DNA of 64,000 nt from an uncultured Coriobacteriaceae bacterium (GTDB lineage: Bacteria > Actinomycetota > Coriobacteriia > Coriobacteriales > Eggerthellaceae). The stretch's first letter is position 1. Every line of letters starts with the position of its first letter. Positions 1-64,000 of the stretch are shown here, in pieces. Location of the stretch: NCBI GenBank assembly GCA_902768975.1, contig CACXMZ010000005.1, positions 1 through 64,000 on the forward strand, written 5' to 3'. The notes below the pieces were generated by a model. The model searched no databases and was not told where the DNA came from. It saw nothing but the letters and a program-made list of their open reading frames with translations. The translations under genes were made by a program, and so were the position numbers.

Positions 1-23
1 TCGACATGTTCGAGCAATGCCAT
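1..23 (-). CDS. Start of a divergent gene (first 7 codons only)
   Basis: On the minus strand an ATG at 23-21 follows an AGGAG box with a 5-base spacer and opens a frame reading MALLEHV up to the window edge. It faces away from the PucR regulator at 256, which is a common arrangement for a PucR target. Only the ribosome-binding site and seven codons are visible, so no function can be given. Confidence 0.4.
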
Positions 24-255
24 AACCTCTCCTCTCTATTCGGTCGTTTCATGGCGGGCGAATACCTGCTCTTCTTACACATGGTCAGTCTGCCGTCATG
101 GGGAACGGCTTCCTAGACTGCATTGTGTTGCCATTTCATGTTGGGAAGCCCTACAATATGCAGGGTACGATGACGAACGATAATCGCGGGATTCACTCGG
201 TCAACGATGCAGTGCCCTGGAATCGCCGTGAACGCACCGTCAATCAGGAGGCCTC

Positions 256-1760
256 ATGAACCTGAATGCAGACATCGTTTTCGACAACCTGCCACCGGAG
301 ATGAATGCAAGAATGGCAGGTCCCAAGGTGCTCGACCTTGCATTGCGCAGGCCCGAGCTCTACGAGGGCGGAGGTGCCACCTTCAAGGCCAACCGTCTCT
401 ACTTGGTCAACTCCGACAGGGTGCCGCAGAGCGCGCATGCCGAGCGCGGATGCGTGATCGTATGCATCGGGGAGACGCCCTTGCTCGAGAGGTATCGCAA
501 GAGTTGCAGCGTCATCGTCATCGAACAGGATGCGAACTTCTACCAGGCCTTCAACACGCTCCAGCGGATCTTCGACAGCTACGACAAATGGGAGTCCGAG
601 CTGCGAGAGATTGTCGACAGGAGCGGGAACGTCGATCAGCTCTTGATATGCAGCGAATCAGTTTTCGGGAACCCCCTGTTCGCCATTGACGAGGACTTCA
701 AGATCCTCGGTGCATCGGATGACGTCGCGACGCTGCTGATCGGCAAGGAGCCGTCAAAGGGAAGGACCCTCGGCGTCGATGTGTTCGACCAGTTCCTCGA
801 GCTGCACGACCTGTCGATGGACGAGAGGGAGCCGCTCGTCCTGACGCTTCTCGACCAGACGACCCTGAACTACAACCTCTTCGAATCCGATGCCTACCGG
901 GGATGCTTGACCGTGCGTTATGAACGCAGGCCGTACCGCCCGAGCGACAAGCCCCTCATCGAGCAGCTTGGCAGGTTCGTCCTGATTGCGAAGCAGCAGC
1001 TCGCCGCGCGTGCGCCCGAAGGTCCCCCCTCGATTCCGTCGAGCGCGACGTCGTCGCAGCTGCGAACGACGGAAGGCGGTACGTCTGCATCAGGTTGAAG
1101 CTGTCGAACCAGCTAGAGCAGCTCCCGCTCGGATTCGTGAGAAACGCAATAGAGGAGACGTTTTCCGGCAGCATCGTATTCGAGTACCACCGCAACTCGG
1201 TCGTTGCCATGCTCGATGTCGGCAAGGACGGAGGCGAAGGCTTCCGCGCAACGATCGAGGAGGGTCTCGGGCCGTTCGTGAACGCGATGGCGATGGATGC
1301 TGGGGTGTCGAACCCCTACAACGATCTCCTCGTGGCGAAATCGCTGTTCCTCCAGGCGAACCAGGCGCTCGATATAGGCCTGCTCTTCGAGCCAGCGAAG
1401 CGCCTGCACTTCTTCGAGAATTATGCGCTGCGCGCGTTCATAATGAATTCGGTAAGCGACATGCGTCTCGAGCTGCTCTATCCCGAAGGTCTTAGGAGGC
1501 TCGTCGAGCACGACGATGCGTCCACAACGAGCTATGTGGAGACGCTGCGGGTTTACTTGGAGAACAACCAGAGCATAGCGAAGACGTCATCGGACCTTTA
1601 CGTGCACCGTTCGACTCTCATGGAGAGGCTCGCCCGCATAAAAAGGGAGCTCGGGCTCGACCTCGACGATCCCGATGTGCAGCTGCGCCTCAGGATCCTC
1701 CTGAAGGCTATGCAGTCGCGCTCGGAGCTCAGATCAGTCCAGGAGCGCAAGCAGGCATAG
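256..1760 (+). pseudogene. PucR-family transcriptional regulator, split by a frameshift
   Basis: The first frame (256-1098, 280 aa) starts at an ATG behind AGGAGG and holds a PucR-type N-terminal sensing region. The second frame (ends 1760) holds the C-terminal PucR helix-turn-helix, visible as YLENNQSIAKTSSDLYVHRS near 1556-1615. The second frame stays open upstream of its first start codon (TTG 1095) and reads SVERDVVAAANDGRRYVCIR, so the two join smoothly across a run of six C at 1024-1029. Adding one C restores a single protein of about 500 residues. PucR proteins usually activate a neighbouring catabolic or transport gene when they bind a small ligand. The split may be a real mutation, a phase-variable tract or a sequencing error. 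Glu is mostly GAG here, unlike the genes after 18.5 kb. Confidence 0.8.
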
Positions 1761-1764
1761 GAAA

Positions 1765-1790
1765 GGACCGAAGCGCTGCCGCTCCGGTCC
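1765..1790 (+). terminator. Hairpin after the PucR gene
   Basis: GGACCG at 1765-1770 pairs with CGGTCC at 1785-1790, with partial pairing between. It lies 4 bp after the PucR stop and before the convergent small gene that ends at 1815, so it can serve both. There is no clear T-tract. Confidence 0.45.
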
Positions 1791-1814
1791 CTCACGCGCG
1801 AGTTTTCGCGGAAG

Positions 1815-2030
1815 CTAGTCCTCGATCTCCTTCAAACGGGCGTCGATCTCATCTAGGGCATCGGCAAGTTCCTTAGCCTGCGGGAAGCTCGCGAGCTTGC
1901 GCAGTGTCAGGCCCATGACCATCTTCATTTGCGGGTCCGTTGTGAATCCGGGGGAATACTCGGTGATAATCGCTGCGGCCTCGGGGCACTTCGCGAGCTT
2001 CTTGCACTTGTCATCGACGGAATACGGCAT
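1815..2030 (-). CDS. Small helical domain protein (71 aa)
   Basis: The start ATG at 2030 has GGAGG eight bases upstream. The frame stays open further upstream, but only this start has a ribosome-binding site. The product has two Cys near its N-terminus (CKKLAKC) followed by a predicted helical stretch containing PGFTTDPQMKMVMGLTLRKL and FPQ. I recall similar stretches as short C-terminal helical domains of some glycoside hydrolases from gut anaerobes; that is memory, not a search result. Here the domain stands alone. It has no membrane segment or signal peptide. Its function is unknown. Confidence 0.6.
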   Translation of the reverse strand: MPYSVDDKCKKLAKCPEAAAIITEYSPGFTTDPQMKMVMGLTLRKLASFPQAKELADALDEIDARLKEIED

Positions 2031-2380
2031 GGTGGCCTCCTTCTTCTTTAGTGTTTTGAACAATCCGGTCTGTTTGTGCAGGTTTCGGCTAACTTGCCTG
2101 CTGGAAAGATTCTCTGCTGAAACGTACGCGGAGGCTATCCTCAACAATGAAGGGAAACGGAAAGCGCTGCCCAATCAATTTGTAGGGCTAAATGCGGTAC
2201 AAGGATTTGCTTATACAGGCTTAAGAAGCTGAATATAAATGCGGCTACGCTCAAAACGCTTAAATACACGAGCTAGGACCCCCAAGCGCCACCGCGGAAG
2301 ACGCGGCCACACTAGCTGCTAGCCGATGTCGATGCCATCCGGTATGCGATGCTTGATGACTGCTTGCGTGGGTGACGCTG
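2031..2380. other. Gene-free stretch with an echo of the Nif11 gene end
   Basis: No supported gene. On the minus strand, sequence at 2317-2332 encodes GIDIG-stop, resembling the VIDID-stop end of the Nif11 peptide gene at 2381-2396. This suggests a decayed duplicate of the precursor tail just downstream of the intact one. Nothing else is recognisable. Confidence 0.25.
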
Positions 2381-2617
2381 CTAGTCGATGTCGATAACGT
2401 TGTTGTCGCCGTTAATTTTTATTTCATTTGTGATTGGGGCGGGCTCATATTCCGAGCAGTCGCTCCTGCAGCCCCAGAAGCCGCCGCTTACGCCATCAAG
2501 CTCGTCGTCGCTGAGCTCAAAGCCCTCTTCCTTGGCCATCGTCAGGATGTCCTCAGGGGTCTTGGCGGACTTCAGCTTCTCTTGGAGCTCCGGGTTCTTC
2601 AGATCTTCGAAGTTCAT
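2381..2617 (-). CDS. Nif11-type leader peptide, RiPP precursor (78 aa)
   Basis: The ATG at 2617 follows a GAGGAGG box. Residues 1-46 form a Nif11/NHLP-type leader: an amphipathic N-terminus, a PEDILTMAKEEGFELSDDEL helix-turn-helix and the double-glycine motif DGVSGG (Gly45-Gly46) where C39 peptidase-exporters cut. The core after GG is 32 residues, starts FWGC, has Cys50 and Cys54, several Ser/Thr and an acidic Asn-rich end. Nif11 leaders direct modification and export of peptide natural products. No modifying enzyme is adjacent. The only matching exporter in the window is the NHLM operon at 25020-30024. It may be processed in trans by that operon, which is inference. Confidence 0.8.
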   Translation of the reverse strand: MNFEDLKNPELQEKLKSAKTPEDILTMAKEEGFELSDDELDGVSGGFWGCRSDCSEYEPAPITNEIKINGDNNVIDID

Positions 2618-2730
2618 AGCGTGCCTCCTCAATCGTATTATTCGCCTTCGCCAATTATACGCGAACGGGGCGGAAGGGGTGGCTCTTGTAGTAGGTGCAG
2701 ACGGTGAGCACAAGTAAGAATCAAGCATGT

Positions 2731-2880
2731 TTAAAGCGCCTTGCGCGGACAGTTCCTCACGCACTCGAGGCAAAGGATGCACTCGGTCCCGTTTTGCCTT
2801 TTGGGCGAGGCGCCGGGCGCCGGTTTGCGTTCGTGGATTGGGGATGGTACTGTCAAAGAATTGATATCGTTTATCGCACC
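2731..2880 (-). pseudogene. C-terminal remnant of a ferredoxin-type protein
   Basis: The minus strand encodes CILCLECVRNCP and a stop at 2731. This is a C-x2-C-x2-C-x3-C-P cluster-binding signature of a 4Fe-4S ferredoxin domain. The frame upstream quickly loses likeness and runs antisense to the hydrolase gene, and no start with a ribosome-binding site is present. It is best read as the tail of a truncated iron-sulfur protein left by a rearrangement. Confidence 0.5.
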
Positions 2881-2922
2881 ATGTGAAGCCGTGATTGCCG
2901 GAGGAGAAGGAGGGTAGCCTGG

Positions 2923-3780
2923 ATGGGCGGCCGGATCGAGAAAATGCGCATCCGCGCGAACGGGGTGGGCGTGACGTGCCACTGCGCCGGGGGCGGCGAC
3001 GATGCCATCGTGCTGCTGCACGGCGCCGGCGTGGACTCGGCGATGCTCTCCTGGGGGGAGGTGATCCCGCTGCTGTCCGAGCGGTACCGGGTCATCGCGC
3101 CCGACCTGCCGGGATACGGGACGAGCGACCGAATAGACGGCGAGTATACGCTGGCGTTCTACACCGAGGCGGTGAAGGGCGTGGTCGAGGCGTTCGGCGG
3201 TGAGCCGGTCGTCCTGGTCGGGCTGTCCTTGGGCGGCGGCATATGCCTGAACATGGCGCTGGCCTACCCGGAGCTCGTCAGGGCCCTCGTGCCGGTCGAC
3301 GCGTGGGGTCTGTTCGACAGGCTGCCCTGGCACCGGCTGACCCATTGGTTCGTCCGCTCCAGGATAAACGACAACCTGTACGCATGGGCGGGCAAGCATC
3401 CGTCCGTCATCAGGTTCTCCCTGGAATACAGCCTGTTCGGCGACAAGTCCAGGGTGGGCGACGGCCTGGTCGACGAGATACTGGAGACAATCCGGGAGCC
3501 CGGCGCGGGCAGACCTTTCGTGTCCTTCCAGCGAAGCGAGATCACGCCCACGGGCCTCGCCACCGACCTGTTCGGGAGGCTCCAGGAAATCGCTGCGCCC
3601 ACGCTCCTCGTGCACGGCGCGCTCGACCGGGCGGTTCCCGTGGAAGGCGCCATCCTTGCCGGCGAGAAGATCCCAGACTGCGAAGTGTACCTGATGGAGG
3701 GATGCAAGCACTGGCCTCAGAAGGAGCGCCCGCAGGAGTTCGCGCGCGTCCTGCAGGCGTACCTTGGGAGGAGGCTCTGA
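2923..3780 (+). CDS. Alpha/beta-hydrolase fold protein (285 aa)
   Basis: Cytoplasmic alpha/beta hydrolase. The nucleophile elbow GLSLGG places Ser102. Asp235 (HGALDRAVP) and His263 (GCKHWPQKERP) complete the triad, and HGAGVD near residue 33 supplies the oxyanion loop. The size is typical. The ATG at 2923 sits nine bases after AAGGAGG; an in-frame ATG at 2944 is possible. The substrate cannot be read from sequence: esterases, C-C hydrolases and haloperoxidase-like enzymes share this pattern. It stands alone between the ferredoxin remnant and the island boundary. Glu is almost always GAG, as in the PucR gene and unlike the core genes to the right. Confidence 0.8.
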   Translation: MGGRIEKMRIRANGVGVTCHCAGGGDDAIVLLHGAGVDSAMLSWGEVIPLLSERYRVIAPDLPGYGTSDRIDGEYTLAFYTEAVKGVVEAFGGEPVVLVGLSLGGGICLNMALAYPELVRALVPVDAWGLFDRLPWHRLTHWFVRSRINDNLYAWAGKHPSVIRFSLEYSLFGDKSRVGDGLVDEILETIREPGAGRPFVSFQRSEITPTGLATDLFGRLQEIAAPTLLVHGALDRAVPVEGAILAGEKIPDCEVYLMEGCKHWPQKERPQEFARVLQAYLGRRL

Positions 3781-3889
3781 CCGGGTTTCTTTTAATCTCC
3801 CTTCGATGCCCCGCGTCGTGAATGATGGCGCTGGGGTGGTACGAATTCCAGTACGAATAATCCCGAAAGGAGTGCTTTCTTTCAGAGCG

Positions 3890-3922
3890 AAGTGGTGCGC
3901 CGATTTCTCGAGCACACCACTT
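3890..3922 (+). terminator. Inverted repeat after the hydrolase gene
   Basis: AAGTGGTG (3890-3897) pairs with CACCACTT (3915-3922). It is 110 bp past the hydrolase stop and 60 bp before the first island attachment repeat. The stretch 3781-3982 holds no gene. There is no T-tract, so it may be an operator or a weak terminator. Confidence 0.35.
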
Positions 3923-3982
3923 CTGACCTGCGGTATCGTTGTGTTTTGGGGTAGAGTGCGGAATAGTGATTTGTGCGAATTT

Positions 3983-4140
3983 TTATTCCCACTCTATGAG
4001 GGAATCGGTTGCTGGCATGTACTGAAATGTGCGTTCGTGCATTGGCATCCATCCTGTTCTTCGACGTGGACAATATCCATGTACTCAAATGGTACTCACG
4101 GCTTCCTATCATTGTAGACCATCAAAGTGGCTTGCAGGTA
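3983..4140. repeat. Left attachment site and arm region of module A
   Basis: The core 3983-3996 is identical to the guaA-end core at 18514-18527. From 3985 to about 4137 the stretch matches 9439-9590: near-identical core flank (TGAGGGAATC), then TGTACTG, CATCCATCCTGTTCTT, CATGTACT, TACTCACG and GTGGCTTGCAGGT. These conserved blocks are likely integrase arm and core sites. Confidence 0.75.
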
Positions 4141-4245
4141 CGTTAGGGCGGATTTCAAGGCCGATTTGAAGGCCGTGATTGATGAGTTCATTATGAAATG
4201 ACCGAGGGATTATGCTGTAGAGGTGAATCCTAGTCTTGTTGAGAA

Positions 4246-4423
4246 ATAACCACTAGGGAGACCAAAAGATGCTTCTGAAACACTGCTTGAGGTACTTCGA
4301 TTGAACGAAAAGAAAGTTACCGAAATGTTTCTGTCATCATTTCCTGAGCTTAAGAAAGAGTTCGATAAGTATGTTTCGTGGCAAGATGCAATAACTACGG
4401 GGGCTTTGAAGCTGAAATATTAA
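4246..4423 (+). pseudogene. C-terminal gene fragment, function unknown
   Basis: A frame ending at 4423 reads as a plausible helical protein end with EVLRLNEKKVTEMFLSSF and FDKYVSWQDAITTGALKLKY. It has no start codon with a ribosome-binding site and is interrupted by a stop just upstream. It looks like the tail of a truncated gene in the decayed left part of module A. The family is not recognised. Confidence 0.35.
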
Positions 4424-4457
4424 TCCAATTCCCCTGAATATTCGTCTAGCGTATCAG

Positions 4458-5063
4458 TCATTTGCTGACCATTATTTTCCCATCGCTGTACAGGAGAGTG
4501 GGTGTCCTATGTCTTACATACTCAAGACTTTTCTTTCTTGTCTCTTCCAATAAATCGAATATCAGCAAGTATTCTTTATTAAATGCGTTGTATTCGAATA
4601 CATACCTCATCTCCTGAAATGCATCATCAAGCTCAATCATTTCGTCCTTCAGGCTATTGATGCAGTCATCGAGAGGAGTACATTGAGAGAGGCATTCTAA
4701 CAATTCAATCAAACGATGTGTTTTTAGCTGCTTTCCATGATGTCCGTTCTCAAGATATATCATCCCTTTTAGGTAAAGCTCACAAGCAAATGCTGATATC
4801 GCGATATAGATTGCTAAATTCTTGTTCTCAAATACTGGGTCGTCAAGATTGCAATTACTATGAATCAGTTCATATAGCTCATCAGCCATATCCAGTGCTC
4901 TTGATGCAGCAATCTTTATGTTTTCGAGATTCTGCCAGTCGACTTCGTTGCTTGGGAAGGCACTTCCAAGTATCAGCGTGTTTCCACCTGCTTCATTTTC
5001 TTCAACACGAATATCGTTAATATAACCTTCGCCATAACTTTTACTTGTTGCCCGATTGCCCAT
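4458..5063 (-). CDS. HEPN-like helical protein, cargo of module A (201 aa)
   Basis: The start ATG at 5063 is preceded by sequence of low GC. The central part, residues about 85-130, reads AISAFACELYLKGMIYLENG followed by LKTHRLIELLECL, the pattern of HEPN-type helical domains (helix with ELxLKG, then HxLxxL). The catalytic Rx4-6H motif of HEPN ribonucleases is not visible, so it may be a non-catalytic HEPN or an antitoxin-like partner. It has no signal peptide or membrane helix. It occupies the same position relative to the attachment site and XRE gene as the DUF3644 gene in module C, which suggests a defence or stress cargo. Function not known. Confidence 0.6.
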   Translation of the reverse strand: MGNRATSKSYGEGYINDIRVEENEAGGNTLILGSAFPSNEVDWQNLENIKIAASRALDMADELYELIHSNCNLDDPVFENKNLAIYIAISAFACELYLKGMIYLENGHHGKQLKTHRLIELLECLSQCTPLDDCINSLKDEMIELDDAFQEMRYVFEYNAFNKEYLLIFDLLEETRKKSLEYVRHRTPTLLYSDGKIMVSK

Positions 5064-5090
5064 GATAATACTCCGAAGTCTTAAACAAAC

Positions 5091-6128
5091 TTACGCTTTC
5101 GGAGGTAGTTTATTAAATGCATCAGTGCGAAGCCGACCAGCATCGTGCGCCTTAGCTGACTCCTCTTCCGAGAGCGGATCGAAAGTGGCAATCCAGTGAT
5201 TGAACTCGTCCTGTGTTGCCGGCGCCGGATCCTTTTTGAGCTCTTCCGTCTTATCCGATAGCTGCACGAAAGCCCACTCGGCCCAGTTACCGTTGGTGCG
5301 CAGTATCGGCTCTGAATTCTCATTTTCAACCGGCGTCAGGTTCGACGCCTTGGCTATTGCGAACAGGTAATGCATCGCCTGATTGGGGCTTCCGTAGTAG
5401 TGGAAATCCAACCCCGCGACGCTGAGGTCCAATGCCTCGCTGAGCGCCTCCATTTGCTTCTGACGAGGTACGCGTTTTCCCTGCTCGTAGCTTCGAAGCG
5501 TGAACATGCTTATGCCGCTCTTTTCGGCGAGCTGCTCCTGGGTGAGGCCGGCAGAGTTTCTGGCATCCTTAAGGGCCGCCGATAGTTTGTTGCTAGTCCA
5601 GCGCCGTGCTGCTCCGTTGTCGAGTGGGTCGTAATCAGGGTATATGTCCGGGAAGTCCGCCTTGTCGAAGTGGTCGTGGAACTCGTCCTTCCAAAGCTCA
5701 TAGCTATCCCTGAAGGACTCCTCATCCTTGTGCATTTCGCCGTAGGCGTGAACCCAGCGCCTAAGACTGGTAATAAAATAATCGCTCGTCGGCGCCATGT
5801 ACGCGAAATCATCACCGTATCCGAAATCGAAACCGTAATGTTCTGCAATCTCCCAGAGCATCTTAAACTGCTCCACAGGGAGGGCGCGGTCGTTGAACCG
5901 CATGAGCGATTCAGGTTTGACCGCGAACGCTTTAGCCAGCCTGCCGATATGCTCGGACTTCGGCGTTCGCCGCGCGAGCTCATAGTTGCGCACGGTTGAC
6001 TCATCCAACCCCGCAACGCTCGCCACTTGCTTCTGAGTCAACCCCCTATGGATTCGAAGACACCTCAGTTTTTCCGCAAGCCTACAATTCTGCCTATTTC
6101 TCGGAACGAGTGGATTCTTTTTGCCCAT
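5091..6128 (-). CDS. XRE-family regulator with two HTH units (345 aa)
   Basis: Two Cro/C1-type helix-turn-helix domains are visible: RCLRIHRGLTQKQVASVAGL and, about 175 residues later, KDARNSAGLTQEQLAEKSGI. Each is followed by a helical tail ending with a Trp-containing segment (ELWKDEFHDHF; FNHWIATFDPLSE). The single-unit XRE of module C has the same plan with YEDWKDSYSPF, so this protein looks like a fused duplication of that repressor. I chose ATG 6128, four bases after GAGG. GTG 6164 and TTG 6167 lie further up behind GAAGG and remain possible. The gene diverges from an excisionase remnant across repeated operators and is probably the element's repressor. Confidence 0.75.
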   Translation of the reverse strand: MGKKNPLVPRNRQNCRLAEKLRCLRIHRGLTQKQVASVAGLDESTVRNYELARRTPKSEHIGRLAKAFAVKPESLMRFNDRALPVEQFKMLWEIAEHYGFDFGYGDDFAYMAPTSDYFITSLRRWVHAYGEMHKDEESFRDSYELWKDEFHDHFDKADFPDIYPDYDPLDNGAARRWTSNKLSAALKDARNSAGLTQEQLAEKSGISMFTLRSYEQGKRVPRQKQMEALSEALDLSVAGLDFHYYGSPNQAMHYLFAIAKASNLTPVENENSEPILRTNGNWAEWAFVQLSDKTEELKKDPAPATQDEFNHWIATFDPLSEEESAKAHDAGRLRTDAFNKLPPKA

Positions 6129-6204
6129 GCGACCTCGTGATCTACGCCCTGGTACACCTGGCACCAACCACCTTCAACAAGTAATACATCCGCATTCTAC
6201 ATTA

Positions 6205-6272
6205 ACAGTGCGCAAAAGTCTTGCAATACAGTGCGTAATTGTATTATCATTTACAGTGCATAAAAGTATTAG
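6205..6272. promoter_or_regulatory. Three direct operator-like repeats between XRE and xis remnant
   Basis: ACAGTGC starts at 6205, 6228 and 6253, each followed by RYAAWWGTWTT. The 23- and 25-bp spacing (about two helical turns) and the location between the divergent XRE gene and excisionase remnant indicate repressor sites and the two promoters. The sequence differs from the palindromes in module C. Confidence 0.65.
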
Positions 6273-6297
6273 TTGATTAGGAAAGAAGGTGATTAAG

Positions 6298-6598
6298 ATG
6301 AGGAAGATTTCGGCCGATGAGGCCAAGGAAGTGACGGGGGTCTCAAAAGCGACCGTCTACAAGATTATCCGACAGCTAAACGCAGAGCCTGAGGCGAACG
6401 TCTACAGGACGGTGTAATGCTGGTACCAGGAGTGGACCGGTTCGCGGCGCAATAAGATCAGGTGGGCTTTCGTACCAATGCCGAGGCGATTTGCCGACGA
6501 ACACAGTTCTTTCTGAAGACATCGATAAAGACAGCGGAATCGCTGAAGAATGAGCTCTCAAAAGGGTTAATCATCCCGCTCAAGAGCTGCCTTTTTTA
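6298..6598 (+). pseudogene. Decayed excisionase-integrase remnant of module A
   Basis: ATG 6298 opens an excisionase-like start (MRKISADEAKEVTGVSKATV, ending RTV-stop at 6417). The same frame after the stop reads CWYQEWTGSRRNKIR, and a shifted frame continues FRTNAEAICRRTQFF. These match the N-terminus of the intact integrase of module C (CWYRDWRGDRKKKTK, FATKSEALAWERDF). A deletion has therefore fused xis to int, a stop was gained and a frameshift followed. The catalytic domain is missing. Confidence 0.75.
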
Positions 6599-6868
6599 GA
6601 CGCGATAATCGAGAACGCTCAGAATCTGGATGCCCACACCAAGGCAATGGAAGAATTTCTCGTCTAAGCGGAGGATGCGTTCCAAGACGCACGCCGATTC
6701 GCAGAGGAATCGAGAGCAGTAGCCGAATACGCAAGCAGGATCCCAGAACGAACCGAGTTCTGTGTGTCTCTCAATGCAATCGAGCGTTGAAGCAGGGATG
6801 GCGTCAAGAAGGCGTTCGAAGAGGAGTACTAGCACGTGGTGATCGAAGACGCAATATGATATTCACAT
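6599..6868 (+). pseudogene. Gene remnant with several in-frame stops
   Basis: One frame reads DAHTKAMEEFLV, stop, AEDAFQDARRFAEESRAVAE, RIPERTEFCVSLNAIER, stop, then a short Glu/Lys-rich end. The charged helical style suggests a former coiled-coil or mobilisation gene. At least three stops interrupt it. It fills the gap between the integrase remnant and the methyltransferase. Confidence 0.4.
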
Positions 6869-6910
6869 AACGGAATGCATTATAATCGTTCGAGCGAAAA
6901 TGGAGGAATG

Positions 6911-8203
6911 ATGGCTTTAATCCAACAACACACCCTTGCAAGCAATGACGACGATAACCCTTTTGTCACGTACGACAAAATTCACGTAAGTAAATCTACG
7001 TTCTTAGACGGCTTAAATGAACCCGTTCATAGATGGTTTCGGTTAACACCTAGTTTTGCTCCGTCTCTTGTGGATGAGATGCTAAATGAAACAGGCACGT
7101 GTAAGGGATCTGTTGTGCTTGACCCCTTTGCGGGAGCCTCAACCACGCTTATCCAGGCAAAGAAGCTTGGGCTAGCCAGCTACGGATTCGAGCTCAATCC
7201 CTTTTTATATTTTGTTGGGACTGTCTGTCTCGAATGGAATTCAAACTCTGAAAAAATCAATGAGTGCATAGATAACGTGAAGGAGAAGTACGTTGCTCTC
7301 CAAGTTGAGTATTTTGGCATGCGGCTTGGAGAGACGGATTTATCAGTCCCAACAATAAAGAATGTGTATAGGTGGTGGCGTGAGGATGTCCTTAAAGACC
7401 TACTATTGCTTAAAAAGGCCATTTGTTCCATTAGCTCAGAAACCGAGCGGAACTATATGAAAGTAGCGCTTGCTGCTGCATTGGTGCCGGATTTGACGAA
7501 TGTCACATTGGGGCGGCTTCAATTGGCCTTTATAGATAAGTCCAACGTAGAGATGAATGTCTGGGAGACCTTTGAACCATATGCACGCAGAATTGCCGAA
7601 GATGTGGACGGCGTCTCTTCAAACGCTAACATACAAAGCAAACTCTTTCTAAAGGATTCGACGCAGCCAGTTGGCGATATTATCGAGCCTGAATCAGTAG
7701 ACTGCGTTATCACATCGCCGCCATACCCGAACCGATATAGTTATGTTTGGAATACTAGACCTTATATGTATTTTTTCGACATGATTGACGATCATAAAGA
7801 AGCTTCTGAACTTGATAAAAAAGCAATCGGTGGGACCTGGGGATCAGCAACTTCAATACTTGATAAAGGTACAATCGAACCTGCGTTTCCGATTCTAGAA
7901 GAATACGTTAAACCAGTCGTAGAATGCATTCGTGATAAAGACTCGAGAATGGCTAACTATGTTATGAAATATTTTAATTTCTTAACTAAGCAGATAGTTG
8001 AGATGGAGCCCCTTTTGAAACCCGGTGCGAAATGTGCTTATGTTGTCGGGTGCTCCGAGATTAAGAAGGTATATGTCGAAACGGATGTGCTGCTGGGAAG
8101 AGTTTTTGAAGGTTTAGGATTCCGCACCGATGAAGTAAAACGATTCAGAAAAAGGAATAGCGGCGTTGATTTATACGAATCTATCGTATATGCAACGTAT
8201 TAG
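6911..8203 (+). CDS. Type II DNA modification methyltransferase
   Basis: This SAM-dependent amino-methyltransferase carries the SAM-binding motif DPFAGAST near residue 71 and the catalytic motif TSPPYPNRYSY near residue 270. The DPFAG-before-TSPPY order fits the beta-like class of N4-cytosine or N6-adenine enzymes. It would methylate the site cut by the convergent neighbour at 8237-9040 and so protect host DNA. I chose ATG 6911, four bases past GGAGG; ATG 6908 and 6875 are alternatives. At about 430 aa the length is normal for a stand-alone enzyme. AT-rich codon use sets it apart from the core genes. The recognition sequence cannot be predicted. Confidence 0.85.
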   Translation: MALIQQHTLASNDDDNPFVTYDKIHVSKSTFLDGLNEPVHRWFRLTPSFAPSLVDEMLNETGTCKGSVVLDPFAGASTTLIQAKKLGLASYGFELNPFLYFVGTVCLEWNSNSEKINECIDNVKEKYVALQVEYFGMRLGETDLSVPTIKNVYRWWREDVLKDLLLLKKAICSISSETERNYMKVALAAALVPDLTNVTLGRLQLAFIDKSNVEMNVWETFEPYARRIAEDVDGVSSNANIQSKLFLKDSTQPVGDIIEPESVDCVITSPPYPNRYSYVWNTRPYMYFFDMIDDHKEASELDKKAIGGTWGSATSILDKGTIEPAFPILEEYVKPVVECIRDKDSRMANYVMKYFNFLTKQIVEMEPLLKPGAKCAYVVGCSEIKKVYVETDVLLGRVFEGLGFRTDEVKRFRKRNSGVDLYESIVYATY

Positions 8204-8230
8204 GAAAAGCCCCCTTTACGGGGCTTTTCC
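8203..8230. terminator. Bidirectional terminator between methylase and endonuclease
   Basis: GGAAAAGCCCC (8203-8213) pairs perfectly with GGGGCTTTTCC (8220-8230). A and T runs on both strands let it end both convergent transcripts. Confidence 0.85.
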
Positions 8231-8236
8231 TATCTT

Positions 8237-9040
8237 TTAGATTGACACGTATGCGTATTCAATTCTCGGTGCCCAATTCTTTGTAGCTTCCTTAAAGCCG
8301 TAAGATAAAAAAATACCTTCATACATCTTGTTAATTTCAGCTTGAATCTCTTTAGAAATATCTGGGTTTTCAAGGACTGAGAGCACATCGAGGCCACAAA
8401 GGTCGTACATGAAGCTGCTGGCATCATCTCCAATAAGAAAATGCCATCCCGCTCTTTTTAGCCTGTCAATTGCTTCGTTGCGTGGGGAAATGGATGAAAA
8501 CACCAAATAAGTGGGGGTAAGGTTTGCCTCTGCCAAATAATTAGCCATCGAAACGTCTTTCCTCAACCTAGAGCTATCATTAGGATTAAAGTTGTATCTG
8601 ATCTCGATTCCATAGCCAGAGCCCATAGGAGGAATGGAGTGGTCTTCGAAAACGCTGTTGACTATTTCAACGTCCTCCGCATGGAGACGTCTGTAAGGAA
8701 TGCCAATGTCAAGATTAAGCTGGCTTCCTTTAGGGCCCATTTTTAACGCTACATCATCATGTTCCAGGTCATATTTTGCCTGAACCGCAAAGCGAGGTAT
8801 CTTATCGTATAGCTCTCCGAGTCTTCGTCCTATGCTTATACTTATTCGACCCATCGATCTTATCAGTACATATTCATTGTTTGAAAAGCCAAAGTCTCGA
8901 TAGAGAGGGTCAGATTCAAGCTGAGATAGTTCGTACTCGAATGTCTTGCGGCTAAAAGTGTTTTCAGCTTTCTCTTGCCAGCCACGCAGATGATGACGAA
9001 GCTCTTCCATCAATTTTTTCTCGGTCTCGTTAAGTGGCAT
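8237..9040 (-). CDS. Probable type II restriction endonuclease (267 aa)
   Basis: The protein has no family I can name from sequence alone. It lies convergent to a type II methyltransferase with only 33 bp between stops, which is the usual layout of a restriction-modification pair, and its size suits a type II endonuclease. Two charged beta-like stretches could carry a PD-(D/E)xK-like site (RFAVQAKYDLEHDD and GYGIEIRYNFNPND), but the assignment is tentative. The start ATG at 9040 lies behind GGAGG. There is no signal peptide or membrane helix. The role is inferred from context. Confidence 0.6.
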   Translation of the reverse strand: MPLNETEKKLMEELRHHLRGWQEKAENTFSRKTFEYELSQLESDPLYRDFGFSNNEYVLIRSMGRISISIGRRLGELYDKIPRFAVQAKYDLEHDDVALKMGPKGSQLNLDIGIPYRRLHAEDVEIVNSVFEDHSIPPMGSGYGIEIRYNFNPNDSSRLRKDVSMANYLAEANLTPTYLVFSSISPRNEAIDRLKRAGWHFLIGDDASSFMYDLCGLDVLSVLENPDISKEIQAEINKMYEGIFLSYGFKEATKNWAPRIEYAYVSI

Positions 9041-9438
9041 AGCACCCCTCCGTTTCTTAGATGACTATATTATACAACCGAAGAGTTGGCTGATAGGTTC
9101 GCCGGTTGAGTATCTTGAAAACATAGTGGGTGCCATATGAGTATCGCTCACGAAAAACCATGTGCAAGATTCAGCAGATGTACGTCTGCACCATGGTCTC
9201 GCCAATCCGTCCTGTCAGAAGCAGCGCGCAACTGTACTACTTGGGCAAAAGGCGACCTATGCGTACATCAAAAGCCGTCGGAGCCGCTCGTCTTTGACGT
9301 GCGGAATGGAGGTCGATGGGAAAAACAAGTTCACGTTCTCGAAAGGCTAGCAGGTTCTTGTAGGTAACAGCAACGAAAATGGGGTGGTCAATATGTTTCG
9401 AGACACCCCATAAACTAATACATTAAAGCACTGTATCG
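9041..9438. other. Gene-poor right end of module A
   Basis: No supported gene. An 8-bp perfect inverted repeat (ATGGGGTG 9379-9386, CACCCCAT 9404-9411) lies just before the next attachment repeat. GAGTATCGCTCACG near 9139 resembles GATACTCACG near the right end of module C at 18303, so this stretch is probably the decayed right end of module A. Confidence 0.4.
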
Positions 9439-9596
9439 ATTCCCACTTTATGAGGGAATCAGATAATGGAGTGTACTGTTGTGTACGCTTGTGCATCGGT
9501 GTCCATCCTGTTCTTTCACGTGGTCATAGTTCATGTACTAAAATGCTACTCACGAGCGTACATCATTGCTGATTGCCAGTGTGGCTTGCAGGTTTG
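9439..9596. repeat. Internal attachment repeat and arm, start of module B
   Basis: Positions 9439-9460 match 3985-4006 with one mismatch (T for C at 9448). The following 135 bp align with 4007-4137 through the shared blocks GTGTACTG, TCCATCCTGTTCTT, TCATGTACT, TACTCACG and GTGTGGCTTGCAGGT. It marks the junction between two integrated elements. Confidence 0.75.
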
Positions 9597-9647
9597 AACA
9601 CTCGATATCCAAACATAATTGCAACAGCCCAAACCTGTTACTATAGG

Positions 9648-10814
9648 TTATTTCTTATAACGGATATCTCCCGTATCCAATACTAACTCACAATAGCCTT
9701 CGGTGAATGCTTGGAACATCCTGATATCTTCAAATTGTTGCTGCAAATCCATGCCCGCATGTAGAGCAACATATTCAATCTCGGCCTGAATATTATCTTC
9801 CGTTAATTCTTCTGCACTTATACGAGGATTAAGTTGTTGTATCCTTCCATTCCATTCTGGACTGGATATAAGCAGCTTTTTCCGCTCGTCAAAAGGTAAA
9901 GAGGCGGGAACCTTTTTCATTAATCGATATTTACCCAACTCTATAAGTGGGAAACAACGACATTGTGGATTGCTTTTTTCTTCTCGCATTGTGCGCTCGA
10001 TTTGCTGGATGAATTCAGGCTCCTTTAATTCTGGCTGAACTTGCCAGTAATCGTTAATCTTATCTATCATTTCCTGGTATGCACCAAGAACTTTTCTATA
10101 ACATCTATCGGTGTACTTCAGCACAAATGGACTTTCGTCGGCTTGCAATCGTTCCGTAACATCTCGGCCATTCATTATGCTTACAACATATTGTTGGTCT
10201 GGCTGCTTTACTGAGAAGATCGAGGAACCCAATGAGAAATCTAGCGTACTAATTTCTGTAAACTTTGAAGTCAGGCTGATTTTTCTGCAATAGATATTCA
10301 ATAAGAACAGGGCCCCCATTGCGTGAATAAGATTTCTTATTGTTGCTTGTCTTATCGAGAAATATCTATCATGTTTTAATGCTTGGTATGCTTTTCCCCA
10401 CCTTGTTCCTTTTCTCTTATGTGCTTCTTTCAGAGGCTTAAAGCATGCATTCTCTTCTTTTGTCAAATTAAAAGAGGGACAAGAGACCAAAACAGCTTTC
10501 TTATGTGTATTGCACTTTGTGTCAATGAGCTTTAAACAATCCTCGTCGAAGTAGAGATCGTTATCACCTCGATCTTTCTCTCCACCAAATTGAAAATACA
10601 ACTCTTTAGAAATAGCCTCGATTTCTATGCATGCCCGAACGAGTAAGTCACCTATGAAAGGAGAGAATGTATCAAGCTGAGTGTTGCAAAACTGAGTACC
10701 AGTAGCACTATTTTTAACCGGGACTTCGTCGGCAATATAGATGTACTTAGCGATATCGAGAAAGTCTTTCTCTAGATTTAAATACGTTTGCCAGAATAAC
10801 TGGGATTTATCCAT
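9648..10814 (-). CDS. Large HEPN-like protein, cargo of module B (388 aa)
   Basis: Family not firmly recognised. Residues about 57-175 have the look of a HEPN-type helical domain: VRACIEIEAISKELYFQF, then WGKAYQALKHDRYFS and IRNLIHAMGALFLLNIY. A Lys-His-Asp-Arg cluster and RNLIH could form a polar site, but not a standard Rx4-6H motif. The C-terminal half is charged with no motif I know. It has no membrane helix. ATG 10814 follows an A/G-rich stretch (GAAAGGGTGAA). It is AT-rich and sits first inside the module B attachment arm, matching the cargo genes of modules A and C. A phage-defence or toxin role is plausible but inferred only from position and fold. Confidence 0.5.
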   Translation of the reverse strand: MDKSQLFWQTYLNLEKDFLDIAKYIYIADEVPVKNSATGTQFCNTQLDTFSPFIGDLLVRACIEIEAISKELYFQFGGEKDRGDNDLYFDEDCLKLIDTKCNTHKKAVLVSCPSFNLTKEENACFKPLKEAHKRKGTRWGKAYQALKHDRYFSIRQATIRNLIHAMGALFLLNIYCRKISLTSKFTEISTLDFSLGSSIFSVKQPDQQYVVSIMNGRDVTERLQADESPFVLKYTDRCYRKVLGAYQEMIDKINDYWQVQPELKEPEFIQQIERTMREEKSNPQCRCFPLIELGKYRLMKKVPASLPFDERKKLLISSPEWNGRIQQLNPRISAEELTEDNIQAEIEYVALHAGMDLQQQFEDIRMFQAFTEGYCELVLDTGDIRYKK

Positions 10815-10943
10815 TTAATTCACCCTTTCATAAAAACACTGCGTATCAGTGTTGGCTCACACGCCAAAAGCGCTGTACTATGACAGGCTATTGCAACTAA
10901 TGTTTGCAATAGTGTGAATGCGGCCAAGCAAAAGGCCAATTGA

Positions 10944-12173
10944 CTAGAAGCTTCTTCCCTCAAGCATGAAGTCGATTGCGTTCACGTGTATAATTCCGTT
11001 ACGATACTGTATAAGATCGTTGCGAGTAATCAGGTACTTTGGGTAGTTGTCACGGATTGCCTCAAGAGGGCGATACTCTCTATCCTCGGTCTCTCTGCTA
11101 TCCATTATTGTGAGGGCAACTTGCAGGTATGCATAGTCAAGCGAGGCGTTCCTGCAGATGAAATCGCATTCAAGGTTTCCAATCCGGCCAACACTTATCT
11201 CTAGACCACAACTTTTTGCATATGAGTAGATGATATTTTCGAGGACGGGCCCATAGTTGATGCGGTTGTCAGTGTTCCTTGAAAAGTAGAAGCTCAGGTC
11301 AGATAGGTAATACTTTTGCTCCCCTCGAAGCGATTTGCGAGATTTCATATCGAAACGCGTGCATTTATGGATAATCTTCGCATCTTCGAGTATCTGAAGA
11401 TACCTATTAAGGGTCTCTCTCTTAATACTGATGCCCTGTTGTTTCAAGTCTTCAAGAATGTTGGACAAACTAGTCGTGGCGCCAAAATTGTTAATGATAT
11501 AGGCTTGTACCTGGTCAAAGACGGACGCGTTTCGTATCTTCACACGACGTTTGATGTCTTTCTCGATAATTTCGGTGACGACGGAACTCGTATAAATGCG
11601 CTTGTCGCTGAGGTTGTCGTAATCGAGCGCTTTAGGGAATCCACCTTCCAAAATATATTCGTCGAACTCGGCCGTGGTATTTTGGTTTATGGGTTTTCCG
11701 AGAAATACCTTCATGTCGCAATGCTCTTTGAATGTGAGAGTCTGCATTTCGAATTCTATGTAGCGCCCCGTGAGCTTTGTGGCAAGTTCGCCGGAAAGCA
11801 GGTAGGAGTTCGATCCTGTCATAAAAATTGACCAATCACCGTCCACTCGATACGCATTTACCACTTCTTCAAAGCCTTTGACATTCTGTATTTCGTCTAT
11901 AAACAAATACTTAAGGCCGGGGATGTTAGCATATTTGTTAATGGTCATCTCGAGCGCATCGGCGGTTTTTATCGACTTGTATCCATGCCGATCAAGATCG
12001 AGGAAGATGATATTCGACTCAGCCACGCCAGATTCTAGGAGCTCTTCTGCGATAGTATGCATAAGGCACGACTTGCCGCATCTACGCACTCCGGTAATGA
12101 CCTTAATCATCCCCGCGTCGTTGTAGAACCCGCGGATTTTGGAAAGATAGGCCTCTCTTCTAAATAGCCTCAT
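10944..12173 (-). CDS. AAA_14/DUF4143-type ATPase (409 aa)
   Basis: Walker A is GVRRCGKS (residues 28-35) and Walker B is YLFIDEIQ (Asp93-Glu94), followed by MTGSNSYLLSGELATKLTGR, the sensor-like region typical of AAA_14. The C-terminal half is the DUF4143 module with a winged-helix part (ILEDLKQQGISIKRETLNRY) and a nuclease-like end (ECDFICRNASLDYAYLQVAL). These ATPases are common in anaerobes and archaea; their role is poorly defined and some are proposed to act in defence or DNA metabolism. The ATG at 12173 is followed by an intact frame of normal family length. It lies 130 bp downstream of nothing and upstream of the HEPN-like gene on the same strand, so both may be one unit. Confidence 0.8.
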   Translation of the reverse strand: MRLFRREAYLSKIRGFYNDAGMIKVITGVRRCGKSCLMHTIAEELLESGVAESNIIFLDLDRHGYKSIKTADALEMTINKYANIPGLKYLFIDEIQNVKGFEEVVNAYRVDGDWSIFMTGSNSYLLSGELATKLTGRYIEFEMQTLTFKEHCDMKVFLGKPINQNTTAEFDEYILEGGFPKALDYDNLSDKRIYTSSVVTEIIEKDIKRRVKIRNASVFDQVQAYIINNFGATTSLSNILEDLKQQGISIKRETLNRYLQILEDAKIIHKCTRFDMKSRKSLRGEQKYYLSDLSFYFSRNTDNRINYGPVLENIIYSYAKSCGLEISVGRIGNLECDFICRNASLDYAYLQVALTIMDSRETEDREYRPLEAIRDNYPKYLITRNDLIQYRNGIIHVNAIDFMLEGRSF

Positions 12174-12271
12174 TGTGAACCCTTCTGATTTCAGGGTAAT
12201 AATTGTATCAAATATTTGATTTAAGGGGGTATTAAATTAGAAATGTATTATAAATTCACTCTTATATCTAT

Positions 12272-12425
12272 TCCTAATTAATGGGAGATTTCATTGCTGA
12301 CGTGTACTGTCGTATGCACTTACGTATTGATGTCAACGCTATTCTGTCCCGAGGTCAAAAACCATGTACTCAGGCGATACCCACAAATCAAAACCATAAT
12401 GTTGTGCCTCGGCGGTTTGTGGGTA
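12272..12425. repeat. Degenerate attachment repeat and arm, start of module C
   Basis: TATTCCTAATTAATGGGAGA near 12270 is a loose version of the core and flank. The arm that follows shares GTGTACTGTCGTATGCACTT, TGATGTC, CATGTACTCA and a CCCAC block with the arms at 3983 and 9439, at roughly two-thirds identity by eye. It is older or from a more distant element than the other two. Confidence 0.5.
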
Positions 12426-12455
12426 GGCGACCGCTATGAGCGAAAGGTGTTAAAA

Positions 12456-12749
12456 ATGGATCTAATCGGTTCTTTTTACAAGAAGGTCGCAAGAAAAGAT
12501 GTAGATTGGGTTGCGAAGGGTTTTTTGCTTAGGGATTATTTATTAAGAATCAATAATATGTTCGTTTCGGTTACCTACAATGGCGCTGTTTGGAAGTACG
12601 TTAAAGAGATAGCCCTGCTCTCCAGGAATGGTTCATACCATGTCCCGTTCCCATCCCAGTCAAGCGTTTCGATAATAAAGGGAACTAGTTTTGTTTTAAT
12701 CCCTTGGCATTTTATCGGCGGAACAAGTGTTGTCGTCTTATCTCTTTGA
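12456..12749 (+). CDS. Doubtful ORF in the module C left end
   Basis: A frame of about 97 codons (MDLIGSFYKKVARKDVDWVA to VVVLSL) starts at ATG 12456. It has no good ribosome-binding site and no family I recognise. It could be a decayed gene or chance. It fills most of the space between the attachment arm and the DUF3644 gene. Confidence 0.25.
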   Translation: MDLIGSFYKKVARKDVDWVAKGFLLRDYLLRINNMFVSVTYNGAVWKYVKEIALLSRNGSYHVPFPSQSSVSIIKGTSFVLIPWHFIGGTSVVVLSL

Positions 12750-12771
12750 AGCATCTTGTCATCCCTTTAAA

Positions 12772-13767
12772 CTACAACTTTGGCCACATAGCGACAATCT
12801 CGTCGACTGATGCAGTCGAGTAGTACCATCGAGTATTCTTCTTTGCTTTATCTAGACTTCGTGAGTTTGCAAATCGTAGATCACCCTTAAGGCGCTCTTT
12901 GGCCTTATTAAATCGTTCATCTTGTTTAAAGTCCGGTATCCTTTTTCGGCACTCGTCTGCAAGCTCCTTGTAGCTTAGAGGCCAAGTCGTATAAAACTCT
13001 TCTTCACTTAACCATACAGGTTGCGCAGATGGATCATTGGTAACACGAATGGTTTTTTGTTGCGAGAATCTGACCGAGCCTGCTGTATTGTCGATAGCAG
13101 CAATTATGTCAGCGTTGGATACCTTCTTAATCGAATTGAAGTGGATTGAAAAGCCAAGTACAACAGAGTCTTTTTGTCCCAATTCTTCTAATTCATTAGT
13201 TGCTTCGACAACGTGATTTACGAAAGCGTTGAATAAAGGAGAGCCATCTTGCTGAACCACCTGTTGAGATAAAAAGCCTTCAGGTTCGAAGGGGAGTTTA
13301 AACCCTAAAGGTAGTATTGTGAGATTCTGATTCTCGAAAACATCTTTGTGAAATTCTTGGAGCATAAAGTCTGTGTAGTTTATTGCCCCTTTTGCAATAA
13401 GCGAAAAGACGATAGGATCGATGTTGTCTGAATAAAAGTGAGCCGCTTGATTTCTGTATTCGCAAAGCAACTCCAGGTTCTTTTTGCAGCTTAAAAAGGA
13501 GCTTTCTTTTCGAGACTCAAAAACATTTGCCGTGATACGTAATGCCTCAGAGAAAGCGATGCTGTTTCCATTGGTAAGGAAAATTGCGCGGCTAGTGTTC
13601 TTTCTGACAAATGCTTTTAAAGCGAGTTCCCATGCGTTAAGAAGCAAGAGAGATACAGTTTCGTACCGATATTCGAGGTTAGGCTTGTTGTGCATTTCTA
13701 TTGCAGCCTGATATGCGGCAATAGAATTTCGTATCAGTCCTCGTTGTATCATCTGTCTCTTGGCCAT
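12772..13767 (-). CDS. DUF3644-type HEPN protein, cargo of module C (331 aa)
   Basis: The N-terminal 115 residues match the DUF3644 pattern: QRGLIRNSIAAYQAAIEMHN, LLLLNAWELALKAFVRKN, then YRNQAAHFY. Arg105 and His110 form an Rx4H motif, the active site of HEPN ribonucleases. The C-terminal half is charged with a possible winged-helix end (FYTTWPLSYKELADECRK). DUF3644 proteins are found near defence and toxin-antitoxin genes; an RNase role is inferred from the Rx4H motif. ATG 13767 is behind a weak purine stretch. No membrane helix. It is transcribed in the same direction as the XRE repressor (stop-to-start gap about 30 bp), so repression of the element may also control this gene. Confidence 0.75.
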   Translation of the reverse strand: MAKRQMIQRGLIRNSIAAYQAAIEMHNKPNLEYRYETVSLLLLNAWELALKAFVRKNTSRAIFLTNGNSIAFSEALRITANVFESRKESSFLSCKKNLELLCEYRNQAAHFYSDNIDPIVFSLIAKGAINYTDFMLQEFHKDVFENQNLTILPLGFKLPFEPEGFLSQQVVQQDGSPLFNAFVNHVVEATNELEELGQKDSVVLGFSIHFNSIKKVSNADIIAAIDNTAGSVRFSQQKTIRVTNDPSAQPVWLSEEEFYTTWPLSYKELADECRKRIPDFKQDERFNKAKERLKGDLRFANSRSLDKAKKNTRWYYSTASVDEIVAMWPKL

Positions 13768-13797
13768 TGTGCAGAAGATCTTCTTTCAGGAATTGTA

Positions 13798-14247
13798 TTA
13801 ATCAACTCGAACAAAAGGTGAGTACGAGTCTTTCCAGTCCTCGTATTCCTCTTGCGTGATCGAGCCCGCTTCCAGTCGGGCGCGCTGTTCGCCCCAGTCG
13901 CGGAACGCCTTCTCGATCGCGCGGCTCTTCGGGTCGACGGTTATGCCGGCGCTTCCCTTGAGGGGGAGGATGCCATAGTCGTCTTCCAGGTTGAAGATGA
14001 GGTGGATTACTTCCTGGTCCGTGCGGATGCGGCAGTCCGCGAAGGCCTCGGGCCGCACATCGAGCGCCTTGGCAATCCTTTCCATGTGCGCATCCTTGGG
14101 GCGTCTGTCACCTAGCTCGTAACTCCTGAGCGCCGACTCGCTCAATCCTGCCGCCTGGGCCAGCGCCCTCTGGGTCATTTCGCGGCGCGTGCGCAGCTTT
14201 CGGATACGGTCTCCCAGCCGCTTGCGGTCCAATTCCTCTGGTCGCAT
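13798..14247 (-). CDS. XRE-family repressor of module C (149 aa)
   Basis: One Cro/C1-type helix-turn-helix is visible near residues 8-62 (KLRTRREMTQRALAQAAGLS, then ALRSYELGDRRPK). A helical C-terminal part ends YEDWKDSYSPF. I chose ATG 14247, seven bases behind AAAGGG; ATG 14271 is also possible. It diverges from the excisionase and integrase genes across three palindromic operators and is very likely the element's lysogeny-type repressor, also controlling itself. It is half the length of the module A regulator, which repeats the same plan twice. Codon use is GC-richer than the neighbouring DUF3644 gene, so the cargo has a different origin from the core. Confidence 0.85.
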   Translation of the reverse strand: MRPEELDRKRLGDRIRKLRTRREMTQRALAQAAGLSESALRSYELGDRRPKDAHMERIAKALDVRPEAFADCRIRTDQEVIHLIFNLEDDYGILPLKGSAGITVDPKSRAIEKAFRDWGEQRARLEAGSITQEEYEDWKDSYSPFVRVD

Positions 14248-14290
14248 ATGCGTCCCTTTCTTCCATTCCATCCTGTCAAATTGTATTACA

Positions 14291-14378
14291 TCACGTTTTT
14301 GTGAGCAAATAGTGAATCTCCATTGACCTCACATATACGTGATGTTATCTTAAGGTTGTATACCTCACGTTATCGTGA
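14291..14378. promoter_or_regulatory. Three palindromic operators between repressor and excisionase
   Basis: Three 14-bp near-palindromes of the form TCAC-N6-GTGA lie at 14291-14304 (TCACGTTTTTGTGA), 14329-14342 (TCACATATACGTGA) and 14365-14378 (TCACGTTATCGTGA). Their centres are 38 and 36 bp apart. The arrangement resembles a phage-style OR region controlling the divergent repressor and excisionase promoters. Confidence 0.85.
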
Positions 14379-14403
14379 GCCATCGAATAGAAAGGAAAAG
14401 ACG

Positions 14404-14619
14404 ATGGAGAAAAGAATGCTAGGTGCAAGGGAGGTGGCAGAGCAGCTTGGCGTGTCCAAAGCGTATTCGTACAAGCTCATCCGCCGCCTCAACGACGAGC
14501 TAGCCGCTGCGGGGAGAATGGTCATCCCCGGCAAGGTGAGCGCGTCGTATTTCGAGGAGCGGTTCTTCGCCAGGCCGCTCGTGAGGGGAGGTGAAAGCGA
14601 TGACGGTGAACAGGGATAA
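14404..14619 (+). CDS. Excisionase-like small DNA-binding protein (71 aa)
   Basis: The protein starts MEKRMLGAREVAEQLGVSKA and contains a MerR-like winged helix-turn-helix (residues 6-45) followed by a wing with Pro-Gly-Lys, the usual pattern of excisionases of integrative elements. ATG 14404 follows AAAGGA; the frame is open further upstream but crosses the operators. It overlaps the integrase start by 20 bp, indicating translational coupling. It should bend attachment-site DNA and favour excision when repression is relieved. The remnant in module A (6298) is its counterpart. Confidence 0.85.
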   Translation: MEKRMLGAREVAEQLGVSKAYSYKLIRRLNDELAAAGRMVIPGKVSASYFEERFFARPLVRGGESDDGEQG

Positions 14620-15673
14620 CAAACGCAACACTTGGTGTGTCCAGTGCTGGTACCGTGACTGGCGAGGCGACCGCAAGAAGAAGACCAAGCGCGGTTTCGC
14701 TACCAAATCGGAGGCACTTGCCTGGGAGCGCGATTTCGTGGCCAGGAGCGAAGGTGCGTTGTCGATGACCATGGCCGAGTTCGTCAAAGTCTACGAGCAG
14801 GACATGCGCCCGCGCCTGAAGCTGAACACGTGGATTTCCAAGGAGCACATGATTGCCACGAAGATACTGCCGTACTTCGCCAACATGGCCGTGAACGAGA
14901 TAACCCCTTCCGATTTGGTGAAGTGGGAAAACGAGCTACTGAAACTCAGGACGTCGACGGGCCTTCCGTACGCGCCCACTTACCTACGCAGCGTGACCAA
15001 CCAGATGAGCGCGATTCTCAACCATGCAGTGAAGCTCTACGGGCTTCCCAGCAACCCCATGCACAAGGTCAAGCGCATCGGCGCCAAGCGTTCGGGCGAA
15101 ATGCAGTTTTGGACGAAAGCCGAATACCTTGCCTTCTCGCGTGCGATGATGGACAAGCCCGACTACTTTTTGGCATTTGAGCTTCTGTACTGGACGGGCA
15201 TGCGCTTGGGAGAGCTGCTCGCGCTCACGCCTGCAGACTTCGACTTCGTGCGCAAGGTGGTGAGCATCACCAAATCCTACCAGCGCCTCGAATGCGAGGA
15301 CATCATCACGAGCCCTAAGACGCCCAAGTCCATCCGCAGGATCGCGCTTCCCGCCTTTCTGGCAGATGAGGTCGCTGATCACCTGCGCCTGTTCCCTGTA
15401 GGAGAGGGGGAGCGCATCTTTGCGGCCATCAGCAAAAGCGGGCTGCACAACGAGATGAACCGCGGGGCGAAGGAGACGGGCGTCAAGCGCATCCGCATCC
15501 ACGACCTGCGCCACAGCCACGTATCCCTGCTCATCGAGATGGGCTATACGCCGCTTGCGATTGCCGAGCGCCTCGGGCACGAGAGCACCGAGGTGACGAT
15601 GAACTACGCCCATCTGTTCCCGAACGTGCAGGAGGATATGGCGTCTGAGCTTGATAGGAAGAGAGGAGTGTAA
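14600..15673 (+). CDS. Tyrosine site-specific integrase (357 aa)
   Basis: All catalytic residues of the tyrosine recombinase family are present: Arg202 in TGMRLGELLAL, His301 and Arg304 in HDLRHSH, His327 in RLGHES and Tyr336 in MNYAHLF. The N-terminus has a short AP2-like arm-binding region (CWYRDWRGDRKKKTKRGF) and a SAM-like core-binding domain (residues about 57-155). I chose ATG 14600, eight bases after GGGGAGG; GTG 14591 is possible. Full length for an Int of this class. It should recombine the 14-bp core at the guaA end with its circular partner. It is the only intact recombinase in the window, and modules A and B would depend on it or on a related enzyme in trans. Confidence 0.95.
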   Translation: MTVNRDNKRNTWCVQCWYRDWRGDRKKKTKRGFATKSEALAWERDFVARSEGALSMTMAEFVKVYEQDMRPRLKLNTWISKEHMIATKILPYFANMAVNEITPSDLVKWENELLKLRTSTGLPYAPTYLRSVTNQMSAILNHAVKLYGLPSNPMHKVKRIGAKRSGEMQFWTKAEYLAFSRAMMDKPDYFLAFELLYWTGMRLGELLALTPADFDFVRKVVSITKSYQRLECEDIITSPKTPKSIRRIALPAFLADEVADHLRLFPVGEGERIFAAISKSGLHNEMNRGAKETGVKRIRIHDLRHSHVSLLIEMGYTPLAIAERLGHESTEVTMNYAHLFPNVQEDMASELDRKRGV

Positions 15674-15676
15674 GCC

Positions 15677-16054
15677 ATGGCAGAGAAGAACAGGGACAGG
15701 CACGGCCGCTGGAGGAGCCGCACGGTGGCGTTTCGGATGTCGGATGAGGAGAAGCGAGAGCTCGACCGCTTGGTGCTTTTGAGCGGCCTTACCAAGCAGG
15801 ACTACATAACAGCAAGGCTTCTCGAGCGCGACATTGTCGTCGTTCCCAGCTGCCGCGTGCAGAAGGGCTTGGAAGACGTCGCGCTGCTGCTCCTCATGGA
15901 GTTGAAGCGAATCGGAGATGTGGGCGAGATGACTATAGAGGTGCGCGAGGTGCTCGAACAATTCGCGACAATCATGCGCGAGCCCGGAAAAGACGAGCTT
16001 CCAGCGCAAGCCTCCGAAGCGGAAAGGAAGATCGTGAACATGGAAAGGAAATGA
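15677..16054 (+). CDS. Ribbon-helix-helix mobilisation protein (125 aa)
   Basis: The N-terminal half is a ribbon-helix-helix type DNA-binding segment (RSRTVAFRMSDEEKRELDRL, then GLTKQDYITARLL), as in MobC/relaxosome accessory proteins. A helical C-terminal part follows. The start ATG at 15677 lies three bases past the integrase stop, so both are cotranscribed. It could bind the transfer origin or the plasmid-like replication region. A second protein of similar style is at 17700. No relaxase with a recognisable HUH motif is found in the island, so mobilisation would need a relaxase supplied elsewhere. Confidence 0.7.
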   Translation: MAEKNRDRHGRWRSRTVAFRMSDEEKRELDRLVLLSGLTKQDYITARLLERDIVVVPSCRVQKGLEDVALLLLMELKRIGDVGEMTIEVREVLEQFATIMREPGKDELPAQASEAERKIVNMERK

Positions 16055-16170
16055 TGATGAATTCACCGAAACAAGCAAGAGGGCCGGAGGAATCCTGGAA
16101 AGATGCACCGGCTCCCCTCACCGAACAGAATTCTACCACCGGCCGCGAAGGCGGTGGTGAAAATGGATAG
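16051..16170 (+). CDS. Small coupled ORF (39 aa)
   Basis: ATG 16051 overlaps the stop of the upstream gene (ATGA), and the frame ends at 16170, overlapping the next start (ATG 16163) by 8 bp. The product is hydrophilic (MMMNSPKQARGPEESWKDAP) with no known domain. The double overlap is the only support; it may serve to couple translation. Confidence 0.35.
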   Translation: MMMNSPKQARGPEESWKDAPAPLTEQNSTTGREGGGENG

Positions 16171-16387
16171 CAGGTACAGCTACTACTTCACGAAGATGGC
16201 CCAGGAAGAGCGGCGCCTGACCGCGCATGGGCACACCCGTTTCCCCGACGAAGTCGAACTTGTAGAGCACGTTTTCGGCATCGACGACAAGATTGCCCTC
16301 ATCTGCGAGGTGCTGGGAATCGCCATCGAGCAGGATTACCGTGGGCGCTGGGTTGTCTCTGCCCGCGAAGGGGGTGGACGGCGATGA
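16163..16387 (+). CDS. Small island protein of unknown function (74 aa)
   Basis: I chose ATG 16163, which overlaps the preceding small frame; the frame is open back to ATG 16103. The product begins MDSRYSYYFTKMAQEERRLT and has an acidic central part with FGIDDKIALICEVLGIAIEQ. No family is recognised. Its stop overlaps the start of the RepA-like gene by 4 bp (ATGA), so the two are translated together and it may assist replication of the excised form. Confidence 0.55.
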   Translation: MDSRYSYYFTKMAQEERRLTAHGHTRFPDEVELVEHVFGIDDKIALICEVLGIAIEQDYRGRWVVSAREGGGRR

Positions 16388-17379
16388 TGGCTTTAGAAAC
16401 CGTAAGCGCGCAATGGCTTATGCTTCAGCCCTTGAAGGAACCCAACTGGATCGTTGAGGACTTCCTGCCTGCAGGCCTCCACCTTCTCTCGGGTGCTCCC
16501 AAGGTGGGCAAGAGCTGGCTTGTGTTGGACTTGGCGCTCAAGGTGAGCAAAGGAGAGCCGTTCTGGGGTCTTGCAACGCACAAGTGCAGCGTCCTCTACC
16601 TTGCCCTCGAAGACGTCTACACGCGCATCCAGCAGCGCCTCTGGCGCATCACCGACACAGCAGAAGACAATCTGCACTTCGCCATAGCGTCTCAGACCCT
16701 ATCTGGTGGGCTCGTGGAGCAGCTCGAGGCCTTCATGGATAAACATCCCGACACCGAGCTTGTCATCCTCGACACGCTGCAGATGGTGCGTACGCAGAGC
16801 CGCGAAAGCGCCTACGCGGCCGATTACGGCGACGTGGGCGCGCTTAAGCGGTTTGCGGATGCCCATGGCATAGGCATGCTCATCATCCACCATACTCGCA
16901 AAATGGGCGATTCAGACGTGTTCAACACTGTGTCCGGCACGACGGGCATCACCGGAAGTGCCGACTCGACGTTGGTGCTCTCGAAGGGAAGCAGGTGCGA
17001 CAACAACGCCACGCTTTCCATCGCAGGTCGCGACGTCGAGTTCCAGGAGCTCAAGATACGATTCGCCGACTGCAGATGGGAGCTCGTGGAGAAAACGAGC
17101 AAGGAAGAGCTCGAGGAGCGCAACGTGCCCGACGCCGTCCTGCGCGTCCTGGACTTCATGGCTACCCGCCCGTGCGACTGGCAGGGCACCACGACTAAGC
17201 TCATCGAGGAGGCAGGTATAGACGGTGTGAGTGTCGCTGTGCTTGGCAAATATCTGGCGCAGCACAGCCCTTTCCTCGCAGAACGCGGAATATCCTACGA
17301 CCGACGCCACGTGCGCGAGGGCAACATCATCACGCTTGCGAAGCTCGAGGGTGAACGTGGTGAAGGCAATGAAGGGTAG
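16384..17379 (+). CDS. RepA-like AAA ATPase/replicative helicase (331 aa)
   Basis: This RecA-fold ATPase resembles plasmid RepA and DnaB-like helicases. Walker A is SGAPKVGKS (near residues 36-44) and Walker B ends in LVILDTLQ (Asp130), followed by a His-rich sensor (MLIIHHTRK) and a STLVLSKGSR segment. A winged-helix-like C-terminus follows after residue 255. It likely supports autonomous or rolling replication of the excised circle; similar genes occur in mobilisable elements of gut Actinobacteria and Firmicutes. The 4-bp overlap with the upstream gene and the shared strand place it in the integrase operon. Confidence 0.8.
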   Translation: MMALETVSAQWLMLQPLKEPNWIVEDFLPAGLHLLSGAPKVGKSWLVLDLALKVSKGEPFWGLATHKCSVLYLALEDVYTRIQQRLWRITDTAEDNLHFAIASQTLSGGLVEQLEAFMDKHPDTELVILDTLQMVRTQSRESAYAADYGDVGALKRFADAHGIGMLIIHHTRKMGDSDVFNTVSGTTGITGSADSTLVLSKGSRCDNNATLSIAGRDVEFQELKIRFADCRWELVEKTSKEELEERNVPDAVLRVLDFMATRPCDWQGTTTKLIEEAGIDGVSVAVLGKYLAQHSPFLAERGISYDRRHVREGNIITLAKLEGERGEGNEG

Positions 17380-17492
17380 GGCGGTACCTATGCGTTTCCC
17401 GTCACTGCGTTCACTCGCTTCACCGGTGCGTATCCTGCAGGTCGAATACGCCCCTGGAGCACGACCACGCGTTCTCGGTTCTAGCAAGTAGC

Positions 17493-17590
17493 CTATTTCG
17501 TACAGCAGTCCGAAATAGCATGCAGCGAGAACGCGCGGCCGTGGACGTGCAGCACCTGGTACAGCGAATGCGTACAGCGCCAGGTACAGC
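17493..17590. other. Candidate transfer origin or iteron region
   Basis: A perfect 8-bp inverted repeat (CTATTTCG 17493-17500, CGAAATAG 17511-17518) encloses a 10-nt loop. GTACAGC occurs four times, at 17500, 17559, 17572 and 17584, the first inside the hairpin loop border. The stretch 17380-17699 has no supported gene and lies between the RepA-like gene and a mobilisation gene, which is where an oriT or replication origin is expected. Confidence 0.5.
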
Positions 17591-17699
17591 AGCCACTCAC
17601 GCCATTTTCAAACTTCAACCAATCAAAGAAAGTGAATACTCGGCGCGGCCGTCCTCTGCGGGGGATGCCCCGCGCCCCTTAAGCAAAGGAGAACTAACC

Positions 17700-18305
17700 A
17701 TGGCAGAGATGGAATATAGGTTCGATATACGCCTGACAAAACAAGACAAGGTAACCCTGAAGAAGAGATGCAGGCAGTTCGGCATGAGCCAGTCCGACTA
17801 CATGCGCATGATGATCAACATGCCCGTGGAGGCGGTCGAGGCAGGCATGGCGGCGGATGTATTCGTCATCGACCGCTGGGGCATCCTGCCCCTGGCGTAC
17901 CAGGTTCGCAAGCTCGGCTACCATTACAACCAGGCCGTGCACGCGCTAAACCTTCTCGTCAAGTACGCCCGGCAAAACGAGGTTGACTCAGCTGATGTGG
18001 TGGAGGTGTGCAACCGCGTCGGCAAGATGCTGGAGCATGTGGGCAAGCGCACCTATCATATCGAGAAGAAGCTCGACGGAATCGTGGGCACGCGCTTCGG
18101 GATTGCCTTTTTCCAACCCAATAAATACCCTGTAGGCCTCACTATGAGCAACGAGGATGGAGCTCCCAAAGCCCCTGTTCAAGCGCGTGAGTACCAAATG
18201 AGTACAACTTTTAGCGAAAAATCGGCCGAAAATGGGGCCGTGAGTACCACCCAAAATGCAACAAACGGTTTTCCGAGGTCGGGACTCGCTTCTAGGCAGA
18301 ATTGA
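17700..18305 (+). CDS. MobC-like mobilisation protein (201 aa)
   Basis: ATG 17700 lies seven bases after AAGGAGA. The N-terminus is a ribbon-helix-helix-type segment (YRFDIRLTKQDKVTLKKRCR, then FGMSQSDYMRMM). It is followed by YQVRKLGYHYNQAVHALNLL, which matches the conserved GxNxNQxxxxxN pattern of MobC relaxosome proteins. The C-terminal 50 residues are low in complexity. It probably binds the adjacent oriT-like repeats and recruits a relaxase supplied in trans. It is the last gene before the island's right end. Confidence 0.75.
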   Translation: MAEMEYRFDIRLTKQDKVTLKKRCRQFGMSQSDYMRMMINMPVEAVEAGMAADVFVIDRWGILPLAYQVRKLGYHYNQAVHALNLLVKYARQNEVDSADVVEVCNRVGKMLEHVGKRTYHIEKKLDGIVGTRFGIAFFQPNKYPVGLTMSNEDGAPKAPVQAREYQMSTTFSEKSAENGAVSTTQNATNGFPRSGLASRQN

Positions 18306-18510
18306 TACTCACGATAATGTGCTGTTCTGGGACCGATACGGGCTATTCCGAGGTCGTGCAAAGGAAGCGGCTCCCGACTTACAAGGTCGGGAGCCGCTTT
18401 GAGTACCAAGTTCGTAATTTGGCTTGCAGGTAACGAGAGCACATCAGGTAGACAGGGGAGAAAGCACCTTACCTCAATGTATCAAATAAGCTACCTCACG
18501 ATAAAGTGCT
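18303..18510. repeat. Right-end arm repeats of module C
   Basis: TACTCACGATAATGTGCTG (18303) and ACCTCACGATAAAGTGCTG (18493) are near-copies flanking the right end. TTGGCTTGCAGGTAACG (18419) repeats the GGCTTGCAGGT block of the left arms (4129, 9580). These are probable integrase or excisionase arm sites, and they also resemble the TCACG half of the repressor operators. Confidence 0.55.
18365..18399. terminator. Strong hairpin at the island's right end
   Basis: A 14-bp perfect stem (AAGCGGCTCCCGAC 18365-18378 with GTCGGGAGCCGCTT 18386-18399) and a 7-nt loop lie 60 bp after the mobilisation gene. It likely ends island transcription and shields guaA. Confidence 0.75.
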
Positions 18511-18513
18511 GAA

Positions 18514-18527
18514 TTATTCCCACTCTA
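18514..18527. repeat. Attachment core at the 3' end of guaA
   Basis: The 14 bp TTATTCCCACTCTA encodes, on the minus strand, the last residues of GuaA and its stop. It is identical to 3983-3996. Because the core carries the gene end, integration leaves guaA intact. Confidence 0.85.
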
Positions 18528-19506
18528 CGGTAGCAATAGGCTTCGGTGAAAGCTCGTAAGCAACGCGACAGATGCCTGGCACCTCAGCCAGAATACGGTC
18601 GCACATGCGGTGCAGGAGCGCCCAGTCCAGTTCAGGTACGGTGGCCGTCATTACGTCAACCGAATTGATAACACGAATAATGCAGGGCCAGTCGTAGGCA
18701 CGCTTGCCGTCACACACACCCGTGGCACGGTAGTCGGGTACCACGGCGAAATACTGCCAGGGCAATTCAGCGCTCCCAGCGGCAACCGCAGCTTCGATTT
18801 CTTCGCGTACGATGGCGTCGGCTTCACGCAGTGCCTCCAAGCGGTCGCGTGTAATGGCGCCCGTGCAGCGCACACCCAGGCCCGGGCCGGGGAAGGGCTG
18901 GCGTTCAACCATGCTTTCGGGCAGGCCCAGTTCGCGGCCAACCACGCGCACTTCGTCTTTGTACAAAAGCTTTACGGGTTCAACCAGTTCCCAGTTCAGT
19001 TCTTCAGGCAGGCCGCCCACGTTATGGTGGGCCTTCACGCCGTCCTTGGATTCAAGAATGTCAGGGTAAATGGTGCCTTGACCCAGGAATGAAATACCTT
19101 CCTGCTTGGCGGCTTCTTCGTCGAAGACCTTAATGAATTCTTCGCCAATGATGTGGCGCTTTTCTTCAGGGTCTACCACGCCTTCCAGCAGGCCAAGGAA
19201 GCGGTCGGTAGCATCCACGTAGACCAAATTCGCGTCCAGTTCGTCGCGGAACACCTGCACCACCTGTTCGCTTTCGCCCTTGCGCATAAGACCGTGGTTA
19301 ACGTGCACGCACACGAGTTGCTTGCCAATCGCCTTAATCAAAAGCGCGGCAACCACCGAACTGTCAACGCCGCCCGAAAGGGCCAGCAGCACCTTGCCTT
19401 CGCCAACCTGTGCCTTGATTTCAGCAATCTGTTCTTCTATGAAAGCCTGGGCAAGTTCGGGGGTGGTAATACGTTCCATGGAATCGGGGCGAACGTCGGT
19501 CTGCAT
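18514..19506 (-). CDS. guaA: GMP synthase, ATP-pyrophosphatase part only (330 aa)
   Basis: Converts XMP to GMP in purine synthesis. The ATP-PPase P-loop LALSGGVDSSVVAALL is near residues 43-58. The conserved TIYPDILES, PFPGPGLGVR and C-terminal KPIATVEWE segments of the GMP synthase dimerisation domain are all present. The usual N-terminal class I glutamine amidotransferase domain (about 190 residues) is absent, and none is encoded next to it. The ATG at 19506 lies eight bases after GAGGAAGG; the few codons upstream cannot hold the missing domain. Either a separate GuaA glutaminase subunit exists elsewhere, as in archaea, or the enzyme uses ammonia. Its last codons form the island attachment site. 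Confidence 0.9.
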   Translation of the reverse strand: MQTDVRPDSMERITTPELAQAFIEEQIAEIKAQVGEGKVLLALSGGVDSSVVAALLIKAIGKQLVCVHVNHGLMRKGESEQVVQVFRDELDANLVYVDATDRFLGLLEGVVDPEEKRHIIGEEFIKVFDEEAAKQEGISFLGQGTIYPDILESKDGVKAHHNVGGLPEELNWELVEPVKLLYKDEVRVVGRELGLPESMVERQPFPGPGLGVRCTGAITRDRLEALREADAIVREEIEAAVAAGSAELPWQYFAVVPDYRATGVCDGKRAYDWPCIIRVINSVDVMTATVPELDWALLHRMCDRILAEVPGICRVAYELSPKPIATVEWE

Positions 19507-19717
19507 AGTGGCACCTTCCTCGTGAATTCGAATAACGAAACGATTATATTCCATGCATTGTGCCTGCTTTGAAAATGCACAGTTTTTTACGTGCGAGAAA
19601 CACTTGTCTTGGTAGTTTGAGCGGGAGATGCTATTTGGATATGGTGCTTAGTTTTCTTTGGCTGCGTTGTCGTGGTTTGCTATTTAAGTCCAAAGTATTG
19701 CGGTTTTGTTGCGTTTA

Positions 19718-19772
19718 GCCAAATTCCTGGCATAGTTTGGCGCGAGGAGTACAATACTTTACTTCAGTAAAG
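19718..19772 (+). promoter_or_regulatory. Two palindromes upstream of the phenylacetate-CoA ligase gene
   Basis: GCCAAA/TTTGGC (19718-19723 and 19736-19741) and CTTTACT/AGTAAAG (19757-19772) lie within 70 bp of the start. The second ends just before the ribosome-binding site. They are likely operators for the paaK-ACT unit. Confidence 0.4.
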
Positions 19773-19786
19773 CGAAAGGAAACGAA

Positions 19787-21094
19787 ATGGGTAAGCAAGA
19801 CGAAGTGCTCCATTTGCCCCACGAGCAAATCGAGCAAATCCAGCTTGAAGGCATTAAGAAGACGCTCGTAGCGTGCTACGAAAACGTGGACTTTTACAAG
19901 AAGTCCTTTGATGAAGCTGGTTTTGACCCCTATTCGTTTAACAGCCTGGACGACTTGGCGAAGGCCCCTTTCTTAACCAAGCAAGATCTGCGTGACAGCT
20001 ACCCCTACGACCTGTTTGCGGTGCCGCTTTCCGAAGTGAAAGAAATTCACATGTCATCTGGCACCACGGGCGTGGCAACGGTGGGCGGCTACACTGAACG
20101 TGACCTGCAAATCTGGGGCGACTGCTTTGCGCGCGGTATTGAATTTGCTGACGGTGGCCCCGACGACGTATGCCACATCTGCTATGGTTACGGCTTGTTC
20201 ACGGGTGGCCTGGGCGCACATTATGGCAGCATTGCTGCAGGCTGCACCACCATTCCTATGAGCGCGGGCAATACGGAGCGCCAAATTCGCGTACTGCGCG
20301 AAATGGGCTCAACCATCCTCTGCTGTACGCCGAGCTATGCCATGCACATTGCCGACACGGCCCTTGAAATGGGGCTGGATCCCGCGAAGGATTTCACGCT
20401 GCGTGCAGGCATCCATGGCGCCGAACCCTTTAGTGACAATTTCCGCGCCGACCTGGAAGCAAAGCTAAACTACAAGGTACTCGACGTTTATGGCTTAACT
20501 GAAACCATGGGTCCCGGCGTGGCCATCGAATGCTTGGAGCAAAACGGTCTTCACTTGGCCGAAGACCATTTCTTCGCCGAAATTATAAACCCTGAAACAG
20601 GGGAGCGCCTGCCCGACGGCGAATGGGGCGAACTGGTCCTTACCAGCGTCGACCGCGAAGCCGTGCCCGTGGTGCGCTACCGCACGCGCGACATCACGCG
20701 CATTATCCCCGGTGAATGTTCCTGCGGCCGCACGCACCGGCGCATCGACCGTCTGCACGGGCGCACTGACGACATGCTTATTATTCGCGGCGTGAATGTA
20801 TTCCCCAGCCAGATCGAAGACGTCATGAAGACCTTCGACGAAATGAGCTCCTGGTATGAAATCGAACTCACGCGTAAGGGCTCACTCGACCTGGTTACCT
20901 TAAAGGCCGAAGTTAACCCCGACTTCGACTTCGACCAAATGAGCAATATCCAGCGCCTCCAAAAGGAAATCAAGGCGGCCATGAAGTCGGCCCTCTCCAT
21001 TGGACTGGAGATTAAAATTGTTGAACCAAAGAGTATTCCGCGTAGCGAAGGCAAGGCCAAGCGCATTGTCGACCTGAGGGAAGGAACAGACTAA
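19787..21094 (+). CDS. paaK: Phenylacetate-CoA ligase (435 aa)
   Basis: An adenylate-forming enzyme that activates aryl acids to CoA thioesters with ATP. The AMP-binding motif SSGTTG is at residues 90-95, with YGLTETMGPG and YRTRDITR as later core motifs. A CSCG pair follows near residue 307. The length and motifs fit PaaK. In anaerobes that ferment aromatic amino acids, this enzyme is often paired with a tandem ACT protein and indolepyruvate or arylpyruvate oxidoreductases; the ACT gene is present here, overlapping by one base (TAATG), but the oxidoreductase is not in the window. The ATG follows AAAGGA. Confidence 0.9.
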   Translation: MGKQDEVLHLPHEQIEQIQLEGIKKTLVACYENVDFYKKSFDEAGFDPYSFNSLDDLAKAPFLTKQDLRDSYPYDLFAVPLSEVKEIHMSSGTTGVATVGGYTERDLQIWGDCFARGIEFADGGPDDVCHICYGYGLFTGGLGAHYGSIAAGCTTIPMSAGNTERQIRVLREMGSTILCCTPSYAMHIADTALEMGLDPAKDFTLRAGIHGAEPFSDNFRADLEAKLNYKVLDVYGLTETMGPGVAIECLEQNGLHLAEDHFFAEIINPETGERLPDGEWGELVLTSVDREAVPVVRYRTRDITRIIPGECSCGRTHRRIDRLHGRTDDMLIIRGVNVFPSQIEDVMKTFDEMSSWYEIELTRKGSLDLVTLKAEVNPDFDFDQMSNIQRLQKEIKAAMKSALSIGLEIKIVEPKSIPRSEGKAKRIVDLREGTD

Positions 21095-21513
21095 TGATTA
21101 ATCAGCTGACCGTTTTCTTGGAAAATTCCGAAGGCCGCCTGAGTGCCCTGTGCCGCACGTTGGCCGACAACAACATCAACATGAGTATGCTTACCATCGC
21201 CGAAGTTGCTGACTACGGTTTGGTGCGCATTATCTGCAACGACACCGCCCGCGCGGTTGACGTGCTTGACCAGGCGGGTTTCCGTGCCATGTCCACCAAA
21301 GTAGTGGCTGTTGAAGTGCCAAATCGTCCTGGTGGCTTGGCCGACTTGCTGGAAGCGCTCGACGAATTGAAATGCAATATCGAATACGGCTATTGCTTCA
21401 ACATAGACGAAAATCGTTCGGTAGACGTGTTTAAGGTCGATTGCCCCGAAAAGGCGGCGGACATCATTGAACAGGCAGGATTTAACCTTATTTCACAAGA
21501 TGAACTTGCCTAG
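21094..21513 (+). CDS. Tandem ACT-domain protein (139 aa)
   Basis: Two ACT repeats are visible: QLTVFLENSEGRLSALCRTL (residues about 4-23, repeat 1-70) and VVAVEVPNRPGGLADLLEAL (repeat 70-139). ACT domains bind amino acids and regulate partners. Its start overlaps the paaK stop by one base, so it is made with the ligase, and similar pairs are common in anaerobic bacteria. It may sense an aromatic amino acid and modulate the ligase or its transcription. It carries no enzymatic domain of its own. Confidence 0.85.
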   Translation: MINQLTVFLENSEGRLSALCRTLADNNINMSMLTIAEVADYGLVRIICNDTARAVDVLDQAGFRAMSTKVVAVEVPNRPGGLADLLEALDELKCNIEYGYCFNIDENRSVDVFKVDCPEKAADIIEQAGFNLISQDELA

Positions 21514-21551
21514 GGTGTGTTCCAAAACGTCGCAGCAAATGTGTGGGGCTA

Positions 21552-21613
21552 ATCCTGCGGAATGGTAACATTATTGCAGGATATTATGCTACACAAGCAA
21601 TTAAGGCTATAAT
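21552..21613 (+). promoter_or_regulatory. Inverted repeat and -10 box before the STAS gene
   Basis: ATCCTGC (21552-21558) pairs with GCAGGAT (21576-21582). A perfect TATAAT lies at 21608-21613, 38 bp before the STAS start. No good -35 box stands 17 bp upstream. The repeat may be the end signal of the ACT gene or an operator. Confidence 0.4.
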
Positions 21614-21650
21614 CGGGCGTGAAAGAAATACGAAGTAGAAGGAAACGACC

Positions 21651-21953
21651 ATGGATGTACAAACAAATATCGATGGTACAAAAGCAACCGTAGCTGTAGA
21701 AGGTAATATGACGGTTTCAACCGCCCCTGAACTGGAAGCGGTACTTGAAGCTTTGCCCGCGGAAGTGGTCGACGTCGACCTGGACCTAACCAATCTTGTG
21801 TATGTTGCGTCGGCGGGGCTGCGTGTTATTGTGGCCCAGGCAAAGAGGTCGAATGCGGCTGGTGGCACAATGCGCCTTCTTCACCCTAACGAAGAAGTGA
21901 TGGAAGTGCTTGACGTTACTGGTTTGCTTGAAGTTCTTAACGTCGAATCCTAA
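21651..21953 (+). CDS. STAS-domain anti-sigma factor antagonist (100 aa)
   Basis: A single STAS domain of the SpoIIAA/RsbV type. The conserved phosphorylation site is Ser54 in YVASAGLRVI, with DLDLTNL before it and VLDVTGLLEVL near the end. In partner switching the unphosphorylated antagonist binds the anti-sigma kinase and frees its target; a PP2C phosphatase reverses the phosphorylation. The facing gene (22096-24747) encodes a membrane SpoIIE-type phosphatase fused to a kinase-like ATPase, so both opposing activities may be in that one protein. ATG 21651 is preceded by GAAGGAAA. No sigma factor gene is nearby. Confidence 0.9.
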   Translation: MDVQTNIDGTKATVAVEGNMTVSTAPELEAVLEALPAEVVDVDLDLTNLVYVASAGLRVIVAQAKRSNAAGGTMRLLHPNEEVMEVLDVTGLLEVLNVES

Positions 21954-21980
21954 TTCTTGTTCTATTCCCCAAATTAAACA

Positions 21981-22048
21981 CGAGGCGCCACAAGCAGCGC
22001 CTCGTTTTGTATGTATTTCGAGCGCCCCAAGCAGCGCCTCGTTTTGCA
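21981..22048. terminator. Terminator pair after the STAS gene
   Basis: CGAGGCGC (21981-21988) pairs with GCGCCTCG (21997-22004) and is followed by TTTT. A second, near-identical copy of AGCAGCGCCTCGTTTTG lies at 22032-22048. They separate the convergent STAS and phosphatase genes. Confidence 0.75.
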
Positions 22049-22095
22049 TGTTCACCAGGGGCAACTAGCAGCACCTGGCTTCGCGCCGTAGCGAA

Positions 22096-24747
22096 TTAAT
22101 CCCAGCGCTTTGCAATAACGCTAATGTTATTAACGCCTTCACGCACATACAAAGCTGCGTCCATGAGTTCCTTTGTCATGGTAATGCCCAAGCCACCAAT
22201 CTTGGTTTCTTCAATATTCTTAGGACGTTCTGGGTCTTCACGTTCAAAGGGGTTGAAAGGAACGCCAGCATCGCTAATTTCTAAGACCACCATGTTGGGG
22301 CTCGTGCGCCGCGTAAAATGCACACGCAGGGGTTGCGGTGTGCCTTCTTCGGCCCCTTCGTAGGCATAGTTGCACACATTAACGATTAGTTCTTCGGCAG
22401 CCATGAGCACCATATGGGTTTCCTTCGGGGGGCACCCTGCCTCTTCGAGCTGTTCTGTCAAGAAGTTTTCAACCTTTGGGAAATTGGCAAGGTCCGCTTC
22501 GGTGACAAAAGAAGCTCCATGCTCGGGCGGAATGCCGTACTTTAAAACAAGCATGGTAATGTCGTCGGACTGTTCGGCGTCTTTTGCCCAGCGCCCCAGT
22601 TCCGCGCGGAATGCGCGTTGAAGCTGGCGGGGGTGTAATTCTGAATGGTTGACAAGGTAAGCTTCGAGGCGGTCGTTGCCGAACTGTTCTTCTTCGGAAT
22701 TAAAGGCTTCGTTGACGCCGTCGGTATACACAAAGAGCTCGTCGCCTTTTTGAAGCTGTATTTCGAATTGCTTGTATTCAACCCAGTCGAAAGATGCAAG
22801 CATGGGGCCCGATTTTTCTTCAAGCCAGCGCCAGGTGTTGTTCTGCATAACAAGGGGTTTGTTGTGGCCCGCGTTGACGTAGGTTAAAGTTCCATCCCTA
22901 TGATTCAAAACCCCAGCAAAGACGGTAACGAACATTTCTGCGTCGTTGCCTTCGCATAAGTTTTTGTTTGCCATGCTTATGGCTTCTGCCATGGTGGAGC
23001 AGCTGTCCATGGCACTGCGGATTTCGCTTTTCGCAGCCATCATAAACAACGCGGCAGGAATGCCTTTGCCGCTTACGTCGGCCACCACAAAGCCAATGTG
23101 GTCTTCGTCCATTTCGAAGAAGTCGTAGAAGTCGCCACCAATTTCGCGCGCCGGATCCATCGAAGCATAGAGGTCGAAGGAGTCTATGTGGGGGAAAGGC
23201 GTTTGTGCAGATGGAAGGGCACTTTCTTGAATGGCGCTGGCAGCGGCAAGTTCGCGGTCGATGCGCGCGTTTGCTTCGGCAATGGAGTCTTCCAAAGCGC
23301 TTACCGTGGTGTTAATGCCTGCGGAAAGGGAAGACAGTTCACTCGAGTCGCTTTCGGGAACACGCTCAGTCAGGTCGCCGTCGGTAATAAGCTTCAGCGA
23401 CTCATTGGTCTTGCCGATGGGCTTAATAATCACGCGATACAGAAGCTGCATGGTAACAAGGGTGATGGCCCCAAACATAAGGGCAAATACGGCGGCAACC
23501 AAGGACATGTACAGCGGGCGATGCAGGAAGGTTTCGCTTGCTGGAACGATAAGGGCAAGCTGGTAGGTGCCTTCCTGACCAAGGTGTACGCAGTCGGATT
23601 GTACGGTCGACAGGTAGGAAATTTCTAAGCCACGGCCTTCGTAGTATTCGGTTGCCGTAGTCTTTTCGAAGGTTTTTTCGTAGCTTGAACCGCTCACGTT
23701 TTTACTGAGGGTTTCCGAAAGCGACTTCCCAACATATTCGTCATGATTCGCTGCAAAAATAGTATCGTCCAAGGCCATTAAAACGGTATCTTCCGCCCAG
23801 CCTGGGAGGTCGCAGTTAATATTGCGGAAGGCGTTGTTCGCAAAAGAACTTAATTCTTCATGCGAAAGTATTTGTCGCTCTTCCAAGGTTGCCACAATTT
23901 GGTCGCGCTGCTTGAGTTCGTCAACAAGGGAATTAAGGTGGTCGTTGCACGCTACGTTCATATTCTGAATTGAAATGAAGGTCATGGCTGTGAAGGCAAC
24001 ACCGTTGGCGAGAATGAAAAATACAATGGTAAGAACCGTGAGCCAGAATTGAATGATGGTTTGCAGGCTTTGTTTGCCCTGCGTCCGACCAAGGCGCTGC
24101 GATGCGACGTCTGCAAAAATGAGCGCCAAGGCCAGTACAGCGGCATCGATAACAAATTGGATAAAAATGCTTTGGGGATCCGTTATGTGCTTCGCCAATT
24201 CGGTGGGAAGCTGCATATGGTAGGAGGTATTGACGACATTAATGCCGAACTGAATGAATACGGTGCAAAACAGAGCACCAATTAAAGAAATAGCTACAAG
24301 TACACCAATGCGGGCTGCACTTGGTTTTGCAAGCGGGTTTTGAGCGAGTTCTTTTTCGCGAAGCTTTCGATAGCTTATTTCAAGAAGTATGCCAATGAGC
24401 AGGCCAAACAGTGCATAAAGGACAACTGAATTCAGGGGGAAGAAGAAGTATTTTTCGAAATAGTCATAAGGAAGCACCGAAGCATGGAGCATTTCAGCAA
24501 GGCCGGCCAGAATACCGATTATGCTGGCCCGCCACTTACCAAAAAGAAGTGCAGAAAATGCAATAGGGACAAGCAGGAATAGAATGTGGGCTCCACCAAG
24601 AGGGAAGAATCCCATCTGGCCCACTGCCAGAGCAACAACAAGCAAGCAGAGAATGGCATTGACGGCACGTTTTAATACAGTTCGTTCGTTGGCAAGGACG
24701 CCGTTCCATCCCTTTTTGCCAAACTCTCGTTCTCTAAAATCTTTCAT
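22096..24747 (-). CDS. Membrane SpoIIE-type phosphatase fused to an anti-sigma kinase-like ATPase (883 aa)
   Basis: Order of parts: an N-terminal block of membrane helices (residues about 30-265), an extracellular sensing region, another helix near 420, a HAMP-like linker (VIIKPIGKTNESLKLITDGD), a coiled linker, a PP2C/SpoIIE phosphatase (REIGGDFYDFF, VADVSGKGIPAALFM, DELFVYTDGVNEA), and a C-terminal HATPase domain (MAAEELIVNVCNYAYEG, IGGLGITMTKELMD). A sensor phosphatase and an RsbW-type kinase in one chain would both phosphorylate and dephosphorylate the STAS protein encoded opposite. ATG 24747 follows GAAGG. The gene is divergent from the NHLM operon, so the sensing pathway may control that exporter; this is inference. 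Confidence 0.9.
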   Translation of the reverse strand: MKDFREREFGKKGWNGVLANERTVLKRAVNAILCLLVVALAVGQMGFFPLGGAHILFLLVPIAFSALLFGKWRASIIGILAGLAEMLHASVLPYDYFEKYFFFPLNSVVLYALFGLLIGILLEISYRKLREKELAQNPLAKPSAARIGVLVAISLIGALFCTVFIQFGINVVNTSYHMQLPTELAKHITDPQSIFIQFVIDAAVLALALIFADVASQRLGRTQGKQSLQTIIQFWLTVLTIVFFILANGVAFTAMTFISIQNMNVACNDHLNSLVDELKQRDQIVATLEERQILSHEELSSFANNAFRNINCDLPGWAEDTVLMALDDTIFAANHDEYVGKSLSETLSKNVSGSSYEKTFEKTTATEYYEGRGLEISYLSTVQSDCVHLGQEGTYQLALIVPASETFLHRPLYMSLVAAVFALMFGAITLVTMQLLYRVIIKPIGKTNESLKLITDGDLTERVPESDSSELSSLSAGINTTVSALEDSIAEANARIDRELAAASAIQESALPSAQTPFPHIDSFDLYASMDPAREIGGDFYDFFEMDEDHIGFVVADVSGKGIPAALFMMAAKSEIRSAMDSCSTMAEAISMANKNLCEGNDAEMFVTVFAGVLNHRDGTLTYVNAGHNKPLVMQNNTWRWLEEKSGPMLASFDWVEYKQFEIQLQKGDELFVYTDGVNEAFNSEEEQFGNDRLEAYLVNHSELHPRQLQRAFRAELGRWAKDAEQSDDITMLVLKYGIPPEHGASFVTEADLANFPKVENFLTEQLEEAGCPPKETHMVLMAAEELIVNVCNYAYEGAEEGTPQPLRVHFTRRTSPNMVVLEISDAGVPFNPFEREDPERPKNIEETKIGGLGITMTKELMDAALYVREGVNNISVIAKRWD

Positions 24748-24877
24748 CTTTTGCCTTCGTAGATTCGTCGTAGATCCGTCGTATATACGTTAATTTCACG
24801 CTCCTGCTATCTTACCTCATTAAGGAATAGTAATTCTATCTCTTAACGCAAGGCTGGTTTATACTATATGTGACATT

Positions 24878-24913
24878 CTGGAACATATGCTTGTATCTGC
24901 AGGTATGTTCCAG
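24878..24913. promoter_or_regulatory. Inverted repeat between the phosphatase and the NHLM operon
   Basis: CTGGAACATA (24878-24887) is repeated inverted at 24904-24913, with 16 bp between. It lies in the 272-bp divergent intergenic region (24748-25019), which contains no other gene, and may be a regulator site for one or both genes. Confidence 0.45.
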
Positions 24914-25019
24914 GTAGTGTGGTTTTGAAAGCGTTTTAATTTGCGCTGTTCTGCTCAAGTAAGCGAATGCAAGCTGGCGGTAAAGCAAGCGCATTTACGT
25001 AGGTGGACAGGAAGTAATC

Positions 25020-25643
25020 ATGGCAGAACCATCAGCCAAGCAGGAGTCTCTTGGGTCAAAGATGTTTCGCGAGTCGGCTCTTAACAAGATGTCGTCAGCC
25101 GAAGACCTTGACCGTTATCTTCAAGTAACCAATCCAAGTGCATGGGTTCTTCTTGCGGCTGTGGCCGTATTGCTGATTGCTGCAGTTATCTGGGGCTTTA
25201 CCGCAACTCTGCCAGTTAAAACATCGACCATTGGTGTATTGAAGGACGGCGAAATTACTTTCTTTTTGCCCTACGACGGTGGCGTAAGTGCTACGGAGTT
25301 TAGTGAAGTAACAGCTGCTGGCTATAGCGCAAAAATCAAGTCCATTAACAAAAACCCGCATTCGCGGCGTGAAGTGGAAGCTACTATCGGCAGCGACTAC
25401 ACCTACGACAACCTTACTCTTACGGACTGGAGCTATAAGATCATTATTGACTTGCCTGTCGAAATTTCCGACTGGGTTGATGGCGACGACGTACCTATTG
25501 TGGTGACAACAGAACAGGTTTCGCCCATCAAGTACTTATTTGGCGCTGCAGACGAAACTGCCGTTCAGAGCGCTAAAGCCAATGACAGCACCGCGCAGGC
25601 AAGTAGCGCCCAGGCGACTAGTTCGCAAGTAAACGGAGCGTAA
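25020..25643 (+). CDS. NHLM-type membrane-fusion (HlyD-like) secretion protein (207 aa)
   Basis: The N-terminus (FRESALNKMSSAEDLDRYLQ, then VTNP) is the characteristic start of NHLM secretion proteins. One membrane helix follows at residues about 41-63 and the rest lies outside the membrane with beta-strand style. At 207 residues it is shorter than most of the family; the coiled-coil hairpin is missing. The last 25 residues are Ala/Ser/Gln-rich. ATG 25020 follows AGGAAG. It is the first gene of a tight operon with the two ABC transporters (gap of 7 bp) and would link the exporter to the cell envelope. Confidence 0.8.
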   Translation: MAEPSAKQESLGSKMFRESALNKMSSAEDLDRYLQVTNPSAWVLLAAVAVLLIAAVIWGFTATLPVKTSTIGVLKDGEITFFLPYDGGVSATEFSEVTAAGYSAKIKSINKNPHSRREVEATIGSDYTYDNLTLTDWSYKIIIDLPVEISDWVDGDDVPIVVTTEQVSPIKYLFGAADETAVQSAKANDSTAQASSAQATSSQVNGA

Positions 25644-25650
25644 CCCTGGT

Positions 25651-27828
25651 ATGGCTAAACGCGTACGCAATGTTCCCCAAGTCATGCAGATGGAGGCGAC
25701 CGAATGCGGTGCCGCCTCTCTCGCCATGATACTTGCGCATTACGGGCGCTGGGTTCCGCTTGAAGAAGTACGCAGCGCCTGTGGTGTTTCCCGCGACGGA
25801 AGCAAGGCTGTCAACATCCTTCGTGCCGCACGTGACTATGGGCTTGAAGCCGACGGCTACACTTTCGACCTAGAAGGCCTGCGCGAAAACGCCGAATTCC
25901 CTTGCATCATTTTTTGGAATTTCTACCACTTTGTTGTGCTTACCGGCTTTTCTTCAAATGGCAAATGGGCCTATATTAACGACCCTGCTCGTGGCCAGGT
26001 TCGTGTGAGGATAGAAGACTTCGACCAGTCGTTTACCGGCATCGTTTTGCAAATGCACCCAGGCGAAAACTTCCAGCCTGCGGGCAGTCCTCCTTCAACA
26101 ATAGCCTTCATACGCGAACGTTTAAAGGGGATGACGGGGCCCATACTATTCGTGGCGCTTGCCACAGCCCTTCTTTCAATAATTGGTATTTTGAATTCGT
26201 CCATGGCGCGCGTGTTTGCCGACGTAGTGCTGGGCCATGAAGGGGTCAACTATTCTGCCCTTGTGCCCATTACTATCGCCCTGGCCCTGTTCGCCATACT
26301 TCAAATTGTGGTTACCTTTGCCCACGCTATCTATTTGCTCAGGATTCGTGGCAAGTTTGAAGCGGTCGCATCTTCGAAATTCTTCTGGCACCTTTTGCAC
26401 TTGCCTGCAGAATTTTATTCGCAGCGTCTTGTGGGCGACCTGCAGCAGCGCCAGGCTGCCAATGCCCAGATTGCCCAAACCGTTCTGCGCGACCTTGCAC
26501 CAGCACTTATTAATGCCGTGCTTGTTGTGGTGTATTTGGTGGTCATGTTTATGTACAGTGCGCCGCTCGCGCTTGTGGGCATTGCAGCGGTGGTCATAAA
26601 TTCCCTGATGGCACGCTATATTTCTGAAAAGCGCATTAATATTATGCGCGAATATATGCGTAACGCTGGCATGCAGCACTCCATTGTGGTTGCCGCCGTC
26701 GACATGATTGAAAGTATTAAGGCTTCGGGCGCAGAAGCTGGTTTCTTCGAACGCTGGAGCGGGACCCAGGCCTTAGCAAGCAACGACATTGCCCGTGCAT
26801 CGAAGCTCAACGCCTACCTCGGTTCTATTCCCAGCTTACTCGTGCAGCTCGTCAATGTCATAGTTCTTGTTGTAGGCACCTTGCTTATTATGGATGGCCA
26901 GTTTACCCCTGGCATGCTCTTAGCCTTCCAGGGCTTCCTTTCCGCATTCATGGCTCCTATTAATTCACTCGTGAACCTGGGGCAGACTCTTCAGGAATCG
27001 CGCACGCAGATGGAACGCGTCCAAGACGTGCTGAACTACAAACCCGACGTATCCAAAACCTCCGACGATTCTGACTACCTCGACGAAGAGGACCATGGCC
27101 TTGGCAAGCTTTCGGGCAACATCGACGTGAAGGACATCACTTTTGGCTACTCGAAGCTTGAAAAGCCCACTATTGAAGGTTTCAATTTGCATGTTGAGCC
27201 TGGCCAGTGGGTTGCGTTGGTAGGCGGTTCTGGGTCGGGCAAGTCGACCATTGCCAAGCTTATCAGTGGTCTTTACCAGCCGTGGTCGGGCGAAATTCGA
27301 TTCGACGGAAAGTTGGCAAGCGACATTCCGCGTGGTCAACTGCGTGGCTCTTTGGCCGTCGTGGACCAAGACATTTCCATGTTTGCAGGCACGGTTTCTG
27401 AAAACGTGAGCCTTTGGGACAAGTCCATTGAAGACTTCGAAGTCATTATGGCTTGCCGCGACGCAGACATCCACAATGACATACTTGCGCGTGAAGGTGG
27501 TTATCGCGGCGAAATGCTTGCTGGTGGTAAAAACTTTTCTGGTGGCCAGCTCCAACGCCTCGAAATCGCGCGTGTTTTGGCCCAGGATCCAACCATCGCC
27601 ATTTTAGACGAAGCGACAAGTGCCCTCGACGCCAAAACGGAAGAAAAAGTTATCCACTCCATTCGCAAACGACAAATTACCTGCATTGTGGTTGCTCACA
27701 GGCTTTCAACCATTCGTGACTGCGATGAAATTATCGTGCTTGACCACGGGCACGTAGTTGAACGCGGCACGCATGAAGAACTATTGGCACTGGACGGCGC
27801 CTATGCCGAATTGGTAAGAAACGACTAG
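25651..27828 (+). CDS. NHLM exporter with C39 peptidase and ABC domains (725 aa)
   Basis: Three parts are visible. The C39 peptidase (residues 1-130) has Cys19 in EATECGAASLAMIL, His93 in FYHFVVLTGF and Asp111 in YINDPARG, so the catalytic triad is complete. It cuts leaders after a double glycine. A six-helix ABC membrane domain spans about 155-440. The ATPase has Walker A GGSGSGKST and the signature NFSGGQLQR. Such proteins remove Nif11-type leaders and export the core. The orphan Nif11 peptide at 2381 has a matching GG site. The operon is complete for export but has no precursor beside it. Confidence 0.92.
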   Translation: MAKRVRNVPQVMQMEATECGAASLAMILAHYGRWVPLEEVRSACGVSRDGSKAVNILRAARDYGLEADGYTFDLEGLRENAEFPCIIFWNFYHFVVLTGFSSNGKWAYINDPARGQVRVRIEDFDQSFTGIVLQMHPGENFQPAGSPPSTIAFIRERLKGMTGPILFVALATALLSIIGILNSSMARVFADVVLGHEGVNYSALVPITIALALFAILQIVVTFAHAIYLLRIRGKFEAVASSKFFWHLLHLPAEFYSQRLVGDLQQRQAANAQIAQTVLRDLAPALINAVLVVVYLVVMFMYSAPLALVGIAAVVINSLMARYISEKRINIMREYMRNAGMQHSIVVAAVDMIESIKASGAEAGFFERWSGTQALASNDIARASKLNAYLGSIPSLLVQLVNVIVLVVGTLLIMDGQFTPGMLLAFQGFLSAFMAPINSLVNLGQTLQESRTQMERVQDVLNYKPDVSKTSDDSDYLDEEDHGLGKLSGNIDVKDITFGYSKLEKPTIEGFNLHVEPGQWVALVGGSGSGKSTIAKLISGLYQPWSGEIRFDGKLASDIPRGQLRGSLAVVDQDISMFAGTVSENVSLWDKSIEDFEVIMACRDADIHNDILAREGGYRGEMLAGGKNFSGGQLQRLEIARVLAQDPTIAILDEATSALDAKTEEKVIHSIRKRQITCIVVAHRLSTIRDCDEIIVLDHGHVVERGTHEELLALDGAYAELVRND

Positions 27829-27837
27829 GGTTGTCTT

Positions 27838-30024
27838 ATGAGTTGGTTTGAAGAACAACTAAAGACACGTAATCGCCTCGACGACGAACAGATTATCGAA
27901 GCGTACGACAAGATTGCGCGCGCGGTGGTAGACACCAAAGCCGCTTCGCGCCTTTCCTTCGACGAACTCGCAGCAACCGACAATGCGGTGGCAGCACTAC
28001 TTCATTACTTTGGCCGCCAGCCAGACCCTGTGCCCGACACGATAGTCGACCCACTGGACCGCATGGACATGGCCATTCAGTCGAGCGGCCTTATGAAGCG
28101 AAAGGTGTATTTGAAGGGCGAATGGTGGAAGGACGCAACAGGTGCATATTTAGGACAACTTAAAAGCGGTGAAGCTATCGCTATTTTCCCCTTCGGCATG
28201 CGCAGCTATGTGTATGTTGAGCCACGCACGAACAAGAAAGTTCTTGTGACCAAGAGAACCGCGGCTGACGTTATGTCTGAAGCCTATTGCTTCTATCGTC
28301 CTTTGCCCGACACGAAGCTTAGCTTGCGCGACCTGGTTCATTTCATGTTTTCTTCGCTCGACCCAGGCGACTATATGCGCATGATTATGGCAGCTTTGGT
28401 CGTTGTTCTTATTGGTCTTTTGCCTGCCGTGGCAAACAACCTCTTGTTTGACCGCGTTATACCTTCGGGTAACCCCAACCTCATTGTGCCTATTTGTGCC
28501 CTGCTTCTTGGGGCGGTGTTTGGGCAAGCACTCATTGGTATTGCGCGAAACATGATTACAGCTCGCCTTTCTAGCAAGCTTTCAATTCAAGTTGAAGCAG
28601 CCATGACGGCTAGGCTGTTTTCACTCGATGCTTCATTCTTCAAAAACAGGCAGGCGGGCGACCTTGCAAAGCGCGTGGGAAGTGTTAAAAATCTTATAGA
28701 TATTCTTACGCAAGTTGGCTTAGGCGCAGGTCTTACGGCACTCTTTTCATTTGCGTATATCGTACAGATTCTTTCGTTTGCACCTTCACTTGCCATTCCT
28801 GCCTTAATCGTTATCGGCGTTCAAATTGTTCTTGGCATTGCTATTGCAGTAACCCAGGTACGCATGCAACAGGACATTGTCAAGTCCGACCTTGAAGTTT
28901 CGGGCCTGGTTCCAATCTTATTGAATGGTGTTTTGAAGTTGAAGTTAGCAGGCGCCGAAAAGCGTGCGTTCGCACGTTGGGCGGAAGCCGAATCGAAGAG
29001 CCTTCAAACGAAGTACAACATTCCATTCTGGTATAAGATTTCAAATACCTTGCCGCCTCTTGTTACTCTCATAGGTACTATTCTGATTTATTGGGTGGCA
29101 GGCACGACGAATGTTTCACTTCCTGAATTTATGGCATTTAATGTGGCCTATGGCGCTGTGCTTGGGGCTGTTACCATGCTTGCTTCCATGGCACCCAGCT
29201 TTGCCGCTGCGCGTGCTGCTGTCGATTCTTTGAAGCCCTTGCTCGAAGCTGTTCCCGAACCTGTGCAGCGCGGTAAAACGATTTCAAACATCACCGGCTC
29301 TATTGAAATGTCGGGCCTCACTTTCCGCTATACGCCTGCGCAAAAGCCCATTATCGACAACCTTTCTTTGAAGATAAGCCCTGGTGAATACCTTGCCGTT
29401 GTGGGTAAATCAGGGTCGGGCAAGTCTACACTTATGCGCTTGCTTCTGGGGCTTGAAAAGCCAGAGCGCGGTGCCATTTATTACAGTGGCCAGGACTTAA
29501 ACGACCTCGACATTCGTTCCCTGCGCCGCATTGTTGGTGTGTGCTTGCAAAATGGCAGCCTGTTTTCAGGAACCATCTTCCATAACATTACGATTTCTTC
29601 GCCGCGTGCCACTATGGACGACGCGTGGGAAGCGGCAGAACTTGCTGGTGTCGCAGACGACATTCGCGCCATGCCCATGGGCATGCATACCCTTGTATCT
29701 GAAGGTTCGGGCGGCGTTTCGGGCGGCCAGCGTCAGCGCATCCTTATTGCGCAGGCGGTCTGTTCAAAGCCGCGTATTCTTATGTTCGACGAAGCCACGA
29801 GTGCCTTGGACAACGTAACGCAAAAGCATGTGAGCGACGCGCTTGCAGGTCTAAAATGTACGCGCATCGTGGTGGCACACCGTCTTTCAACTATCAAGCT
29901 CGCCGACCGTATTGTTATGCTCGACGGTGGCCACATTATCGAAGAAGGCACCTACGACGAATTGATCGCCTTAGATGGTGAATTTGCCGAACTTGTCAGG
30001 CGTCAACAACTTGAAAAGCCATAA
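27838..30024 (+). CDS. NHLM exporter, second ABC transporter (728 aa)
   Basis: Paired with the C39-ABC protein in NHLM systems. The N-terminal 160 residues form the extra domain seen in these second ABC proteins (RLSFDELAATDNAVAALLHY; KVYLKGEWWKDATGAYLGQL), without a peptidase Cys. A six-helix membrane domain follows (about 175-460), then an ATPase with Walker A GKSGSGKST, signature GVSGGQRQR and Walker B MFDEATS. The start lies 9 bp after the previous stop. The two ABC proteins probably act as a heterodimer. Confidence 0.92.
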   Translation: MSWFEEQLKTRNRLDDEQIIEAYDKIARAVVDTKAASRLSFDELAATDNAVAALLHYFGRQPDPVPDTIVDPLDRMDMAIQSSGLMKRKVYLKGEWWKDATGAYLGQLKSGEAIAIFPFGMRSYVYVEPRTNKKVLVTKRTAADVMSEAYCFYRPLPDTKLSLRDLVHFMFSSLDPGDYMRMIMAALVVVLIGLLPAVANNLLFDRVIPSGNPNLIVPICALLLGAVFGQALIGIARNMITARLSSKLSIQVEAAMTARLFSLDASFFKNRQAGDLAKRVGSVKNLIDILTQVGLGAGLTALFSFAYIVQILSFAPSLAIPALIVIGVQIVLGIAIAVTQVRMQQDIVKSDLEVSGLVPILLNGVLKLKLAGAEKRAFARWAEAESKSLQTKYNIPFWYKISNTLPPLVTLIGTILIYWVAGTTNVSLPEFMAFNVAYGAVLGAVTMLASMAPSFAAARAAVDSLKPLLEAVPEPVQRGKTISNITGSIEMSGLTFRYTPAQKPIIDNLSLKISPGEYLAVVGKSGSGKSTLMRLLLGLEKPERGAIYYSGQDLNDLDIRSLRRIVGVCLQNGSLFSGTIFHNITISSPRATMDDAWEAAELAGVADDIRAMPMGMHTLVSEGSGGVSGGQRQRILIAQAVCSKPRILMFDEATSALDNVTQKHVSDALAGLKCTRIVVAHRLSTIKLADRIVMLDGGHIIEEGTYDELIALDGEFAELVRRQQLEKP

Positions 30025-30074
30025 AGAAGCTTGATCATTACGAGGGCTTTCTTTTCCCATAAGGGACGGTATTC

Positions 30075-31253
30075 GTGAAGCGTACACTCATGTATAGGAA
30101 CCAGGAATTACTCGACTTTGAAGTCGATACTGCCGCGCACAAGGTACATGTGTTGGATGCCCCCGAAAGGGGTGATGAAAGCCTTGCAAAACTTGGGATA
30201 GACACAAATAACCTCGATGAATTCATGATCAGATTCATTCTTGGGCGTTGTATTTCGAGTGTTCGTAAGGTTTATCCCGTATTAGTTGACGCCTTTGGCG
30301 TACACAGCTCGATTGAATTGGTTTTAAGAGGGCACGGCGCGTCATTAACTGACCATTTTTGGTATCGTGCACCTGGCTCAACAGAGCGATGGGAAGACAT
30401 TAATTTTTTCGACAACGCGTGGGACGAAACCTTTTGCCAAGCCATTTTTGAAGGCGATTATTCAAAGCTCGCATCCTGTTCACCCGACATTCCCGACCTT
30501 ACAACAAGGGGAACTCTTGAAAAAGCATGGGAAAAAAACGACCAGGGAATCTTCTTGGTGAAAGAATCTCTGCTTAAAAGTGGAGCCGACTTGGAAGGTG
30601 CTGTGCTTGGCGCAAAGCTTTGCAGGCTGTTGTATGGCGAAGATGCTTACCAGCCCCTGTATGCCGAAGAGCGCTGCGGGAGGCGTTTTTCGGTCAGTCC
30701 GCTTATGATTTCAAGAGACGAAGAACTTGTGCAAGGTTGGCGCTTATTTGCCCTCTCTGGCTTACAGATGGAACCCAGTGGCGGCATGATGGGCCCAACT
30801 ACATCAGAAATGATGATGGATGTTTTTTCGCGTGCAGGAATTTCGAACCCTTCGGCAGACACTGCGAAAATTTTTACCTTTAAAGACCTGGCGCTCTTGG
30901 CTGACTTTCATACGGGAAACTATGGTCTTGTTTGTAATGTTCATACAGGGGAGCGCCGCGTGGCGCCCCCCTTTGACTATGACCGTTCATTTGGCTTCCC
31001 GAACGAGGATTATCCCATCGATGTTATGTGTAGTAAGCCTACGCTTGCCATTATGACCTGCGCCTATTCATTTACCGACCTGGACCCCTCTTGGGACATG
31101 ACATGGTATAAGCCAGAACTTTTGGAAGGCTTTGAAGAACATATTATAGATGCCTATGACTCCCACCCAGAACTTCCGAGCAATTTTGCTGCTTTGATTG
31201 CCCACTTGTTTGTGACCCAACGTGACTATGTCAATGGCATAGCTAGATCTTAG
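30075..31253 (+). CDS. HipA-like kinase at the end of the NHLM operon (392 aa)
   Basis: The protein keeps the main active-site elements of the HipA kinase fold. A nucleotide-binding Lys163 (FLVKES) fits the HipA strand. The catalytic loop LADFHTGNYGLV (Asp277, His279, Asn282) matches the HipA DxHxxN pattern, and PPFDYDRSFG (Asp301) matches the metal-binding segment. The N-terminal half has DHFWYRAPGSTERWEDINFF, seen in HipA relatives of gut bacteria. The start is GTG 30075 behind AAGGGACGG; ATG 30090 is possible. It lies 50 bp after the exporter and has no HipB-type antitoxin beside it. It might modify the exported peptide, give immunity, or act independently. Confidence 0.7.
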   Translation: MKRTLMYRNQELLDFEVDTAAHKVHVLDAPERGDESLAKLGIDTNNLDEFMIRFILGRCISSVRKVYPVLVDAFGVHSSIELVLRGHGASLTDHFWYRAPGSTERWEDINFFDNAWDETFCQAIFEGDYSKLASCSPDIPDLTTRGTLEKAWEKNDQGIFLVKESLLKSGADLEGAVLGAKLCRLLYGEDAYQPLYAEERCGRRFSVSPLMISRDEELVQGWRLFALSGLQMEPSGGMMGPTTSEMMMDVFSRAGISNPSADTAKIFTFKDLALLADFHTGNYGLVCNVHTGERRVAPPFDYDRSFGFPNEDYPIDVMCSKPTLAIMTCAYSFTDLDPSWDMTWYKPELLEGFEEHIIDAYDSHPELPSNFAALIAHLFVTQRDYVNGIARS

Positions 31254-31356
31254 AAGAACAAGCCAGCTGCACATGCCTAGAAGATTAGGGGAGTGTTCTT
31301 TGTGATGTTTACTTGCCTGGTTTTTGCGCATATTCGTGTTAGGGTGGGGTGCTAAA

Positions 31357-32046
31357 GTGATTTTAGACCTGCTTAGTATTGCCGAAGATGAGCGCTTTGT
31401 GGTGCTTGCGCCACATCCCGACGACGAAAGCTTGGGAACAGGCGGCGTATTGCTGCGCCATCCCGGCCAGGCCGATGTGTATGTTATTTCCGATGGGGGC
31501 TTGGCCGACCCTGCAGTGCCAAGCGACCAAATGGTTGCCCAGCGGCGCGCAGAATTCGAATGCGCCATGGAGCTTGCGCGCCCGGCAAGCATTCATTGGC
31601 TGGGCTTTCCCGACGCGCATTTGTCCGAATGCCCCCATTGCGTTGATGCCATTGATTTCACGCAGTATACGAAGGCCTTTCTTCCGTGGACTGAAAGCTT
31701 GCACCCAGACCATGTGGCTGTTGCGCAATTCAGTCTTGCCCGAATGAAGCAGCAGGGCGCGCAATGTGAAGTTTTCCTCTACGAACTGCAGGCGCCGTTT
31801 CGGTGTCCAACGCATTTTTTCGAAATTACCGAAGTGCTGGAAGCTAAGCGCGAGCTTATAAGTTGTTACCAGAGCACGCTTGCGCTCTACCCGCAAGACG
31901 AAGTAACGCTTGCCCTGAATAAGTTCCGTTCATGCCAGCGCGAAGAGCCAGATCAGTGGTGCGAATGTTTCTTGCATGTCGACCTTGACGGCACTATTGT
32001 TCCGCCGGCAACTCCTGGAGCTAAAATGGACGTCGCACAATGGTAG
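31357..32046 (+). CDS. PIG-L-family deacetylase (229 aa)
   Basis: The metal-binding motif APHPDDESLGTGG is near residue 18, and a second His (HPDHVAV) lies near residue 120. The family hydrolyses N-acetyl groups from sugars such as N-acetylglucosamine in glycolipids, thiols or antibiotics. The substrate here is unknown. I chose GTG 31357, which sits a few bases after AGGGTGGGG; GTG 31336 and TTG 31324 also lie in frame. It is followed 22 bp later by a DUF218 protein, so both may act on cell-envelope carbohydrate. A C-terminal Cys-rich stretch (CQREEPDQWCECF) is unusual. Confidence 0.8.
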   Translation: MILDLLSIAEDERFVVLAPHPDDESLGTGGVLLRHPGQADVYVISDGGLADPAVPSDQMVAQRRAEFECAMELARPASIHWLGFPDAHLSECPHCVDAIDFTQYTKAFLPWTESLHPDHVAVAQFSLARMKQQGAQCEVFLYELQAPFRCPTHFFEITEVLEAKRELISCYQSTLALYPQDEVTLALNKFRSCQREEPDQWCECFLHVDLDGTIVPPATPGAKMDVAQW

Positions 32047-32068
32047 CGGGCAGGGAAGTGTTCAAGCG

Positions 32069-32818
32069 GTGAACATGGGTGCAGCCATAGTACTTGCTGT
32101 TCTTGGTGTGACAAGTGCACTATACGGTCTGAGCCTTGTATTGTCTGCGTCAAAAGTGCGCTTCCATTACGCCTGGTTCTTTTTTACACTCCTTCTTGTT
32201 GCTCCGGCGGCCCTTATGGCGCTCGAGCTCTGGGACAAGATTCCCCTTGCGCTCCATGGAGTGGTAGTGGGCGCCCTTGTCTTGTTTGTTGCCTGCGAAA
32301 TAATCATTGGTGCAGCCATCGTTCGTCATTATTCCGATGCGGGCGAACAGGGGCTGGACTGGCTTGTTGTGCTGGGCGCACAGATACTTGAAGGAAAGCC
32401 TGGCCGCACGTTCACCTGTCGGCTCGAAGCGGCCTACGACTACCTTCTTGCCAACCCGTGCACCCGCTGTATTGTGTGCGGTGCTCAGGGCACCAATGAG
32501 TCGGTGCCAGAATCCCATGCAGGGCGCGACTATCTTATTGAGCGCGGAATCGATCCAGCCCGTATCCAGATTGAAGACAGTTCATTTAGTACGGTGCAGA
32601 ACATTCGCAATGCGGTAAAGCTCGTGGACCGTGAACGCGACGCCGTTGGCATCGTAACTAATAATTACCATGTAGCTCGTTCGCTTGCCATTGCACGCAA
32701 AGCAGGTCTAGGGCATGTTGTGGGCATTGCGGTAAAAAGCCATTCGGGCCTTCGCTTGAGTAGCGTGGTGCGCGAGTCCTTCGCCTGGGCAAAGGATATC
32801 CTTTCGGGCAAGGCCTAA
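32069..32818 (+). CDS. DUF218/YdcF-type membrane protein (249 aa)
   Basis: Four membrane helices occupy the first 90 residues, followed by the DUF218 domain: DWLVVLGAQILEGKPG, TRCIVCGAQGTNESVPES and TNNYHVARSLAIARKAG, with His and Gln-Gly-Thr as likely active-site residues. Members include SanA, ElyC and YdcF, linked to envelope carbohydrate metabolism. I chose GTG 32069, ten bases behind AGGGAAG; ATG 32075 is close. It follows the PIG-L deacetylase by 22 bp, so the two are probably cotranscribed. Confidence 0.8.
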   Translation: MNMGAAIVLAVLGVTSALYGLSLVLSASKVRFHYAWFFFTLLLVAPAALMALELWDKIPLALHGVVVGALVLFVACEIIIGAAIVRHYSDAGEQGLDWLVVLGAQILEGKPGRTFTCRLEAAYDYLLANPCTRCIVCGAQGTNESVPESHAGRDYLIERGIDPARIQIEDSSFSTVQNIRNAVKLVDRERDAVGIVTNNYHVARSLAIARKAGLGHVVGIAVKSHSGLRLSSVVRESFAWAKDILSGKA

Positions 32819-32969
32819 TAGTTTTTGGCATTTGCTCCAAATGGCAGCTCAAGGCAGCGGTTCCAACGTGCGACATGGGTAGCGGTAATCGCAAGCGAAA
32901 GCCCCAAAAGGGCCGCCATAAGGCCAGTAGACGCTGCACCGAAATTAAAAAAATGAATCCAAGCAGCTA
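32819..32969 (-). pseudogene. Tail of a truncated membrane protein
   Basis: One minus-strand frame reads IAAWIHFFNFGAASTGLMAA and continues LLGLSLAITATHVARWNRCL to a stop near 32819. It looks like the end of a membrane protein. No start codon with a ribosome-binding site exists, and the frame is cut by the gene at 32970. Confidence 0.4.
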
Positions 32970-33629
32970 TTAGTCAAAAGCTAACTCATGGTGTATTCCA
33001 TGAATATGCGGAACGGTGCTTTGGAGCCCTGGTACGGGGTGGCGCAGCTTTTCAAATTCTTCTTCCACCGCTTCGGACGTCATGGGTTTGAGCATGAAGC
33101 CGCAGGCTCCCGTTTTCCAAGCATCGAAAGCATATTCGCGATACTCGGTGAGGAATATGACATTGGTTCGGGGGTGCAGCTCAAGCATTTCTTCGCAGAG
33201 TTCAAGCCCGTTGGTGTGCCCCATTTCTATCTCGATAAAAGCAATTGCAACAGGGTGGGCCTGGGCATATTCGATGGCGTCTGTTGGACTAATGAAGCCG
33301 GTAATAGAAGCCCCGGGAAATACATCTTCAAGTACCGAAAGAGCCCCCGCAATAGCAATAGGTTCGTCGTCCACGATGATAATACGCGGCACTTCTTCCA
33401 CTTGCGCAATAGTAAGCAGGGTTGTGGTGTCTACACCCAGGCATTCTGCAATGCGGGGAACAATGGCAAGGTCGGGGATGCGGTCGCCCGACTCCCAGCG
33501 GGCAACGGTTGAACGGTTAACAAAAAGTTCGGCGGCAAGTTGTTGCTGCGAAAGGCCGCGCGACTGCCTCAGCGCCTTGAGCGAGTCCGAAAAAGGTGAA
33601 TCGGTTGTTTCGTGCCTTTCTCTGGGCAT
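32970..33629 (-). CDS. XRE helix-turn-helix fused to a receiver-like domain (219 aa)
   Basis: The XRE-type helix-turn-helix occupies residues 15-70 (ALRQSRGLSQQQLAAELFVN). A response-regulator receiver domain follows at 80-195 with IIIVDDE (Asp87, Asp88), Thr161 and Lys181. The position of the phospho-acceptor is Glu133 in AFIEIEMGHTNG, where active receivers have Asp. Glu can mimic the phosphorylated state, so the domain may be locked or sense something else. ATG 33629 follows GGAGG; earlier frame starts lack one. The upstream gene (33646-34680) is 16 bp away on the same strand. No histidine kinase is present. An output domain in front of the receiver is an uncommon order. Confidence 0.85.
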   Translation of the reverse strand: MPRERHETTDSPFSDSLKALRQSRGLSQQQLAAELFVNRSTVARWESGDRIPDLAIVPRIAECLGVDTTTLLTIAQVEEVPRIIIVDDEPIAIAGALSVLEDVFPGASITGFISPTDAIEYAQAHPVAIAFIEIEMGHTNGLELCEEMLELHPRTNVIFLTEYREYAFDAWKTGACGFMLKPMTSEAVEEEFEKLRHPVPGLQSTVPHIHGIHHELAFD

Positions 33630-33645
33630 CCTGTCCTCCAAACTC

Positions 33646-34680
33646 TTATTCAACACCTGCAATTAAATAGGCTTTTGCGTCCAAGGGTTCGCCGTTTCTC
33701 CAACGCAGTTTAACAAAGGTGGGGTAACAATACAGGGCCACGCTGTTTTCCCCGTGTGAAAGCTTGCTCGAAACAATGGTGCCCTCGAGCAAACGCCAAC
33801 GTTCGTCGGCCAAGCCCCAGGACTCAATGGTGCTCATAAGTTCACCCGCTGCCCCTTGGGCGTCGAAGCATTCCCACAGGGCGCCTTCTCCGCTGGCGGT
33901 GTGCCCTGTTTGCTCCGCTTCGTTTGTGCTGCTTGGAAAAGCAAAGCGTGAACTGGCCCCCATGGTATTTCCGAGGCTTCCGTCGGCTTTAATGTCGAAC
34001 TGGAATTCAAATTGGAAGGGAGCAGCCGCCATGGTCTGGCAACGAGAAACCGTCGTTTCCCCCAAATTCGGCACACCTGCCTGAAGCAGGTCGTGTTCCA
34101 GCAAGGTGGCGTCCGTAGCGTAGGCCTGTTGCAGCTGCGTATTTGGAATGCATTCAACGCGGGCTCCATGGCCAGGGCGTTCGGGGAACACGCCGGTGTA
34201 GCAGGCGTACCAACCTTCGGGAATGCGTTCAACAAAGGCATGGTAGCCTTCAATCATGTCGGGCCTTCCCGCTACGGCCAGGAATTCTTCTGGCGTGTGC
34301 GCGTCGTTATTAACGAGCAGCTGAATGGCGGGGGAGTTCAGCTTCCCAGCGGAAATGTCCCAGCTTAATGCCAGCTGGCGTACCTGTGCGCTGTTTTGTG
34401 TGGCAAACCATTCAAATACTTCGGGAAAGTCCCCACAACGTTCAGCTTCAAAGTGCATGCCAGGGGTAGTATCTTTGCGTGAGGTGAGGGCATGAAAGTC
34501 GAACCAGGGTTCTCCGGCAAGGGGTAGCTCGAACCACAATTCGGGCACAGCTTCCGTTGCCAGGCTATGTGCGTAGGCATGGGTAGCCGCCGCAGCATTG
34601 TTACCAAAAAGCGCCGCTTCCCGCCCGTCTTTGGCAACGAGCGCATACAAAATGTTATAAGCCAAGAGTCTGTCAATCAT
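33646..34680 (-). CDS. Conserved-looking protein of unknown function (344 aa)
   Basis: I do not recognise this family. The protein is soluble, with no signal peptide or membrane helix, and is rich in acidic residues and aromatic residues (WFELPLAGEPWFDFHALTSR). It has a mixed alpha/beta style and no clear catalytic motif. The ATG at 34680 starts a full frame. It is followed after 16 bp by the XRE-receiver gene, so it is likely controlled by, or a partner of, that regulator. It diverges from the phosphate acyltransferase gene at 34878. Confidence 0.55.
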   Translation of the reverse strand: MIDRLLAYNILYALVAKDGREAALFGNNAAAATHAYAHSLATEAVPELWFELPLAGEPWFDFHALTSRKDTTPGMHFEAERCGDFPEVFEWFATQNSAQVRQLALSWDISAGKLNSPAIQLLVNNDAHTPEEFLAVAGRPDMIEGYHAFVERIPEGWYACYTGVFPERPGHGARVECIPNTQLQQAYATDATLLEHDLLQAGVPNLGETTVSRCQTMAAAPFQFEFQFDIKADGSLGNTMGASSRFAFPSSTNEAEQTGHTASGEGALWECFDAQGAAGELMSTIESWGLADERWRLLEGTIVSSKLSHGENSVALYCYPTFVKLRWRNGEPLDAKAYLIAGVE

Positions 34681-34877
34681 AGTTTCACCTTTTCGCTCGA
34701 GCGGGTGCAGCTACATGCCCTTTAGCTCCCAGCCTTCAGTTCTTTGCAACAACATTGCAACCATAGCTTATATACGTGTTGTCACACTATATTGTACCGA
34801 TGAATTGCCGACTTAGCTCGAGCTTTTAGCACAGAGGGGATGTCTTTGGTATCATGGTGTGAAGAAGGGTGGAAGCC

Positions 34878-35795
34878 ATGTTTCATAGTTTCGACGAAAT
34901 AAGTCAGAATCTCCTCGACAAGCAGATTAAAAAGACCATTGTACTGTGCGGCGCGCACGACGACGCGGCTCTAGCGGCGGTAGTTGATGCACGGAGGCGC
35001 GGGGTAGCTGAAGGTATTTTGCTGGGTCAGGAAAAGGAAATCCTGCGGCTTCTTGATGAATTTGAAGAGCCTGCGTCTAACTATGAAATCGTCGACATGC
35101 ACCGTGGCGAACATGCCATCAACTTGGCCCTCGACATGGTAAAAGCAGGCTGGGCCGACATTCCCATGAAGGGCCTGATGAAGACGGCTTCGTTCATTTG
35201 GGGTCTTATCGACAAGGAGCGTGGCTTCTGCAAGCCAGGGCGCAAGCTCAGCCATACAACGGCCTGGTATTACCCTGAACGCCACGGCTTTATGTTTGCG
35301 TCCGACACGTCCTTTATTCGCGAACCTACGCTGGAAGACAAGGTGCAGATTATCGAAAACGCAGTTGAGCTTTTACGCGCCTTTGGCATGGACGAAATTA
35401 ATGTGGGTGTGCTATCCGCGGTTGAAGAAGTTAAGGAAAATATCCCTTCAACCGTCGATGCTCAGAAGCTTTCTGAAATGGAATGGCCCGAAGGGGTGCA
35501 TGTGGACGGCCCCTTTGCGCTCGACAACGCCATCGACCCGCATTCCGCTGAACATAAGGGTATCAACAAGCCCATGGCTGGCCACGCCGACCTCTTGCTC
35601 CTGCCCGACTTCCTTACGGGTAACGTGCTATACAAGAGTATCCACTACTTTGCTCACTTGCCCATTGCGGGCACGGTGTGCGGAACTATTCCCGCGGTGG
35701 TTACCAGCCGCTCCGACGAAGAAGACACAAAGTTCTATTCAATTCTTTTGGCTATTTTGCAGTCGGTACACGCAGAAAAACAGGTGGCCCATTAA
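34878..35795 (+). CDS. Phosphate acetyl/butyryltransferase family enzyme (305 aa)
   Basis: The protein fits the phosphate acetyl/butyryltransferase family (CoA-acyl to acyl-phosphate). Typical stretches are KTIVLCGAHDDAALAAVVDA, DIPMKGLMKTASFIWGLIDK, HADLLLLPDFLTGNVLYKS and a final Ser/Thr-rich loop with VVTSRSD. Phosphotransbutyrylases have this size. A kinase partner is not nearby. I chose ATG 34878, with AAGGGTGG upstream; GTG 34869 is possible. The reaction conserves energy by substrate-level phosphorylation in anaerobes. The gap of about 200 bp to the divergent neighbour holds the promoters. Confidence 0.8.
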   Translation: MFHSFDEISQNLLDKQIKKTIVLCGAHDDAALAAVVDARRRGVAEGILLGQEKEILRLLDEFEEPASNYEIVDMHRGEHAINLALDMVKAGWADIPMKGLMKTASFIWGLIDKERGFCKPGRKLSHTTAWYYPERHGFMFASDTSFIREPTLEDKVQIIENAVELLRAFGMDEINVGVLSAVEEVKENIPSTVDAQKLSEMEWPEGVHVDGPFALDNAIDPHSAEHKGINKPMAGHADLLLLPDFLTGNVLYKSIHYFAHLPIAGTVCGTIPAVVTSRSDEEDTKFYSILLAILQSVHAEKQVAH

Positions 35796-35872
35796 GCAGG
35801 CTATCCATCAAGCTGCGCTATTAGTTCACGCCATACCCGTGCGGTGGCAATGCGCGCTATAAACCCACGGCG

Positions 35873-38152
35873 TTACTGAGCTTGGTCTGACGGCTCTTCG
35901 GAGCTTTCTTCGCCCGTTTCACCTTCGCCGTCTTCCGCACCTTCCGTCGTCCGCGCGACCGCAGCTTCGTGCAGGGCCAGGCCCACTTCTACATTGCTGT
36001 CGTGAACGCCTTCTACGTCGGGGTTTTCGCCAAACACATGCGCGTAATAGTCGTGAGCCAAAACGCCAAGGCAGTAGTTCATCTTGTTCGCAACAATTTT
36101 GTCGTGCTGTTCAGCATAGGCGCTTACGTTGGTCAGCTTCGAGTCTGCATTGGGTGTAAAGTCGGCATACATGGAAACCCCTTCGACCGTTTTCCAGAAA
36201 TACGCCGGGTTAAATACCAAGGGTTCCGCATTTGAAAACACATCGCGCCCAGGCAGGAGGCGGGAGTCCCATTCGACGTCGAAGAGGTTGCACAAGGTCG
36301 GCAGAATATCGAGGCTCGAAGTGGGTTCGTTTACCACGACGGGTACTTCGTCTTCAAGGCTGGCACTCCACATAATCAAGGCGTTTTTGTCGCGCTCGAA
36401 AAAGCTTTCGATTTCTTCGCCATAGAGTTCAGCCAGGTTGCCGCCGCCCATGTCGTAACCTTCGTCAAGGCCATAGGGGAAATGGTCACCCGTAATTACA
36501 ATGAGGGTATGCCGTGCCATGTCGCGCGCTTCCAGCTGTTCCACGAGGTATTCCACGGCATATTCAAGTTCAAGGTTGGCCGCCAAATAGCCCAAGATGG
36601 TGTCGTTGTATGTAATGTTGTTTTCCTTGGCCCACTTTTCAACGACAGGCCAATTCTTTTCAGTCATGGCATTGCCGTATGGTTCGTAACCAGAATGCCC
36701 AGAAACCGACATGTAATACACGTTGAAGGGTTCCTTGTCGCAATAGATATTGTCGAAGGTGCCCTTAACCATTTCCAGGTCGGACTGGGGCCATTGTTCG
36801 GTCACGTATTCTTCCATGCCGTTTTCCATGCCCATGAACCCATTGTTGTAACCCAGGTTGTTATGAGTTTCATTGCGGTCGTAGAAGGTGTAGGTGTTGT
36901 TGTGGAAGGCCCAGCCGTTATAACCCAGGCGGTTCAAAATGCTGCCCGTAGTGAAATAGTTGTTGTTATAGGCCGCTTCCTTTACGGATTCGCCGCCATC
37001 GACCGGGATAAGGCCAAAGATGTTCTGGCATTCGCCCCCTGTGGTGCCTGCACTTTCAAACTGGTAATAGTCGGTGAAATTAAAGCCCTTGGTATAAAGG
37101 CGCCACAGGGTGGGGGTGAGCACGGGGTCCATGGCACCATGGGAAAAGGCTTCGCCGGAAATGAAAATGAGGTTATAGCCAGCAAACTTGCCCGTCATGT
37201 CGTTTTTCTTACTTGGCTTCAAAGACGCTACGTAGTTGTCTAGTTCAAGCTGTTCTTCGCTCCAGGCATTTTCAGCTAAGGCTTCGAAGTCTATGTTCAT
37301 TACTTCGTCTTCATATTCGTCCCAGTTTATGTTGCGGTGTTCGGCCGCGTAATCTATGGCCGTCGCGGCGTCTGTTTCCGTGGTTTCAAACGTAACGCGT
37401 TCGTCTTGCGTAATGTCTTTGCGCACACCGGTTAACAGGCCGTAGTTTGGCACGGCGGTATGGAAGCTATACTGGCTGCCATAGGCCGCCCCGTATGAAC
37501 CCGAAATGGAAATAATGCAAAACGCAAGAAGGTGGGCTAGGACCGCCAGCAGGAGTACGCGTCCTTTTTCAGGCAGGGGAATGGCTCGCGCACGGTCGAT
37601 GCCATATTTTGCTTGAAGCACATACAGGCCAAAGGGCAAGAAGAACAAAATGATGTGCAAAATGCCACGCAGGGAAAAGATGAGCCCCATAACGTCGCCC
37701 ATAAAGCCCGTGGCAACACCACCCGCGCCTGCAAGAACCGTCTTTACGCTGTAAAAGTCGTTAAACTGGCGAAACACAAAGTATTCAACACAGAAGATAA
37801 GGCCCAAAAGCGCCAAAATGACGGCTTTAATAATGGTGTTCGTGCGCTGCGTGGGCGCAAGGGACCCAATGAGATAAAACAGCTGCCCAAGCGCAATTGA
37901 AAACAGCAGAATAATAATGATCGAAGGGAAAAAAGACCCGCTCGTGGAAAGCTTAAAGACTATTTCCATGTACACAATGGCGGCAACCAGGTACCAGCGT
38001 TCTATGAGAATGTACCAGCGCCCTTTTTGGTAGGGGCCATTAATGCCTGGGTCAAACAGCCACGACAAAAAAGAAAGAATGCCTTCTTTCCCAAAGCTTT
38101 CAGGCAAATATTTTTCTTTCAGTTCCAATTGCTTCGCGCTTGCGCCTTTCAC
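35873..38152 (-). CDS. LTA-synthase-like membrane sulfatase (759 aa)
   Basis: Five membrane helices lie in the first 220 residues, followed by an extracellular alkaline-phosphatase-like sulfatase domain. The nucleophile is Thr370 or Thr371 in QFESAGTTGGECQN, with the metal ligand region ISGEAFSHGA (Glu334) and TGDHFPYG later, the pattern of lipoteichoic acid synthases. The enzyme would transfer phosphoglycerol or phosphoethanolamine to an envelope lipid or glycan. A C-terminal 30-residue acidic Glu/Gly/Ser tail is added. It diverges from the undecaprenyl-pyrophosphate phosphatase gene, so both may belong to envelope building. ATG 38152 is a full-length start. Confidence 0.85.
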   Translation of the reverse strand: MKGASAKQLELKEKYLPESFGKEGILSFLSWLFDPGINGPYQKGRWYILIERWYLVAAIVYMEIVFKLSTSGSFFPSIIIILLFSIALGQLFYLIGSLAPTQRTNTIIKAVILALLGLIFCVEYFVFRQFNDFYSVKTVLAGAGGVATGFMGDVMGLIFSLRGILHIILFFLPFGLYVLQAKYGIDRARAIPLPEKGRVLLLAVLAHLLAFCIISISGSYGAAYGSQYSFHTAVPNYGLLTGVRKDITQDERVTFETTETDAATAIDYAAEHRNINWDEYEDEVMNIDFEALAENAWSEEQLELDNYVASLKPSKKNDMTGKFAGYNLIFISGEAFSHGAMDPVLTPTLWRLYTKGFNFTDYYQFESAGTTGGECQNIFGLIPVDGGESVKEAAYNNNYFTTGSILNRLGYNGWAFHNNTYTFYDRNETHNNLGYNNGFMGMENGMEEYVTEQWPQSDLEMVKGTFDNIYCDKEPFNVYYMSVSGHSGYEPYGNAMTEKNWPVVEKWAKENNITYNDTILGYLAANLELEYAVEYLVEQLEARDMARHTLIVITGDHFPYGLDEGYDMGGGNLAELYGEEIESFFERDKNALIMWSASLEDEVPVVVNEPTSSLDILPTLCNLFDVEWDSRLLPGRDVFSNAEPLVFNPAYFWKTVEGVSMYADFTPNADSKLTNVSAYAEQHDKIVANKMNYCLGVLAHDYYAHVFGENPDVEGVHDSNVEVGLALHEAAVARTTEGAEDGEGETGEESSEEPSDQAQ

Positions 38153-38242
38153 ATGTTTTCAAAAGGGTGACAGTTGCCTATATCGTAGTCAGAAAGTGTA
38201 ACATCCCTGTTAAAACCCTTATTGAAGGGAAAGAATAATAGC

Positions 38243-38282
38243 AAAAAACATACCCCTGCGCTACAATCCCTGGGGGTTTTTA
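38243..38282. promoter_or_regulatory. Hairpin before uppP
   Basis: CCCC (38253-38256) pairs with GGGG (38272-38275), and A and T runs extend the stem. It lies just upstream of the uppP ribosome-binding site (AAGGAG), so it is a possible attenuator hairpin rather than a terminator of another gene, since both flanking genes start here. Confidence 0.4.
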
Positions 38283-38294
38283 CTAAGGAGTAAC

Positions 38295-39206
38295 GTGCTT
38301 TACGAAGCCTTAAAAGCATTTCTTATTGGCCTGGTTGAAGGCATTACCGAATGGTTGCCCATTTCTTCAACGGGCCACATGATTTTGGTCGACGAGTTTT
38401 TGAAGCTCGACGTGTCAAGCGCGTTCCTGGCCATGTTCTTGGTCGTCATCCAAATTGGCGCGATCCTGGCCGTCATTATTTTGTACTTCCACAAACTCAA
38501 TCCCTTTTCGCCTTCGAAAACGCCCGAAGGGAAAAAGGCCACGTGGCGCCTGTGGGGCATGGTCGTCATTGGCTGTATCCCCGCTGCGGTCGTGGGCCTG
38601 CTGCTGGACGACTGGGCTGAAGAACACCTCTTTAACGCCACGGTGGTGGCCGCCATGCTTATTTTGTACGGCGTCATTTTCATTGTGCTAGAGCGCCGCA
38701 ACCGCAAGAAGGAAGAAAACTTCTATGCACACGTAGGCGGCAAGCACGCCAAACTTGAAGGCACGGGCTACGAAGACGGCGACATCTTCCGCATTTCTAC
38801 CGTGGACGACATTGGCCCGCTCGACGCACTGAAGATAGGCCTCTTCCAATGCCTGGCCGTGGTGCCAGGCACGAGCCGCAGTGGCGCAACCATTATCGGC
38901 GGCATGCTTTCGGGCACGTCGCGCGTGGCGGCGGCCGAATTCACCTTCTTTTTGGCTATTCCCATCATGCTAGGCTGGGGCTTGGTGAAAGTCCTGAAGT
39001 TCGTAAGCGCGGGCCTCGTGCTTACGCAGACTGAACTCGTGGTGCTTGCCGTGGGCCTAGTAACCGCCTTCGTGACTTCGGTGCTTGCGATTAAGTTTTT
39101 GCTTTCATATATCAAACGCAATGACTTTTCCGCCTTTGGTTGGTACCGCATTGTGGTAGGTATTGTGGTGCTGGCCTACTTTGCCTATAAGGGCACCTTG
39201 TTTTAG
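38295..39206 (+). CDS. uppP: Undecaprenyl-diphosphatase (303 aa)
   Basis: Recycles undecaprenyl pyrophosphate to the lipid carrier of peptidoglycan synthesis. The conserved motifs EGITEWLPISSTGHM (residues 15-29) and VPGTSRSGATIIGG are present, with eight or so membrane helices. The start is GTG 38295 behind AAGGAG. The length is slightly above the usual 270 because of a longer cytoplasmic loop after residue 130 (RRNRKKEENFYAHVGGKHAK). It confers low-level bacitracin tolerance in other bacteria. Confidence 0.95.
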   Translation: MLYEALKAFLIGLVEGITEWLPISSTGHMILVDEFLKLDVSSAFLAMFLVVIQIGAILAVIILYFHKLNPFSPSKTPEGKKATWRLWGMVVIGCIPAAVVGLLLDDWAEEHLFNATVVAAMLILYGVIFIVLERRNRKKEENFYAHVGGKHAKLEGTGYEDGDIFRISTVDDIGPLDALKIGLFQCLAVVPGTSRSGATIIGGMLSGTSRVAAAEFTFFLAIPIMLGWGLVKVLKFVSAGLVLTQTELVVLAVGLVTAFVTSVLAIKFLLSYIKRNDFSAFGWYRIVVGIVVLAYFAYKGTLF

Positions 39207-39220
39207 TTAGAATCGAATAC

Positions 39221-41701
39221 ATGCTTGATTTAGACACCTTAAACCCCGAACAGCGGGAAGCTGTTGAATGTATAGACGGACCCTTGCTCGTGCTGGCAGG
39301 CGCGGGTAGCGGCAAAACGCGCGTGCTTACCTACCGCATTGCGCACATGATCGAATCCTGCGGCGTTTCGCCCTGGGAAGTGCTCGCTATTACCTTTACG
39401 AACAAGGCTGCCGCCGAAATGCGCGAACGCCTCAGCCAGCTGGTGGGGCCAGCGGCACGCGGCATGTGGGTTTCCACCTTCCACAGCATGTGCGTGCGCA
39501 TTTTGCGCGCCGACGCGGAACGCCTGGGCTTTACAAAGAACTTCACCATCTACGACGACTCAGATTCAAAAAGCCTTATCAAGGCCATTATGTACGACCT
39601 CGACATAGACCCTAAGCGCATTCCGCTGAACGCGGTGCGCAGTCGTATCTCTACCGCCAAAAATGAACTCGTTATGCCGGGCGACTTTGCCGACCAAGCG
39701 CGCGACCCCATAGCCAAGCAGGCGGCGCGCGTCTACGAGCAGTACCAGGAACGCCTGCGTGCGGCCAATGCCTTCGACTTTGACGACTTGCTCGTATATG
39801 CCTGGTTGCTTTTGAAGCAGAACAAAGACGTCCTGGACGCCTACCAAAAGCGCTTCCGCTACATTCTGGTGGACGAATACCAAGACACTAACCACGCCCA
39901 ATATGCCATTACGCAGTTGTTGGCCGCAGGGCACAAGAACATTATGGTGGTGGGCGACGACGACCAGAGCATTTACAGTTGGCGCGGTGCCGACATTCGC
40001 AATATCCTTGAATTCGAACACGACTACCCACAGGCCCACGTGGTGAAGCTGGAAAAGAATTACCGTTCAACGGCCACCATCCTGGACGCCGCGAACGCCG
40101 TTATTGCCAACAACGCCAAGCGCAAACCCAAGCGCCTCGTGGCAACGGGCGATTCCGGCAGCAAGATTCAGGTGTACATGGCCAGCGACGAACGCGACGA
40201 AGGCCGCTGGATTGCGGGCGAAATCGAACACCAGAAGGGCAATGGCTTTGGCTACGACCAAATGGCGGTGTTTTATCGCACCAATGCGCAAAGCCGCATG
40301 CTTGAAGACATGCTGTTGCGTGCGGGCATTCCGTACCGCATTGTGGGTGGCACGCGCTTTTTTGACCGCGCCGAAATTCGCGACGTGATGGCCTACCTCA
40401 ACTTGGTGGTAAACCCCGCCGACGACATTGCCGCCCAGCGCGTGGTAAATGTGCCGCGCCGTGGTATTGGCAAAACGACCGTCGAACACATTAACCAGCT
40501 GGCACGCAATAATGGTTCCAGCTTTATGGACGCTGCGCAGCTTGCCGTGGCCGACGAAGGCATCCGCCTGGCAACGCGCACGGCACTTGGTGAATTCACG
40601 AGCCTTATTGCCGAAGCTGCCACCTGGGAAGGCGACTTGCGCAAGGTAGTTGAAATGATCATCGACCGCAGCGGCTTGGTGCGCGCATTGGAAGACGAAG
40701 GCACCGATGAAGCGCGGTCGCGCGTGGAAAACGTGAAGGAATTCCTGGGCGTAGTGGACGAATTCGCCGAAACCCACGACATCGAAGAAGCTTTTAGTTC
40801 CGCCGTTCTTACGAACAGCGGAAATGTCGACGCTGCGGCTTCCGCTGGCGCCCAATCTGCCGCCCCCGCAATCGGCTCACCTACCGAAGTAGGCTTCGCC
40901 TCCGCGGAAGGCGACATCTCGGGCACCAGCGAAACCCTCGCTGACTTTAGTCAAGCTGAGGTTTTCTATTCTGCTCCAACTATTTCAAATGAACCAATAC
41001 GTATTCTGCGGGGCGACTCGCTCGCTGACTTTATTGAATGGGTGGCCCTGCGTACCGACCTCGACACCATGACCGACGAAGGCCAGGCCGTTACGCTTAT
41101 GACCATCCATTCTGCCAAGGGTCTGGAATTCGACGTGGTTTTTGTTGCGGGCATGGAAGAGGGAATCTTCCCGCATATGATGTCTATGCTCGACGGCGAA
41201 GGGGTCGAAGAAGAGCGCCGCCTTGCCTACGTGGCCATTACGCGTGCCCGCCAGCGCCTCTACCTTACCTGCGCGGCAGCCCGTTCGCTATTTGGTCAGA
41301 CGAACGCCAACCCCACGAGCCGTTTCTTGCAGGAAATTCCGCAGGAGCTGCGCAAGACTTCGGGCCTGGGGAGTAGTGGTTTTTCCGGCACCGGCTGGGA
41401 AAAGCGGGGGAGCCGTCGCGGCATTTCTGGCAGCGGCACCGAAGCAGGCGAAGGGCGCGTGTTTGGCACGAGCAGTGCCTCAGGTTCTGGCAACCGTACG
41501 CGTACCTTTAGTGCCGAAGACCATAAGAAGGCGGCGGCGGGCGTGAGCTTTGCCGTGGGCGACGCGGTGGACCATAAGGTCTTTGGTCGCGGCACGGTTA
41601 CCGCCGTTGATGGCGACACACTGCTTATTAAGTTCGCCAAAACCGGCAGCGAAAAAAAGCTCCTCAAAGACTACGCTCCAATAGTTAAAATAAGTAGTTA
41701 A
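39221..41701 (+). CDS. pcrA: UvrD/PcrA-type DNA helicase (826 aa)
   Basis: A superfamily 1A helicase. Walker A AGAGSGKT is at residues 26-33, then LAITFTNKAAAEMRER (motif Ia), DEYQDTN (motif II), DDDQSIYSWRGAD (motif III), LEKNYRS (IV), LMTIHSAKGLEFD (V) and VAITRARQRLYL (VI). Domain 2B is interrupted near residues 530-595 by an Ala/Ser-rich insert (TNSGNVDAAASAGAQSAAPA). The C-terminal end carries a KOW-like segment typical of PcrA (VGDAVDHKVFGRGTVTAVDG). It unwinds DNA in repair and plasmid replication. It follows uppP by 14 bp. Confidence 0.92.
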   Translation: MLDLDTLNPEQREAVECIDGPLLVLAGAGSGKTRVLTYRIAHMIESCGVSPWEVLAITFTNKAAAEMRERLSQLVGPAARGMWVSTFHSMCVRILRADAERLGFTKNFTIYDDSDSKSLIKAIMYDLDIDPKRIPLNAVRSRISTAKNELVMPGDFADQARDPIAKQAARVYEQYQERLRAANAFDFDDLLVYAWLLLKQNKDVLDAYQKRFRYILVDEYQDTNHAQYAITQLLAAGHKNIMVVGDDDQSIYSWRGADIRNILEFEHDYPQAHVVKLEKNYRSTATILDAANAVIANNAKRKPKRLVATGDSGSKIQVYMASDERDEGRWIAGEIEHQKGNGFGYDQMAVFYRTNAQSRMLEDMLLRAGIPYRIVGGTRFFDRAEIRDVMAYLNLVVNPADDIAAQRVVNVPRRGIGKTTVEHINQLARNNGSSFMDAAQLAVADEGIRLATRTALGEFTSLIAEAATWEGDLRKVVEMIIDRSGLVRALEDEGTDEARSRVENVKEFLGVVDEFAETHDIEEAFSSAVLTNSGNVDAAASAGAQSAAPAIGSPTEVGFASAEGDISGTSETLADFSQAEVFYSAPTISNEPIRILRGDSLADFIEWVALRTDLDTMTDEGQAVTLMTIHSAKGLEFDVVFVAGMEEGIFPHMMSMLDGEGVEEERRLAYVAITRARQRLYLTCAAARSLFGQTNANPTSRFLQEIPQELRKTSGLGSSGFSGTGWEKRGSRRGISGSGTEAGEGRVFGTSSASGSGNRTRTFSAEDHKKAAAGVSFAVGDAVDHKVFGRGTVTAVDGDTLLIKFAKTGSEKKLLKDYAPIVKISS

Positions 41702-41723
41702 GGAAATGATTCAGGAGGAAATC

Positions 41724-42656
41724 ATGGCAGATAAGGTTTTAATCGTTGGTCATAAGAACCCCGACAACGACGCTATTAGTGCAGCTATTGCATTGGCGTA
41801 TTTTGAAAACGAACTGGCGCGCCAGGAAGGCCGCGAAGTTGAATATGAAGCAGTGCGCCTTGGGCCGCTGCCGCCAGAAACCGACTGGAATTTGGAAGAA
41901 AATGGCATTACGGAACCGCGCCTCATTGAAAGCGTGGGCGCAGGCGACAAGGTTATTATTGTCGACCACAGCGAATACGGCCAGGCTGTTGACGGTCTGA
42001 AAGACGCTGAACTGGTGGGCATTGTCGACCATCATCGTTTGGGTGACGTAACCACAGCAGCGCCGCTGTACGTGACCATGCGCCCCTGGGGCTCTTCCGC
42101 TACGGTGGTTACGAGCATCTTCCGCCAGTATGGCATCGAAATTCCCGTTGACATTGCTCACGTGTTGCTTTCTGCCATTCTGACCGACACGGTTATTCAA
42201 AAGTCCCCAACGGCCACCCCCCACGACGCCATGCAGATTGCCTACTTGGAAGACATTACGGGTAAAGAACGCGTGAGCTTTGGGCAGGAACTGTTCCGCT
42301 GCCGTGGGCGTGAAGACGAAATCGATATTAAGAGATTCGTGGAGGCCGACAGCAAGGAATTCACCGTGGCGGGCAAGACCGTGCTCATTGCCCAGCATGA
42401 AACGGTAGACTTCCCGGCTGCCATGGAACGAGAGCAAGAAGCTCGTGAACGCATGCGTAGTCTTATCGACCAGCATGGCTACGACTTCGTCCTGCTTATG
42501 GTGACGGACATTCTTGAAGAAGGTTCGAACTTCCTTGTTGAAGGTAACCATGAAGTGCCCGACAAGGTCTTCGGGATCGATTCTTCCGAAGCGGTTTGGA
42601 TGCCTGGCGTGCTTTCCCGCAAGAAGCAGGTCGCTGCGCCATTGCTTGAAGTATAG
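41724..42656 (+). CDS. ppaC: Manganese-dependent inorganic pyrophosphatase (310 aa)
   Basis: Family II DHH pyrophosphatase. The motifs are GHKNPDNDAISA (His10, Asp14, Asp16), IVDHSEYGQ and DHHRLGD. The DHHA2 C-terminal domain is present, including VLSRKKQV near the end. The ATG at 41724 lies a few bases after AGGAGG. It removes pyrophosphate released by tRNA synthetases and nucleic-acid synthesis, and needs Mn2+ or Co2+. No regulatory CBS domains are inserted, so it is the simple form. A palindromic stretch follows at 42669. Confidence 0.93.
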   Translation: MADKVLIVGHKNPDNDAISAAIALAYFENELARQEGREVEYEAVRLGPLPPETDWNLEENGITEPRLIESVGAGDKVIIVDHSEYGQAVDGLKDAELVGIVDHHRLGDVTTAAPLYVTMRPWGSSATVVTSIFRQYGIEIPVDIAHVLLSAILTDTVIQKSPTATPHDAMQIAYLEDITGKERVSFGQELFRCRGREDEIDIKRFVEADSKEFTVAGKTVLIAQHETVDFPAAMEREQEARERMRSLIDQHGYDFVLLMVTDILEEGSNFLVEGNHEVPDKVFGIDSSEAVWMPGVLSRKKQVAAPLLEV

Positions 42657-42668
42657 AAGGCGTCGCTA

Positions 42669-42839
42669 TCTCCTCAATAACAAACTCAGCGCTTAACGGC
42701 AAGTTAAGTGCGCAAATGAAGCGCGCGATAACTAGGGCACTCTTCACCACATCCCAGTACACTCGGCCTAGTAATTAGACTAGCGCGCTTCTTAACAGCG
42801 CACTTCCTTTTGCCTACGCTTCGATAGTTATTGAGGAGA
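42669..42839. repeat. Large imperfect palindrome, 171 bp
   Basis: Three nested inverted repeats share one axis: TCTCCTCAATAAC/GTTATTGAGGAGA (42669-42681, 42827-42839), AAGTGCGC/GCGCACTT (42706-42713, 42798-42805) and GAAGCGCGC/GCGCGCTTC (42718-42726, 42783-42791). It fills most of the gap between the convergent ppaC and engB genes. It could be a bidirectional terminator, a non-coding RNA or a MITE-like repeat. Confidence 0.6.
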
Positions 42840-42852
42840 CAACGAACGCCTT

Positions 42853-43446
42853 CTATGATTCTTGTTGGATGGCGTCTTCGATGAGGGCGCGCAGGTCGTC
42901 GATTCCCTGGCCTGTTTCGGAAGACGTGGCAAGCACGATGGGGTTGGCGCCTGCTGCCGCAAGTTGCTTGGCTATGGCGGCAATCTGTTTTTGCTGCTGT
43001 GCTTTGGAAAGCTTGTCGGCCTTGGTGAAGGCCACCATATAGGGAAGCCCGCGCTCTTCCAGGAATTGCACCATTTTGAGGTCGTCCTTGGTGGCTTCGT
43101 GGCGAATGTCGATTAACGACACCACGAGTGCAAACCGGCGGTCCTGCGCGAAGTAGCCTTCGATAAGCTCACTCCAGCGCCCTTTTTCACTCTTGGCCAC
43201 CTTGGCGAAGCCGTAGCCTGGCAGGTCTACAAACTGTACGCCTTCAACGTCGAAGAAGTTGATAGTCGATGTTTTACCTGGGGTGGAGGATACCTTTACC
43301 AAGCCCTTGCGCCCGAAGATCTTGTTCATGATGGAGCTTTTGCCCACGTTCGAACGGCCCACGAACGACACTTCAGGTGCGCTCGATGCAGGCAGCTGAC
43401 TGCTCGTTCCATAGGCAGCAACAAATTTTACTTTTTGGTAATTCAT
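42853..43446 (-). CDS. engB: GTP-binding ribosome-biogenesis protein EngB (197 aa)
   Basis: A small Era-type GTPase of the YihA/YsxC group. G1 is GRSNVGKS (residues 30-37), G3 is DLPGYG, G4 is FTKADK and G5 is near LATSSE. The length is standard. It helps large-subunit assembly. The ATG at 43446 overlaps no other gene; the MscS-type gene diverges from it by 55 bp. Confidence 0.93.
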   Translation of the reverse strand: MNYQKVKFVAAYGTSSQLPASSAPEVSFVGRSNVGKSSIMNKIFGRKGLVKVSSTPGKTSTINFFDVEGVQFVDLPGYGFAKVAKSEKGRWSELIEGYFAQDRRFALVVSLIDIRHEATKDDLKMVQFLEERGLPYMVAFTKADKLSKAQQQKQIAAIAKQLAAAGANPIVLATSSETGQGIDDLRALIEDAIQQES

Positions 43447-43501
43447 GGTTCGAAATTATAGCGAATGCCCATTCTTTAGAGCTATAAGCTAGAATGAACA
43501 C

Positions 43502-44269
43502 ATGGATACTATTGCAACATTTTTACCATCGGTCGCTGAAGGCGACCTTGTGCGGCTCCTTATTACAGCTGCCGTTTGTATACTCGTTACAGCCATTGTT
43601 TCGCACCTTATAACGCGCTTTATCCGCCATGCTTCGAGCATCGACGGGGTACCGGTGCCTTCGTCGAGCATTATTGTGAACCTGGCGCGCGTTATCGTGT
43701 GGGGCCTTGGTATTTGTGCCGTGCTGGGAATTTTTGGCGTGGACGTAACGGCCCTTATTGCCGCCCTGGGCGTGGGCGGCATCGCTTTGTCCTTGGGCTT
43801 GAAAGACACCATTGCTAACTTGCTTGGCGGTATTCAGGCAACGGTGCTCAAGATTGTGCAGCCAGGCGACAATATCACCGTTTCGGGCGTGAGCGGTATT
43901 GTGCAAGACGTTTCCTGGCGCCAGACGGAAATTGTTGACATCGACAATGTCGTGCATATTGTTCCTAATGCCATTATCAATTCAACGACGGTTTCCAAAG
44001 CTTCACCTGGCTTTTTGGTGGCAATTCCATTTTCAACTATGGGCAGTTGTGCCGACCCCGACAAACTTGCGAAAGACATGGAAGCAGCGGCCAAACCTGC
44101 CATCGAAGCGGTGGGGGAGCTTGCGCGCGATCCTTGGGTGCTCTTTTCCGACGTGGGCGACTATGGCATTCACGGCAAAATGCGCTTCTTAATGAAAGAA
44201 GCTAAAAACCTGCGCGAAGCCCGTGACGCCGCCATGCGCGCCATCAGTCCTTTACTCGGCCACAACTAA
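43502..44269 (+). CDS. MscS-family mechanosensitive channel (255 aa)
   Basis: Small-conductance mechanosensitive channel. Two to three membrane helices in the first 105 residues are followed by the pore-lining helix with Gly/Ala repeats (ALIAALGVGGIALSLGLKDT) and the beta domain (GVSGIVQDVSWRQTEIVDID; VVHIVPNAIINSTTVSK). It releases solutes on osmotic downshock. ATG 43502. The protein is close to the minimum length of the family. It is followed by 390 bp without a gene, which holds the leader of the str operon. Confidence 0.88.
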   Translation: MDTIATFLPSVAEGDLVRLLITAAVCILVTAIVSHLITRFIRHASSIDGVPVPSSSIIVNLARVIVWGLGICAVLGIFGVDVTALIAALGVGGIALSLGLKDTIANLLGGIQATVLKIVQPGDNITVSGVSGIVQDVSWRQTEIVDIDNVVHIVPNAIINSTTVSKASPGFLVAIPFSTMGSCADPDKLAKDMEAAAKPAIEAVGELARDPWVLFSDVGDYGIHGKMRFLMKEAKNLREARDAAMRAISPLLGHN

Positions 44270-44659
44270 CTCTTCCGAATAAGACCGTATCGAATATTAT
44301 CTAGCTGCATTGCCTTCTGAACTGGAAGATATAGCCGAATAATCGATCAATAATTCTATGAAATGTGCAGCAGTTGTGGAGGATAGACACGCCCGGGTGC
44401 GTGGCGTTTGACACGCTGGAATGACGCTGGTATTGTTTCGCCTCGCGCCTTTTAAAGGGGGCGCAGTTTTCGCGTGTATAACAGCTGAATACACACGAAT
44501 AAAGCAATGGTAAAGGCAGGATTTTCCTGGCGAGCCAGATAGCTTTGAAAACCAGGTTCTGCTGAATGAGCGTACTTCGCTACGCGCAGTGAAAGCAGGT
44601 TCTGGATTGAAAAGCTAGGTGGCCGCCAGGGAAAGCCGTCAAGAGGAAAGAAGGAAGTT
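44270..44659. promoter_or_regulatory. Untranslated leader/promoter region of the str operon
   Basis: No supported gene in 390 bp. It must hold the promoter of rpsL-rpsG-fusA; I see no clear consensus boxes. A long hairpin (separate entry, 44522-44634) fills the end next to rpsL. Confidence 0.5.
44522..44634 (+). ncRNA. Long imperfect hairpin in the rpsL leader
   Basis: TTTTCCTGGCG (44522-44532) pairs with 44624-44634 with one mismatch, TAGCTTT (44540-44546) with AAAGCTA (44611-44617), and the apex GCGTA/TACGC is at 44570-44585. The stem ends 26 nt before the rpsL start. It could be a leader RNA that regulates the operon; type uncertain. Confidence 0.45.
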
Positions 44660-45031
44660 TTGCCTACAATTAACCAGCTGGTCCGCAAGGGCCGCCACAG
44701 TGCTCAGGTAAAGAGCAAAACCCCAGCGCTTAAGGGCAATCCCCAAAAGCGCGGCGTGTGCACCCGCGTGTACACCACCACGCCTAAGAAGCCGAATTCT
44801 GCACTCCGTAAGGTATGCCGTGTTCGCCTTGTTAACGGCATGGAAGTAACTGCGTATATCCCAGGCATCGGCCACAACCTGCAGGAGCACTCCATGGTGC
44901 TTATCCGCGGTGGTCGTGTTAAGGACTTGCCTGGTGTTCGTTATAAGGTAATTCGCGCTGCTCTGGACTGCGCTGCGGTTGACGGCCGCAACCAGGCCCG
45001 CAGCCGCTACGGCGCAAAGCGCTCCAAGTAG
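44660..45031 (+). CDS. rpsL: 30S ribosomal protein S12 (123 aa)
   Basis: The decoding-centre protein. The start reads [11 protein letters not shown] right after the initiator, the invariant beginning of S12, so the initiation codon must be TTG at 44660; no ATG or GTG lies at this place. AAGGAAG precedes it. The conserved [17 protein letters not shown] loop, site of streptomycin-resistance mutations, keeps its Lys residues. It is the first gene of the str operon; rpoC is not upstream, unlike in many bacteria. Confidence 0.97.
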
Positions 45032-45055
45032 TAGACGGGAAGGGAAGGTAGTTTT

Positions 45056-45526
45056 ATGCCGCGTAGAGCAGCAGCAACCCGCCGCGAAGTGCAGGCGGAT
45101 GCCGTATACAACAACCGTCTGGTCACGCAACTTATTAATAAGGTGCTCCTGGACGGCAAAAAGTCCGTTGCCGAAGGCATTGTTTATGGTGCATTCGACA
45201 TCGTGGCTGAAAAGACTGGGGAAGATCCTCTGTCTGTATTTAAGCAGGCCATGGACAACGTGCGCCCCACGCTGGAAGTAAAGCCCAAGCGTATTGGTGG
45301 TGCTACGTACCAGGTTCCCATGGAAGTAAATTCCCGCCGCGCAACCACGCTGGCTATTCGCTGGATTGTGGACTTTAGCCGTGGCCGCAAGGAACACACC
45401 ATGAAGCAGCGTCTGGCCGCTGAAATCATGGATGCCGCTGAAAACCAGGGTGCATCCGTGAAGCGTCGCGAAGACCTGTACAAGATGGCCGAATCTAACC
45501 GTGCGTTCTCGCACTATCGCTTCTAG
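45056..45526 (+). CDS. rpsG: 30S ribosomal protein S7 (156 aa)
   Basis: Primary binder of the 3' domain of 16S r[43 protein letters not shown] and [12 protein letters not shown]-like segments match S7, and the length is standard. It follows rpsL by 24 bp and precedes fusA by 19 bp, the usual str operon order. ATG 45056 is behind GGGAAGG. Confidence 0.97.
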
Positions 45527-45545
45527 AAGGGTGGCGACTAATTAG

Positions 45546-47645
45546 ATGGCTATCGATCTGAAATTAACACGCAACATTGGTATCATGGCCCACATCGACG
45601 CGGGCAAGACTACCACGACCGAGCGTATCCTGTATTACACAGGCAAGACTCATAAAATTGGTGAAGTGCACGAAGGTGCCGCCACCATGGACTGGATGGA
45701 ACAGGAACAGGAACGCGGCGTAACCATTACTTCCGCTGCAACCACCTGCTTCTGGACTAAGGACGGCAACGAGTACCGCATCCAGATTATCGACACCCCG
45801 GGGCACGTGGACTTCACGGCTGAAGTGGAACGTTCCCTGCGCGTGCTTGACGGCACCGTGGCGGTGTTCGACGGCGTTGCGGGCGTGCAGCCCCAGTCCG
45901 AAACCGTGTGGCGCCAGGCTGTGCGCTACAACGTGCCCATTATTGCGTTCATCAACAAGTATGACCGCATCGGCGCAGACTTTGCTCATGCTATTCAAAC
46001 CATGAAGGACCGCCTGGGTGCTAACGCGGTAGCTGCTCAGCTACCCATGGGTGCCGAAGACAACTTCTGGGGCGTTATTGACCTGGTAACCATGACCGCA
46101 TGGGACTTCAAGGCCGACGACAAGGGCATGACTTACCCCGAGCAAATGGACGCTATTCCTGAAGAGTTCATGGCTGAAGCCGAAACGCGCCGCCAGGAGC
46201 TGCTGGAAGCTGCCGCCGACTTCGACGATGATCTTATGGAAAAACTTCTGATGGAAGAAGACGTGACCGTCGACGAAATCAAGGCTGCCATCCGCAAGGG
46301 TGTTCTGGCTTGCGCTCTGAACCCCGTGTTTGTTGGTTCTGCTTACAAGAACAAGGGTGTACAGGAACTGCTTGACGCCGTTGTTGACTACATGCCTTCG
46401 CCGGTGGACGTTCCCGCTATCGTGGGTATTAACCCCAAGACGGAAGAAGAAGACACCCGCGAATCCGACGTGAACGCACCTTTTGCGGCTCTCGCATTCA
46501 AGATTATGACCGACCCCTATGTGGGAAAGCTTACCTACCTGCGCGTCTATTCTGGCACGCTGGATTCGGGCAGCTACGTTATTAATGCCACCAAGGGCAA
46601 GAAGGAACGTATTGGCCGCTTGCTGCAGATGCATGCTAACCAGCGTGTAGACATCGATAAGTGCCAGGCGGGCGACATCGTGGCCGTTGTGGGTCTGAAA
46701 GACACCACCACGGGCGACAGCCTCACCGCTGAAAACGCTCCCATCATCCTGGAATCCATGGAATTCCCCGACCCCGTTATCGACGTTGCGGTTGAACCGA
46801 AGTCAAAGGCTGAACAGGACAAACTGGGCGTTGCGCTGCAGAAGCTTGCTGAAGAAGACCCCACCTTCCGCGTTTCGACTAACGAAGAAACCGGCCAGAC
46901 CATTATTGCCGGTATGGGCGAACTTCACCTGGAAATTATCGTTGACCGCCTGCTGCGCGAATTTAAGGTTGAAGCTAACGTGGGTAAGCCCCAGGTTGCT
47001 TACCGCGAAACCGCTACCAAGCGTGTGGACAACGTCGAAGGCAAGTTCGTACGCCAGACCGGTGGTCATGGCCAGTACGGTATCTGCTACATCAACCTTA
47101 TTCCGCAGGAAGCGGGCGCTGGCTACGAATTCGACAACCAGATTGTTGGTGGCGCCATTCCCAAGGAATACATCCCCAGCGTTGACAAGGGCATCCAGGA
47201 CGCACTGAACAATGGCATCCTGGCTGGTTACCCTGTCGTCGACGTGAAGGTTGAACTGGTGGACGGTAAGTACCACGAAACAGACTCGTCCGACGCTGCC
47301 TTTACGGTTGCTGGTTCGTTGGCTTTCAAGGAAGCCATGAAGAAGGCCGAACCGGTGCTCTTGGAGCCCATGATGGCTGTTGAAATTGAAACGCCTGAAG
47401 AATACATGGGCTTTGTAATGGGCGACATCCCCAGCCGCCGTGGCATTATCCAGGGCCAGGAGCCCCGTGGTAACGCCGTGGTTATTACGGCTAAGGTGCC
47501 GCTTTCAAACATGTTTGGTTACGCAACCGACCTGCGTAGTGGTACCCAGGGCCGCGCTCTGTATACCATGCAGTTCGATTCGTACCAGCCCGTGCCCAAG
47601 AGTGTGGCAGAAGAAGTTGTGAGCAAGGCTGGCGGCAACGCTTAG
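45546..47645 (+). CDS. fusA: Elongation factor G (699 aa)
   Basis: Translocation GTPase. G1 is AHIDAGKT (residues 15-22), G3 is DTPGHVDF and G4 is NKYD, where most EF-G proteins have NKMD. Domains II to V follow in normal order with GMGELHLEI in domain III and the C-terminal [13 protein letters not shown]. The length is normal. ATG 45546. tuf does not follow; rpsJ comes next after 28 bp, so the str and S10 operons are joined without tuf. Confidence 0.97.
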
Positions 47646-47673
47646 GCGCCGGCTTAATTGGAGGTTATATAAG

Positions 47674-47982
47674 ATGGCAAGTCAAAAGATTCGCATCCGT
47701 CTGAAGGGTTACGACCATGAAATCGTGGATCAGTCCACGAAGCTCATTGTTGATACCGCTCAAAAGACCGGTGCCAAGGTTTCTGGTCCTATTCCTCTGC
47801 CCACCGAACGCAACCTGTATTGCGTCGTGAAAGGGCCGCACGTGGACAAGGACTCGCGCGAACAGTTCGAGATGCGCACCCACAAGCGCCTCATCGACAT
47901 TCTGGAGCCCACGCCCAATACCGTGGACTCGCTCATGCGCCTCGACCTTCCCGCCGGCGTGGACATCGAGATTAAGCTGTAA
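47674..47982 (+). CDS. rpsJ: 30S ribosomal protein S10 (102 aa)
   Basis: Also known as Nus[21 protein letters not shown] and [14 protein letters not shown] match S10 closely, and the length is standard. It begins the S10 gene series after fusA. ATG 47674 lies behind GGAGG. It binds the ribosome and NusB in antitermination. Confidence 0.97.
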
Positions 47983-47996
47983 GGGGAGTGGAGCAC

Positions 47997-48617
47997 ATGA
48001 TTAATTCAATTTACGGAACCAAGCTGGGCATGACCCAAATCTTTTCTGAAGATGACCAGGTCATTCCAGTAACGGTTATCCAGGCAGAGCCCAACACCAT
48101 CTGCCAGATTAAGACCGAAGAAACCGACGGTTACAATGCCGTGCAGCTGGGCTTCGGCGCCATTAAGGAAAAGGCTGTGAACAAGCCCATGGCTGGTCAC
48201 TTTGCCAAGCAGGGTGTTGCACCCGTTAAGCACCTGCGCGAAGTCCGCGTGGACGACGCGAGCGAATACACCGTGGGCGACACCGTTACCGTTGCCAACT
48301 TCGCTGAAGTTGCCAAGGTTGACGTAACCGGTACGTCTAAGGGTAAGGGTTTCGCGGGCGTTATGAAGCGCTACAACTTCGGTGGCGGCCCGGGTGGCCA
48401 TGGTGCTCACTTCCATCGCGCTCCCGGTTCGGTTGGCCAGTGCGCCACGCCTTCCCGCGTGTTCAAGGGCCTGCGCCTTCCGGGGCACATGGGTGTAGAC
48501 ACGGTTACCATCCGCAATCTGGACGTGGTCCGCGTTGACGAAGAAATGAACTTGATCCTGGTTAAGGGTGCGGTGCCCGGCGGCAAGAACGCTACGGTCC
48601 GCATTCGCATGGTCTAG
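47997..48617 (+). CDS. rplC: 50S ribosomal protein L3 (206 aa)
   Basis: Binds near the peptidyl-transferase centre. [20 protein letters not shown] begins the protein at ATG 47997, behind AAGGGGAG; GTG 47988 is not needed. The conserved loop [20 protein letters not shown] is intact. It follows rpsJ by 14 bp. Confidence 0.96.
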
Positions 48618-48643
48618 GTTAGGCTATAAGGAGTAGAAGCATT

Positions 48644-49267
48644 ATGGCAAGTATTGAAATGAAAAACGCGAGCGGCAAGAAGGTCAAGTCTGTAGACCTT
48701 TCCGCCAGCGTATTCGGCATCGAGCCGAATGTTGCGGCCATGCATGAAGTTGTGCGTGCCCAGCGTGCTGCATGGCGTGCAGGCACCCATCAAACGCTTA
48801 CCCGCGGCATGGTTCGTGGCGGTGGCCGCAAGCCTTACCGTCAGAAGGGCACTGGCCGTGCGCGCCAGGGTTCTATCCGTTCGCCCCATTACACTGGTGG
48901 TGGTACGGTATTCGGTCCGCATCCTCGCAGCTACGCTTTCAAGGTGCCCAGCAAGGTTATTAAGCTGGCCATGCGCAGCGCACTTTCGGGCAAGCTGGCC
49001 GACGAACAACTCTACGTGGTAGACGAATTCAAGTTCGAAAAGCCTTCCACCAAAGAAGCTGCTTCGGCACTGAAGGCTCTTGGTATTGAAGGCCGTACGA
49101 CCATCGTGGTGGCTGACGACGACGTGAACACCTACCTCAGCTTCCGCAACATCCCTGCGGTTGAGTGCATTCCCGTTGCCGAAAGCAACACCTACGACTT
49201 CGTAAACAACAAGGCACTGGTATTCACCGCTGCTGCCCTGGAACGTATCGAGGAGGTGCTGAAGTAA
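48644..49267 (+). CDS. rplD: 50S ribosomal protein L4 (207 aa)
   Basis: Lines the exit tunnel and can autoregulate the S10 operon. The conserved loop with GGGRKPYRQKGTGRARQGSI is present. Full length. ATG 48644 lies behind AAGGAG. Its stop overlaps the rplW start by one base. Confidence 0.96.
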   Translation: MASIEMKNASGKKVKSVDLSASVFGIEPNVAAMHEVVRAQRAAWRAGTHQTLTRGMVRGGGRKPYRQKGTGRARQGSIRSPHYTGGGTVFGPHPRSYAFKVPSKVIKLAMRSALSGKLADEQLYVVDEFKFEKPSTKEAASALKALGIEGRTTIVVADDDVNTYLSFRNIPAVECIPVAESNTYDFVNNKALVFTAAALERIEEVLK

Positions 49268-49554
49268 TGAAAGATCCTCGTAGCATCATTATTCGCCCCG
49301 TTATTTCGGAGCACAGCTTCGACCAGATGGGCGAAGGCACCTACACCTTCGAAGTGGCCAAGGATGCCAACAAGATTGAAATCGCACAGGCCGTTGAAGC
49401 TATCTTCGACGTGCATGTGAAGAAGGTGAACACCCTGAACGTGAAGGCTAAGCCGAAGCGTGTACGTTGGCGTGCTGGCGAAACCCGCACCTGGAAGAAA
49501 GCGATGGTTACTCTTGCCGCTGGCGAGACCATCGAACTTTTCGCAAACAATTAG
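49267..49554 (+). CDS. rplW: 50S ribosomal protein L23 (95 aa)
   Basis: Surrounds the exit tunnel and docks SRP and trigger factor. SIIIRPVISEHSFDQMGEGT and KKVNTLNVKAKPKRVRWRAG match L23. The start ATG shares a base with the rplD stop. In most bacteria rplB follows directly; here a terminator comes 20 bp after the stop and the next gene is unrelated. Confidence 0.96.
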   Translation: MKDPRSIIIRPVISEHSFDQMGEGTYTFEVAKDANKIEIAQAVEAIFDVHVKKVNTLNVKAKPKRVRWRAGETRTWKKAMVTLAAGETIELFANN

Positions 49555-49574
49555 TGCAGGTTGAGAAGAGTATT

Positions 49575-49607
49575 AAATCCGCTCTACTCACCTGGTAGGG
49601 CGGATTT
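49575..49607 (+). terminator. Terminator after rplW
   Basis: AAATCCGC (49575-49582) pairs with GCGGATTT (49600-49607), extended inward by TCTAC/GTAGG. A T-rich stretch follows. It closes the ribosomal operon right after rplW. Confidence 0.75.
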
Positions 49608-49629
49608 ACTTGTTTTGAAGGGAAATAAT

Positions 49630-50208
49630 ATGGCTGATGACAACAAATTGGGGAAGAAGATTGTAGCGCTGCGTGAAGCGCATCATCTGTCCCAGCAGGA
49701 CTTGGCAGACCGCTGCGAAGCCGACGTCGAAACTATCGCTGGCTTGGAAGCAGGGGAGTTGCCGCCTTCGCTTGCGCCGCTCATTAAGATTACGCGCGCT
49801 TTGGGTGTGCGCTTGGGTACGCTTATGGACGACGACGAACAGCATGGGCCCAGCTACATTGACTCCACGCAGATGGAAGAGGTTACGCGCCTGAAGAGCC
49901 TGGAAACCAATTCCGACGCGGGCGACTTGTCCTACTTCAGCCTGGCTGCCGGCCGCCCGAGCCGCCACATGGACCCCTTCATCATTACCGTAAAGCCTTC
50001 GGGTGAAACCACCCATAAGCTCACGGGCCATGAAGGCGAAGAGTGGCTCTATGGGCTGGAAGGTGAAATTGAAATCGAATACGGCAAGGAACTCTACGTG
50101 CTGCACCCTGGCGAGTCCATTTACTACGACTCCATCGTGCCGCACCAGGTCCGCGCGCATGACGGGCAAACCGCCAAGTTCCTGGCCTGCGTATACACGC
50201 CAATTTAG
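49630..50208 (+). CDS. XRE-cupin transcriptional regulator (192 aa)
   Basis: An XRE helix-turn-helix fills residues 6-65 (KKIVALREAHHLSQQDLADR), and a cupin sensor fills 105-190 (HEGEEWLYGLEGEIEIEYGK, then LHPGESIYYDSIVPHQVRAH). These regulators commonly control an adjacent acyl- or amino-acid-activating gene. An acyl-CoA synthetase gene lies 276 bp further, across a palindrome. ATG 49630 lies behind AAGGG. It is in the position where rplB would normally be. Confidence 0.85.
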   Translation: MADDNKLGKKIVALREAHHLSQQDLADRCEADVETIAGLEAGELPPSLAPLIKITRALGVRLGTLMDDDEQHGPSYIDSTQMEEVTRLKSLETNSDAGDLSYFSLAAGRPSRHMDPFIITVKPSGETTHKLTGHEGEEWLYGLEGEIEIEYGKELYVLHPGESIYYDSIVPHQVRAHDGQTAKFLACVYTPI

Positions 50209-50283
50209 TATTGGTGATAGATATGCCCTCCGCTAACTCACCATGGGCGACTTGCGATATTTGGTTTTATATTTTGACAAGTT

Positions 50284-50464
50284 GAATTGGTAGAAAGATG
50301 TATTACTTCGCGTAATCTGAGCTTCAAATTTCGCGGAAAATGCGAGCATTTTTCGCACTTTAAAAGTGAAGCGAAGTTAGTGGAGCGCATGAGGCAAAAC
50401 AATCCAGTGAATTGTTTTGCCGAACAGCGGCAGCGTTAGCGGAGAATACATCTTTTACCAATTC
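50284..50464. repeat. Large structured palindrome, 181 bp
   Basis: The outer arms (50284-50304 and 50445-50464) pair over 20 bp with one bulged G. Inside are a perfect 11-bp hairpin (GGCAAAACAAT 50393-50403, ATTGTTTTGCC 50411-50421) and a shorter CACTT/AAGTG hairpin near 50356. It lies directly upstream of the acyl-CoA synthetase start and could be a leader RNA, operator cluster or miniature inverted-repeat element. Confidence 0.65.
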
Positions 50465-50484
50465 GAATATCAAGAGGAAGTTTG

Positions 50485-52371
50485 ATGGAAGACACGAATG
50501 AAATATGCGAACGACTTCGTTTAAAGCCCGAAGATGGGTGGACGGCGGAAGAGATTGAAGAGCGCCTGGCTTATGCCACGGCAGACCCTGCGCCACGTGA
50601 AGACGGCAGCGTGCCCATTCCGGGTGACTTGGACTTCCCCCTGCATTCCGAAATGACCATTGGCCAGTACTTCCGCGCCTGCGTCGAGCGCGACCCCGAC
50701 CATGAATTCGTCGTATACCCCGACCGCGACCTTCGTTGGACCTACAAGGAATTCGACGAACGCACCGACGCGCTCGCGCGTGGCATGCTCTATATTGGCA
50801 TGCGTCCGGGCGACCATCTGGGGGTATGGGCGCGCAATATTCCCGACTGGCTCACCTTCATGTATGCCACCGCCAAAATTGGCGTGGTCATGGTAACTAT
50901 GAACCCGGTGTTCAAGAGCCACGAACTGGACTACGTGCTGAAGCAGTCCGACATGAAGGCACTCTGTATCATCGACCAGTTCCGCGACATTGACTACCTT
51001 TCCATTGTGCGCGAACTTATTCCTGAAAGCGTCGAGCAGCAGCGCGGCTACCTTAATAGCGAAGAGTACCCGCATCTAAAAAACCTCATCTATATGGGCC
51101 CTGAAAAACACCGTGGTTGCTACAGTGTGCCCGAGCTCTTGTTGCTGGGTGAACACGTGGCCGAAGAAGAACTCTGGGAATGCCAGAAGAGCTTTACCAA
51201 TAATGACTGTGTCATGATGCAATACACCAGCGGCACGACGGGTTTCCCCAAGGGCGTAATGCTTACTCATCGCAATATTTTGAACAACGGTTTTTTCATT
51301 GGGGAAGGGCAGCACCTTACGCCGAACGACCGCGTGTGCCTACCCGTACCGTACTTCCATTGCTTTGGCTGCGTGCTGGGCGTGATGGCAAGCCTCACGC
51401 ACCGCTGCACCATTATTGGTATTGAACAGTTCGACCCCGAAATGGTGCTGCGCGCTATCGATCGCGAAAAGGCAACGGCGGTTTATGGCGTGCCCACCAT
51501 GTACATCGACGAACTGAACCACCCGAACTTCGCGCAATACGACATGTCCAGCTTGCGCACGGGCATTATGGCTGGCTCTCCCTGTCCGCCCGCAACCATG
51601 GCTGAAGTCATGGACAAGATGAACATGAAAGAAATCACCATCTGCTATGGGCTCACTGAAACGAGTCCTGTGTTTACGCAGACTTCGGCTGACGACGACA
51701 TCGAACACAAGTGCACCACGGTAGGCAAGAAGCACCCGCCGGTGGACGTGAAGGTGCTCGACCCGAACGATGGCCACGAGTGCGCCCCAGGCGAACATGG
51801 CGAGCTGTGCTGCCGTGGCTATAACGTTATGAAGGGCTACTACAAAATGCCTGATAAAACGGCAGAAGCCATCGACGAAAATGGTTTCTTGCATTCGGGC
51901 GACATGGGCACCATCGACGAAGAAGGATACTTCCGTGTTACGGGCCGTATAAAAGACATGATTATTCGTGGTGGCGAAAACATTTACCCGCTCGAAGTTG
52001 AAAACTTCCTGCTTACCATGCCGGGCGTGCTCGACGCGCAAGTCGTGGGCATTCCCGACGAAAAGCTCGGCGAAATCGTGGGCGCCTTTATTCGCACGCA
52101 ACCTGGTTATGAGGGTATGACCGAAGAAGAAGTGCGCGCCTATTCTATTCCGCGCATTGCTCGCTTTAAGGTGCCCAAGCGCGTGTTCTTTGTGGATGAA
52201 TTCCCCATGAACCCCGCTAACAAGGTGCTGAAGTATAAGCTGCGCGACATGGCCAAGGAATTGACCGACCGCGAAAACTTGAAGGTCTGGGAAGACGAAG
52301 AAGAAGCAGCGGCCGCACAGGCAGCAAGCGAAGCCGACGATGCTGCTGGCGGCATGTTCCGCGCGAAATAA
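50485..52371 (+). CDS. AMP-forming acyl-CoA synthetase (628 aa)
   Basis: An adenylating enzyme that makes acyl-CoA from a carboxylic acid, ATP and CoA. The AMP motif [11 protein letters not shown] is near residue 247, then [10 protein letters not shown] and the hinge region [19 protein letters not shown], with a catalytic Lys in [13 protein letters not shown]. It resembles medium/long-chain FadD-type ligases. A C-terminal Ala/Glu-rich extension of about 40 residues is added. The N-terminus has an extra helical segment. I chose ATG 50485 behind GAGGAAG. The XRE-cupin protein upstream is its likely regulator. The acid activated is unknown. Confidence 0.88.
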
Positions 52372-52401
52372 GGCGGCTCGTTCGGTGCAGACGGGAGACA
52401 C

Positions 52402-53565
52402 ATGGTAGCGCTCAACAAACAACTGAAACAGATCAACCCCGAAACGGGCTTTTCTGCGGCAGCACGTTATGTGGCGCAATACCGTGCTGAACACCCCAAA
52501 GCCAGCATCGTTTCGCTTGGCATTGGCGACGTTTCACGGCCCGTTATTAAGCCCGTGCTCAATGCCATGCACACGGCAGTTGACGACCTTGGTTCCATGG
52601 ACACCTTCCAAGGCTATGGTGCCTACTATGGCATCGACGAATTGCGCGAAGCTATTCTGCAACATGAATATGCCCAGTTCGGTTTTACCAAGGACGAAAT
52701 CTACGTGTCCGACGGCACGAAGCCCGACGCCACCAACTTGCTTGAATTGTTCGATGCTCGCTGCAAGATCCTGCTTCCCGAAATTTGTTACCCCATTTAC
52801 CGCAACGGGGCCTATGCCATGGGCCGCAAGGTCTACACGGCGCCCGTCGACAAGAACTTTGTCATGCGCGTGCCCAAGGAACACTTTGACATTGTCTATA
52901 TCTGTTCGCCCTCTAATCCAACCGGCCTTGCCTACACGCGCAAGGACCTGAAGAAATGGCTTGCTTATTGCAAGAGGGAAGAGGCAGTTCTTATTTTCGA
53001 CAACGTTTACGAATCCTTTATTTCAAGTGAAGACGTGCCGCATTCCATTTACGAAATACCTGGTGCCGAAAGCTGCGCCATTGAACTGCGGAGCTTTTCA
53101 AAGAAGGCTTCGTTCACGGGCTTGCGCTGTTCGTACTTCGTGTTGCCGCGTGCCATTGACGGCGGCCTCTTTAAGGAACGCACCATCAATCGCTTTAATG
53201 GGGCGAGCTACGTGGCACAGAAGGGCGCCTTGGCTTGCTTCCGCAAAGACGCCCTGCGCCTTATTCAGAAAAACGTTCAAGCATATAAAGACAATGCGGC
53301 CTTCCTGAAGCACGGCTTCCAAGACCTGGGTTTTCAGGTTGCAGGTGGCGAAGATGCTCCCTTTTTGTGGGTCGCCATACCGGGCAACACCGACAGCTTC
53401 GCCTATTTCAAAATGCTCCTAGAAGAAATTGGCGTAGTGGTGGTGCCAGGCATTGTATTTGGAAAAGCAGGGGACGGCTTCTTCCGGGTAAGCGGCTTTG
53501 GGTCTGCGAAAACCACCAAAGAAGCCATGAAGCGAATTGCAAACTACTATGCAAACCAAGCTTAG
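52402..53565 (+). CDS. dapL: LL-diaminopimelate aminotransferase (387 aa)
   Basis: A PLP class I/II aminotransferase. GIGDVSRPV (residues 40-48), GYGAYYGIDELREAI, YVSDGTKPDATN, SPSNPTG and VYESFISSEDVPHSIYEIPG match the LL-DAP aminotransferase group closely, and SFSKKASFTGLRCSY contains the PLP lysine (Lys234). The enzyme makes LL-diaminopimelate directly from tetrahydrodipicolinate, the short lysine/peptidoglycan route used by many anaerobes. The family usually has SFSKTAGFTGTRC, so SKKAS is slightly unusual. ATG 52402 lies behind GGGAGA. Its 3' end overlaps the symporter start by 17 bp. Confidence 0.85.
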   Translation: MVALNKQLKQINPETGFSAAARYVAQYRAEHPKASIVSLGIGDVSRPVIKPVLNAMHTAVDDLGSMDTFQGYGAYYGIDELREAILQHEYAQFGFTKDEIYVSDGTKPDATNLLELFDARCKILLPEICYPIYRNGAYAMGRKVYTAPVDKNFVMRVPKEHFDIVYICSPSNPTGLAYTRKDLKKWLAYCKREEAVLIFDNVYESFISSEDVPHSIYEIPGAESCAIELRSFSKKASFTGLRCSYFVLPRAIDGGLFKERTINRFNGASYVAQKGALACFRKDALRLIQKNVQAYKDNAAFLKHGFQDLGFQVAGGEDAPFLWVAIPGNTDSFAYFKMLLEEIGVVVVPGIVFGKAGDGFFRVSGFGSAKTTKEAMKRIANYYANQA

Positions 53566-54718
53566 CCTCATAACCCTCGCTTGCCTGTTTCTGGGTGCCC
53601 TGAGCGGCTTTTTCCTCCAGGAACAGATCCTTGCCATTGAAGTCCTGGGCACCATCTATCTGGACGCGCTCAAGCTGCTCGTATTTCCCGTTATTGTGGT
53701 CTACGTTATTTCGGCCGTGTATGAGTCGGGCAGCAACAAGGGTGCCTTGGTATGGAAGGCTGTCTTGCTGTTCGCCGTGCTTTTTGTGGTGAGCTTCCTT
53801 ATTTCTTCGGGAATCGTGTTCGTATTGAACCCGGCGGATCATTTTGAATTGCACGCAAGCGAAACAACCGTGGAGGCAACAAGCTTTAGTGCATCGAGCA
53901 TTCTGCTCAACGTACTACCCAAGGACCTTGCGGGCTTTTTCATGGGCAGGTACCTGCTCTTTAGTATTTTGGTTTCTTATGCCGTGGGCTTTCTTGCGTA
54001 CCGGTTTAAGTGGGACACATTTATTGCCGGTATTAATTGGCTCAAGAAATATATCAACCTTATTTTGAAAGCCCTTATGTACTATGCGCCTGTGGCGGTC
54101 TTTTCGCTTATGGGCGTGAGCGTCTTTCGTTTTGGGGCCGACGTGCTTCTTTCTGGTCTTGCCTATATTTTTGTGGCCTACCTTGCGGGCCTGGTTGTCC
54201 TGGCCCTTGTTATGATTCTTCCCGTTAAGCTTTTTAAGGGCATTTCGCTTCTTGGCTACGTGAAAAAGCTTTACCCCGTGTGGCTTATTTCTTTTTCGAC
54301 TTGTTCAAGCGCCGCCACCATGCCCTATACGCTCAAAGTGTGCAAGGACGACCTGCAGGTGAACCCCCATGTTGCCGACATTGTGGTGCCGCTCGGCTGT
54401 ACCATCCATATGTGCGGTGGGGCGATTTCGTTTTCCTTGCTTGGTATATTCTGCGCCCACTTCTTTGGCGTAGCTATTGACCCGCTTCTGTACGCCACCA
54501 TGCTTGCTTCTGCCTTGTTTATTAACATGGCAGCGCCTGGCATACCAGGCGGGGGCATTATTATTGGCGCCACTTATTTGCAAGGCTTGGGCATTCCGCT
54601 CGACTTCATGGGATTTTACAGCGGCATCTACAAAGTGCTCGACATGCTCTATACCACGCTCAATGTTACGGGCGACATTTCTGCGTGTACTTTGCTCGAC
54701 AAAGGTGCATCCCTCTAG
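53549..54718 (+). CDS. Dicarboxylate/amino-acid:cation symporter (389 aa)
   Basis: A DAACS-family (glutamate/aspartate-type) symporter with about eight membrane helices. The conserved serine-rich loop SFSTCSSAATMPYTLKVCKD and the motif NMAAPGIPGGGIIIGATYLQ line the substrate site. The start ATG 53549 lies 14 bases inside the end of dapL, so translation is likely coupled and the transported substrate may feed diaminopimelate or glutamate metabolism. Slightly shorter than typical members (about 410-430). Confidence 0.88.
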   Translation: MQTKLSLITLACLFLGALSGFFLQEQILAIEVLGTIYLDALKLLVFPVIVVYVISAVYESGSNKGALVWKAVLLFAVLFVVSFLISSGIVFVLNPADHFELHASETTVEATSFSASSILLNVLPKDLAGFFMGRYLLFSILVSYAVGFLAYRFKWDTFIAGINWLKKYINLILKALMYYAPVAVFSLMGVSVFRFGADVLLSGLAYIFVAYLAGLVVLALVMILPVKLFKGISLLGYVKKLYPVWLISFSTCSSAATMPYTLKVCKDDLQVNPHVADIVVPLGCTIHMCGGAISFSLLGIFCAHFFGVAIDPLLYATMLASALFINMAAPGIPGGGIIIGATYLQGLGIPLDFMGFYSGIYKVLDMLYTTLNVTGDISACTLLDKGASL

Positions 54719-54795
54719 AAAATAATAGAAAATGCCGCTCGCTAGAAGGCGAGTGCAGACTGCAATTGTGGCCGTGAAGTGGGCTTAGGGCAGTA

Positions 54796-55155
54796 TTAGC
54801 TATACAGAATAAGGGCAATAAGGCGGCAAGGTTCGTCCTGCACGTTGGTGATAGAATGCCCTTCGCCTGAATAGGTGATGGTCACGTCACCCGGCTGCAG
54901 CGTCGTCTTGCTGTGGTCGGTGTCTTCGTATTCCGCTTCGCCCGAAAGGATGAGGAAGATTTCCCCGTCGCCTTCGTGCACGTGGAAGCCGATGCCACAG
55001 TCCTTTTCCAGGACGATTTCATTGAACATGCGGCCTTTGCCATTGAGTTCTTCGTCGCTGTCGATAATTTTCGTGGCACGCATAATGCCAGGACCGTCGA
55101 AGCGATGTTCGAATTCGACTGAGCTACGTTCGCTCTTGCGTTTGATTACACTCAT
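54796..55155 (-). CDS. Single-domain cupin protein (119 aa)
   Basis: A cupin beta-barrel with the metal motif GFHVHEGDGEIFLILSGEAE (His and Glu ligands) and a second motif ending YSGEGHSI. The start ATG 55155 follows GGAGG by four bases. Cupins of this type can bind metal ions and act as enzymes or sensors; the substrate is unknown. It is convergent with the symporter gene and divergent from the tRNA. Confidence 0.8.
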   Translation of the reverse strand: MSVIKRKSERSSVEFEHRFDGPGIMRATKIIDSDEELNGKGRMFNEIVLEKDCGIGFHVHEGDGEIFLILSGEAEYEDTDHSKTTLQPGDVTITYSGEGHSITNVQDEPCRLIALILYS

Positions 55156-55233
55156 ACAACACCTCCATCATTAGCATAAGTTTTACCATAAATAGCTGCA
55201 CTTTTGCTAGAATTAATCGTTACGCGCATACAT

Positions 55234-55319
55234 GCGGGCGTGGCGGAATTGGCAGACGCGCTAGATTTAGGTTCTAGTGGGCAACCCCCGTGCAGGTTCG
55301 AGTCCTGTCGCCCGCACCA
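55234..55319 (+). tRNA. tRNA-Leu (anticodon UAG)
   Basis: The acceptor stem GCGGGCG (55234-55240) pairs with CGCCCGC (55309-55315), followed by ACCA in the DNA. The anticodon stem CTAGA/TCTAG encloses the loop TTTAGGT with anticodon TAG at 55268-55270. A long variable arm (TGGGCAACCCCCG) and a GGTTCGAGTCC T-loop fit leucine type II tRNA. Confidence 0.95.
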
Positions 55320-55437
55320 GAGCGGGGCAGAAGAGCCGAATTTGCCCATGCTTGGTATACGCGTTGCGCAGGCGGTAAAGTGCTGTTTGCGCAGATGAAA
55401 ACCTTATAGGCACAATGGAGCGATCGAGAGGAAAGAC

Positions 55438-56940
55438 ATGAAAACAAAAGTCGAGAACCTTGAAGGGTTCAACAAAAAGCTCACCATTGAACTAGACGCA
55501 AGCGAAGTCGACGACCGTATTAACAAGCAATACAAGGACTTCGCGTATCGCTACAACTTCCCGGGTTTTAGAAAAGGCAAGGCTCCACGCGCAATCGTGG
55601 ACTCTGCGCTGGGCGCTCAGGCGGTTGTCGCTACGGTAACTGACGACATTTTGAGCAAGGTGACCCCCCTTGCTGTGGACGAAAATAACCTAGTTCCCAT
55701 TTCGCAGGTGCAGTTTGAAGAAAGCGAAGCTCTCGTTGAACAGGGCAAACCCTTTAGCTACAGCATTACGGTTGAAACGCGTCCTGAATTTGAACTGACG
55801 GACTATAAGCCCATTTCCGTGCTGCTGCCCAGCACTGAAGCTACCGAAGACGAAGTCCAGGCGCAAATCGACGAAATGCTTAACTACTATTACGACTTCG
55901 AAGACGCGAGTGCTGCTACGAAAATCAAGGAAGACAGCTTCATCGAAATTGCCCTGAAGGCAACCGACGAAAAAGGCGAAGAACTCGAATCCATGAGCAG
56001 CGAATCCCGCGTGTACGAAGTGGGCATGGGCCTGTTCCCCGAAGAATTCGACCAGGCGCTCATTGGCAAGAAGAAGGGCGACAAGGTTTCGGTTACCATC
56101 GGCCCCGACAGCCCGTCCATGCTTACCCAGAATGTGGCCCCCGAAGCGGGCGACATCACCTTCGAAGTGGAAGTAAAGCAGGTTAAGAAGCGCATTGTTC
56201 CTGAACTTACCGACGAATGGGTTAAGGAAAAGGCCGGCTTCGAAAGCATCGCCGACCTGCGCGAACGTATGGCCGAACAGATTAAGATGCAGAAGGAATC
56301 TATGGCGCCGCGCCTGCGCGAAAACGAAGCACTCTTCGAACTGCAGGGCCGCCTGAAGGGCGAAGCCCCCGAAGTCATGCTGGAAGGGCAGGAACGTGAA
56401 CTGCTCCAGAGCTTCTTTGGTCAGCTGCAGCAGTCGGGCATGAGCTTCGACATGTTCTTGGCCCAGAACGGCATGACTCCTGAAACTTTCACTGAAGACC
56501 TTAAGCGTCAGGCTGCCGACGTGGTTGCCCAGGACCTCGCCCTCGACGCTTGGGCACGCAACGCTAAGTTTGAAGTGACCGACGAAGAAATTTCTGCCGA
56601 ATTTGCCAACAGTGGGGCAGAAGACCCTGCTGCTCTTGAAAAGGAATGGCGTGAAGCGGGCCGTATTGCGGCACTGCGCCAGGGCATGCTGCGCGGCAAG
56701 GCCATCGACGACATTCTAGAAAAGCTCGACGTCAAGGAACTCAAGGAAGGCGAAAAGCTCAAGAGCGTCGTGGCGCGCGAAGCTGCCCAGGAAGCTGCCA
56801 AGAAGGAAGCTGAAAAGCAGGCCAAGAAGGCTGAAAAAGATGCCAAAAAGGACGAAAAGGACGCCGCTTCTGGCAACAAGAAGGCAACGAAGAAAGCTGC
56901 TCCGAAGAAAAAAGCGGATAATGACAAGAAAGAAGACTAA
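55438..56940 (+). CDS. tig: Trigger factor with a long charged tail (500 aa)
   Basis: Ribosome-bound chaperone and prolyl isomerase. The ribosome-docking motif [10 protein letters not shown] is at residues 41-50; the FKBP-like domain spans about 160-250 and the helical C-domain 260-440. The last 60 residues ([20 protein letters not shown] style) form a Lys/Ala/Glu tail that is not part of the standard 430-residue protein. It heads the tig-clpP-clpX cluster, with 26 bp to clpP. ATG 55438 lies behind GAGGAAAG. Confidence 0.95.
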
Positions 56941-56966
56941 CCAGGAAGAGAATTAGGAGCTTTACT

Positions 56967-57635
56967 ATGAATGAAATTATTCTCCCCAACACTCATTCAG
57001 CACTTATCCCTTATGTTATTGAGCAGAGCCCCCGGGGCGAACGCAGCTACGACATCTACTCGCGCCTGTTAAATGAGCGCATTATTTTCTTGGGCGAGCA
57101 AATTGACGACCACGTGGCCAATAGCGTGGTTGCCCAGCTGCTGCATCTGGAATCGGCCGACCCTGAAAAGGACATTTCCATCTACATCAACAGCCCTGGT
57201 GGCAGCGTGACGGCTGGTCTGGCTATTTTGGACACCATGGAATATATCCGCTGCGATGTTTCTACCATCTGCATTGGTATGGCGGCTTCCATGGCGGCTG
57301 TGTTGCTCGCTTGTGGTGCGGAAGGCAAGCGCTATGCCTTGCCGAACAGCCGCGTGATGATTCACCAGCCTTCTGGCGGTGCCCAAGGCCAGCAGACCGA
57401 AATTGAAATTATGGCCAAGGAAATCCTTTACATCCGCGAACGCCTCAACAAGATTCTGGCGGAAAAGACGGGCCAGAAGATTGAAACCATTCAGGCCGAC
57501 ACGGAACGAGACAACTTCATGAGCGCCGAAGACGCCAAGGCCTATGGCATCGTTGACCAAGTGGTCGAAAAGCGCGCGGGCGAATCCGACAAGTCCAAGA
57601 AGGACGAAAAGAGGGAAAGCAAAAAAGACGAATAA
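56967..57635 (+). CDS. clpP: ATP-dependent Clp protease proteolytic subunit (222 aa)
   Basis: Serine protease of the ClpP tetradecamer. The catalytic triad is Ser108 ([10 protein letters not shown]), His133 (MIHQPSGG) and Asp182 (TERDNFMS). The tail [14 protein letters not shown] after residue 205 is longer and more charged than usual. ATG 56967 follows AGGAGC. clpX starts 57 bp downstream; the three genes likely form one operon. Confidence 0.96.
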
Positions 57636-57692
57636 GTGAATGCGCCTGGGTGGCCCCAAGCCCCCAGGCAAGCTTTATTAAGGGCGAAGACT

Positions 57693-59027
57693 ATGGTGAA
57701 GAAAACACATGATCATGACCACGACGGTGAAGACATTCGTTGTGCGTTTTGCGGCAAAACCCCCGACATGGTCGGGGCGATGATAAGTGGCCCCAATGGC
57801 ATTTACATTTGCGACGAATGTATTTCCATTAGCGCCGACGCCATGATGCGCGACATGGGCTTGCACGTGGCAAGTTCCATGCCGGAAGGTGAACCCCTGC
57901 CGGCTTTGCGCAACAGCGAAGATGCTTCGGCGGGCGTGCTGGACATCTTGCCCACACCGCATGAACTCTATGAGCGCCTGGGCGAATATGTTATTGGCCA
58001 GGAAGACGCGAAGAAGGCGCTTTCGGTGGCGGTTTACAACCACTACAAGCGCATTTCCATGGACGCCGATTCCTACGACAGCGACGTGGAACTTGCCAAG
58101 AGCAACATCATGCTGCTTGGCCCCACGGGTTCGGGCAAGACCTTGCTTGCCCAGACTCTGGCACGTACGCTGAAGGTGCCCTTCGCCATCGCGGACGCCA
58201 CTACGCTTACCGAAGCGGGCTATGTGGGTGAAGACGTGGAAAACATTCTGCTCAAGCTTATTACGGCGGCCGACTTCGACATCCCGCGTGCAGAAATTGG
58301 CATCATCTACATCGACGAAATCGACAAGATTGCGCGCAAGGGTGAAAACGTTTCAATTACGCGTGACGTTTCTGGTGAAGGCGTGCAGCAGGCCCTGCTC
58401 AAGATTGTGGAAGGCTGCGAAGCAAGCGTTCCGCCCCAGGGTGGGCGCAAGCACCCGCAGCAGGAACTCATCCACATCGACACCACGAACATCCTGTTCA
58501 TACTGGGCGGTGCCTTTGTGGGCCTGACGGACATCATTGCGAACCGCGTGGGTAAGTCGGGCATGGGCTTTAATGCCGACATTCCCGAATCCAAGAAGCA
58601 TGAAGACGCCGAACTTTTGGCTCAGGTGCTTCCTGAAGACCTCAACACCTTCGGCATGATTCCTGAATTTGTGGGCCGTATTCCCGTTATTACGAACCTG
58701 ACCGAGCTTTCTGAAGAAGACCTCATTCGCATTTTGACCGAGCCGAAGAATGCCTTGGTCAAGCAATATAAGCGCATGTTCGAATTCGAAGAAAGCGAAC
58801 TGGAAATCGAGGACGAAGCCCTGCGCGCCATTGCCAAGAAGGCGGTGGACCATCGTACGGGTGCGCGTGGTTTGCGTTCCATTTTGGAAGGCGTGCTTAT
58901 GGACGTTATGTATGACCTGCCTGAACACAAGGGCCATACGCGTGTGGTTCTGCATGCCAGCGACATCGAAGGCACCACCAAGCCCAAGATTGAAAAAGCA
59001 ACGTCAAACACCAAAGCTGCGTCATAG
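57693..59027 (+). CDS. clpX: ClpX ATPase subunit (444 aa)
   Basis: Unfoldase for ClpP. The zinc-binding domain has Cys17, Cys20, Cys40 and Cys43 (RCAFCGK; YICDECI). Walker A GPTGSGKT is at residues 143-150, Walker [11 protein letters not shown] is present, and the ClpP-binding and pore loops lie in the usual places. I chose ATG 57693 behind AAGGG; the upstream frame to GTG 57636 is not ClpX-like. The His/Asp-rich N-terminus ([12 protein letters not shown]) is unusual. Confidence 0.95.
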
Positions 59028-59039
59028 GGGAGTACTAGC

Positions 59040-61709
59040 ATGAGCATGGTCGAAATGCCCAAGAATTATGATTCTGCGCTCGAAGAAGAGCGCATTCTTG
59101 CAAAATGGCTCGATGGCGGTTTTTATGCCCGCAATGAAGGCCCGGGGGACTGCACGGTTGTTATTCCGCCGCCCAACGTAACGGGCATGCTGCACATGGG
59201 CCATGCGCTCGACGACACCATCCAGGACACTTTCATCCGTTTTAATCGCATGCGCGGGCTTTCCACCCGTTGGATCTTGGGTACCGACCATGCCGGCATT
59301 GCCACCCAAACCAAGGTGGACAAGAAGCTGAAGAGCGAAGGCATTTCGCGCCTTGAAATTGGTCGTGAAAAATTCCTGAATGCCTGCTGGGACTGGACCC
59401 ATGAATATGGCGGAATCATTGTTGAGCAGATTAAGCGCATGGGTTGTTCGGTGGACTTCGACGACGAAAAGTTCACTATGGACCCTGACTATGCGCGTGC
59501 AGTACGCAAGGTCTTTTGCGACTGGTACCACGACGGGCTTATCTACCGTGGTAAGCGCATCGTAAATTGGTGCCCCAGCTGCACGACGGCCATTTCCGAT
59601 GACGAAGCTGAATACCAGGACGAAGGCGGCCACCTGTGGTACCTGCGCTACCCGCTTAAGGAACCGGTGGATGGTCGCGAATATATCGTGGTGGCAACCA
59701 CGCGCCCCGAAACCATGTTGGGCGACACGGGCGTGGCGGTTTCGCCTGAAGACCCTGAAAAGGCGGCCCTCGTGGGTGCCACGGTGGTGCTGCCCATTGT
59801 GAATCGCGAGATTCCTATCTTTAGCGACTGGCACGTGGACGCCGGTTTCGGCACGGGCTTTGTGAAAGTCACGCCTGCCCACGACCCCAACGACTATGCC
59901 ATGGGTGCGGCGCACGATCTGCCCCAGGTTAATATCTTCGACGAACACGCCGTGGTGGTTGAAGGCTATGGCGAATTCAGCGGCATGACGCGCGACGAAT
60001 GCCGCGAAGCGGTGGTGGCTTGGTTTGAACGCGAAGGTTTGCTCGACCATGTGGAAGACCACGACCATTCCGTTATGCATTGTTACCGTTGCGACAATAC
60101 GCTCGAGCCCTGGCTTTCCGAGCAGTGGTTTGTAGCTGTAGACAAGCTGAAGGGGCCTGCGACCGACGTGGTCAAAAATAGTCAGGTTACTTTCCACCCT
60201 GAGCGCTGGACGCAAACCTACCTCACCTGGATGGAAAACCTGAAAGACTGGTGTATTTCGCGCCAGCTGTGGTGGGGCCATCGTATTCCTGTGTTCTATT
60301 GCGATGCCTGCGGTTGGGAAGACGCGCTTGAAGAAGACCTGGATGTGTGCCCGAAGTGTGGGGCGCCGCTGCGCCAAGACGAAGACGTTTTGGACACCTG
60401 GTTTTCAAGCCAGCTGTGGACTTTCGCTACACAGGGCTGGCCCAACAACTTGCAGGAAATGGAAGGGCATCACCCCACGAAGGCCTTGGTGACCGCGCGC
60501 GACATTATTGCGCTGTGGGTGGCCCGTATGGTCATGAGCTCGCTCTACTTTACGGACCAGATTCCCTTTGAAGACGTGGTTATCTACGCCACCATTTTGG
60601 CCAAGGATGGCAGCCGCATGTCCAAGTCTAAGGGCAATGGCGTAGACCCCATGGACCTTATTAACATGTACGGCGCCGACGCCATGCGCTTTAACTTGCT
60701 TACGTTGGTTACCAACAACCAAGACGTACGTTTCGACGCCGACATTAAAGATGGCAAGCTTCTGGGTTCGCCCCGCACGGAAGCGGCCCGCGGTTTCGTG
60801 ACTAAGATCTGGAATGCCGCGCGCTTTGTGGGCATGAACCTCGAAGGCTATGAGCCAGGGGAGCCGAGCGTACAAACGCCTGCCGACGCCTGGATCTTTA
60901 GCCGCCTTGCGAAGCTTTCCGCCAATGTAACCAAGGGCATTGAAGAGTACCGCTTTGGCGACGTGGCGCGCGACTTGCACCAGTTCTTCTGGAGCGAGTT
61001 CTGCGACTGGTATATCGAACTTTCCAAAGCAGCGCTCAAGGGCAGTGCCGAAGAACGCCTGGCGGCACAGCGCAACTTGGTCTTTGTGCTAGACGTGGCC
61101 CTACGCCTGCTGCACCCTGCCATGCCCTTCGTGACGGAGGCTATTTGGGAACAGCTTCCCACCAGTGCGGGCCAACCTGCGCTCATGATGGCTGCCTGGC
61201 CCGAGCCCGAAAACCTAGCCAGCTGGATTAACGAAGAAGCCGAAAAGTCCATCGGCCTTACCGTGGCTACGGTTTCTGCCGTGCGTGCGGTACGTGCTCG
61301 CTATGGCCTTTCACCCAAGACCGAAATTGCCTGCGCCGTTAAGGCTTCCCAGGCAGACGCCGAAGCGCTTCTGAGTCAGGCCGACCTGGTGCGCAATCTT
61401 GCGAACCTGAGCGTTTTGGAAGTGGGGCCCGAAGTGGCTCGCCCAGCTGAAAGCGCCGTAACGGTTGAAGAAGGCTGTGAAATCTATTGCGACCTGGCTG
61501 GCATGGTTGACTTTGCCGCCGAGCGCGCCCGCCTTGAAAAGGACCGCGCTGAACTGCAAAAAGACATAGACAAGCTGGCAAAAAAGCTTTCTAACCCTGG
61601 TTTTTTGGCAAAGGCGGCGCAAGAAATTATCGACAAAGACACGGCAAAGCATGCAGATTTGTGTGACCAGCTTGCACGTATCGATGCACAGCTTGCTGAA
61701 CTGGTATAA
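59040..61709 (+). CDS. valS: Valyl-tRNA synthetase (889 aa)
   Basis: Class Ia synthetase. HIGH-type motif HMGH (residues 52-55) and KMSKS-type motif RMSKS (526-530) flank the catalytic fold; the editing domain contains TTRPETMLGDTGVAVSP. The C-terminal coiled coil is present (ERARLEKDRAELQKDIDKLA). Full length. A zinc-finger-like CPKCGAPLR lies in the insert near 440. It follows clpX by 12 bp. No T-box leader is seen. Confidence 0.96.
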   Translation: MSMVEMPKNYDSALEEERILAKWLDGGFYARNEGPGDCTVVIPPPNVTGMLHMGHALDDTIQDTFIRFNRMRGLSTRWILGTDHAGIATQTKVDKKLKSEGISRLEIGREKFLNACWDWTHEYGGIIVEQIKRMGCSVDFDDEKFTMDPDYARAVRKVFCDWYHDGLIYRGKRIVNWCPSCTTAISDDEAEYQDEGGHLWYLRYPLKEPVDGREYIVVATTRPETMLGDTGVAVSPEDPEKAALVGATVVLPIVNREIPIFSDWHVDAGFGTGFVKVTPAHDPNDYAMGAAHDLPQVNIFDEHAVVVEGYGEFSGMTRDECREAVVAWFEREGLLDHVEDHDHSVMHCYRCDNTLEPWLSEQWFVAVDKLKGPATDVVKNSQVTFHPERWTQTYLTWMENLKDWCISRQLWWGHRIPVFYCDACGWEDALEEDLDVCPKCGAPLRQDEDVLDTWFSSQLWTFATQGWPNNLQEMEGHHPTKALVTARDIIALWVARMVMSSLYFTDQIPFEDVVIYATILAKDGSRMSKSKGNGVDPMDLINMYGADAMRFNLLTLVTNNQDVRFDADIKDGKLLGSPRTEAARGFVTKIWNAARFVGMNLEGYEPGEPSVQTPADAWIFSRLAKLSANVTKGIEEYRFGDVARDLHQFFWSEFCDWYIELSKAALKGSAEERLAAQRNLVFVLDVALRLLHPAMPFVTEAIWEQLPTSAGQPALMMAAWPEPENLASWINEEAEKSIGLTVATVSAVRAVRARYGLSPKTEIACAVKASQADAEALLSQADLVRNLANLSVLEVGPEVARPAESAVTVEEGCEIYCDLAGMVDFAAERARLEKDRAELQKDIDKLAKKLSNPGFLAKAAQEIIDKDTAKHADLCDQLARIDAQLAELV

Positions 61710-61752
61710 TAATCGCTTGTGTATTTGCAGATAAGACTAGAGGAACTACAAC

Positions 61753-62220
61753 ATGAATGAATTACTCTCACAAGTTCTGACACCTGAAATTCAGCAGGCG
61801 TTTTCCGTCATGCTTGGCATGCTGGTTGCGCTTCATGCTTTGGTTGTTATTTGGGTTGCACGCGACGCTTACCAGCGTGGTACCTGGTGGTGGCTGTGGG
61901 CCATCGTAGCCTTGGTACCTATTGTAGGCGTGGTTGCTTATATTCTGCTTCGCCCCCAGCTGCTTGCGGTGGACCGCGAAGAACAGGAACTGGAAGTTGC
62001 TATTAAGCAGCGCCAGCTTATGAAATACGGCGAATGCGCCAACTGTGGCTACCCGGTAGAAGCTGACTATGTCATCTGCCCGAATTGCCACCAGCGCCTG
62101 AAGAATCTGTGCGCTACCTGCAATCATGCGCTCGACCCCGCCTGGAGCGTGTGCCCCTACTGCGCCACCCCTGTGGGGCAGTCGAGCAGGCGCAGCTCAG
62201 GCAGCGGCGGCCGCCACTAA
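61753..62220 (+). CDS. Membrane protein with a double zinc ribbon (155 aa)
   Basis: Two membrane helices (residues about 18-36 and 44-66) are followed by a basic linker and a zinc-ribbon pair: CANCGYPVEADYVICPNCHQ and CATCNHALDPAWSVCPYCAT, giving eight Cys in four CxxC pairs. Proteins of this plan are common in Actinobacteria; the function is unknown. It lies between valS and thrS on the same strand, perhaps in the same unit. ATG 61753 follows GAGGAA. A Ser/Arg/Gly-rich end follows the ribbon. Confidence 0.75.
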   Translation: MNELLSQVLTPEIQQAFSVMLGMLVALHALVVIWVARDAYQRGTWWWLWAIVALVPIVGVVAYILLRPQLLAVDREEQELEVAIKQRQLMKYGECANCGYPVEADYVICPNCHQRLKNLCATCNHALDPAWSVCPYCATPVGQSSRRSSGSGGRH

Positions 62221-62331
62221 GTTTAGGTATAAAGGGCATCCGTTTCGCCCTTAAACCCCTTTGCGAAATCAACCCGCAAAGGGAAGTGTTTGCAGACGCT
62301 TTGTATGCGTCCGGGAGACAAGGAGTAAAAC
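62221..62331 (+). promoter_or_regulatory. Structured leader of thrS
   Basis: AAGGGC...GCCCTT (near 62232-62252) and CCTTTGCG...CGCAAAGG (near 62257-62282) form two adjacent hairpins, and GCAGACGC...GCGTCC follows. No T-box consensus is present. The first two could be a terminator of the upstream gene or an attenuator of thrS. Confidence 0.45.
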
Positions 62332-64000
62332 ATGAACGTCATTCTTCCCGATGGTTCAAACAAAGAAGTACAAGAAGGCGCCACGATAGCAGACGTGGCG
62401 GCGTCCATTGGTGCGGGCCTTGCCAAGGCTGCGCTTGCGGGCAAGATCGAAGGTGAACTCGTTGACCTTTCGGCCCCCGTTACGGACGGTGCGCATGTCG
62501 AAATCGTCACCGACAAGTCGCCTGAAGCCCTCGGCATTTTGCGCCATTCGTGCGCCCACATTATGGCAGAAGCAGTACAGCTGCTTTACCCGGGCGTACA
62601 GATTGCCTTTGGTCCTGAAACCGCCGACGGCTTTTTCTACGACTTTGGGCTCGACACGAGCATTTCAAGCGACGACTTCGAAAAGATTGAAGCCAAGATG
62701 GCAGAAATCATTGCAGCCGACGCGCCTTTCGTTCGCAAGGTGGTTAGCCGCGAAGAAGCCAAGGCTGTCTTTGGTAACCAGAAGTTTAAGACCGAACACA
62801 TCGACGACTTCGCCGAAGATGAAGCAATTAGCATCTACGAGCACGGCACCTTTGCTGACCTGTGTTCCGGCCCCCATATTCCGAGCGCTGGTAAGATTGG
62901 CGCCTTCAAGCTTATGAAGGTGGCGGGCGCTTATTGGAAGGGCGACGCCGAAAACGAACAGCTCCAGCGTGTGTATGGTACCGCTTTCTTCAAGCAGAAG
63001 GACTTGGACGAATACCTGCATAATCTGGAAGAAGCCGAAAAGCGCGACCATCGCAAGATTGGCCGCGACCTGGGTATCTTCATGATCGACGACATGGCGG
63101 GCGCGGGCCTTCCCATGTATTTGCCTGCTGGTGGCCGCGTTATTCGCACGCTCCAGGAATGGCTGCGTCGCGAACTGTACCGCCGCGGCTACGAAGAAGT
63201 TATTACCCCGCACATTTACAAGGCTGACGTATGGAAGACGAGTGGCCACTACGGCTTCTATCATGAAAACATGTACTTCTTCGAAATCAATGAAGGTTCC
63301 GACGAAGAGCCTCGTCCCAGTGAATATGGCGTGAAGCCCATGAATTGCCCGGGCCACGTCATGCTGTACAAGAATGCGATTCACAGCTATCGCGAAATGC
63401 CAATTCGTTACTTTGAATTTGGCACGGTGTATAGGCACGAACTTTCGGGCGCAGTCCATGGTCTTATGCGCGCCCGCGGCTTTACCCAAGACGACGCCCA
63501 CGTGTTCTGCCGCGAAGACCAGGTGGTTGAAGAAGTGCTTGCCATTCTGGATTTGGCGGACAATATCATGAGCGAGTTTGGCTTTGAATACGCCGCTGAA
63601 ATTTCTACGCGTCCTGAAAAGAGCATCGGTACCGACGAAATGTGGGAAAAGGCCGAAAGCTTCCTGCGTACCGCCATTGAGCAGCGCGGCATTAGCTACG
63701 AAATCAACCCGGGCGACGGCGCCTTCTATGGTCCTAAGATTGACATTAAGGTGAAGGACGCCATTGGGCGCTGGTGGCAGTGCTCCACGGTGCAGGTGGA
63801 CTTTAACTTGCCCGAGCGTTTCGACATGACCTATCGCACTGCCGAAAATACGGAAGAGCGCCCCTGGATGCTCCATCGCGCACTCTTTGGTTCTATCGAA
63901 CGCTTCTTGGGTATTTTGCTCGAGCATACTTCGGGCAACTTGCCGCTGTGGCTTACGCCCACCCAGGCCGTGGTTGTTCCCATTGCCGACAGACACCTGG
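62332..64000 (+). CDS. thrS: Threonyl-tRNA synthetase, cut by the window end
   Basis: Class II synthetase; 556 codons are visible. The TGS domain (MNVILPDGSNKEVQEGATIA) is followed by the editing domain (HSCAHIMAEAVQLLYPGVQI) and the catalytic core (KPMNCPGHVMLY; RYFEFGTVYRHELSGAVHGL; a final LHRALFGSIERFLGILLEHT). The anticodon-binding domain is just beginning (VVVPIADRHL) at the edge. ATG 62332 lies behind AAGGAG. The gene should extend about 200 bp or more past the window. Confidence 0.96.
   Translation, partial: MNVILPDGSNKEVQEGATIADVAASIGAGLAKAALAGKIEGELVDLSAPVTDGAHVEIVTDKSPEALGILRHSCAHIMAEAVQLLYPGVQIAFGPETADGFFYDFGLDTSISSDDFEKIEAKMAEIIAADAPFVRKVVSREEAKAVFGNQKFKTEHIDDFAEDEAISIYEHGTFADLCSGPHIPSAGKIGAFKLMKVAGAYWKGDAENEQLQRVYGTAFFKQKDLDEYLHNLEEAEKRDHRKIGRDLGIFMIDDMAGAGLPMYLPAGGRVIRTLQEWLRRELYRRGYEEVITPHIYKADVWKTSGHYGFYHENMYFFEINEGSDEEPRPSEYGVKPMNCPGHVMLYKNAIHSYREMPIRYFEFGTVYRHELSGAVHGLMRARGFTQDDAHVFCREDQVVEEVLAILDLADNIMSEFGFEYAAEISTRPEKSIGTDEMWEKAESFLRTAIEQRGISYEINPGDGAFYGPKIDIKVKDAIGRWWQCSTVQVDFNLPERFDMTYRTAENTEERPWMLHRALFGSIERFLGILLEHTSGNLPLWLTPTQAVVVPIADRHL

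Follow-up and report, generated by a model that had tools for sequence, protein, structure and literature searches.

The window analysed here is a stretch of 64,000 nucleotides from the genome of an uncultured Coriobacteriaceae bacterium (source assembly of 1.89 Mb, 96% complete). Near its beginning lies a small gene on the reverse strand, designated P0001, with the following features:

2381-2617 (-), Nif11-leader precursor gene P0001, 78 aa (PF07862 and TIGR03798, above cut-off)
2480-2617 (-), leader of P0001, 46 aa, with a V-S-G-G end (sequence; C39 motif according to PMC6363468)
2384-2479 (-), core of P0001, 32 aa, consisting of FWGCRSDCSEYEP and the tail APITNEIKINGDNNVIDID (sequence; family comparison)
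2624-2629 (-), ribosome-binding site AGGAGG, 6 nt before the ATG (sequence)

The translation of P0001 is MNFEDLKNPELQEKLKSAKTPEDILTMAKEEGFELSDDELDGVSGG for the leader and FWGCRSDCSEYEPAPITNEIKINGDNNVIDID for the core, which contains two Cys. In profile searches, the peptide scored 44.1 bits against PF07862 (cut-off 23.8) and 39 bits against TIGR03798 (cut-off 32.3). The ComA-type C39 consensus is a leader pattern L-12/E-8/L-7/GG (PMC6363468), and the P0001 leader has L(-12), E(-8), L(-7), V(-4), G(-2) and G(-1) at C39-type positions. These scores and this motif bear out an earlier note on this DNA, in which the leader and the GG site were described as clear. The properties of the TIGR03798 class were found for P0001, i.e., the leader, the Gly-Gly/C39 site, a paralogous family, and an NHLM system in the genome. 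Judged by its sequence, P0001 is a genuine Nif11-type RiPP precursor.

The genes flanking P0001 encode a PucR-type regulator, an alpha/beta hydrolase and a small protein without assignment. The earlier note had seen no modifying enzyme nearby, and profile searches around the locus agree, with none among the neighbouring genes; no maturase was found within approximately 7-10 kb of P0001 or of its closest relatives. Another reading frame in this region has a C-terminus with a 4Fe-4S ferredoxin motif (QNGTECILCLECVRNCPRKAL; 2731-2830, reverse strand), and its upstream part is merely the antisense of the alpha/beta hydrolase gene (2923-3780). This frame resembles the remains of a gene truncated by the hydrolase gene.

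Nif11 paralogues and the core family

The genome contains 16 Nif11 reading frames, 15 of them besides P0001 and 10 above the Pfam cut-off, spread over contigs C1, C2, C4, C5, C6 and C7, and the majority stand alone. The leader is conserved, and the cores are short and variable. In 15 of the 16 cores, a Trp is found no more than four residues from the GG, usually with a Cys after it; the naive binomial probability of this count is 2e-19, a value to be read with the non-independence of paralogues in mind. A dispersal repeat common to the scattered genes was considered and rejected, because these genes share only leader-gene DNA, with two exceptions: two C2 genes have a 149-nt stretch in common in inverted orientation, and another pair of genes matches over a longer stretch upstream. 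P0001 itself has no DNA match to the other scattered Nif11 genes at E 1e-4. A phage origin was likewise rejected, since viral contigs contained no relative. It should be noted that behind some Nif11 leaders, including ones from other genomes' loci, a zinc-ribbon-like C-terminus replaces the short core (C2:118559-118768, which is L009:8560-8769; C2:154579-154719; L245; L260).

Comparison of 101 non-redundant short cores revealed a sequence grammar in which Cys-Cys spacings of four or five are over-represented and those of one or two under-represented; after a Cys, Tyr is enriched at position +3 (z 8.8), Pro at +1, and Asp at +2 and +3. The P0001 core FWGCRSDCSEYEP, with W2, C4-x3-C8 and C8-x2-Y11, fits this grammar. 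Zinc binding as a general role was rejected, because in the short cores closely spaced Cys are under-represented and C-x2-C shows no enrichment. In the maturase-bearing genomes of the bacterial family, Trp is present in the first four residues of 54 of 58 cores, and the maturase-negative genomes have too few leaders of the P0001 type for a contrast in this property. The number of Cys is odd in 38 of 82 Trp cores; such cores are therefore common enough to argue against simple disulphides as the common modification. The earlier note could not match the P0001 core to a familiar RiPP class, a view that has to be revised, given that the core belongs to a Trp/Cys family with relatives adjoining radical-SAM/SPASM genes.

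The nearest relatives of the P0001 leader form a sub-family with the core SFWDSDNFCTDYRGxELDSEPGWN, which is kept across genera in two families of the order. P0001 and this sub-family share FW-x5-C-x-[DE]-Y in exact register, and the sub-family genes are also stand-alone. Another stand-alone core, WSCDSFGERSDCHLNQWYE, is near-identical in several genera (L049:1114-1329, L028:981-1223, L238:1019-1213, L234:466-747, L229 and L306), therefore at least some orphan peptides are under strong constraint.

The 19-residue tail APITNEIKINGDNNVIDID is absent from every relative found and is unique to P0001 among the fetched sequences; no orthologue with the exact P0001 core was found among the relatives fetched. 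A direct repeat, not found in the other fetched loci, lies at the 3' end of the gene, its two copies spaced 62 nt apart:

2377-2395, 19-nt direct repeat copy 1, spanning the IDID-stop end of the core (repeat search)
2315-2333, 19-nt direct repeat copy 2, 95% identical to copy 1 (repeat search)

The unique and unusually long tail, together with this repeat, could be taken to indicate a decaying paralogue that has lost its original stop codon and whose peptide has ceased to be produced or used. Indeed, one of the paralogues in this genome has a core that stops at CPTYEP-stop, whereas P0001 continues past CSEYEP, and no Nif11 gene is present at the syntenic position in a sister species. However, the reading frame of P0001 is intact and its ribosome-binding site is strong, and the leader, the C39 motif, the W and the C-x3-C-x2-Y motif are all intact as well, so that we regard decay as highly improbable.

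Maturases and their association with Nif11 genes

There are three mutually related radical-SAM/SPASM proteins in the genome, encoded on contigs C4 (P0003), C6 and C7; the C6 and C7 enzymes are 48% and 34% identical to P0003, respectively. The P0003 gene is located downstream of an NHLM exporter. On contig C7, a Nif11 gene lies immediately upstream of the radical-SAM/SPASM gene, and an NHLM exporter is encoded two genes further along. According to the earlier note, a Nif11 gene beside a modifying enzyme elsewhere in the genome would speak against its proposal; the C7 arrangement is of this kind, and therefore weakens the reading of P0001 and the window's exporter as a lone pair and strengthens the general idea of trans-processing. 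LanM and TOMM chemistry for P0001 were ruled out, because profile searches of the genome found neither LanC (PF05147), as needed for a prochlorosin-type lanthipeptide class, nor YcaO (PF02624), as needed for the TOMM/azole class.

The predicted structure of P0003 (pLDDT 89, pTM 0.85) has its best structural match, over nearly the whole length, in the thioether-forming RiPP maturase CteB (5why, 5wgg). Its N-terminal beta3-alpha3 unit is probably RRE-like, as suggested by the fold alone. Across 30 homologues, neither the CxxxCxxC radical-SAM triad nor any of the seven SPASM Cys varies; thus, P0003 has the ranthipeptide architecture of RRE, radical-SAM and SPASM domains, with the RRE taken from the predicted fold only. 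In profile searches, P0003-type enzymes scored below every NCBIfam equivalog cut-off. The nearest equivalog to P0003 is TIGR04463 (220 bits versus a cut-off of 525); the scores of the maturases against TIGR04064 were 68.9 and 73.2 versus 518.7 bits, and those against the PapB and SCIFF equivalogs were 110.7 versus 340 and 64.1 versus 425 bits.

Using P0003 as a query against the named genomes, we obtained 80 loci, chiefly from ruminant-gut MAGs of Eggerthellaceae, Coriobacteriaceae and Atopobiaceae, with some from Clostridia and Chloroflexi. A Nif11 reading frame (E <= 1e-6) was found at a distance of 500 bp or less in 32 of these loci, and the remaining ones, like that on C4, have no Nif11 reading frame that close. 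Many of the maturase-adjoining cores resemble WCVNDCPNDCRSDCRVPFGR, WCGDCSSDGQLCGTPYLR or MMWGDVCVGVACKVCRGYKGCKVY. The precursor WCVNDCPNDCRSDCRVPFGR, located 37 bp from a maturase 73% identical to P0003, has the same CRSDC as the P0001 core.

Among 122 genomes of the family, Nif11 genes are present in 27 and a strong P0003 relative in 16, all 16 of which have Nif11 (Fisher 3e-13); NHLM ABC1 also co-occurs with Nif11 (p 2e-16). In the Nif11-bearing genomes of the family, the number of Nif11 genes grows with the number of maturases (Spearman 0.74). Of 395 genomes of the order, 20 have a P0001-like match (E <= 1e-14), and the maturase was found in 19 of these versus 42 of the other 375 (Fisher 5e-16). 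The genomes share ancestry, and the Fisher p-values overstate their independence. The pairing of P0001 with P0003 is thus statistical, with no maturase near the gene.

These data also bear on the choice of enzyme. P0001 might be modified in trans by the C7 radical-SAM protein or by some other unrecognised enzyme, the C4 enzyme serving other precursors, and C7 is the genome's one site where Nif11 and maturase genes directly adjoin each other, with an exporter not far off. Yet the precursor adjoining the C7 enzyme differs in the end of its leader (IPDEELEAVAGG) and carries four Cys in its core, whereas the CRSDC pattern of P0001 matches precursors that adjoin P0003-type enzymes, which makes this assignment quite unlikely.

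Export and the proposed trans-processing

An NHLM exporter is encoded within the window:

25020-25643 (+), short HlyD-like NHLM accessory protein, possible trans partner (TIGR03794, E 1.9e-8, below cut-off)
25651-27828 (+), NHLM_micro_ABC1 with C39 peptidase (TIGR03796, 925.7 bits, above cut-off; PF03412)
27838-30024 (+), NHLM_micro_ABC2-like permease/ATPase (TIGR03797, 685.9 bits, slightly under the cut-off of 709.4)

As the earlier note had stated for the window's only NHLM exporter, no Nif11 gene lies beside it (25020-30024). The note had gone on to suggest that P0001 and this exporter work together in trans. A trans arrangement is likely, but this particular pairing is possible and unsupported: C39/NHLM ABC1 exporters are encoded at three sites in the genome, on C4, C5 and C7, so that there is no special reason to favour that of the window. 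SpoIIE phosphatase, STAS and HATPase genes, a partner-switching set, lie in some form beside all three exporters (22096-24747 on the reverse strand near 25020-30024; G000 C4:32829-33131; G000 C7:143922-147119), and elsewhere in the bacterial family 7 of 20 NHLM loci include SpoIIE-type genes; a regulatory link between these genes and peptide export may exist. An NHLM ABC2 gene on C7 is directly followed by a gene for an M13-family metallopeptidase, a probable PepO-like lipoprotein (G000 C7:135778-138003, reverse strand; L016:10779-13004), which could act on exported peptides.

Alternatively, P0001 could be an enzymatically unmodified double-Gly bacteriocin or pheromone with at most one disulphide between its two Cys, exported by the window's NHLM transporter: this transporter lacks a precursor beside it, the leader has all that C39 needs, and the core has two Cys four apart, with no maturase near. 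On the other hand, many family members, including the conserved relatives with SFWDSDNFCTDYRG, have one or three Cys, and the precursor family tracks the radical-SAM maturase; we consider the unmodified peptide unlikely. The preferred reading, to which we assign a probability of roughly 0.6, is that P0001 belongs to a dispersed library of Trp/Cys Nif11 precursors that are modified in trans by an RRE-radical-SAM-SPASM enzyme, and cleaved and exported by an NHLM system. The identity of the precursor, its C39 motif and core family, the genome's set of enzymes and exporters, and their linkage and co-occurrence are all evident from the sequence; from them we infer three processing steps for P0001, as well as the kind of bond and the function of the peptide. 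A maturase encoded elsewhere, either P0003 on C4 or its C6 or C7 paralogue, would bind the leader through its RRE-like N-terminal domain. The maturase would then cross-link the W...C-x3-C-x2-Y segment, most likely through a Cys thioether. Finally, the C39 domain of an NHLM exporter would cleave after the GG, and the 32-residue product would be secreted, plausibly to act in signalling or antagonism.

One of the closest parallels is that of the prochlorosins and synechococsins (ProcA/ProcM), in which scattered precursors with Nif11-type leaders and hypervariable cores share one promiscuous maturase and are exported through double-Gly C39 cleavage (PMC10783134; PMC2887384). In contrast to this LanM system, the P0001 genome has no LanC-type enzyme, the linked enzyme is a radical-SAM/SPASM protein, and the cores of the P0001 family have the N-terminal Trp and the Cys spacing in common. 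A 2010 paper, which already mentioned Eggerthella lenta, described Nif11 precursors together with their expansion and export by NHLM systems (PMC2887384), and Nif11 with radical-SAM as the sole maturase was noted in 2011 (PMC3023750). The latter TIGR04064 systems resemble the present one in the Nif11 leader and in a radical-SAM protein as the only candidate maturase, but the enzyme described here falls far below that cut-off, and is nearer to TIGR04463, whose cut-off it also misses by far. The Lah cluster of Lachnospiraceae C6A11 (LahA/LahT) likewise has several Nif11 precursors, and its one C39 exporter tolerates diverse cores (PMC6363468); Lah, however, is a clustered lanthipeptide system, whereas the P0001 family consists of dispersed radical-SAM precursors.

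Ranthipeptides (CteB/SCIFF, PapB/PapA), a class characterised by a Cys thioether to a non-alpha carbon, share the RRE-radical-SAM-SPASM architecture, and in P0001-family cores, as in ranthipeptides, Asp or Tyr occurs at a fixed spacing after Cys. The PapA leader is not known to be of the Nif11 type. The PapA motif is C-x3-D (PMC9413430), whereas cores of the P0001 family have C-x2-D/Y, a near-constant early Trp and a putative cross-link.

We tentatively propose, with somewhat less than an even chance of being right, an undescribed RiPP class, mostly from ruminant gut Coriobacteriia, in which a promiscuous trans-acting RRE-radical-SAM-SPASM enzyme serves scattered Nif11 precursors with N-terminal Trp, C-x3/4-C and C-x2-Y/D. 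Such a class would comprise a dozen or more precursors for one or a few enzymes, possibly with a Cys cross-link involving Trp or Tyr. In the open-access papers searched, we found nothing on this combination in rumen bacteria. If real, the class would be a radical-SAM counterpart of the prochlorosins. Promiscuous trans maturases with scattered precursor libraries have so far been mainly those of lanthipeptides; a radical-SAM version in gut bacteria would provide natural substrate libraries for a cross-linking enzyme. The conserved members, WSCDSFGERSDCHLNQWYE and the sub-family nearest to the P0001 leader, suggest that some of these peptides are secreted and have roles in the ruminant gut that have been conserved. 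It should be noted that genome G087 (L211-L216), which has no P0003-type maturase, carries another Nif11 family, with longer leaders, repeated GGGRGWC...NEC...CKD cores and 11 Nif11 matches.
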